From the NCBI GenBank assembly GCA_004295885.1, contig SEDG01000017.1:1-37725 (forward strand): 37,725 bases of DNA, given 5' to 3'. The position numbers and the translations under genes were made by a program. Source of the DNA: Pedobacter sp. GTDB taxonomy: Bacteria > Bacteroidota > Bacteroidia > Sphingobacteriales > Sphingobacteriaceae. The notes below the pieces were generated by a model. That model had not been told where the DNA came from. It saw only the letters and a program-made list of their open reading frames with translations, and did not search any database. Shown one piece after another: positions 1 to 37,725 of the stretch (position 1 is its first letter; each line of letters opens with the position of its first letter).

Positions 1-2112
1 AGTAACGGAAAAACCATTGTTAAAGAATGGTTGTATCAGCTATTAGCGTCAGATTATAATATTATTCGCAGTCCGAAAAGTTTTAATTCTCAAATTGGAG
101 TTCCATTATCCGTATGGCAAATTAACGGCGAACATGACCTAGCCATATTTGAAGCTGGTATATCTACCAAGAATGAAATGGAAGTTTTGGCAGAAATCAT
201 TTCGCCCTCCATTGGTGTTTTAACCAATATTGGCGAGGCGCATGCCGAGGGCTTCGAAAGCAAAGCTGAAAAGTTAACAGAAAAGTTAAAGCTTTTTGCG
301 GCTGTTGAACTCTTTATTTATGCTCCAGAATATGTAATTGATGTGGCCGCGGCAGATTTGCCAGGAAAACAAAAGTTTACTTGGAGTTTAACGTCTCCTG
401 CAGATTTACATATCTCTTTTATTGAGCCGATTGAAGGTAAAAACTACATCAGAGCTACTTATAAAGGAAAGGAAATAGAATGTTTAATTCCGTTTAGCGA
501 TAAAGCATCGGTAGAAAATGGAATAATTTGCTGGGCTACCTTGTTAGCAATGGGCTATTCTCCAGAAGAGGCAGATTTGCGTTTGGAGAAATTAACGCAG
601 GTAAGTATGCGTTTGGAGTTAATCAATGGCATCGAAAATTGTTCGATAATCGATGATTCTTATAGTGCCGATATTTCATCATTGGCCATCGCCTTAGATT
701 TTTTAAACCTGCAAAATCAACACCCTAAAAAAACTTTAATCTTATCAGATATTTACGAAACTGGTAAAGCTAATGAAGTGCTTTATGCAGAAATATCAGC
801 GTTGCTTACACAGAAAAACTTAAATCGCTTAATCGGTATTGGTCCAAATATTTCAGCATTTGCTGATTTATTTACAATTGAATCATCGTTTTACGAAAGT
901 ACACAAGATTTCATTGAACAATTACCCGCCATTCATTTTGCTAACGAAACCATTTTGATTAAAGGTGCAAGGCGATTTGAATTTGGTAGAATTAGTAAAC
1001 TGCTTACACAAAAGATCCACGATACAGTTTTAGAAATCAATTTAAATGCTTTAGCTAGTAATTTACAATTTTATCGCTCAAAGCTAAAGCCAGTAGTAAA
1101 GGTTATGGCAATGGTTAAGGCTTTTTCTTACGGAAGTGGAAGTTTTGAAATTGCCAATTTGTTGCAATATCATAAAGTGGATTATTTGGCTGTAGCCTAT
1201 GCGGATGAAGGCATCGCCCTGCGTAAAGCTGGAATAACTTTGCCAATTATGGTCATGAGCCCTGAACCCTCAGCTTTTGAGGCAATGGTTAAAAATCATT
1301 TGGAGCCTGAAATATATAATGCCAATATTCTGAGGAGTTTCCTCAATTTTTTACCCGCCTATGAAAAGGATTTCCCAATTCATCTGAAGTTAGACACAGG
1401 TATGCATCGACTTGGTTTCGAAGCAGATGATTTGCCAGACTTATTGGAAATCATAAAAGGCAATGAGCAATTAAAAGTAGTTTCGATATTTTCTCACTTA
1501 GTGGCCAGTGCAGAAGCTGAACATGACGGTTTTACTCAACATCAGTTGGATGAATTTGATAAATTATATGCCACTTTAACTAGCATCCTTGGTTATGAGC
1601 CGATAAAACATGTTTTAAATACTTCTGGCATTACGCGTTGGCCGCAAGCTCAATTAGATATGGTAAGAATTGGCATTGGCTTGTATGGCTTTGATGGGGC
1701 ATTAAATAACAACAAAGGCTTACAAACAGTTGCGATCCTTAAAACAACAGTTACACAAGTTAAAAATTTAAATGCAGGGGAAACGGTTGGTTATAGCAGA
1801 AAAGGGCTTATGCCAAATGGCGGAAGAATCGCAACTGTTAAAATTGGATATGCGGATGGCTACAGTCGTAAATTTGGAAATGGAGTAGGGAAGATGTTAG
1901 TTAAAAGCGAGTTAGTAGCTACGGTTGGCTCTATTTGTATGGATATGTGTATGCTAGATGTAACTGGTTTAAATGTAAAAACAGGCGATGAAGTTATCGT
2001 CTTTAATGACGCACATACCATTAGTGATTTAGCAAAACAGATTGACACCATTCCTTATGAAATTCTAACTAATGTTTCTCAAAGAGTAAAAAGAGTTTAT
2101 TTCTACGAATAA
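1..2112 (+). CDS. murF-alr: Bifunctional UDP-MurNAc-tripeptide:D-Ala-D-Ala ligase / alanine racemase (MurF-Alr fusion), 5' end cut by window edge
   Basis: The frame is open from base 1 (SNGKTIVKEWLYQLL, MurF P-loop region). The TTG at 31 is not a real start. The C-terminal half has the alanine racemase motif VKVMAMVKAFSYGSG (PLP lysine) and GIGLYGF. Confidence 0.93.
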   Translation, partial: SNGKTIVKEWLYQLLASDYNIIRSPKSFNSQIGVPLSVWQINGEHDLAIFEAGISTKNEMEVLAEIISPSIGVLTNIGEAHAEGFESKAEKLTEKLKLFAAVELFIYAPEYVIDVAAADLPGKQKFTWSLTSPADLHISFIEPIEGKNYIRATYKGKEIECLIPFSDKASVENGIICWATLLAMGYSPEEADLRLEKLTQVSMRLELINGIENCSIIDDSYSADISSLAIALDFLNLQNQHPKKTLILSDIYETGKANEVLYAEISALLTQKNLNRLIGIGPNISAFADLFTIESSFYESTQDFIEQLPAIHFANETILIKGARRFEFGRISKLLTQKIHDTVLEINLNALASNLQFYRSKLKPVVKVMAMVKAFSYGSGSFEIANLLQYHKVDYLAVAYADEGIALRKAGITLPIMVMSPEPSAFEAMVKNHLEPEIYNANILRSFLNFLPAYEKDFPIHLKLDTGMHRLGFEADDLPDLLEIIKGNEQLKVVSIFSHLVASAEAEHDGFTQHQLDEFDKLYATLTSILGYEPIKHVLNTSGITRWPQAQLDMVRIGIGLYGFDGALNNNKGLQTVAILKTTVTQVKNLNAGETVGYSRKGLMPNGGRIATVKIGYADGYSRKFGNGVGKMLVKSELVATVGSICMDMCMLDVTGLNVKTGDEVIVFNDAHTISDLAKQIDTIPYEILTNVSQRVKRVYFYE

Positions 2113-2123
2113 AGCTAATCCCA

Positions 2124-3695
2124 ATGTTTAGAATTATCTATCTGTTTGTGTTATTAAACTTATTTAGCATCAGTTTAAATGCACAACAAAATAATCCTCT
2201 TGTTAAGCTTAAATTAGATTTAGAAAAAACCGCTCAGGTGATTGAAAATTTTGGCTCATCTGGTTGTTGGTATTCTGAAAGTGTCGGTAATTTTTGGCCA
2301 AGCGAGAAAAAGGAGAAAATTGCAGAGTTACTATTTAGTCAAAAAATTAACGAGAATGGCAGTTTAGCTGGTATTGGTCTCTCGGCTTGGCGTTTTAATA
2401 TTGGTGCGGGAACATTGGAACAAGGCAGCAATAGTGGGATTAAAGATTTTAATAGGCGAACAGATTCATTTTTAAACCCTGATGGTACTTATGACTGGAG
2501 TAAACAAGCTGGCCAACGGTTTTTTCTTCAAAAGGCTAAGGATTATCATGTAGAAACACTGATTGCGTTTTCAAATTCGCCACCTATACAATTTACTAAA
2601 AATAGTCTAGGCTATAAAACCGAAAAAGATTTTACCGCTAACCTTAGAGATGATAGTTACAATGCTTACGCAATATTTTTAACTAATGTGACGAAGCATT
2701 TTGAAGAGCAGAATATTCATTTCAGTTATATATCTCCCGTAAATGAACCGCAATGGGATTGGTCTAGGGAACCGGGCAAAGCGGACCAAGAAGGTTCCCC
2801 TTGGACAAATAATGAGATTTCTAAAGTTGCGAAGACATTAAATACTGCGCTTGAAAACGAGAAACTATCGAGCAAAATATTAATATCTGAAGCTGGAATG
2901 CTTAATTATTTGTATGCTGGAACGGGGAAGGCCACGCATCAGATTCAAAGTTTTTTTGATATCAAAAGTCCATTGTATCTGGGTAATTTATCTCGTGTTC
3001 CAAAAACAATTGCAGGGCATAGTTATTTTACAGAATCAAATAATAAAATGCTTTTAGAAACTAGAAATCATCTTGCTGATACTATAAGGAAATATCATTT
3101 GAAGTTTTGGCAATCTGAGTATTCGATGTTGGCTGATGGTTTTAGGGAAGGTGAACAAGGAGACAGAAACCCGATGGATTGTGCACTTTTTTTGGCAAAG
3201 GTAATTCACGCAGATTTAACTGTAGGCAATGCAACCGCTTGGCAATTTTGGAATGCCTATGAACCCGGAAACGCAAAGCGAAACACAAGATATTATTTAA
3301 TTGCATTACAGCCGAAACCCGATTTTAGAGATGGCGAGTTTGCTGTTGTTAAAAATCTATGGGCTCTAGGGCATTACAGCAGGTTTGTTAGACCCGGAAT
3401 GACAAGGGTTTTAACAGAAACTATTGCCGATAAAGAAACTGAGGTACAAAAAAACTTATTGGTTTCTGCTTTCAAGAATAAAAACAATAAGCTTGTGCTC
3501 GTTTTAATTAATTATGGCAAAACTGATATTAATGTGGAATTGACAATTAAAAATGCAAAGCGAAATTATGCTAAAGCAACCACTTATGTGACCAGTGCAG
3601 AAGAAGGTGTAGATATGAAATTACAGGGAAGAAGGAAGTCTTTAGAAATCACCCAGATTAAAGCGAGGTCTATACAAACAATTTTGCTAGATTAA
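2124..3695 (+). CDS. Secreted glycoside hydrolase, GH30-like (glucosylceramidase / endo-beta-1,6-galactanase type)
   Basis: Signal peptide; IENFGSSGCWYSESVG, SPVNEPQWDW (acid/base E) and KFWQSEYSM (nucleophile E). Confidence 0.75.
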   Translation: MFRIIYLFVLLNLFSISLNAQQNNPLVKLKLDLEKTAQVIENFGSSGCWYSESVGNFWPSEKKEKIAELLFSQKINENGSLAGIGLSAWRFNIGAGTLEQGSNSGIKDFNRRTDSFLNPDGTYDWSKQAGQRFFLQKAKDYHVETLIAFSNSPPIQFTKNSLGYKTEKDFTANLRDDSYNAYAIFLTNVTKHFEEQNIHFSYISPVNEPQWDWSREPGKADQEGSPWTNNEISKVAKTLNTALENEKLSSKILISEAGMLNYLYAGTGKATHQIQSFFDIKSPLYLGNLSRVPKTIAGHSYFTESNNKMLLETRNHLADTIRKYHLKFWQSEYSMLADGFREGEQGDRNPMDCALFLAKVIHADLTVGNATAWQFWNAYEPGNAKRNTRYYLIALQPKPDFRDGEFAVVKNLWALGHYSRFVRPGMTRVLTETIADKETEVQKNLLVSAFKNKNNKLVLVLINYGKTDINVELTIKNAKRNYAKATTYVTSAEEGVDMKLQGRRKSLEITQIKARSIQTILLD

Positions 3696-3738
3696 AGCAT
3701 ATCGAACAACTCCATGATATTTTCCCTATTTTTGCATC

Positions 3739-4329
3739 ATGAATAGGATAGGAAGAGCGCTTTTAAATTACCTGATTAAAGGATTATTAATTGTTGTGCC
3801 AATTGCCCTAAGCATTTTTATAGTGGTTTGGGCAGTAACAACTGTTGATAGTTGGTTAAACATCAATAATATTTTAGGTGTAAATCCACTTACCGGTACA
3901 AATAGAAATATACCTGGTTTAGGGTTGGGATTGGTGGTTTTCATCATCTTAATTGCTGGAATTTTTGTAACCAATTTTGTAACTGAGCCGATGTATAATT
4001 GGTTTCAGCGTACAATGAATAGGCTGCCACTTTTAAATTTTATTTTTTCTTCCATTAAAGATTTAACTGAAGCGTTTGTTGGCGATGAAAAGAAATTTAA
4101 TCACCCTGTGTTAGTTCATGTAGAGGGAGGGATGAAAAGAATTGGGTTTTTAACGCAAAACGATTTAACGAAGCTTGATTTACCAGGAGATGCGATAGTT
4201 TATTTCCCATTTTCATACTCTTTTGCCGGACAAGTCTATGTGGTTAGCAAAGAAAAAATTAAGCCTTTAAATATGAGTGCCGCAGATGCGATGAAATTAG
4301 TAGTTAGTGGTGGTGTTAGCCATTTCTAA
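3739..4329 (+). CDS. DUF502 family membrane protein
   Basis: Two N-terminal TM segments followed by NRLPLLNFIFSSIKDLTEAF...GGMKRIGFLTQ, typical of DUF502. Confidence 0.8.
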   Translation: MNRIGRALLNYLIKGLLIVVPIALSIFIVVWAVTTVDSWLNINNILGVNPLTGTNRNIPGLGLGLVVFIILIAGIFVTNFVTEPMYNWFQRTMNRLPLLNFIFSSIKDLTEAFVGDEKKFNHPVLVHVEGGMKRIGFLTQNDLTKLDLPGDAIVYFPFSYSFAGQVYVVSKEKIKPLNMSAADAMKLVVSGGVSHF

Positions 4330-4823
4330 AGGATTCCCCTTGATATCATTGGAATAAAGATTATAATAAATATAAGAAGCATGAACATTTTGGTGAAGTG
4401 TTCTCTTGCATAAAATCCTATCAAGAGCATCAATTCATCATCAGTATTTGATAGTACAGTTCCTGATGAGGTTGAAGAATCGTAGTTTATTTGCTTATCG
4501 CTAAAATTTGTTATCCTCCATTGGGAATGCCAAGTATTAGTGAATTCTAAAGCATATTTCTCGCCAGAATTTAAAGTAATGGTTGCTTTTGTTTTCCAAT
4601 CACTGTAGCTAATAAAACCAAGCAGTTCATTGTTGCCATCAAATATTTGGGTATTGGTACCGTAAAGTCCGTCATCTTTAAACCTATAATTTTTCGTTTG
4701 ACTAATGGCTTTGGCTTCACTTCTCCAGGTATCAAAAAATAGAGTAGAATTGATTTTTCCGTTTTCAAAAATCTGATAGTTGCTTTCGAAGATTCCTTTG
4801 TTCCAAGTTAAGTAGCGTTCCAT
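4326..4823 (-). CDS. Hypothetical protein, beta-rich with C-terminal hydrophobic segment
   Basis: Intact 165-aa ORF. The stop overlaps the DUF502 stop by 4 bp, tail to tail. No family recognised. Confidence 0.6.
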   Translation of the reverse strand: MERYLTWNKGIFESNYQIFENGKINSTLFFDTWRSEAKAISQTKNYRFKDDGLYGTNTQIFDGNNELLGFISYSDWKTKATITLNSGEKYALEFTNTWHSQWRITNFSDKQINYDSSTSSGTVLSNTDDELMLLIGFYAREHFTKMFMLLIFIIIFIPMISRGIL

Positions 4824-4886
4824 GGCTTATACTTTTATAATTTATAGACTGCGATTGCTTTATTTCGTTACAAATAAGACAAAAAA

Positions 4887-4910
4887 ATAGCCAACTAATA
4901 AGTTGGCTAT
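4887..4910 (-). terminator. Intrinsic terminator downstream of the LOG-family gene
   Basis: TAGCCAACT-AATA-AGTTGGCTA perfect stem. The A7 run on the plus-strand left side gives a U-tract on the minus strand. Confidence 0.75.
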
Positions 4911-4952
4911 AAATGACTAACAGATTTCTCCTGTCGTTGAAATGACGAAAGT

Positions 4953-5660
4953 TTAGAAATTCGGTTTCAATACATATTTATCATAGAATCTAAAGATATG
5001 TTCAGCAGCTTCTTCCGCTGTATCAACCAATCTAAATAAGTTTAAATCTTCTGCATGAATGTTATGCTCTTTCTCTAGCATAGTCGATTTAATCCAATCA
5101 ACCAATCCGCCCCAGTAGGCTTTGCCAACTAACACAATTGGGAAACGGGCAATTTTACCGGTCTGAATTAAAGTTATTGCTTCAAATAATTCATCCATTG
5201 TTCCCATCCCGCCAGGTAATACCACAAAACCTTGTGAGTATTTCATAAACATTACTTTTCTAATGAAAAAGTAATCGAATTCTAGTAATTTATTATGGTC
5301 GATGTATTTATTATGGAATTGCTCAAAAGGTAAATCGATATTTAAACCAACAGATTTACCACCGTTCATATGTGCACCTTTGTTACCAGCTTCCATGATA
5401 CCTGGGCCACCACCCGTAATTACACCGTAACCTCTATCCGTTAATAAACGACCGCATTCTACTGCAATCTCATAATATGGATTAGTTTCTGCGGTACGAG
5501 CAGAACCAAAAATACTTACGCAAGGCCCAATTTTAGCCAACTTCTCAAATCCATCAACAAACTCTGCCATGATTTTAAAAATCTGCCAGCTATCCGTTAC
5601 TTTTATTTCTTGCCAATCTTTATTCGCAAAGGCACTTCTTATCTTTTCTTCACTTGTCAT
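4953..5660 (-). CDS. LOG family protein (TIGR00730-type, nucleotide 5'-monophosphate phosphoribohydrolase-like)
   Basis: Contains GGGPGIMEAGNKGA and LPGGMGTMDELFE (the PGGxGTxxE motif). Confidence 0.9.
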   Translation of the reverse strand: MTSEEKIRSAFANKDWQEIKVTDSWQIFKIMAEFVDGFEKLAKIGPCVSIFGSARTAETNPYYEIAVECGRLLTDRGYGVITGGGPGIMEAGNKGAHMNGGKSVGLNIDLPFEQFHNKYIDHNKLLEFDYFFIRKVMFMKYSQGFVVLPGGMGTMDELFEAITLIQTGKIARFPIVLVGKAYWGGLVDWIKSTMLEKEHNIHAEDLNLFRLVDTAEEAAEHIFRFYDKYVLKPNF

Positions 5661-5676
5661 TCTTATATAAGATTAT

Positions 5677-5780
5677 TTGTTCATTGGTATCATTGGTATC
5701 ATTGGTGTCATTGGTTCATTAGGCATGATGATTAAACATGCAATACAAATGAACTAGTGAACAATTGAACTAATGAACTA
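5677..5780. repeat. Intergenic iterated-word inverted repeat (GTTCATTGGT / TCATTGGTA words)
   Basis: TTGTTCATTGGTATCATTGGTATCATTGGTGTCATTGGTTCATTAG, followed by GAACTAGTGAACAATTGAACTAATGAAC (reverse-complement arm). Confidence 0.7.
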
Positions 5781-5781
5781 T

Positions 5782-7290
5782 TTAAAACTTAGTTTGTTGA
5801 TCTGTTTTTTTACTGATCAGTAATAAGCCAACAAATGTAATCAATCCGTTTACCAATATCAGCTCTACGCTAAAAACATATCCACCGAGCAATGTAGTTG
5901 AGTAAGCATTTAACAAATAGCACACTGCAGGAGAAAGCACACATACAATTGGAACCAACTTATCATATACACCTCTATTTCTAACAAATAAACCAAAAGT
6001 GTAAAGCCCTAAAAGTGGCCCGTAGGTATAGGATGCTACTTTAAAAATTCCCTTAACAACAGATTCATCATTCACTGCATTAAACAATATAATTACAAAA
6101 AACATTAAAAGTGAAAATGCAACGTGTACTAAATGTCTTTGTTTAACAGCGTTTTTATTGTTTAAGTTTTCTTTTTTGTCCATCCCTAAAAAATCTACGC
6201 AGAACGAGGTAGTTAAGGCTGTTAATGCACTATCAGTAGTTGCAAATGTAGCAGCTGTCAAACCTAACATAAACACAATTGCTGGTACTGTAGCTAAGTG
6301 GTTCAAAGCAATTTCAGGAAAAAGAAAATCTGTACGAGGCTTTCCAGTAATATGGTCCAAAGGAATTTCGATGCCTTTTTGAGCTGCGAAAACATATAAC
6401 AAGGCACCTACGCTTAAAAAGAAGATGTTCAAAATAACAAACACACCGGTAAAAGTGAACATATTCTTCTGAGCTTCTTTAATAGTGCCCATACTTAAAT
6501 TCTTCTGCATTAAATCTTGATCCAAACCAGTCATTGCGATGGTTACAAAAATACCACCAAGCAAAGCTTTACTGATATGGAAACCATTGGTAAGGAAATC
6601 TTCATAGAAGAATATTTTTGAATAACCGCTGTTTTTAATGGTTTCAAAAGCTTGTGGAATACTTAAATTCAAGCTATTACAAATAAAATAAATGGTCAAG
6701 AATACAGAAAGCACTAAGAAGAAGGTTTGTAGCGTGTCTGTAATAATGATGGTTTTTAAACCACCTTTAAAAGTATAAGACCAAATTAAACCTAGGGAGA
6801 TCAATACAGTTACCCAGAACGGAATATGATAGGCATCAAAGATAAAACGTTGTAGTACAATAACCACTAGGTATAACCTAAAAGCAGAACCAATGGTGCG
6901 GCTAATCAAGAAGATTGATGCGGCAGTTTTGTAACTGTAAAAGCCCAATCGTTGTTCTATATAGCTATAAATTGAAGTCAACTTCATTCTATAATAAAGT
7001 GGAAGTAGAACTGTAGCTATGATAATGAAACCAATGGCATTACCTAAAACAAACTGGAAGTACTGAAACTGATTACCTCCTGGAGCACCAACTTCTCCTG
7101 GAACGGAAATAAAAGTTACCCCAGAAAGTGCCGTGCCAATCATCCCAAAGGCAACTAAATACCACTTAGAATTTCTATTGGCTATAAAAAAAGTTGAATT
7201 GTCTGATGATTTTTTCGATGTGACGAAAGCAATGATAATCAAGACCAGAAAATATCCGATTAAAAAACTTAGCAGTACGGTTGGACTCAT
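5782..7290 (-). CDS. Sodium:solute symporter (SSS family)
   Basis: About 13 hydrophobic segments; GTALSGVTFISVPGEVGAPGG and TDSALTALTTSFCVDFLG. Confidence 0.9.
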   Translation of the reverse strand: MSPTVLLSFLIGYFLVLIIIAFVTSKKSSDNSTFFIANRNSKWYLVAFGMIGTALSGVTFISVPGEVGAPGGNQFQYFQFVLGNAIGFIIIATVLLPLYYRMKLTSIYSYIEQRLGFYSYKTAASIFLISRTIGSAFRLYLVVIVLQRFIFDAYHIPFWVTVLISLGLIWSYTFKGGLKTIIITDTLQTFFLVLSVFLTIYFICNSLNLSIPQAFETIKNSGYSKIFFYEDFLTNGFHISKALLGGIFVTIAMTGLDQDLMQKNLSMGTIKEAQKNMFTFTGVFVILNIFFLSVGALLYVFAAQKGIEIPLDHITGKPRTDFLFPEIALNHLATVPAIVFMLGLTAATFATTDSALTALTTSFCVDFLGMDKKENLNNKNAVKQRHLVHVAFSLLMFFVIILFNAVNDESVVKGIFKVASYTYGPLLGLYTFGLFVRNRGVYDKLVPIVCVLSPAVCYLLNAYSTTLLGGYVFSVELILVNGLITFVGLLLISKKTDQQTKF

Positions 7291-7323
7291 ATTTTATATT
7301 TAGTTTTTAAATGTAAGAATTTA

Positions 7324-7331
7324 CAAATTTA
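7324..7331 (-). promoter_or_regulatory. Candidate -7 element (TAAATTTG) for the SSS transporter
   Basis: Matches the Bacteroidota TAnnTTTG consensus on the minus strand, about 33 nt upstream of the ATG. Confidence 0.45.
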
Positions 7332-7363
7332 AATCAATTGATAGATGGAAAATAAATAGGAGG

Positions 7364-7463
7364 GGTTGATGATTGGTGGACGATGGTCAATAGCTAAATT
7401 TAATAATGGAAATCTTCATTTTATGTATTTTGGCTATCAACTATTAACTATCATCCATTGACT
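7364..7463. repeat. Intergenic iterated-word inverted repeat (GTTGATGATTGGTGGACGATGGTCAATAGCTA arm)
   Basis: The right arm GGCTATCAACTATTAACTATCATCCATTGACT is an imperfect reverse complement of the left arm. Confidence 0.65.
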
Positions 7464-7504
7464 AAGTAACAAAATAACCAACCTTTTTTTATTAAATTTG
7501 TAGA

Positions 7505-8122
7505 ATGAACTTTTCTTCTCAATTGCTTGAAGACGCAGTAAATGAATTTTCTAAATTACCTGGTGTAGGGCAAAAAACGGCCTTACGTTTGGTGCTACAT
7601 TTATTAAATAAGGAGCAAGAAGAGGTTTCTCATTTTGGAAATACTTTAATTAGGCTTAAAGCCGAAATTAAACATTGTAATATTTGCCATAACATTTCCG
7701 ACCATCATACTTGTAGCATTTGTACGGCTGCGAAAAGGGAAAAGGAAGTTATTTGTGTTGTAGAAGATACTCGCGACGTAATGGCCATTGAAAACACCAA
7801 TCAGTTTTTTGGCGTATACCACGTTTTGGGTGGATTAATTTCTCCCATGGATGGTGTTGGCCCATCTGATTTATATATTGATAGTTTGGTGCAAAGAGTA
7901 GCCACAACACCAGTAAAAGAAATCATATTGGCATTAAGTGCAAATATGGAAGGAGATACTACCTTGTTTTATCTTCATAAAAGGCTAAAGGATTTTCAAA
8001 TTCCAATTACTACGATCGCTAGGGGTATCGCTTTTGGCGGAGAATTAGAATACGCTGATGAAATTACACTCGGCCGCTCAATTATTACCAGAGTTCCTTA
8101 CGAAGGTTCTTTCCTAAAATAA
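7505..8122 (+). CDS. recR: Recombination mediator RecR
   Basis: LPGVGQKTALRLVLHLL; Cys4 zinc motif CNICHNISDHHTCSIC; Toprim ICVVEDTRDVMAIE. Confidence 0.97.
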   Translation: MNFSSQLLEDAVNEFSKLPGVGQKTALRLVLHLLNKEQEEVSHFGNTLIRLKAEIKHCNICHNISDHHTCSICTAAKREKEVICVVEDTRDVMAIENTNQFFGVYHVLGGLISPMDGVGPSDLYIDSLVQRVATTPVKEIILALSANMEGDTTLFYLHKRLKDFQIPITTIARGIAFGGELEYADEITLGRSIITRVPYEGSFLK

Positions 8123-8128
8123 TATACG

Positions 8129-8893
8129 ATGAGAAAATTAATCGCTATCAGTCTTTTTGTGCTACTTGCAGCAACTGTTTTTGCACAAGTTAAAATTCAT
8201 TCACATAATGATTACGTTCAAAAACAGCAATTCAGTTTAGCATACGATAATAAAGTTTATCAAATAGAAGCAGATATTTTTGAGGTAAATGGCGAATTAA
8301 TTGTCGCTCACAGCAAAAAAGAAATAGACACGAAGCAAACTTTAGAGAAATTATATCTTGATAAAATCGATTCATTATTCAAGCTATATAAAGGAAAAGT
8401 GGGTGGTGATAAGAAATACACTTTTACCTTGATGATAGATTTTAAGACAAGTTGGGAGACAACTTTTCCTGCCTTTCAAAAACATATCGAGAAGTACGGC
8501 GAAATCTTCGACAGGAGCAAGAATAAAAATGCAGTTCAAATTGTGATTAGCGGGAACAGACCTGCAGATTCATTGTATCACACTTTTCCAAGCTGGGTTT
8601 ATTTTGATGGTTTGCCAAACATCAGCTATGCTAAAACAGACTTAAAAAGAATAACCATGATTAGCGATAATTTTGCTATCTATTCTAGATGGAAAGGGGT
8701 TGGCGAAATTTCAGAAGCTGATAAGATGAAACTACAGGCGACTGTAAAAGAAGCCCATCAATTAAATAAACCAATACGTTTTTGGGGAGCGCCCGATACT
8801 CAGGATTGCTGGAAACAATTGGTAGAGTTAGGTGTCGATATTATAAACACAGATAAAATAGTGGAGTGTAAAACTTACTTCGAACATAAATAA
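8129..8893 (+). CDS. Secreted PI-PLC/GDPD-like phosphodiesterase
   Basis: Signal peptide; HSHNDYVQKQQFSLAY, EADIF...LIVAHS and GAPDTQDCWKQLVELGVDIINTDKI. Confidence 0.7.
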   Translation: MRKLIAISLFVLLAATVFAQVKIHSHNDYVQKQQFSLAYDNKVYQIEADIFEVNGELIVAHSKKEIDTKQTLEKLYLDKIDSLFKLYKGKVGGDKKYTFTLMIDFKTSWETTFPAFQKHIEKYGEIFDRSKNKNAVQIVISGNRPADSLYHTFPSWVYFDGLPNISYAKTDLKRITMISDNFAIYSRWKGVGEISEADKMKLQATVKEAHQLNKPIRFWGAPDTQDCWKQLVELGVDIINTDKIVECKTYFEHK

Positions 8894-9708
8894 TGGATTT
8901 TAAGAATAAGGTTGTCGTAATTACCGGTGCATCATCTGGTATTGGTAAGGCATTGGCCGAAGAACTGACAAAACGTGGCGCCAATGTTGTTTTGGGCGCT
9001 CGCCAATACGTAACACTTTGCGAAATTACAGCAGAGCTGGAAGCAAAATATGCAGTAAAGGCTTTAGCTGTTCAATGCGATGTAAGTAAGGAAAGCGATT
9101 GTGAAATGCTGGTTAAACAAACGTTGATCACCTTTGGTAAAATTGATGTTTTAATAAATAATGCTGGACTTTCGATGCGTGCGTTGTTCAACGATGTTGA
9201 TTTATCGGTTTTAAAAAACTTGATGGATGTTAATTTCTGGGGCACTGTTTATTGTACAAAATATGCCTTGCCAGAAATTTTAAAAACCAAAGGTAGTATA
9301 GTTGCCGTATCTTCTATTGCAGGTTACAGAGGTTTACCTGGAAGAACAGGTTATTCAGCTTCAAAATTCGCAATGAACGGTTTTATGGAATCACTCAGAA
9401 CTGAAAACCTAAAAACTGGTGTTCATGTAATGGTGGCTTGTCCTGGCTTTACTACTTCTAACATCCGCGTTGCTGCATTGGCAAAAGATGGTTCGGCTCA
9501 TGGAGAAACAAGTATGGAAGAAGGTAAAATGATGACCTCGGAAGCTGTTGCAGCGATTATAGGCGATGGTATTGTAGCTAGAAAACGTACCTTAATTATG
9601 ACAGGACAGGGTAAATTAGCGGTCTGGGTTAACAAATTATTTCCAGCATTTGCTGATAAAAAAGTGTTCGACTTGTTTGCGAAAGAGAAAAACCCTTTGA
9701 TTAAGTAG
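8893..9708 (+). CDS. SDR family oxidoreductase
   Basis: TGASSGIGKALAEEL (TGxxxGxG), NNAG, YSASK. The start overlaps the upstream stop (TAATG). Confidence 0.93.
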   Translation: MDFKNKVVVITGASSGIGKALAEELTKRGANVVLGARQYVTLCEITAELEAKYAVKALAVQCDVSKESDCEMLVKQTLITFGKIDVLINNAGLSMRALFNDVDLSVLKNLMDVNFWGTVYCTKYALPEILKTKGSIVAVSSIAGYRGLPGRTGYSASKFAMNGFMESLRTENLKTGVHVMVACPGFTTSNIRVAALAKDGSAHGETSMEEGKMMTSEAVAAIIGDGIVARKRTLIMTGQGKLAVWVNKLFPAFADKKVFDLFAKEKNPLIK

Positions 9709-9713
9709 ACTTC

Positions 9714-9784
9714 TGGAAATAGAGAATAGGGAATGGGAAATAGGTTAAGCCTTTTCTATTCTCTATTTCCCATTTCCTATTCCC
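9714..9784. repeat. Intergenic iterated-word inverted repeat (GGGAATAGG / GGAAATAG words), GA-rich arm then CT-rich arm
   Basis: GGAAATAGAGAATAGGGAATGGGAAATAGG, then TTTTCTATTCTCTATTTCCCATTTCCTATTCCC. Confidence 0.75.
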
Positions 9785-9797
9785 AATAGAAATAAAT

Positions 9798-10640
9798 ATG
9801 CGGTTAACAACCATTCTTATGATTTTAGCTTTCCTCGGCCAGATTTTTACTGGCTCTGCTCAAATATGTGTAGAAAAGAATATCAATTATGCTGGTAATA
9901 CTTATCAAGCGAATACACTAAATATCTATCATAAAAAAGATAGTGTTAAAAGTAAAGATGTAATTGTTTTTGTTCACGGAGGTTCCTGGAGTAGTGGTAA
10001 AAAAGAAACCTATTGGTGGTTAGGCAGAAACTTGGCTAAAAATGATGTAGTAAGTGTAATTATTAATTATCCATTAGCACCAGATGTAACCTATAAAGAA
10101 ATGGCGGCAGCAACGGCTCAAGCTGTTAAATGGGTAAAAGATAACATTGCAACTTATGGAGGTAATGCTAACCGTATTTTTATAATGGGCCACTCGGCAG
10201 GTGGACATTTAGCAGAGCTGATCAATTCAGACCCACAATATTTCGCAACAGCTGGTATAGCAAACCCAATAAAAGGTGTGATTTTAAATGATCCCTTTGG
10301 TTTAGATATGGAAGAATATTTAACTAAGGCTGAAAAAGATGATTATTACACTGACTTCTTAAGAACATTTAGCAAGGAATCAAAAACGTGGCAAGCAGGT
10401 TCACCTTTGTTTTACGTGAAAAATGTTAAAAATCCTCACCTTATTTTCTACGGAACAAAAACCTATGAAGCCATACAAATTCAGTCTGAGCGAATTTATA
10501 AAACATTGCTAGCACAACAAATTCCAGTTAAGCTAGAAAAAATAGAAGGTAAAAAACACGTTCCGATGATTAGTCAGATGATTTGGGGAAGCAATAGCTT
10601 ATACAAAACCATTTTGAACTTTTTAAAAGAGACGAAGTAA
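9798..10640 (+). CDS. Secreted alpha/beta hydrolase (esterase/kynurenine formamidase-like)
   Basis: Signal peptide, VFVHGGSWSSG oxyanion region and GHSAGGHLA nucleophile elbow. Confidence 0.85.
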   Translation: MRLTTILMILAFLGQIFTGSAQICVEKNINYAGNTYQANTLNIYHKKDSVKSKDVIVFVHGGSWSSGKKETYWWLGRNLAKNDVVSVIINYPLAPDVTYKEMAAATAQAVKWVKDNIATYGGNANRIFIMGHSAGGHLAELINSDPQYFATAGIANPIKGVILNDPFGLDMEEYLTKAEKDDYYTDFLRTFSKESKTWQAGSPLFYVKNVKNPHLIFYGTKTYEAIQIQSERIYKTLLAQQIPVKLEKIEGKKHVPMISQMIWGSNSLYKTILNFLKETK

Positions 10641-10644
10641 ACTT

Positions 10645-11217
10645 TTATAAAATTTCAACCAGTTTAATCGAACCATCTGAATTTAAACAGAACCTTCCAT
10701 TAATTAATTTCGAATTGGATTGTAAAGCGTTTGCAAATTCATTACATAAGTTGCCACAATCAATATCAGCTTCATCTAATAACGTGTAACCCGAAATGGC
10801 GTCTCCCTTTACGTAATTAATTAGGTCGTTCTTTAACGTTAAATTGAATGTGATGCTTTCATCGACCTTTGTTTTAGAAAGCACTTGCTTTAGTTGGTAT
10901 GCCTTAGACCTACCATCAGCCGGAGGATTTAAAATTTCTGTTTCCACTACTAACAGGTCGTATACGTAACCTACTTCATAATCAAAGCCAACGATTTGAT
11001 CGTAAAATGCAGACCAATTAGTACTTCCGATCTCATTTCCCTGTTGAGCAGAAAAAGTAATAACGGGGCCATAAGGTGCAACTGCGGTTTGCTTAAATTG
11101 GTTTATTCGTATTTTAATTTGATTTTCTGTTTTTTCACAAGAAGAAATTAAAAGCGTTGAGAGAGCTAAAAATGTAAGAAAAACAAGTTTTCTAGCGTTT
11201 AAGATGGTTTTTTTCAT
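10645..11217 (-). CDS. Hypothetical lipoprotein
   Basis: Signal peptide with lipobox LLISSCEK; remainder unrecognised. Confidence 0.65.
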   Translation of the reverse strand: MKKTILNARKLVFLTFLALSTLLISSCEKTENQIKIRINQFKQTAVAPYGPVITFSAQQGNEIGSTNWSAFYDQIVGFDYEVGYVYDLLVVETEILNPPADGRSKAYQLKQVLSKTKVDESITFNLTLKNDLINYVKGDAISGYTLLDEADIDCGNLCNEFANALQSNSKLINGRFCLNSDGSIKLVEIL

Positions 11218-11353
11218 AAAAGAATAGGATGGAGAGTGGTTATATTCAAATGTAAAAAAATTAACTATTAGTTACAACTAAGAGTTTAGTAATTTTCCCC
11301 ATTTTAAAGTTATCTTATTAAAAGTTAGTGTTTTAAAAATCGATAAATGCAAA

Positions 11354-11386
11354 AACCCCTACCAAATCAATGGTAAGGGTTGTGCT
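11354..11386 (-). terminator. Intrinsic terminator downstream of the Kir channel gene
   Basis: Plus strand AACCCCTACCA-AATCAA-TGGTAAGGGTT with an A-run on its left, giving a U-tract on the minus strand. It lies about 150 nt past the stop. Confidence 0.55.
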
Positions 11387-11532
11387 AAACATTGGTAGAT
11401 GTTTATATAAAGTTCTTACTATCATCCGATAAATAACACTTCATCCTATTGAATTACGTGAATAATTCGACTAAAGAACAGAGAATTGAAACGTTTGTTT
11501 GCAATATTCCTAAAAGAGCTTCTATTGTAGAA

Positions 11533-12471
11533 TTAAGCTAAAATAGTATCACTAAGTTTCGATAAGTCTAATGTGGTTATGCCTTCTTCATCTTGAGACA
11601 AGATTGGAGAAAAGCGATGTTTGAAGAGGATGTGCTCATCTAAATAAGACGCTCTGCTATGTACTGTTTGAGAAAAAATGTCATCAAATGCGTTTAGGAG
11701 AATTAAAACTTCGGTTTCTCCCTCCATCATTTCTTCTTTTGTCATTCCAAAAAGAGGACTCTTTTCATCTATCGGATGAACAACAGTCCAACTCAATGAT
11801 AGCAATCCTATTTTATTCCTTTCTAATTCTAAAGGCAAAAACCGTCTAGTTTTTTTACCATCAACCACTTGATTTATGGTAAAAACCATTTGAACTTCGA
11901 TCTCAATTAATTGGTTGTTTCGCCCGTTGGCCAACCTAAACATCAGACCTGTTATTTCTTTATATAGCGCCACCACCATATTTTTACTGTATATAATTTT
12001 GGCATTTGGCCTAGAGAATCGGCCATACAATAAACCAGTTGCCAAGGCAAAAGCTAACAGGCCTAACATAGATTCGAAAGCGGCAATACAACTTGTTAAA
12101 AAGCCAACTGGACTTATGTGCCCATAACCAACAGTAGAAATAGTTTGCGCAGAGAAGAAGAAAGCGTCAAAAAAATGGTCGCGGGTAGTAATTCCAGGTG
12201 CGCCATGTAAATTTTCAATCCCAATTAAAACATAAATTGAAGCGAAAAGAATGTTAATTGCTAGATAGGCCATTAAAATGATAAACATAAACTTTCTCCA
12301 CGACATAGAAATTAGCCAGTTGTAAGTGTCGTTAGAACTGAATATTGGACGCCCGATTCTTTTAACATTAGAAGTTCCGTCGGCATTCATCATCCTTTGG
12401 TCTTTGCCCATTGGTCCTTTTCCAAAACCCAAGTCGTCTTCTTCGTGCTGTTTTCTTTTAATAAAAGCCAT
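11533..12471 (-). CDS. Inward-rectifier-type potassium channel (KirBac-like)
   Basis: Selectivity filter TISTVGYGHISPVG between two TM helices, with a C-terminal Kir cytoplasmic domain (FRLANGRNNQLIEIEVQM...). Confidence 0.92.
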   Translation of the reverse strand: MAFIKRKQHEEDDLGFGKGPMGKDQRMMNADGTSNVKRIGRPIFSSNDTYNWLISMSWRKFMFIILMAYLAINILFASIYVLIGIENLHGAPGITTRDHFFDAFFFSAQTISTVGYGHISPVGFLTSCIAAFESMLGLLAFALATGLLYGRFSRPNAKIIYSKNMVVALYKEITGLMFRLANGRNNQLIEIEVQMVFTINQVVDGKKTRRFLPLELERNKIGLLSLSWTVVHPIDEKSPLFGMTKEEMMEGETEVLILLNAFDDIFSQTVHSRASYLDEHILFKHRFSPILSQDEEGITTLDLSKLSDTILA

Positions 12472-12593
12472 ATTTTTAAATTGTTTTGAGAAAGATTTTG
12501 CAAATTAAGCATATTAAAAGGCTCGCCTAAATGTTACCCAATAATAGTTAATAATAAATATTTTGAAAGTATTTTAGCTAACCTAAATCCCAT

Positions 12594-15500
12594 ATGATGA
12601 AGAAAATTTTTACGCTATTTTTATGCTCTCTCTTTGCAATCGCGGCAAATGCAGAAACCCAACCGCAATGGATGCGTTATCCATCAATTTCACCAGATGG
12701 CACTAGCATTGTGTTCACTTTTAAAGGTGATTTATACAAAGTGTCTAGTGCTGGAGGAACAGCCCAGCAAATTACATTTCACGATGCCCATGATTTTATG
12801 CCGGTATGGAGTAAAGACGGAAAACAGATTGCGTTTGCTTCAAATCGTTATGGCAATTTTGATATTTTTATCATGAACGCCAATGGTGGTGCCGCAAAAA
12901 GATTAACTTATCACTCTGCAGACGAGTTTCCTTATAGCTTTACTTTCGATAATAAAGCTGTTGTTTTTGGAGGTGTAAGACAAGATGAAGCAATTCACCG
13001 TCAATTTCCCACAGGTTCACAACCCGAGCTTTATAGCGTAGCTACAGAAGGTAGCAGAATAAATCAAATATTTACTATTCCTGCCGAATATGTTCAGTCA
13101 TCAAAAGATGGATCAAAAATGATTTATCATGATAAAAAAGGTGGCGAAAATGAGTGGCGTAAACACCATAAATCTTCTGTTGCTAGAGCAGTTTGGTTGT
13201 ATGACAAAAAAACTAATAAACATCAACAACTGAGCAGTTTTTATGGAGAAAATAGAAACCCAGTATTCGCAGACCAAGAAAAAAGCATTTATTATCTAAG
13301 TGAACAAAGTGGAAACTTTAATATTCACAAAATGCCTTTGTCAGCTAATGCTAAAAATGAGCAAATAACTAATTTTAAAACGTTTCCAGTTAGATTTTTA
13401 AGCTCTTCTAACGACGGGTTGTTAAGCTTTGGTTATGATGGGGAAATTTACACGCTAAAGCCTGGGCAGCAGCCTAAAAAGGTGGAGGTAGCAATTACCA
13501 CTCAAGATAAAAACAATAACGAAAGCTTCATTGCGATTAATGGCGGAGTTAGAGAGATGGCAGTATCTCCTGATGGAAAAGAAGTCGCGTTTATAGCCAG
13601 GGGCGAAGTTTTTGTAACCTCTGCCGATGGCAAAATGACTAAAAGAGTAACCAATACTTCAGAGCAAGAAAGGTTTGTAGATTTTGCTCCAGATGGTAAA
13701 TCAATTATTTATTCTAGCGAGAGAAATGGAAAATGGCGCATTTATGAAGTGAAAAAAGTTCGTAAAGAAGAACCTTATTTCTTCGCATCAACAGTGTTAG
13801 AGGAGAAGTCTTTAGTAAGCAATGATAAGGATAATTATATGCCAAGCATATCGCCCGATGGCAAAAGAATAGCCTATATAGAGGATAGAAGAGCTTTAAG
13901 GGTGATGGAAATTGGCACCAAACAAGCAGTTACTTTATTGTCTCCAGACGAGTTATTTTACATGCAAGATGGCGACCAGTATTTCACCTGGAGCCCAGAT
14001 AGTCAATGGCTTTTGGCAACTTATCGTCCAACCATGTCAAATGGCGAAGTGGTGTTGTTAGATGCAAAGGGAAAACTGCCAATGAGAAATTTAACGAAAA
14101 GTGGCTTTGGAGATGGCAATGCAAAATGGGTAAATGGTGGCAAACAAATGTTGTGGTTTAGCAATAGAGATGGACTAAAATCTCAGGCAAATTCAGGTTC
14201 TTCACAACGTGATGTTTATGGAATGTTTTTCACAAAAGATGCTTGGGATCGTTTCAACCTAGATAAAGAAGATTTTGCCTTGTTAAAAGAAATGGAGGCT
14301 ACGCAAAAGAAAGCTAAAGATGAAGCCGATAAGAAAGCCGAAAAAGAAAAGGGAATAAAACCTATTAAGCCAGATTCTACCGTTAAATTTGATTGGGATG
14401 GAATGGAAATGAGAAAAGCTAGATTAACCATTCACTCTTCTTCATTAAGTGATGCAGTAATTACAAAAGACGGCGAAAAGCTTTTCTATTTGGCAAGTTT
14501 CGAAAAAGGAACTAATCTTTGGAGTACCAATCTTCGTACAAAAGAAACCAAGATGGAAATTGCTTTAGACGGAATGGGTGGAAGCCTAATGTGGGACAAG
14601 ACGCAAAAGAACTTGTACTTGTTAAGCGGAGGTAGAGTTTCTAAAATCAATACTGAAAATAATAAAAGAGAGCCAATTACCATTGAGGGAGAAGTGCAAG
14701 TTAATGCGGAAGCAGAACGTGAGTATATGTTTGAACACGTTTGGCTAAGAAACAAAGGGATGTTTTACACCGCTAATATGCATGGGGCAGATTGGGAAGC
14801 TTTAAAACCAGCCTATAAAAAATATCTTCCATCTATTGGTAATAGCTACGAATTTGCAGAAATGTTGTCGGAACTATTGGGCGAGCTTAACGTGTCTCAC
14901 TCTGGCGCTAGGTTTGGAAGCAGTACACCTACCGATGACGCTACAGCTTCACTGGGTATTTTATTAAACTATTCGCACAAAGGCGATGGAATATTAATTG
15001 AAGAAATTTTAGCTGGTGGACCATTAGATAGAGCAGCGAATACTGTTGCTAAAAAAGGAATGATCATCGAAAAAATAGATGGTCAATTAGTAGAAGCCAA
15101 TCAAGATATTGCTAAGTATTTAAACAGAAAAGCTGGTCAGCTCACCTTGCTAGAGATATTAAATCCTAAAAATGGAGAGAGACAGCAACTAACGATGAAG
15201 CCAATTCCCTTAGCGCTAGAAAATCAATTGCTTTACAGAAGATGGGTTAAAATTAACCAAGCAGAAGTTGACAGTTTAAGTAAGGGACAATTAGGTTATG
15301 TGCATATTCCTGGAATGAGTGATGGTCCTTATCGTAACGTTTATGAGGAAATGATGGGTAAATATGCTGACAGAAAAGCTGTTATTGTAGATACTCGATT
15401 TAATGGAGGTGGAGATTTAGTGTCTGATTTAGCAATGTTCTTTACGGGTCAGAAATTTTTAGATTATGCAACCGATAAACGTTCGGTAGGTGGCGAGCCA

Positions 15501-15842
15501 ACATTTAGGTGGACTAAACCTACCTTGGCAATGTTTAACGAGGCAAACTATAGCGACGGCCATTGTTTCTCTTGCGGGTATAAAGATTTAAAAATCGGAA
15601 AAACAGTAGGTATGCCGGTTCCAGGTACCTGTAGTTTTGCAGGTTGGGAAACATTAATTGATGGTACAAGATGGGGTTCTATTCCTATTAGTGCTAAAAA
15701 TAAAGCTGGAGAATGGTTAGAGAACAATGAAACTAAACCAGACATACTGGTAAAAAATATGCCTGGAATGATTGATCAGGGCAAGGATGAACAGTTAATT
15801 GTAGCTATTAAAGAATTAATGACAGAAGTAAAACCTAAATAA
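12594..15842 (+). CDS. Tricorn-like S41 protease with N-terminal WD40/PD40 propeller repeats and PDZ
   Basis: Repeated SPDGKxIAF-type blades; PDZ ILIEEILAGGPLDRA; catalytic-region EANYSDGHCFSCGYKDLKIGKTVGMPVPGTCSFAGWE. Confidence 0.92.
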   Translation: MMKKIFTLFLCSLFAIAANAETQPQWMRYPSISPDGTSIVFTFKGDLYKVSSAGGTAQQITFHDAHDFMPVWSKDGKQIAFASNRYGNFDIFIMNANGGAAKRLTYHSADEFPYSFTFDNKAVVFGGVRQDEAIHRQFPTGSQPELYSVATEGSRINQIFTIPAEYVQSSKDGSKMIYHDKKGGENEWRKHHKSSVARAVWLYDKKTNKHQQLSSFYGENRNPVFADQEKSIYYLSEQSGNFNIHKMPLSANAKNEQITNFKTFPVRFLSSSNDGLLSFGYDGEIYTLKPGQQPKKVEVAITTQDKNNNESFIAINGGVREMAVSPDGKEVAFIARGEVFVTSADGKMTKRVTNTSEQERFVDFAPDGKSIIYSSERNGKWRIYEVKKVRKEEPYFFASTVLEEKSLVSNDKDNYMPSISPDGKRIAYIEDRRALRVMEIGTKQAVTLLSPDELFYMQDGDQYFTWSPDSQWLLATYRPTMSNGEVVLLDAKGKLPMRNLTKSGFGDGNAKWVNGGKQMLWFSNRDGLKSQANSGSSQRDVYGMFFTKDAWDRFNLDKEDFALLKEMEATQKKAKDEADKKAEKEKGIKPIKPDSTVKFDWDGMEMRKARLTIHSSSLSDAVITKDGEKLFYLASFEKGTNLWSTNLRTKETKMEIALDGMGGSLMWDKTQKNLYLLSGGRVSKINTENNKREPITIEGEVQVNAEAEREYMFEHVWLRNKGMFYTANMHGADWEALKPAYKKYLPSIGNSYEFAEMLSELLGELNVSHSGARFGSSTPTDDATASLGILLNYSHKGDGILIEEILAGGPLDRAANTVAKKGMIIEKIDGQLVEANQDIAKYLNRKAGQLTLLEILNPKNGERQQLTMKPIPLALENQLLYRRWVKINQAEVDSLSKGQLGYVHIPGMSDGPYRNVYEEMMGKYADRKAVIVDTRFNGGGDLVSDLAMFFTGQKFLDYATDKRSVGGEPTFRWTKPTLAMFNEANYSDGHCFSCGYKDLKIGKTVGMPVPGTCSFAGWETLIDGTRWGSIPISAKNKAGEWLENNETKPDILVKNMPGMIDQGKDEQLIVAIKELMTEVKPK

Positions 15843-15852
15843 TTCAAAAAAT

Positions 15853-15884
15853 TTTGCTTTTAATCAAAAACTATTACATATTTG
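15853..15884 (+). promoter_or_regulatory. Candidate promoter for the trp leader (TTTG-N20-CATATTTG)
   Basis: TTTG at 15853-15856, CATATTTG at 15877-15884 (near TAnnTTTG), spacing about 20 nt; leader ATG at 15893. Confidence 0.5.
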
Positions 15885-15892
15885 CCAACAGA

Positions 15893-15946
15893 ATGATACA
15901 GATAAACGCAAATAAAAATTGGTGGTGGCATTACGCAACAGCGTGA
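15893..15946 (+). CDS. trpL: trp operon leader peptide MIQINANKNWWWHYATA*
   Basis: ATG ATA CAG ATA AAC GCA AAT AAA AAT TGG TGG TGG CAT TAC GCA ACA GCG TGA. Three consecutive Trp codons, followed by a hairpin and terminator, upstream of trpD. Confidence 0.9.
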   Translation: MIQINANKNWWWHYATA

Positions 15947-15948
15947 TG
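15929..15948 (+). promoter_or_regulatory. Leader hairpin overlapping the end of the leader ORF (CAUUACGC-AACA-GCGUGAUG)
   Basis: 8-bp stem (one U-G) with an AACA loop, immediately after the WWW codons and including the UGA stop. Confidence 0.7.
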
Positions 15949-15992
15949 TGATCCTTATTTATACGTTTATTTTTTTATAAAAATATTTTGAA

Positions 15993-16026
15993 GGGTTGCT
16001 TGTAAAAAGGCAACCTTTTTTGTTTT
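15993..16026 (+). terminator. Attenuator (intrinsic terminator) of the trp leader
   Basis: GGTTGC(T)-TGTAAAAA-(G)GCAACC followed by TTTTTTGTTTT, 66 nt before the trpD ATG. Confidence 0.85.
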
Positions 16027-16091
16027 AAACCTATGACCGATCCTAATTTATTGGGGAGCTCTCATAAACCATAAAGACAATAAATTAATTG

Positions 16092-17081
16092 ATGAAACAA
16101 ATACTAAATCACCTTTTCGAAAATAAAACCTTTAGCAAAGAAGAAGCGCAACGAATTCTGACTTCAATTGCTTTAGGAGAATTTAACAGCTCACAAATTG
16201 CAGCTTTTATTACTGCTTATGGCATGAGAAATATCACGGTTGATGAATTACAAGGCTTCCGCGATGCGATGTTAGATTTATGCTTAAAAATTAATCTGTC
16301 AGATTTCGAACTGGTAGACCTTTGTGGTACTGGTGGCGATGGAAAAGACACTTTTAATATCTCAACTTTAGCCTCGTTTGTGGTGGCTGGCGCTGGTCAT
16401 AAGGTGGCAAAACATGGTAATTATGGAGTTTCTTCTGGTTGCGGTTCATCAAATGTAATGGAATATTTAGGTTATACTTTTACCAATGATGAAAGTAAAT
16501 TGAAACGTAGTTTAGACCAAGCGGGCATTTGTTTTTTACATGCTCCATTATTTAACCCAGCAATGAAAACTGTAGCGCCAATTAGAAAAGAATTGGGCGT
16601 AAAAACATTTTTTAACATGCTTGGCCCAATGGTAAATCCGGCGCAGCCGAAAAACCAAATTGTAGGTGTATTTAGTTTAGAGTTGGCTCGTATATATGCA
16701 TACCTATATCAGCAAACAGATAAAAATTATACCATTATCCATGCAGTGGATGGCTTTGATGAAGTATCACTAACCTGCGACTTTAAAACTTTCAGTAAAA
16801 AAGGAGAGGCTTTAAATAAGGTTTCAGATTTAGGTTTTGAAGAAATCAGCGAAAAGGATATTCAGGGTGGAGACACTGTAGAATCGTCAGCAGAAATTTT
16901 TACCAATATTTTAAATGGAAAAGGAACAGATGCACAAATGAATGTGGTGTTAACAAATGCAGCATTAGCCATCCAAACCATAAAACAAGATGTACCTTTT
17001 GCAGATTGTTATTACGAAGCCGAAGAATCTTTAATGAATAAAAAAGCTTTAGAGAGTTTTAAAAAATTGATAACTGTTTAA
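16092..17081 (+). CDS. trpD: Anthranilate phosphoribosyltransferase
   Basis: DLCGTGGDGKDTFNIST, KHGNYGVSSGCGSSNV. The ATG at 16092 is preferred over the TTG at 16089. Confidence 0.97.
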   Translation: MKQILNHLFENKTFSKEEAQRILTSIALGEFNSSQIAAFITAYGMRNITVDELQGFRDAMLDLCLKINLSDFELVDLCGTGGDGKDTFNISTLASFVVAGAGHKVAKHGNYGVSSGCGSSNVMEYLGYTFTNDESKLKRSLDQAGICFLHAPLFNPAMKTVAPIRKELGVKTFFNMLGPMVNPAQPKNQIVGVFSLELARIYAYLYQQTDKNYTIIHAVDGFDEVSLTCDFKTFSKKGEALNKVSDLGFEEISEKDIQGGDTVESSAEIFTNILNGKGTDAQMNVVLTNAALAIQTIKQDVPFADCYYEAEESLMNKKALESFKKLITV

Positions 17082-17087
17082 TAAAGT

Positions 17088-17160
17088 AACCATATAAGGC
17101 ATTTAAGATAATATAAGTCTTTACGCCTAACTTAAATGAACTTATATTTCTTATATGGTT
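17088..17160. repeat. Intergenic iterated-word inverted repeat between trpD and trpF (AACCATATAAG ... CTTATATGGTT)
   Basis: Perfect 11-bp terminal inverted repeat. Interior has further ATATAAG and CATTTAAG words, with reverse complements on the right. Confidence 0.8.
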
Positions 17161-17172
17161 CAAGCTTAAAAA

Positions 17173-17796
17173 ATGAAGTTGAAACTAAAAGTATGTGGAA
17201 TTAGGCAAGCGAGTAACATCGCTGCGGTAGCAGATTTACAGCCTGACTATTTGGGTTTTATATTCTACCAAAAATCGCCGCGTTTTATTAGTGAGGTTTC
17301 CGCAGAGCTGATTAAATACGTTCCATCAACCATAAAAACCACAGGGGTTTTTGTTAGCGAAGATTTAGAAACGGTTAAGGCTTATATATTCAAGTACAAT
17401 TTAAAAGCGGTGCAATTACATGGAAAAGAAGATGTGGCTTATTGCACAGAATTAAAATCCACAGGTGTGGAAGTAATAAAAGCTTTTGGAATAGATGAAA
17501 ACTTTGATTTTTCTAAATTAAAAGGTTATTTAAACGCAGTTGATTATTTCTTGTTCGATACCCAAACACCCGCTCACGGAGGTTCAGGGAAAATATTCGA
17601 TTGGAAATTATTAACAAACTATACTTTCGATAAACCTTATTTTTTAAGCGGTGGAATTGATTTAACACATACAACAGCAATAAAAACTATAAACGATCCA
17701 AGACTTTACGCCCTAGATGTTAATAGCAAGTTTGAGCTAGAGCCAGGGCTAAAGGATGTAAAAAAGTTAAGAGAATTTTTTAAAGAGATTAAATGA
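17173..17796 (+). CDS. trpF: Phosphoribosylanthranilate isomerase
   Basis: KLKVCGIRQASNIAAV, PDYLGFIFYQKSPRF, FLLFDT-type FLFDTQTPAHGGSGKIFDW, LSGGI. Confidence 0.95.
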   Translation: MKLKLKVCGIRQASNIAAVADLQPDYLGFIFYQKSPRFISEVSAELIKYVPSTIKTTGVFVSEDLETVKAYIFKYNLKAVQLHGKEDVAYCTELKSTGVEVIKAFGIDENFDFSKLKGYLNAVDYFLFDTQTPAHGGSGKIFDWKLLTNYTFDKPYFLSGGIDLTHTTAIKTINDPRLYALDVNSKFELEPGLKDVKKLREFFKEIK

Positions 17797-17798
17797 TA

Positions 17799-17876
17799 TT
17801 GTCATACTGAGGAACGAAGCATCTCTAAGCGAGTAATAATCAATGAAGAGACTCTTCGCTTCGTTCTGAATGACAA
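17799..17876. repeat. GTCATNCTGA-family palindromic intergenic repeat between trpF and trpB
   Basis: TTGTCATACTGAGGAACGAAGCATCTCT ... GAGACTCTTCGCTTCGTTCTGAATGACAA. Confidence 0.75.
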
Positions 17877-17889
17877 AAACAATAAAATT

Positions 17890-19092
17890 ATGAGCTATTT
17901 TGTAAACGAAAGAGGTTATTACGGAGATTTTGGAGGAGCATACATCCCAGAAATGTTATATCCAAATGTAGAAGAGTTAAGGCAACAATACTTAGGCATC
18001 ATTAATGAGCCAAGCTTTCAAGAAGAGTTTAAAGCCCTTTTGAAAGATTACGTTGGTCGCCCTTCGCCGCTATATTTGGCTAAGCGACTATCTGAAAAAT
18101 ATGGCGCAAATATCTTCCTTAAGCGAGAAGATTTAAACCATACTGGCGCACATAAAATAAACAATACCATTGGTCAGATTTTACTGGCAGAACGTTTAGG
18201 TAAAAAACGAATTATCGCCGAAACTGGTGCTGGTCAGCATGGTGTAGCAACAGCAACGGTTTGCGCCCTAAGAGGATTAGAATGCGTAGTTTACATGGGC
18301 GAGATTGACATTAAACGTCAAGCGCCAAATGTAGCTCGTATGAAAATGTTAGGAGCCAAAGTTGTTCCTGCAACATCAGGTAGCAAAACCCTAAAAGACG
18401 CAACCAACGAAGCCATGAGAGATTGGATTAATAACCCTGTTGATACGCATTATATCATTGGTTCGGTGGTTGGTCCGCACCCTTATCCAGATATGGTTTC
18501 TATTTTTCAGTCGGTAATTTCCGAAGAAACTAAAAAGCAATTAATTGAGCAGACTGGCAAAGACCAACCAGATTATGTGATCGCCTGCGTAGGCGGTGGC
18601 AGTAATGCGGCTGGTATGTTCTACCATTTTATCGATGATGAAAATGTAAAACTAATAGCCGTTGAAGCAGCTGGTAAAGGTGTAGCGTCAGGTCTATCTG
18701 CAGCCACAACTTACTTAGGCAAAGAAGGTGTGTTACACGGTAGCCGAAGCATTTTAATGCAAACACCAGACGGACAAGTGGTAGAACCACATTCAGTTTC
18801 AGCAGGTCTGGATTATCCTGGTATTGGTCCACAACATGCGCATCTGTTCAAAACTGGTCGCGGTAAATATGTGTCTATCACAGACGATGAATCTCTTGAT
18901 GCAGGTTTGCTATTAACACAGCTCGAAGGAATAATTCCAGCAATAGAAAGTGCACACGCCTTAGCTTACCTCGAATACATGGGGTTTAAAGGAGGGGAAA
19001 ACGTGGTTGTTTGTTTATCCGGTAGGGGCGACAAAGACATGGAAACTTATATGAAACATTTTAACATTCGACCAATTGAAAGACTTACGTAA
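17890..19092 (+). CDS. trpB: Tryptophan synthase beta subunit; essentially full length, with a C-terminus altered at the trpA junction
   Basis: [10 protein letters not shown] (PLP Lys), [27 protein letters not shown], then RPIERLT* read out of frame from trpA-derived DNA. Confidence 0.96.
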
Positions 19093-19603
19093 AACCGTTA
19101 CTATTCCTATTTTATTGATGGGTTACGTAAATGTGGTTTTACAATATGGCGTGGCAAACTTTTGCAAGAAATGTAAAGAGGTAGGAGTGGATGGCTGCAT
19201 TATTCCCGATTTGCCAATGTACGAATATGAAGAAATGTACCACACCTGTTTCGAGGAACACGGCATAAGCAATATCTTTTTGGTAACGCCACAAACATCA
19301 GAAGAACGTATTCGCAAAATTGATGGCCTGAGTAATGCCTTTATTTACTTGTTGTCTTCTGCAGCAACTACCGGAAAAAATTTAGACGTTTCTGCTACGG
19401 CAAGAGATTATTTCGCTCGTATAAAAGGTATGAATCTAATAAATCCATTGATGATTGGCTTTGGTATTTCCGACAAAAAAACGTTTGATTCTGCTAATGA
19501 ATATGCAAGTGGAGCCATCATCGGCAGTGCATTCGTAAAAAGCTTAAATGAAAATGATGTCGAAGGAAGCGTGAAGGGATTTATGAGGCAGTTTAGATAT
19601 TGA
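19067..19603 (+). pseudogene. trpA: Tryptophan synthase alpha subunit, 5'-truncated (N-terminal ~80-90 residues missing)
   Basis: The frame reads [22 protein letters not shown]... to the C-terminus. The N-terminal TrpA region is absent (FTAGYP, E49-region ElGxPfSDPxADGP). The only track start is TTG at 19076, inside the trpB end. Confidence 0.85.
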
Positions 19604-19604
19604 T

Positions 19605-19680
19605 TGTCAAACTGAGGGGCGTCGAAGTAGTTCATTGGTTCAACTGTTTCCCGAGATCCCGATAGCTATCGTGACGGGAT
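19605..19680. repeat. Degenerate GTCANNCTGA half-repeat plus CGATAGCTATCG palindrome
   Basis: GTCAAACTGAGGGGCGTCGAAG at 19605; TCCCGATAGCTATCGTGACGGGA around 19660-19671. Confidence 0.5.
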
Positions 19681-19860
19681 TTCGCCATACTGAACATTGC
19701 CGCCCGCTTCAGCTGAAGGTATTGTTGAAAGGTTTCAAAAGATTAGTAAAGGAATATGAGTGGGGCGTCGGATACGATAGTCCCGCTTTCGTTCCTCCGA
19801 TTCTACATCTGGATCCACCGTAATCGTATTTCGGGAACAAAAAACTGAGCACGAAACTCC

Positions 19861-20400
19861 CTAATCCCCATTTATTACCTTCACTTTCTCATCAATTCTA
19901 GTAAAATATGCTTTTATCATTTCATCATAAGCGGTAGAATGTTCATCTAATCCTTTATAAATCAGTTCACAACATTGCTTATTTAATTGGCAGTATTCCT
20001 TAAATAATTGTACACGAGCCACCAATTGTTTGGGTAAATCAATTTTTATTAATTCGTTCAAAATCTTCAAGTTCCTACTCCAATAATAAATGGCAATGCC
20101 CTTTACATCTGCCATTGCCTTCTCTCTGCCAGCTAAGGTGGTGTCAACAGGAAAAATGCCGTTTGCCATTGTAGTTAACGAGAGATAATCTGTCATTACC
20201 CGTTCGTATTCTACCTTGTCAGCTGCTTTATTAAATGGATCTATATCTAACTTTCCATATGAAGTAGATTCGAAGGTGACTTTATTTCTCGCTATTTTTT
20301 TTTCATCGATTACATAAAATATTATAGCTAAAACAGTCGAGAATAAAAGAAAACAGCCAATTGTTAAATAAAGTACGGGTTTAGGGATAATGGATGACAT
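19861..20400 (-). CDS. Hypothetical membrane-anchored protein
   Basis: 179-aa ORF with one N-terminal TM segment; no family recognised. Confidence 0.6.
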   Translation of the reverse strand: MSSIIPKPVLYLTIGCFLLFSTVLAIIFYVIDEKKIARNKVTFESTSYGKLDIDPFNKAADKVEYERVMTDYLSLTTMANGIFPVDTTLAGREKAMADVKGIAIYYWSRNLKILNELIKIDLPKQLVARVQLFKEYCQLNKQCCELIYKGLDEHSTAYDEMIKAYFTRIDEKVKVINGD

Positions 20401-20585
20401 TTGTGAGCTTATTAATTTTTCGACTACTCGAAGATAAAAAAATGAATAGACATTTCATTTAACAACTACTGATAAATACTAGATTTATTATAGCTAATGG
20501 CCACTTATTGTTAAATCTTTACTTATCTTGTTTAAGTTCAATCCCATCCATCGAGCTACTTCAAAGCTCCATATTTTTTTAAAAA

Positions 20586-20640
20586 TCCACTTTATGTAGT
20601 CCACGTTAAGTCAACCTCAAGTCAACCTCAAGTCCACTTT
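20586..20640. repeat. 11-bp periodic TCMAC array
   Basis: TCCAC/TCAAC words at 20586, 20600, 20611, 20622 and 20633; AAGTCAACCTC repeated. Confidence 0.6.
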
Positions 20641-20826
20641 TCATCCGCCTCTGTTCCCAGATTCCGTTTAGGATTAGTCGTGATCCCTTTATACTTGCTT
20701 CGTGTAGGTTGGCTAAGCGATTGCTGATTTGTCCATCAAAACAGGGGTGTTTACGAATGAAACTAGGAGTAATATCGGAACGTATGCAAAGTTGCTTATA
20801 TAGTTGACACTATACAAAAACAGATA

Positions 20827-21210
20827 TTAACTCATATCCACCAATTTCAGTATAAGACCATCATGAAACTGAAAAACAGATTTCCCTTTCAATTCAATTT
20901 CATCGCCAGCTTTTAAACCATTAGGAAACTGAACAGCCACGGTTCCAGTATAATTAATATCAACCTCTACATGATTATCGCCATAAACTATGGCTATAAT
21001 CTCTTGTTTCCTGGCAAAAAACATTGCAGCGGCCTGTTCAGCTTGAGCCTTAAAAGCATCAATGCCATTCAAAGTCAAGTTCGTTTCCCCTTTATTAATA
21101 TAAATAAATTCTATTTCAGGATGTAGTTGTGAGCACATTCCTTCAAGGTCAAAATTGTTATAAGCAGTAATGTAGCTCTTTATGATTTCTTCTTTGTTAT
21201 GAGGTGTCAT
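20827..21210 (-). CDS. NTF2-like / SnoaL-like domain protein
   Basis: IIKSYITAYNNFDLEGMCSQLHPEIEFIYI, typical NTF2-like N-terminus. Confidence 0.75.
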   Translation of the reverse strand: MTPHNKEEIIKSYITAYNNFDLEGMCSQLHPEIEFIYINKGETNLTLNGIDAFKAQAEQAAAMFFARKQEIIAIVYGDNHVEVDINYTGTVAVQFPNGLKAGDEIELKGKSVFQFHDGLILKLVDMS

Positions 21211-21219
21211 TGGTAAATA

Positions 21220-23046
21220 TTACTTATATAATTTGGTGTGTATTTTATGAAGTTCTGAAATTGGCATCTTTGTAATTGCCCTATCATAGGTCATCAGTCC
21301 ATTTGTTTCCACTTCAACATCTGTAGTTTGGGTATAGACAGCGGCAGATAAACCCAAAGGAATTAATTGTTCTAACCTAGTAATGAAAGAAGCGTATTTG
21401 GTAAATAATTCCTCTTTAGTCTTAAAACTCTGATAACCCCAATTGTCTTTTAGCTGCCAAGTGTGTCCGTCGATAGCCAAACCTAAACCACCAAATTCTC
21501 CTAATACCAATATCCTATCTTTTCCAAATAAATCGGGTCTAGGCATAGCGGGCTGTGGGTAATTATGTAAATCCACAAAGTGACCAGTATTAAAGAAATT
21601 ACCACCACTAGCGCTATTTACCAGTCTCGATGGGTCTTTTTTCATTGTCCATTCTGTAATTTCTATCGTTTTAAACTGTCCCCATGCTTCATTAAAGGGC
21701 GTCCAAACTACAATGCTTGCAAAATTGTGGAGCTCATCCATAATTGCAGTCCATTCCTTGCGGTAGTATGCCTCAGATTCTACACTGCGATTTTTTTCAG
21801 TCTCATTATTCAACGTTCCAGGATTCGAATTCCAACCATTTCCTAAATCGCCACTTGGCATATCTTGCCAAATCAACATCCCCATCTTATCGCAATAGTT
21901 ATAGTAACGAGCAGATTCAACCTTAATGTGTTTTCTAATCATGTTAAAACCCATCCCTTTCAATTGATCTACATCAAATTTCATTGCCGCTTCCGTAGCT
22001 GGTGTATATAGACCATCTGGCCACCAGCCTTGGTCTAAAGGTCCATATTGAAATAAGAATTTATTATTGAACAACATTCTTTGGATCCCATTTTCGTCCT
22101 TACCCATAGAGATTTTCCGCATGGCGAAATAACTCATCACTTGATCAAGTGTTTTATTGTTCCTGATTAGGCTAATCCTTAAATCGTATAAAAAAGGGTT
22201 ACTCGGCGACCATAATTTTTCGTTGACTAAATTTAATGTTGTAGAGCCATCAGCTTCTAAAAATCCAGAAGTGACTACGCTCGAGCCATCTAGTACTTCT
22301 ACTTTAACCTTGTCGTTTTCTGAAGCGTTATTTAAAGCAACGGCAACCTTAATCGTATGTGCATCAATATCTGGTGTTTGTTTAGTGTTTACAATGTAAG
22401 TTCCTGGCAGAGCTTCTAGCCAAACTGTTTGCCAAATGCCAGTAACGGGTGTATACCAAATGCCATGAGGTCTTTTTATTTGCTTACCTCTTGGTTGCAC
22501 ACCATCATCAGTAGGGTCCCAAACTCTTATTTTAATTTCCTGGTTATTTCCTTTTTTCAAGAATGAAGTGATGTTAAAACTAAACGGGTCAAACCCACCT
22601 TCGTGAGTGCCCACACTTTTGCCATTTACAAAAACCTCTGTTTGCCAATCTACTGCTCCAAAATGCAATAGGATTTTTTTTCCTTTCATTGTGGCAGGAA
22701 TTGCAATATTGTTTCGATACCATAAAGCACTGTCTTTACCAACTGTTCTTTTTACACCAGACAAAGCAGACTCTACCGCAAAAGGCACCAATATTTTACC
22801 ATCAAACTTTGTAGGGTTAAGTTCTGTTTTGGCGGTGATGGCATACTCCCAAAGCCCATTTAAGTTCTTCCAATTATTGTCTCTAACTAATTGTGGCCTA
22901 GGGTATTCTGGTAAAGGTGCACTTGGATTTAAATCATTTGCCCAAGAGGTATAAATCTTGTCTTTTTTAAATGCCCATTGACTTTGAGCATATAACTGGT
23001 TAATAAATAAGGAAAGTAAAAAGATAATTATCGCTTTCTTGTTCAT
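21220..23046 (-). CDS. Secreted glycoside hydrolase family 2 (beta-galactosidase/glucuronidase-like)
   Basis: Signal peptide, sandwich domain (VFVNGKSVGTHEGGFDPFSFNIT), GFNMIRKHIK, TPFNEAWGQF (acid/base) and LGEFGGLG (nucleophile). Confidence 0.9.
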   Translation of the reverse strand: MNKKAIIIFLLSLFINQLYAQSQWAFKKDKIYTSWANDLNPSAPLPEYPRPQLVRDNNWKNLNGLWEYAITAKTELNPTKFDGKILVPFAVESALSGVKRTVGKDSALWYRNNIAIPATMKGKKILLHFGAVDWQTEVFVNGKSVGTHEGGFDPFSFNITSFLKKGNNQEIKIRVWDPTDDGVQPRGKQIKRPHGIWYTPVTGIWQTVWLEALPGTYIVNTKQTPDIDAHTIKVAVALNNASENDKVKVEVLDGSSVVTSGFLEADGSTTLNLVNEKLWSPSNPFLYDLRISLIRNNKTLDQVMSYFAMRKISMGKDENGIQRMLFNNKFLFQYGPLDQGWWPDGLYTPATEAAMKFDVDQLKGMGFNMIRKHIKVESARYYNYCDKMGMLIWQDMPSGDLGNGWNSNPGTLNNETEKNRSVESEAYYRKEWTAIMDELHNFASIVVWTPFNEAWGQFKTIEITEWTMKKDPSRLVNSASGGNFFNTGHFVDLHNYPQPAMPRPDLFGKDRILVLGEFGGLGLAIDGHTWQLKDNWGYQSFKTKEELFTKYASFITRLEQLIPLGLSAAVYTQTTDVEVETNGLMTYDRAITKMPISELHKIHTKLYK

Positions 23047-23051
23047 TTGAT

Positions 23052-24242
23052 TTATCGTTTGGTTTCCTTAAAGTTAATTTTTTGTTTGATACTTTTTAAA
23101 TAAACAAAGCCAAATGTACCTGCAATAATTGAGGCACATAAAATTGCAAACTTCGCTTCAATTATATGTTCAGCATTGCTAAAAGACAGTAGGGAAATGA
23201 ATATAGACATGGTGAATCCAATGCCCGCCAACATACTTACTCCGATAATATGTTTCCAGTTTGTTCCAGAAGGAAGCTTAGCAAGTTTAATCTTAACTGC
23301 AAACCAAGATAATAAAGTTACACCAATGGTTTTACCAAAGAATAATCCAAATATAATTCCAAGTCCTAATGGAGACACTAATCCATCAATCATTTCTTTT
23401 TGGAAGGTGATGTTGGTATTAGCCAACGCGAAAATTGGCATGATTAAAAAGTTAACGGGAATAGTTAAGAAGTGTTCTAGTTTTTCCAGAGGCGATAACT
23501 CGGCGGTGTGATTAGTTGGGATGGTAAATGCAAGTAATACACCGGCTATGGTTGCGTGTATGCCAGAGTGATGAACAAAATACCACAAGAAAATTCCAGG
23601 AATTAAATAAAGCCAAAGTGATTTAATTTTGAAAAAATTGAAGGTAAGAAGCAACGCGAAAACTCCAGCTGCCATTAATAAGTAGTTCCAATGAATTTGT
23701 GCGGTGTAAAAAATGGCGATTACTAAAATGGCGCCTAAATCATCAGCTATGGCTAAGGCAGCTAAAAATATTTTCAAAGATGGTGGTACATTTTTACCTA
23801 ACATGGCAATGATGGCTAAGGCAAATGCTATATCGGTCGCCATTGGAATACCCCAACCTGATGCTGTTTCTTCACCTTTATTAAAGAAAAAGAATATCAA
23901 AGAAGGAACAATCATTCCGCCGATGGCTGCTAAAACGGGCAGCGACGCCTTTTTTAAGGTGGATAGTTCTCCCTCTATTAATTCCCGTTTTATCTCTAAG
24001 CCGACCAGCAAAAAAAATACCGCCATTAAGCCATCATTTACCCAAGCAGAGATACTATATTTTATATCAACTATGCCTAAATCGAAGCCTATTATTCTTG
24101 CTAAAAAGTTGTTGAAGTATTCCGCATCGCCAAAATTAGCAATAGATAAAGAGATAAGCACACAAATCAGGAGGAGAATTCCGCCTACTTTGCCAGAGTG
24201 AAAAAACTTTGCAAATACAGTAAGGTTGATTTTTTTTAACAT
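23052..24242 (-). CDS. nhaA: Na+/H+ antiporter NhaA
   Basis: VGLEIKRELIEGEL, GWGIPMATDIAFALAI, ALAIADDLGAI. The ATG at 24242 is preferred over the track's upstream GTG. Confidence 0.95.
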   Translation of the reverse strand: MLKKINLTVFAKFFHSGKVGGILLLICVLISLSIANFGDAEYFNNFLARIIGFDLGIVDIKYSISAWVNDGLMAVFFLLVGLEIKRELIEGELSTLKKASLPVLAAIGGMIVPSLIFFFFNKGEETASGWGIPMATDIAFALAIIAMLGKNVPPSLKIFLAALAIADDLGAILVIAIFYTAQIHWNYLLMAAGVFALLLTFNFFKIKSLWLYLIPGIFLWYFVHHSGIHATIAGVLLAFTIPTNHTAELSPLEKLEHFLTIPVNFLIMPIFALANTNITFQKEMIDGLVSPLGLGIIFGLFFGKTIGVTLLSWFAVKIKLAKLPSGTNWKHIIGVSMLAGIGFTMSIFISLLSFSNAEHIIEAKFAILCASIIAGTFGFVYLKSIKQKINFKETKR

Positions 24243-24324
24243 AGCTAAAAGTAACCATTTTGGCTCATAACTGCGAGAAAATTTAGCCACAAAGACATTG
24301 ATAATCTTAAGAAAACTTAATGCA

Positions 24325-24436
24325 GCTTAGCGTACTTATTGCCTCTTTGGTTGATCAGAAAAAAATCAACCACCAAGACACGAAGAACACAAAGGCAATC
24401 ATCTAGCTTGGTGTTCTTAGTGCCTTTATGGTTAGA
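24325..24436. repeat. Three-copy inverted iterated-word repeat (AACCACCAAGACACGAAGAACACAAAG family)
   Basis: CTTAGCGTACTTATTGCCTCTTTGGTTGAT, then AATCAACCACCAAGACACGAAGAACACAAAGGC, then CTTGGTGTTCTTAGTGCCTTTATGGTTAGAT. Confidence 0.8.
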
Positions 24437-24439
24437 TTC

Positions 24440-24467
24440 AAAAAAACCGCTCCATTTATGGAAGCGG
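24440..24467 (-). terminator. Intrinsic terminator after the PorP/SprF gene
   Basis: Minus strand CCGCTTCCAT-AA-ATGGAGCGG followed by TTTTTTT. Confidence 0.75.
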
Positions 24468-24492
24468 CTTTGAATTTGTCAACCTCGAAAGG

Positions 24493-25416
24493 TTACTTAC
24501 CAAACAATGTTGCTTTTAAGCTAATTTCGAAAGTTCCATTTGCCGAACCCTGCAATGCAGACGTTTCAGTAGTATAATAGCCCATTATAGCTAAAGAAGA
24601 TTTATAGTTGATACCAGCACCAAAAGAGGCGCTTTTCGAACTGTGATACATCCCCATAATAAAAAGTTTATTAGTAAAATTGAAGTTTGCGCCAGCATCA
24701 AAAATGCTATCATAACCTTCAATTTCTCTAAAAGCAAGTTTAGGCTCAATTTCTAATGCATTTGCTCCACTTCCAGTACTAATTTTATAACTGGCGGCAG
24801 CATAAAAACGAGAACGGTCTACTAGATTATCATCTTCTTGCTTAATGAAACTCCTAATGTTGGGAATGGCCGCTTGAATATTTAACTTATCGCTGGTATA
24901 AGCAATCCCAAAATCTCCATCGAATAGCGAACCTTTGTTGTTAAATTGTGTAATATTCGGGTCGCTGATATCGCCATTTACCCCACTATAGTCTACCTGT
25001 TCGTTCATTATTCCAATAGATGCACCAAAGTTTAGCTTTTGGTTTTCTCCATTTAACGGTAAGTGATAGGCATAAGTAGCTACAGCTTTTGTGCGTTGCA
25101 ATGAGCCAGCTTTCTCGTTGTAAAAGTTAATCCCTAAGCCAACTTTATTCATTTTATAATCTGTCGTAATACCTTGCGTACTCGGCGCACCAGGAATATT
25201 GCTCCATTGTTTACGGTAATTAACGTTTACGTTTAAACCATCATTTAATCCAGCATATGCTGGATTTGCTTGATATTGATTTAAGAAATACATAGAACTT
25301 AAAGGATTAAGCTGTGCTTTTACTTCGCTTCCTGTTAGGGCTAAAACGATTGTTATAAGCAAAAGTGACCAAATTGTGTGACATGGCATTTGATATGTTT
25401 TATTGAAAATCTTCAT
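24493..25416 (-). CDS. Type IX secretion system PorP/SprF family outer membrane protein
   Basis: QLNPLSSMYFLNQYQANPAYAGLNDGLNVNVNYRKQWSNIPGAPSTQ, the PorP/SprF hallmark N-terminus. Confidence 0.92.
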   Translation of the reverse strand: MKIFNKTYQMPCHTIWSLLLITIVLALTGSEVKAQLNPLSSMYFLNQYQANPAYAGLNDGLNVNVNYRKQWSNIPGAPSTQGITTDYKMNKVGLGINFYNEKAGSLQRTKAVATYAYHLPLNGENQKLNFGASIGIMNEQVDYSGVNGDISDPNITQFNNKGSLFDGDFGIAYTSDKLNIQAAIPNIRSFIKQEDDNLVDRSRFYAAASYKISTGSGANALEIEPKLAFREIEGYDSIFDAGANFNFTNKLFIMGMYHSSKSASFGAGINYKSSLAIMGYYTTETSALQGSANGTFEISLKATLFGK

Positions 25417-25430
25417 CTGTTTAATACAAT

Positions 25431-28400
25431 TTAGTTTCTAATAATTGTGATGTAACCTTTAAACTGACTAATGCTTGTTCCAAAGTCTAAGATGTAATAA
25501 TAGGTATCTGAAGCTAATGGCGTACCGTTATAAGTCCCATCCCATTCGTTGGCATAACCCTTTTTGGTGTATACAATTCTGCCAGACCTATCAAAAATCT
25601 TTAAGGTATTGTTTGGATAGTAATCGATGTTTTCTATCGTAAACTTATCATTCTTGCCATCACCGTTAGGTGTTAAGATGTTTAATGGTTTAATTTTATA
25701 ATCATCTTCTACAGCTATCGTAACCGATTGACTACTTGTACAACCTGATGCATTTGTAACCGTAACTGTGTAGGTTGTCGTTTGTTTCGGTCTAACAGTT
25801 AAATTAGCAGTTCCTTGGCCTGCAACCGCATCGGTACTTGGCAACCAACTGTAAGTAACACCACCTGTTGCTGAAAGCACTACAGAAGTTCCTTTAGAAA
25901 TAAAAGTAGAAGTACTATTCTTCGTGATACCAATTACCGGTAAAGCATTAATGGTAACTGTAACCGAACCAGTAATCGCTTGATTTGTATTTGCATCGGC
26001 AATATTTACCAAGTTATATACAAAAGTACCAACCACATTTGTAGGGGCAGCTACTGTAACTGCGGTATTAAGCGAGTTTGCCACAATGGTTCTGTTTACA
26101 CCTCCATTAATGTTGTAAGTAAACGTGAATGGTGCGGTACCTACTGTTGCAGTGAAGCTTACATTAGGTGAAGTTGAATTGATACAAACACTTGTAGTTC
26201 CGCTTATGGTACCTGTTGGTTTTGGGATGATTTTGAAAATAGCTGAAGTATAATTAATTTGATAATTAACATTGATGGCTAAAGTACCTTGACCAATTAT
26301 ATAATCTCCAGGCATTTCGCCAGTAGGACGAGTTAAGTTGCCTGTAAATACATCGCTACCTAATAAAGCAGGAGCGAAAGTATAGGTTAAAGCTGGGTCA
26401 GTTGCTCCTTGGATTTTACTTTTTGCTGCGGCAGTAACAGCAATTTGTTTCGGTGCAATAGTTAGAACCTGAGTTTTTGGAGTTGCTGCATTATAAAAAG
26501 CATTCCCAATTTGATTAGCAGTTATGGTAACCGTTCCGGCTTTTAAGATATGGATATCGTTATTGCTGATCGTTGCAATATTGGTATCGCTACTCGTATA
26601 AGTTAAATTAATCTCATTATTATCACTTATTGCTCCTATTGGGAAATCTGGGTCGCCATAAGTAACTGTTTTACTTGGCGCTAAGGTGATAGTCTGATTT
26701 TTCTTTACATAAGCATCATCTCTAGTATACCAAATAGGCGAGGTGATAATTCTACTTCCATCGCTTTCTACAATATCAGCATAATAATAACCAGTTGCTA
26801 AATTGGCAAGACCAGTGTGCGTAAATGTTAAAGTGCCTGTTGTGCTGCTGGTGATCTCAACAGGATTAAGACCGCTTCCTGGTGTTCCGTACATTATTTT
26901 AATGCTGGTAATAGGACTTGTAGTTTTGGAAGTGATAGAGATTTCTGGTCCGGCGGCATTGGTAAATACACTTCCAACGGGTTGTTTATTGATTGTATAT
27001 GTGATTTTAGCTGCCGAATCTTGTGATGCATAAAAACGCATCTTTTTAATCGCATCTAATAAATCATTTTCGGTTAATGCAGGAGCTAAAACCACAAGTC
27101 GAGCTCTGGTGTGCCTACCAAAAGTTAAATTATGATTATCATGATCAATTGATGCCCCAAGGTGATAGCCTTTTGCCAACATTCGGTTGTAATAGCTGAT
27201 GTAGCTCATTGAACTTGCGGGGTCTGAATAAGTAGTGTTTGTAGAAAACGCTGGTCCACTTTCTAAAGCAGTTCCAACAATTGCACTATCCGCACTCAAA
27301 TCGTAAGTTGCTGAGATGTTATTATAGTCTGTAGTATTAGGGTGTGCCAAAGTAGCTACGGCATTTAAACCATGGCGATTGATAATTCTAAATAATCCAG
27401 TTGGACCTGTGTAAACACTTTTAGGAACATAAATTTGATTTTCCCCAGGTTCCCATCCAATTAATGAATCGATACCGTAAACAATTACGTGACCACCACC
27501 GCTGATTACGCCCCATTCCATACCGTGTAAAGCAACGAAATTAGAGGTTGTTGCGTTTTTAGCTGCCGTAATTCCAGGTTGCCAATTAGCTAAAGACATA
27601 CCCGCTTGTGTGTGGTTATGTTCTGATAAACCCAAGAAATCCAAATTCATTGAATTTTTCGCAAAAGCATAATCATCTTCAGGTTTTTTGGTTAGATCAT
27701 CTTTATTTCCGTCAGAATAGCTACTGTGGCTGTGTAGATTTCCAAAATACCAATTAAGGTTATTTACATCTAAAATCCCAGTCTTATGGCTTCCTTTTAA
27801 CGGGTTCGTAGAAAGGTAAAGTGGACCGCCACTACAAGCACTATTTACAGCAAAAATAAAGAAGTTGTAAGTTGTGTTTTGTGATAATCCATTTCTAATG
27901 AATGTATTTCCAACACCTCTTTTAACTACAGTACCACCGCCAATTTGGTCGCCAACATTATAAACAGTTGTGTTTACTGGAGATGCTGTTAGTGAAGTCG
28001 AAGTGCTCATCACCACTAAATATTCATCAGCTGTGCTAGCTGTAAATGTACCTTGAACAAAATTGTAATTTGATGCAGTAACACTAAAGTTGGTCGGCTG
28101 AGCAGTTGGTCCAGCACAAGGCAATAATGTTTTTGTAGTTTGGTTTCCAGTTAAAACATTTGTAGTTAAATATTTTGGTCCACCAGTACAAGAAAGATTA
28201 TTTAAAGGGAAAATGAAATAGTAATACGCCGTAGAACTTACTAAATTGTTATCAGTAAAAGTATTGCTTACAATTTTGTTGTCTACAATGGCACCACCAA
28301 AAGCATCGCCCACTGTATAAGAAACTCCATCAACAGGCGTTGCGGATAAAGTGCTATTTAAACTACGAATGATTAAATATTCATTGGCATCCGTAGATTT

Positions 28401-30410
28401 ATTAAACGTTCCTGTAATACTTCCAGTAGTCACATTGGTAAAAGTTAATGCTGTAGCCGCAACCGTTGGTCCAGCACAAAGAGGAAGGTTTGGAGGGAAG
28501 TGAACACCTAACTGATCTGCGTCATCGCCATCAATTGCATTTTGAACTACGGCCAATGTTACTCTTTGCCAATCATCAACAATAAAGGTAGGACTTGGGT
28601 CGGTTACCGTAATACTTCTCACATAAGAAACGTCTTTGGCATTAACACCTTGACCAAAGGCATCCAATATGTTGCCATTTGCATCTAATATGGCTACACC
28701 GTCATTACCATTAAAATTAATAACTGCATTGCTGTTTTGCACTGCCGTAGTAGAAGTCAGGTAGGGAACTTCATTTCCATTGCCAGAATTGCCAATAATG
28801 ACAGTTCCTCGAGCAGGAATGGTAACAGTTAAGTTAACAGTTTGAGAAGGGTTTCCAGTGATATTGATATTGCCAGCATCTCCAGAAATGTTGTATAAAG
28901 CTAATTTTAAGTTTAGTGCTCCTGTATTAAGAGGTGCGTTGCTTAAATTGGTCAATTCTATCCATTTATTAACTGATGCACCTTCATAATATTGGCTAAT
29001 AATAATTGGTGAAATAACAAGCGGTAAATTTGCTGTTGTAACAGTCAATGTAGTTATTGATGTCTGTAAGTTTGGTACATTATCTTCCGACACTACATAA
29101 ACATTGTAGGAAGTCGCCCCAGCTAAACCCGTAATATTTGCAGTAACATCAGTATTTGCAACATTAGTTAATGAGCCAGATTTAAAAGCAGGGTTTCCGT
29201 TTCCATCTTGTCCAACTTTAACTTGTGCCGACGTTGTTGGTGCCGTTCCTGTTGCAGGAAGAACTACGTAATATGATTTTCCAGCTTCTGTAATGTTGCT
29301 GATTAAATCAAAGGAAGAGATAGTAATATTATTCGTTTTTGGATAAGTTGCTGTGTATAATGGTGGAGTAACATCACCTGCCACCCCTGTTCCAGTTAAA
29401 GCGACATTAACAGCTGTTGTTCCTGTACTAGCATTTAAAATATTCTCGCTTGATGCGCCTGTTGCAGTTGGCGTATAACGAACATAAACAGTAGGCGCTG
29501 CTGCGGCTTCAGTAGTTGTGTAGTTAATGGCGCCGCTAAAAGTTGAATTGTCTTTTGAAACGGTAAAAGGAGCAGGAACAGAAACATTAACGTCTGAAAT
29601 TAAATCTGTACCAGTTAAAGTGTATGTTTTTGATATTGAAGCTACATTAAGTGATTGGTTCCCAAAAGCTAGTGAAGTAGGGTTGGTAACTAAAAGGGGG
29701 TTGTTTACCGCCCCACCTTTGAAAGTAATGCTAAAATTATCTATAGCATAAATTCCGTCACTTCCAGTATCGTCCTTATCAGTCCATCTAATATATATAG
29801 TATTGCCGTTGGCTAAAGAAATAGAGGGAATACTTCCCGATATTGCTGTTTGATTGGCGGCCAGGTTTCCATCTACACCTGCGCTTACGGTAGTTGTGGT
29901 TAATTTTTCCACTAAATCCATTCCTGTCAACGGGAGCCAAGTCGCAGCTGCGTCTCCAATGCCTGTAGCATTTATGCTGTATTCAAAAGGTAAGGTTTCA
30001 ACGACTGTTGCAGTATTACCCGTTCTCCACTGCTCCATTAAGCCGCTTAAGTCTACAGATGTTACAGTAGAGCCAGTATTATTTGTATAAGCAGCTCCAA
30101 ACCTTGGTACCAAAGAGCCAGAAGCTAAACTCCCAATTGCTCTGTCAGTTGCTGACGCAGTACCTGTGTTATAGGCGGCACCTGAATTTGCTGATGTAGT
30201 GTACACAGTTAGTAAAATTGTAGCACCAGTTGTTACACCACTCGAGCCAGAAGCTTTAACAGCAAACCAGCCAGCAACAGGTGCGGTTGCTGTAGGAGTC
30301 ATTCCATCAAAGTTTTCTGTTTTAGCAGTATTTAATGCTGTTATCGAAACCTGCGAAAAGGTTTGAAGCGAAATGGCAAAAAGAAATAAGAAGAGTAGAT
30401 GTTTTTTCAT
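25431..30410 (-). CDS. Giant secreted multidomain protein: lamin-tail-like domain, Fn3-like repeats, PHP-type metallo-phosphoesterase, MBG domains, gliding motility-associated (T9SS type B) C-terminal domain
   Basis: Signal peptide MKKHLLFLFLFAISLQTFS; LHSHSSYSDG, LSEHNH, LHGMEW, LAHPNT and IDHDNHN (PHP metal ligands); KTVTYGDPDFP (MBG); NILTPNGDGKNDKFTIENI...YPNNTLKIFDRSGRIVY (type B CTD). The ATG at 30410 is preferred over the TTG at 30416. Confidence 0.88.
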   Translation of the reverse strand: MKKHLLFLFLFAISLQTFSQVSITALNTAKTENFDGMTPTATAPVAGWFAVKASGSSGVTTGATILLTVYTTSANSGAAYNTGTASATDRAIGSLASGSLVPRFGAAYTNNTGSTVTSVDLSGLMEQWRTGNTATVVETLPFEYSINATGIGDAAATWLPLTGMDLVEKLTTTTVSAGVDGNLAANQTAISGSIPSISLANGNTIYIRWTDKDDTGSDGIYAIDNFSITFKGGAVNNPLLVTNPTSLAFGNQSLNVASISKTYTLTGTDLISDVNVSVPAPFTVSKDNSTFSGAINYTTTEAAAAPTVYVRYTPTATGASSENILNASTGTTAVNVALTGTGVAGDVTPPLYTATYPKTNNITISSFDLISNITEAGKSYYVVLPATGTAPTTSAQVKVGQDGNGNPAFKSGSLTNVANTDVTANITGLAGATSYNVYVVSEDNVPNLQTSITTLTVTTANLPLVISPIIISQYYEGASVNKWIELTNLSNAPLNTGALNLKLALYNISGDAGNINITGNPSQTVNLTVTIPARGTVIIGNSGNGNEVPYLTSTTAVQNSNAVINFNGNDGVAILDANGNILDAFGQGVNAKDVSYVRSITVTDPSPTFIVDDWQRVTLAVVQNAIDGDDADQLGVHFPPNLPLCAGPTVAATALTFTNVTTGSITGTFNKSTDANEYLIIRSLNSTLSATPVDGVSYTVGDAFGGAIVDNKIVSNTFTDNNLVSSTAYYYFIFPLNNLSCTGGPKYLTTNVLTGNQTTKTLLPCAGPTAQPTNFSVTASNYNFVQGTFTASTADEYLVVMSTSTSLTASPVNTTVYNVGDQIGGGTVVKRGVGNTFIRNGLSQNTTYNFFIFAVNSACSGGPLYLSTNPLKGSHKTGILDVNNLNWYFGNLHSHSSYSDGNKDDLTKKPEDDYAFAKNSMNLDFLGLSEHNHTQAGMSLANWQPGITAAKNATTSNFVALHGMEWGVISGGGHVIVYGIDSLIGWEPGENQIYVPKSVYTGPTGLFRIINRHGLNAVATLAHPNTTDYNNISATYDLSADSAIVGTALESGPAFSTNTTYSDPASSMSYISYYNRMLAKGYHLGASIDHDNHNLTFGRHTRARLVVLAPALTENDLLDAIKKMRFYASQDSAAKITYTINKQPVGSVFTNAAGPEISITSKTTSPITSIKIMYGTPGSGLNPVEITSSTTGTLTFTHTGLANLATGYYYADIVESDGSRIITSPIWYTRDDAYVKKNQTITLAPSKTVTYGDPDFPIGAISDNNEINLTYTSSDTNIATISNNDIHILKAGTVTITANQIGNAFYNAATPKTQVLTIAPKQIAVTAAAKSKIQGATDPALTYTFAPALLGSDVFTGNLTRPTGEMPGDYIIGQGTLAINVNYQINYTSAIFKIIPKPTGTISGTTSVCINSTSPNVSFTATVGTAPFTFTYNINGGVNRTIVANSLNTAVTVAAPTNVVGTFVYNLVNIADANTNQAITGSVTVTINALPVIGITKNSTSTFISKGTSVVLSATGGVTYSWLPSTDAVAGQGTANLTVRPKQTTTYTVTVTNASGCTSSQSVTIAVEDDYKIKPLNILTPNGDGKNDKFTIENIDYYPNNTLKIFDRSGRIVYTKKGYANEWDGTYNGTPLASDTYYYILDFGTSISQFKGYITIIRN

Positions 30411-30415
30411 ATACA

Positions 30416-30435
30416 ATTTGTTTGTTCAAACAAAT
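30416..30435. promoter_or_regulatory. Palindrome ATTTGTTTG-TT-CAAACAAAT overlapping the candidate -7 element TACATTTG (minus, 30431-30438)
   Basis: Perfect 9-bp inverted repeat with 2-nt spacer just upstream of the start codon. Confidence 0.5.
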
Positions 30436-30590
30436 GTATACCTAAAAGAGAACTCTGATGTTAATTTGTGGTTAAATATTTTCCTTTGTGGAAAAATAAT
30501 TTAACAATTATTTCGTTATATGATGTTTTACTTGCTAAACTGTTAAGTTTTATTGGTTTTTTTAGAATTAAGTAAGGATGGTAAATTTCG

Positions 30591-31211
30591 TTAAAGGAAA
30601 TCTTCAATGTTGCCTTTGCCCTCACGAATGACTTCAAAATCTCCTGAAGTACAATCAACAACTGTTGAGGGTTCGTTGTCTCCATAACCTCCATCAATAA
30701 CTAGATCAACCAGTTCTTGATATTTCTCCTCAATTAATTCTGGGTCTGTAGAATATTCGATCAATTCATCATCATCTTTAATAGAAGTAGATAAAATAGG
30801 ATTGCCTAGAGCCTCAACTATTGCCCTGGCAATGTCATTATCAGGTACACGAATACCAACCGTTTTTTTGTTAGAACTTAATAATTTAGGCACGTTATTA
30901 TTTGCGTTAAAAATAAAGGTAAATGGTCCTGGTAACGCTTTTTTTAATACCCGAAAAACGGTGGTGTCGATGGGTTTAATGAAATCTGAAATATGCCTCA
31001 AATCTGAGCAGATGAACGAAAAATTTGCTTTTTCTGGTTTTATGCCGCGAATGCGACAGATTTTTTCAATTGCTTTCTGATTGGTGATATCACAGCCCAA
31101 GCCATAAACTGTATCTGTTGGATAAATAATTAAGCCTCCTTTTTTTAAGACTTCAACTACTTGCTCAATAGCTCTTTCATTCGGATTTTCTGGATAAATC
31201 TTAATTAGCAT
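30591..31211 (-). CDS. YrdC/Sua5-type L-threonylcarbamoyladenylate synthase-like protein
   Basis: [50 protein letters not shown]. The ATG at 31211 is preferred. Confidence 0.9.
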
Positions 31212-31355
31212 ACCCAAAAATAACAATATTAAATTGCCTTTGTTTAATATGATTAGATAATTACATTTAACAAGATTAGAAAATCGTAAATAGAGAAGTG
31301 TTTTCTTATTTTTGATAAAGTTGTCTGCTAAATCTTCTGAAGCTAATTTTGAGAT

Positions 31356-32993
31356 ATGAGAAAAGCATTTGTTGCCATTGCCGCATTTTTAGTTGCCCTA
31401 ACAATTATGTTGGGTTTGTATCATCCATTTTTGTGGTGGTCGTTTATTTTCACTGGCCCATTTGTTTTACTTGGCTTGTATGATTTATATCAGCCTAAAC
31501 ATAGCATAGTAAGAAACTACCCTGTTTTTGGTCGACTTCGTTATTTTATGGAGGAATTGAGGCCAAAAGTTTATCAGTATTTTGTAGAAAGCGATACCAA
31601 CGGGAAACCGTTTAGTAGATTAAATAGGTCGTTAATATATCAGCGTGCTAAAAAAGATAACGATACCATTCCCTTTGGTACACAGCTAGATGTGTATGAA
31701 AATGGTTACGAGTGGCTAAGCCATAGTATTGCGGCAATTAGTCACCACGAGCTAGATGTAAACCCGAGAGTGATGGTTGGCGGTCCAGATTGCAAACAAC
31801 CTTATTCTGCCAGTATTTATAACATTTCGGCAATGAGTTTTGGTTCACTGAGCAAGAATGCTATCCTGGCCTTGAATGGTGGAGCAAAAATGGGCGGTTT
31901 TGCTCATAATACTGGCGAAGGTGGTATCAGTGATTATCACGCTGGTCCGGGTGGCGATTTAATTTGGCAAATCGGGACTGGTTACTTTGGCTGTAGAAAT
32001 CAGGATGGAACGTTTAATCCCGATGCTTTTGCCGAAAGGTCGAAGGCAGAAAACGTGAGAATGATTGAGATTAAATTATCTCAAGGAGCAAAGCCTGGTC
32101 ACGGAGGTATGTTGCCAGCTAAAAAAGTAACACCAGAAGTTGCTAGGATCCGTTTGGTAAAAGAAGGTTTCGATGTAAATTCACCTCCAGCACATTCAGC
32201 TTTTTCTACGCCATTAGAAATGATGGACTTCGTAAAACAACTTAGAGAACTGTCTGGTGGTAAACCAGTAGGATTTAAACTTTGTATTGGTAGGCGTACA
32301 GAGTTTTTTGCCATTTGCAAAGCAATGGTAGAAACAGGAATTTATGTAGATTTTATAACCGTGGATGGGGGTGAAGGCGGAACAGGTGCAGCGCCGCAAG
32401 AATTCTCAAATGCCGTTGGTATGCCTTTAAGAGAAGGTGTGGCTTTTGTTTATGATGTGTTGAGTGGTTTCGACTTGAAAAAACATATCAAAATTATTGC
32501 ATCGGGTAAAATTTCTTCGGGGTTTGATCTGGTTAAGAACATTGCTCTGGGTGCAGATTTATGTAACTCTGCCCGCGGAATGATGTTTGCGCTTGGTTGC
32601 ATCCAAGCTTTAGAGTGTAATAGTAATACTTGTCCAACGGGAGTGGCAACACAAGACGAAAGTTTGATGAAAGGCTTAGTAGTGGAAGATAAAACGGTTC
32701 GTGTATTTAATTTTCATCGATTAACTGTACAAAGTGCAGTAGAATTGTTGGGAGCTGCCGGTTTGCGCCATCCTTATCAACTAACTAGGGCTTATATTAA
32801 TCGCAGAATCGGTCAAAATGTAATGCAATCTTATATGGAAACTTTCCCATACATCCCTGAGGGAAGTTTGGTTCAGACGCCTTACCCTTCCCAGCACGAA
32901 TTGGGGATGGCATTAAGTACTTCGGCTAGTTTTGCCCCGACGGACTATAAAGTTTCGGCAGTGGATTATCAAACCGCAAGTTCTAATAATTAA
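31356..32993 (+). CDS. FMN-binding glutamate synthase family protein (GltB central/synthase domain)
   Basis: [71 protein letters not shown]. Confidence 0.93.
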
Positions 32994-33218
32994 GTTTTAG
33001 CTGGTGTGTCATTCTGAGCGTATGATAAGACTTTTTTGAAAAGCCAACAACTTCAACTATCAAAGTTAGTCCGGCTATTCGTTCCAATTTCCGATGAAGA
33101 ATCGGGATGTTTACACTGCTATTGGGTTTAAAATGCAAGGATTGTACAGTTATTTAGGTTTGCGCCTAGCACCTGCCAAGAACCCCTATTTTTGTTAATT
33201 AAACCTGATTGAAGTGGA

Positions 33219-33256
33219 AAATTTTGTCATCCTGAGCCTGTCGAAGGACAAAATTT
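33219..33256. repeat. GTCATCCTGAGCCTGTCGAAGGAC-type hairpin repeat
   Basis: AAATTTTGTC-ATCCTGAGCCTGTCGAAG-GACAAAATTT, a perfect 10-bp stem. Confidence 0.7.
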
Positions 33257-33356
33257 GAAATGAAAAGCAGGGCTGCATTTGCGATAGCGTACTACCTTTC
33301 ATTTTCAAAGCCTTAATAAAAACTAATTTGGTTGCATCAGCTATAAATTAGGGCAA

Positions 33357-33391
33357 TAAAAAAAGTCGCTTAACATTTCTGCTAAACGACT
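33357..33391 (-). terminator. Intrinsic terminator downstream of asnS
   Basis: Plus A-run, then AGTCGCTTA-N10-TAAACGACT (one mismatch), giving a hairpin plus U-tract on the minus strand. Confidence 0.65.
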
Positions 33392-33428
33392 ATATCTTTA
33401 TTCTTTGCTTTTTTATCCTTATTCTCCC

Positions 33429-34865
33429 TTAAAACTCAGCGCTTTTTGGAAATCTTGGGAAAGCAATTACGTCTCTAATGTTTGTCATTCCGGTTACGAA
33501 AAGAACCAAACGCTCAAAGCCTAAGCCAAAACCAGCGTGAGGAGCAGAACCAAACCTGCGAGTATCTAAATACCACCAAAGCTCTTCTTGCGGAATGTGC
33601 ATTTCTTCCATACGTTTAGTCAACATGTCCATGCGTTCTTCACGTTGCGAACCGCCAATCATCTCACCAATACCTGGAAATAAAATATCCATGGCGGCAA
33701 CCGTTTTTCCATCATCATTCATTCTCATGTAAAACGATTTGATGTCTTTAGGGTAGTCAGTTAAAATAACTGGTTTTTTGAAGTGTTTTTCTACCAAATA
33801 ACGTTCGTGTTCAGATTGTAGATCAGCTCCCCACTCATCAATTAAGTATTTAAACTGCTTTTTCTGATTAGGTTTAGAATGTTTTAAAATCTGTATGGCT
33901 TCCGTATAGGTTAAACGTTCAAACTCGTTGGCTAAGCAAAAATCAAGTTTTTCAACCAATGATAATTCACTTCTTTCTTGCTGAGGTTTTGTTTTTTCTT
34001 CTTCTAGTAAACGTTCATTTAAAAATGTAATTTCGTCTTTGCAGTTTTCTAATGCATAACCGACTACATATTTCATCATATCCTCGGCTAATTGCATATT
34101 GTTCTCTAAATCTGCAAATGCAACTTCAGGTTCAATCATCCAAAATTCTGCCAAGTGGCGTGTTGTGTTTGAATTTTCGGCCCTAAAAGTTGGTCCGAAA
34201 GTATAAATCTGGCCAAAAGCCATTGCCGCTAATTCACCTTCCAACTGACCAGAAACAGTTAGGTTAGTTGCCTTTCCAAAGAAATCTTCTGAAAAATCTA
34301 CTTTTCCATCATCAGTACGGGGAGTTTTGTCGAAATCTAAGGTGGTAACCTTAAACATTTCTCCAGCGCCTTCTGCATCACTAGCCGTAATTACAGGTGT
34401 ATGCATATAAACAAAACCACGTTCGTTGTAAAACTGGTGTATTGCAAATGCTAAAGCATGACGAACCTTAAACACAGCATTAAAAGTGTTAGTACGGAAA
34501 CGCAAATGCGCTTTTTCCCTCAAAAATTCTAGGCTATGCTTTTTGGGCTGTAATGGATATTCGTCAGCGTTGCTGTCTCCAAGAATTTCGATACTTTTTG
34601 CTTTAACATCAACTTTCTGACCTTTACCCAAAGATTCAACTAAAGTTCCTTCAACAGAAATGGCAGCACCAGTTGTAATTCTTTTCAGTAATTCTTCAGG
34701 TGTATTGGTAAAATCAACAACTATTTGAATATTACCCATGCATGAACCATCATTCAATGCTATAAATTGATTATTACGGAAGGTTCTAACCCAACCCATT
34801 ACTTTAACTTCTGTATCAAATGCTGTAGAATTCAGCAGGTCTTTAATTTTTTCTCTCTTTATCAT
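33429..34865 (-). CDS. asnS: Asparaginyl-tRNA synthetase
   Basis: [75 protein letters not shown] (class II motifs 1-3). Confidence 0.97.
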
Positions 34866-34888
34866 TACGCTATGCTCTATAAGGGCGT

Positions 34889-34923
34889 CAAAAATAAGGA
34901 TTTAAACCTAAAATTCCTTATTT
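34889..34923 (-). promoter_or_regulatory. Candidate asnS promoter TATTTTTG (34889-34896) overlapped by inverted repeat AAATAAGGA-N14-TCCTTATTT
   Basis: Perfect 9-bp inverted repeat straddling the presumed -33/-7 interval. Confidence 0.45.
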
Positions 34924-35008
34924 GTTTAAGCTAACTTTTCTAAAATTGCTATTTTCTTTATAGTTTAATATCGTTAAGTTTGTTTATCCCAAATCCCTAG
35001 TTTTAATC

Positions 35009-36355
35009 GTGTTATCGCTCCAAAATTTCTTAAAAAACAAAAATCTTATAGGTCATCCTAAATCATTTTCGTTAGAAGAACGTATTTTTAATACTTTTTG
35101 TATCATTGCATTTGTAACGATGTGTTTCGAAGTGCCATTTAATTTTTATATAGGGTTAGTGGTTCCTGCAAGTCTTTGCCTTTTTGGAGTATTTGCATCG
35201 GCGACAATGTTTTATTTTTCTCGTTTTAAAAGAAAATCAAGTTTATGTATTAAGGCGTTTGCCATCATTTGTAACCTGACCTTCACCATAAATTATTTTT
35301 TTAATTCGGGCATCTTTGGTCCGAATCTTTTACTGTTTTCTTTAGCTTTTTTATTGGTTATCGCTATAATTCCTAAAAAGCAGTTTAAAATTTGGGTACC
35401 AATTAATATTATGCTAGTGTTGTCTATTTTAGTAATAGAATATTTTTACCCTAGCGCAATAGAATATACTTATAACGGCGAATTAAGCAAGGTTATAGAT
35501 TTTGCTATAACTTATTTAGTAGTCGTTGTAATTACTTATTTTTCAATTAGCTATATCAGAAAAAATTACGATTACGAACGCTCATCGGTTTTGGATAAGA
35601 GCGAAGCTATTGCAGAACAAAGTGAGAGGATTTTAGCTCAAAAAGTAGAATTGGAGCTTTTAAATTCTCAAAAAGACAAACTTTTTTCTATCGTAAGCCA
35701 TGACATAAGGATGCCCCTGCATTCTATCCAGAGTTATTTAGAATTGCTCACAGAAGTAGACTTGGAAGAGGAGGAGCGAAAGGCGCTCAAAAAGAAGTTG
35801 CTTCAAATTACAAAAGATACATCGGATATGTTAACCAATGTGCTTTCTTGGTCTAAAACTCAGATGGAAGGTACTAATGCAGATTTAAAACCATTGAATT
35901 TATCTACTGCACTAATAAATGGCTTAAGTGTTGAAAAGACAATCGCTGAAAAGAAAGGTGTGGTTCTGTCTATTAATGCTGCAGAAGATATGATAATTAC
36001 CGCAGACCAAAATATGTTCCAGTTAGTAATTAGAAACCTAGTTAACAATGCCATTAAGTTTACACCGAACGGTGGAGAGGTAAAAATTTCAGCTGTTAAA
36101 CGAAGCACCGATAGCCTAATTACTATTCAAGATAATGGTTTGGGTATAGATGAGGCTCAGCAAGCCAAATTATTCAAATTAAAAGCTTCCTCAACATTCG
36201 GTACCAATAACGAACGAGGTATTGGATTAGGATTGTTGCTTTGTAAAGAGTTTACTGATTTGCAGAATGGAGAAATATGGTTCGAGAGCACAGCGGAGAT
36301 AGGCTCTACTTTTTTCTTGTCGTTTAAATTGGCTAGTGAACAGGCAATGAAATAA
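35009..36355 (+). CDS. Membrane sensor histidine kinase
   Basis: About 6 TM segments, HisKA SIVSHDIRMPLHSIQSYLELL, HATPase NNAIKFTPNGGEVKIS...GLGIDEAQ...GIGLGLLLCKEF. GTG start is likely. Confidence 0.9.
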   Translation: MLSLQNFLKNKNLIGHPKSFSLEERIFNTFCIIAFVTMCFEVPFNFYIGLVVPASLCLFGVFASATMFYFSRFKRKSSLCIKAFAIICNLTFTINYFFNSGIFGPNLLLFSLAFLLVIAIIPKKQFKIWVPINIMLVLSILVIEYFYPSAIEYTYNGELSKVIDFAITYLVVVVITYFSISYIRKNYDYERSSVLDKSEAIAEQSERILAQKVELELLNSQKDKLFSIVSHDIRMPLHSIQSYLELLTEVDLEEEERKALKKKLLQITKDTSDMLTNVLSWSKTQMEGTNADLKPLNLSTALINGLSVEKTIAEKKGVVLSINAAEDMIITADQNMFQLVIRNLVNNAIKFTPNGGEVKISAVKRSTDSLITIQDNGLGIDEAQQAKLFKLKASSTFGTNNERGIGLGLLLCKEFTDLQNGEIWFESTAEIGSTFFLSFKLASEQAMK

Positions 36356-37532
36356 AGAAGGAAGCTCCTTTATTTTTTCCTTCGCTTTCTGCCCAAACCT
36401 TTCCATGGTGCAGCTCAACAAGCATTTTAACTATTGATAAACCTAGTCCATTAGAATGCTCTTTCCCTGTAGGAATGGCGCTTAATCTAGCGAATTTCGT
36501 AAATAGTTTATTCATATCTTCTTCTGATAATCCTTGCCCTTGGTCTTTAAACTCAATAATAATTTGATTATCAATTGTGCTTACATTAATAAGGATGGCG
36601 GTTTGGGGATGAGAATACTTTAAAGCGTTACTTAGTAAATTTTCAAAAGCTTCTTGTAGCCTAATCGCATCTGCTAAAATTACGGTAGAGCAATTGCAAG
36701 ATATTTCTATCGTCTGTTGTTTTTGAGAAGCGATTAATTCAAAATTATTTTTAACAACTTCTAATATTTCGACAACATCTATTTCTTGTGAGCTTAATCT
36801 AAAACTTGCATTCTCACTTTGTGATAAGTCTAATAAATTATTTAAACTACTTAAAACACTAGTTGCAGCCCTTTTAATCCTATCTGCAAAGTCAGCAACG
36901 ATTTTCGGGTCGTCAGCCTTTTTCTTAATTAATTCTGCCGAAAGGGAAATTGTTGTATTTGGATTTTTTAGGTCGTGAACAATTCTGTTCATCATATCCG
37001 TTTGAGTTCTTATCGCCTTTCTTGTAGCGAGTCTTAGTTCAAGCTCATCCATTGCTATAGAAGATAGTGTTTCAAGCATCTTGATTTGCTGAGCAGTTAC
37101 TTCTTTGGGTTGCACATCTAAAACGCATACTGTACCTAAATGTAAACCTTCAGGAGTTTTTAAAGGTGCGCCAGCATAAAATCTAACACCATTTTCCATC
37201 AATACATAAGGATTTTCTGCCAGTTCGGGTACATTGAGCATATTTTCAAACAAGGTTACATCGCTATTTAGTATAGCAATGGAACAGAAACTGTCTTTCC
37301 TGTCAATTTGTGTTGATTGTAACGGACTTATATTCGTTTTAAAGAAAACACGTTCTTCATCTACAAAGGTTACCTGAGCAATTGGTGTATTAAAGATTTG
37401 GGCAGCTAATAGGGCAATCTTATTAAATGTATCTTCTTCAGGAGTACCTAGTATATCGTAAGTATGTAGCTTTTTTATTCGCTCTGTATCGTTATCTGGA
37501 ATTAATGAATTAGGAACCTGAGAATTGTTCAT
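36333..37532 (-). CDS. GAF-domain sensor histidine kinase
   Basis: GAF FNKIALLAAQIFNTPIAQVTFVDEERVFFKTN, HisKA IVHDLKNPNTTISLSAELI, HATPase NALKYSHPQTAILINV. The ATG at 37532 is preferred because the TTG at 37556 lies in a TATATTTG promoter-like motif. Confidence 0.9.
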   Translation of the reverse strand: MNNSQVPNSLIPDNDTERIKKLHTYDILGTPEEDTFNKIALLAAQIFNTPIAQVTFVDEERVFFKTNISPLQSTQIDRKDSFCSIAILNSDVTLFENMLNVPELAENPYVLMENGVRFYAGAPLKTPEGLHLGTVCVLDVQPKEVTAQQIKMLETLSSIAMDELELRLATRKAIRTQTDMMNRIVHDLKNPNTTISLSAELIKKKADDPKIVADFADRIKRAATSVLSSLNNLLDLSQSENASFRLSSQEIDVVEILEVVKNNFELIASQKQQTIEISCNCSTVILADAIRLQEAFENLLSNALKYSHPQTAILINVSTIDNQIIIEFKDQGQGLSEEDMNKLFTKFARLSAIPTGKEHSNGLGLSIVKMLVELHHGKVWAESEGKNKGASFFISLPVH

Positions 37533-37725
37533 CAGTAAGTTTGTTTGAGGTATCAAATATAGCTTAATACAACGAACTTTTGTTTCTGATTAAAATTCGA
37601 AATATTGTTGATTTCTGTAAAATTCTTAAGTGTTTTTTAAATTTTATATATAAAAATTCGTAAAAATTGCTTTTTAAAATCATTAAATGTCAGAATTAGC
37701 CTTTTTAATTGTCTTTATTTCGAAA

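Follow-up and report, generated by a model that had tools for sequence, protein, structure and literature searches.

Attenuation of tryptophan operons through a translated leader peptide is already well known as a mechanism. In Bacteroidota, the closest described element is the Bacteroid-trp leader RNA (Rfam RF01692; Weinberg et al. 2010, PMC2864571). A literature search found no paper on trp attenuation in Pedobacter, a genus of Sphingobacteriaceae, and this family appears to deploy such switches at two separate trp operons.

The locus considered here lies in a window of 37,725 nucleotides (the whole stretch of DNA that was analysed), which belongs to a Pedobacter genome of fragmented assembly (969 contigs, ~82% complete). 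Reading of the sequence places a leader ORF, a hairpin and a terminator 5′ of trpD-trpF-trpB-trpA. Together they very probably constitute an attenuator of transcription, mediated by the ribosome, through which tryptophan supply governs trpDFBA: the leader ORF is rich in Trp codons, the terminator is located between this ORF and the first gene, and the RNA contains three mutually exclusive pairings, 1:2, 2:3 and 3:4. The elements of the locus are as follows.

15853..15856, forward strand: TTTG, which may be the −33 element of a promoter of the Bacteroidota sigma-A type (putative role, from the sequence).
15877..15884, forward strand: CATATTTG, probable −7 box that agrees with TAnnTTTG at 5 of its 6 specified positions and ends 8 nt short of the leader ATG.
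15893..15946, forward strand: leader peptide ORF MIQINANKNWWWHYATA of 17 codons and a stop, with ATG at 15893, the Trp codons WWW at 15920-15928 and the stop UGA at 15944-15946.
15900..15972, forward strand: outer helix joining early leader codons to sequence past segment 2 (15900-15908:15964-15972 and 15912-15916:15958-15962, from folding).
15921..15955, forward strand: 1:2 hairpin, the resting form, 14 bp with loop AACA (15921-15922, 15924-15926 and 15928-15936 with 15941-15949 and 15951-15955).
15948..15956, forward strand: segment 2, GUGAUCCUU, the antiterminator strand, predicted to form 9 bp with 15991-15999 when the Trp codons are occupied.
15990..16019, forward strand: intrinsic terminator GAAGGGTTGCTT gtaaaa AGGCAACCTTTT, −15.1 kcal/mol, then a T run to ~16026.
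15991..15999, forward strand: segment 3, AAGGGUUGC, which forms the terminator's left arm or pairs with segment 2 (from pairing and folding).
16092..17081, forward strand: trpD, encoding anthranilate phosphoribosyltransferase, at the start of the controlled operon (TIGR01245, E 4.9e-90).
17173..17796, forward strand: trpF, phosphoribosylanthranilate isomerase (PF00697, E 5e-39).
17890..19092, forward strand: trpB, tryptophan synthase beta chain (TIGR00263, E 3e-175).
19076..19603, forward strand: trpA, 3′ part only, the first ~80 residues missing (PF00290 matched from model position 80).

The first-pass annotation had drawn attention to the position of the switch at trpD. The downstream gene is indeed trpD by TIGR01245, and this placement is usual in the family, whose trp regulon is split. 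By TrpD, the nearest named relative is Pedobacter frigiditerrae (97% identity), whose leader, MIQINTNKNWWWHNATA, is near-identical to that of the window and whose trpA is intact. Relative to this species (L266, 7030-7430), the window carries at 19040-19603 a deletion of ~320 bp that fuses codon ~81 of trpA with the trpB end and lengthens TrpB by the tail IRPIERLT; it represents either a real loss or an assembly error of the fragmented genome. Between the terminator and trpD, an insertion of ~60 nt (16030-16091) with a 10-bp inverted repeat (16044-16053 / 16078-16087) is missing from P. frigiditerrae, and other Pedobacter carry different insertions at this site, some with several repeats. The trpD-trpF spacer (17088-17160) holds an imperfect 31-nt inverted repeat, 81% complementary and partly kept in P. 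frigiditerrae, which looks like a small dispersed palindromic element, and the trpF-trpB spacer (17794-17881) holds the inverted repeat GAACGAAGC / GCTTCGTTC, which resembles dispersed palindromes found 5′ of trpE in relatives. Elsewhere in the window, a Flavo-1 RNA occurs at 33197-33278 on the forward strand (46.2 bits for an Rfam cut-off of 42), with a weaker copy in opposite orientation on the reverse strand (33064-33133), 64 nt from the first.

A relation to Bacteroid-trp, suggested at first reading, is borne out by covariance models. RF01692 aligns with positions 15873-16000 over its full length (model 1-131), at 35.4 bits for a gathering cut-off of 49. The consensus structure of the class, a long Trp-codon helix followed by the start of a terminator, is recovered at the locus by the full-length alignment, by RNAalifold on nine relatives and by pair counts. 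The locus also shares with the class its occurrence in Bacteroidota, a Trp-codon peptide 5′ of a trp gene, and homology to members above the cut-off. Model R2, built from nine Pedobacter leaders, recovers family members that exceed the cut-off at trpD (E 4e-12 to 3e-6) and, in other families, Bacteroid-trp members at trpE- or trpB-headed operons (E 5e-5 and weaker). Judging from its sequence, the element of the window is thus a homologue of Bacteroid-trp with a similar mode of action; because 35.4 bits falls below 49, it is described in these terms and not as a cut-off-passing Rfam match. Across the family, 84/150 genomes contain a match to RF01692 at E up to 1, and only 8/150 (~5%) pass the cut-off, which is why current annotation misses most cases. 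Scanning the window with Trp_leader (RF00513), the Rfam model of Escherichia coli trpL, yields no hit up to E 5. Other Trp leaders in the genome of the window were sought by covariance model only, and the weaker RF01692 matches found there (C141 and C785) are unrelated. Among 15 secondary matches inspected in relatives, one, at trpE of G032, comes with a WWW leader while the others sampled have no Trp leader, so that the RF01692 background near E 0.1-1 appears to be mostly due to chance.

The 17-codon ORF with three consecutive Trp codons was correctly placed at 15893-15946 by the first-pass annotation, and its conservation is extensive. TrpD was found in 134/150 Sphingobacteriaceae genomes, and the 500 nt upstream were analysed for 132 of them. 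A leader ORF containing WW is present in 121/132 of these regions and WWW in 103/132, while the same search returns a WW leader in 40 of 2640 composition shuffles (1.5%) and in 2 of 132 reverse complements; these rates exclude a chance origin. Within the genus, the full leader ORF occurs in 19/20 genomes, and in the remaining one the 500-nt cut took off the start of the ORF. Nine codons precede the first Trp in 105 of the 124 parsed family leaders. One genus (G002, G027, G044; loci L114, L124, L110) has no Trp leader ORF at trpD, with the terminator kept in at least two of its three genomes; its trpE leaders have a single Trp codon, and it is possible that it illustrates a stage in the loss of attenuation.

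The terminator is equally constant. A terminator scan returned two sites versus 0.2 in shuffles, and the proposed hairpin with its U-tract is present at 15990-16019 and followed by a T run. All 124 parsed family leaders have a terminator, 22-54 nt past the leader stop. A gene for a tricorn-like protease (12594-15842) ends ~150 nt before it on the same strand, and the hairpin and T run could in principle be the terminator of that gene, the WWW ORF being fortuitous. The probability of this explanation is negligible: WW ORFs occur at ~60 times their frequency in shuffles, the leader helices covary, and tblastn did not find the protease 5′ of trpD in the other loci tested, where leader and terminator are kept. 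The terminator is therefore not simply that of the protease gene.

Within the attenuator, the resting hairpin is more extended than proposed at first. The 8-bp stem 15929-15936 : 15941-15948 exists as announced, but the helix does not begin after the Trp codons; it runs through them (15921-15936 : 15941-15955, 14 bp), and the Trp-codon stretch is the resting partner of segment 2. The 1:2 hairpin is 100% paired in the close clade and shows two-sided changes at 7/11 pairs family-wide, and the outer helix shows them at 7/8 pairs (82 sequences).

The identity of the antiterminator has also been revised. In the window, segment 2 and segment 3 form a 9-bp duplex of −10.4 kcal/mol. This helix is 100% paired in nine close relatives, with a two-sided U-A/C-G change in 4/9, and its mean energy in the family is −10.9 kcal/mol versus −6.0 kcal/mol for shuffled sequence. 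The antiterminator of the first-pass annotation was instead GCAAC (15935-15939), in the loop of the leader hairpin, paired over 5 bp with GUUGC (15995-15999; GTTGC in the DNA) within the same attenuator. Such pairing is possible, with a duplex of about −7.3 kcal/mol in the window, and across the nine nearest relatives 97.8% of cells conserve it. It is nevertheless very unlikely to be the functional one: it shows no two-sided change in these nine relatives, and the GCAAC stretch (hairpin left arm and loop) is a weaker partner of the terminator arm than segment 2 in 123/124 species, with a family mean of −2.7 versus −10.9 kcal/mol. Moreover, a ribosome of usual footprint at the third Trp codon would hide most of GCAAC, and the fold predicted for the stalled state uses 15948-15956 in its place. 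The 5-bp antiterminator should be replaced by 15948-15956 : 15991-15999, of 9 bp.

Segment 2 starts 26-28 nt past the first Trp codon in 90/124 species, while its distance to the stop codon varies widely, the stop lying up to 23 nt after it or up to 7 nt before it (−23 to +7 in the 124 species). It is therefore the Trp codons that determine the spacing, as a stalling mechanism demands, and the idea of a switch that overlaps the stop codon is not sustained by conservation. On the other hand, the WWW ORF and an alternative pairing, without which in relatives the initial proposal was to be abandoned, are both conserved.

Covariation of these helices was evaluated in two ways. The swap test, which is alignment-free, compares each strand with its own partner and with the partners from other species. 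It gives z values of −13.1 for the outer helix, −17.3 for 1:2, −3.1 for 2:3 and −20.0 for the 3:4 terminator, with 0.1 for the negative control. The modest signal of 2:3 is explained by the conservation in sequence of segments 2 and 3. In the second approach, R2 aligned 83 leaders (82 distinct), in which 89.4% of cells are standard pairs and 20/28 pairs have two-sided changes, for 247 cells in total; none of 500 shuffles reaches any of the pairing or two-sided counts. This alignment is fitted to the structure and thereby favourably biased, the swap test is free of such bias, and neither fully removes the effect of species relatedness. Overall, the computed helix anatomy and its conservation are accompanied by covariation that strongly supports the leader hairpin, the outer helix and the terminator.

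In the mechanism that we infer from this anatomy, RNA polymerase would start just 5′ of the leader ORF, with a ribosome following behind. When charged tRNA-Trp is scarce, the ribosome would stall on WWW (15920-15928) and cover the Trp codons, which would block the 1:2 hairpin (15921-15936 : 15941-15955) and leave segment 2 (15948-15956) to pair with segment 3 (15991-15999); the terminator would then be blocked and trpDFBA transcribed. When tryptophan is plentiful, the ribosome would reach UGA (15944-15946), with its 3′ edge at ~15956, and mask segment 2, while a leader without ribosome would form the 1:2 hairpin. With segment 2 either masked or engaged in 1:2, the 3:4 hairpin (15990-16019) would form and transcription would end near 16020.

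This scheme was examined by folding the RNA up to segment 3 in the 124 species, with the ribosome placed by its usual footprint. With this footprint, coverage extends to 12 nt beyond the first nucleotide of the A-site codon. At least four expected 2:3 pairs are obtained in 124/124 species with the ribosome at the first Trp codon, versus 31/124 without ribosome and 35/124 with the ribosome at the stop. The corresponding values for the window are 9.3, 0.1 and 2.6 expected pairs, and with the ribosome at UGA its remaining RNA folds into the terminator only. State folding thus supports the classical scheme in which starvation leads to readthrough, and plenty or absence of translation leads to termination. 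With the ribosome at the stop, the model still predicts considerable 2:3 pairing in several close relatives (G115, G130, G139, G105), where masking of segment 2 may thus be incomplete. Ribosome-mediated attenuation with a Trp-codon leader and a terminator, as outlined at first reading, is retained, with the role of antiterminator withdrawn from GCAAC.

Sensing by other means would dispense with ribosome stalling. In other phyla, T-box or TRAP systems regulate trp operons (PMC4027176), and a T-box, a TRAP-type protein or control of trpD translation initiation could be imagined here. Such a sensor is extremely improbable, given that no T-box match is found in the window at E up to 5, that the conserved Trp codons occupy a constant position, preceded by nine codons, and that their pairing partner is the antiterminator strand itself. 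Initiation control is further disfavoured by a terminator lying sufficiently far from the trpD start, at a distance that varies among family loci. Stalling of the ribosome on the Trp codons accordingly remains the preferred explanation.

The end of TTTG precedes the leader ATG by ~7-13 nt in most of the 124 family leaders and by 8 nt in the window, and many of these leaders possess a second TTTG ~27-28 nt further upstream. In Flavobacterium psychrophilum, the −7 box spans −12 to −5 (PMC9723704). On this basis, we infer that transcription probably starts near 15889, 4 nt before the ATG, which would give a 5′ UTR of ~4 nt. In the phylum, 5′ UTRs are seldom short or missing: ~3.7% of those of Bacteroides thetaiotaomicron are <10 nt (PMC7366714), and 5.5% are leaderless in F. 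psychrophilum. The leaders of both trpD and trpE appear to be nearly leaderless. A leaderless Trp leader has a precedent, since the trpL transcript of Sinorhizobium meliloti starts at the ATG (PMC7298713).

In the genome of the window, trpE is carried by another contig (C660; locus L034, region 1237-1386). It is preceded by a leader, MISNKTNTWQWRGYSEKSFVVALCTL followed by a stop, which contains WQW, and then by CCCGACGTAACCACACGTCGGG with a run of six T. Leaders with two or three Trp codons close together are found in 85 of the 90 trpE upstream regions of family members, with a terminator in 85/85; motifs in relatives are WWW, WW or WLW (L146-L235). Two of the remaining regions have a WWW leader with a GTG start and three have a single Trp. 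One genome whose region holds a WQW leader (G100) is counted in the 85 and was left out of the swap and folding tests (n=84). The swap test gives z values of −7.6 for the antiterminator, −14.0 for the terminator and −10.1 for segment 1, with −2.1 for the negative control; some signal thus comes from relatedness alone, and the trpE pairings are well past it. The 2:3 form is predicted in 83/84 leaders with the ribosome at the first Trp codon versus 5/84 at the stop, and TTTG ends 6-7 nt before the ATG in 53/84. No trpE leader (0/11 loci) matches Bacteroid-trp in Rfam at E up to 1, and R2 yields weak matches only.

A second attenuator of the same logic seems to be located at trpE, the first gene of an operon in which trpG and trpC come next, an order taken from relatives. 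The pathway thus falls into two operons, each with a Trp leader, a terminator and seemingly a switch of its own. A literature search, mostly without subscription papers, found no description of such an arrangement. It is likely that Sphingobacteriaceae combine a split pathway (trpEGC and trpDFBA) with two independent ribosome-mediated attenuators and nearly leaderless leader transcripts, the trpE attenuator representing an RNA class of its own that the searched Rfam release does not contain.

Bacteroid-trp-like attenuation thus appears nearly universal at trpD in Sphingobacteriaceae, and an unlisted second Trp attenuator is revealed at trpE. The corrected pairing scheme, with its exact positions, is testable. 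Two attenuators acting on one pathway, in bacteria without Shine-Dalgarno sequences, would provide a clean system for studying how transcripts with short leaders acquire a ribosome fast enough for coupling, and for asking whether each operon senses a different degree of Trp shortage.

The locus can finally be compared with known systems. It resembles E. coli trpL in its 1:2 / 2:3 / 3:4 logic, in the presence of Trp codons in segment 1 and in a terminator 5′ of trp genes. It differs from it by three consecutive Trp codons instead of two, by trp genes split over two operons, and by a leader that is not led by a Shine-Dalgarno sequence, in a phylum that lacks them (PMC6847099). In the trpL system of S. 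meliloti (PMC7298713), the trp genes are likewise split, a Trp leader peptide mediates attenuation, and transcription begins at the leader ATG. There, however, the attenuator is found at trpE(G) only and trpDC is reached in trans by the attenuator RNA, whereas here both operons appear to have their own. For F. psychrophilum, which belongs to the same phylum, strong clues of leader-peptide attenuation before amino-acid biosynthesis operons have been reported; it is from a different family, and the main-text passage concerned names no trp case (PMC9723704). The likeness with Bacteroid-trp comprises the phylum, a Trp-codon leader peptide, a long helix between the Trp codons and downstream sequence, and a location 5′ of trp genes, while the helix sequences of the window have drifted and its terminator lies mostly outside the Rfam model.
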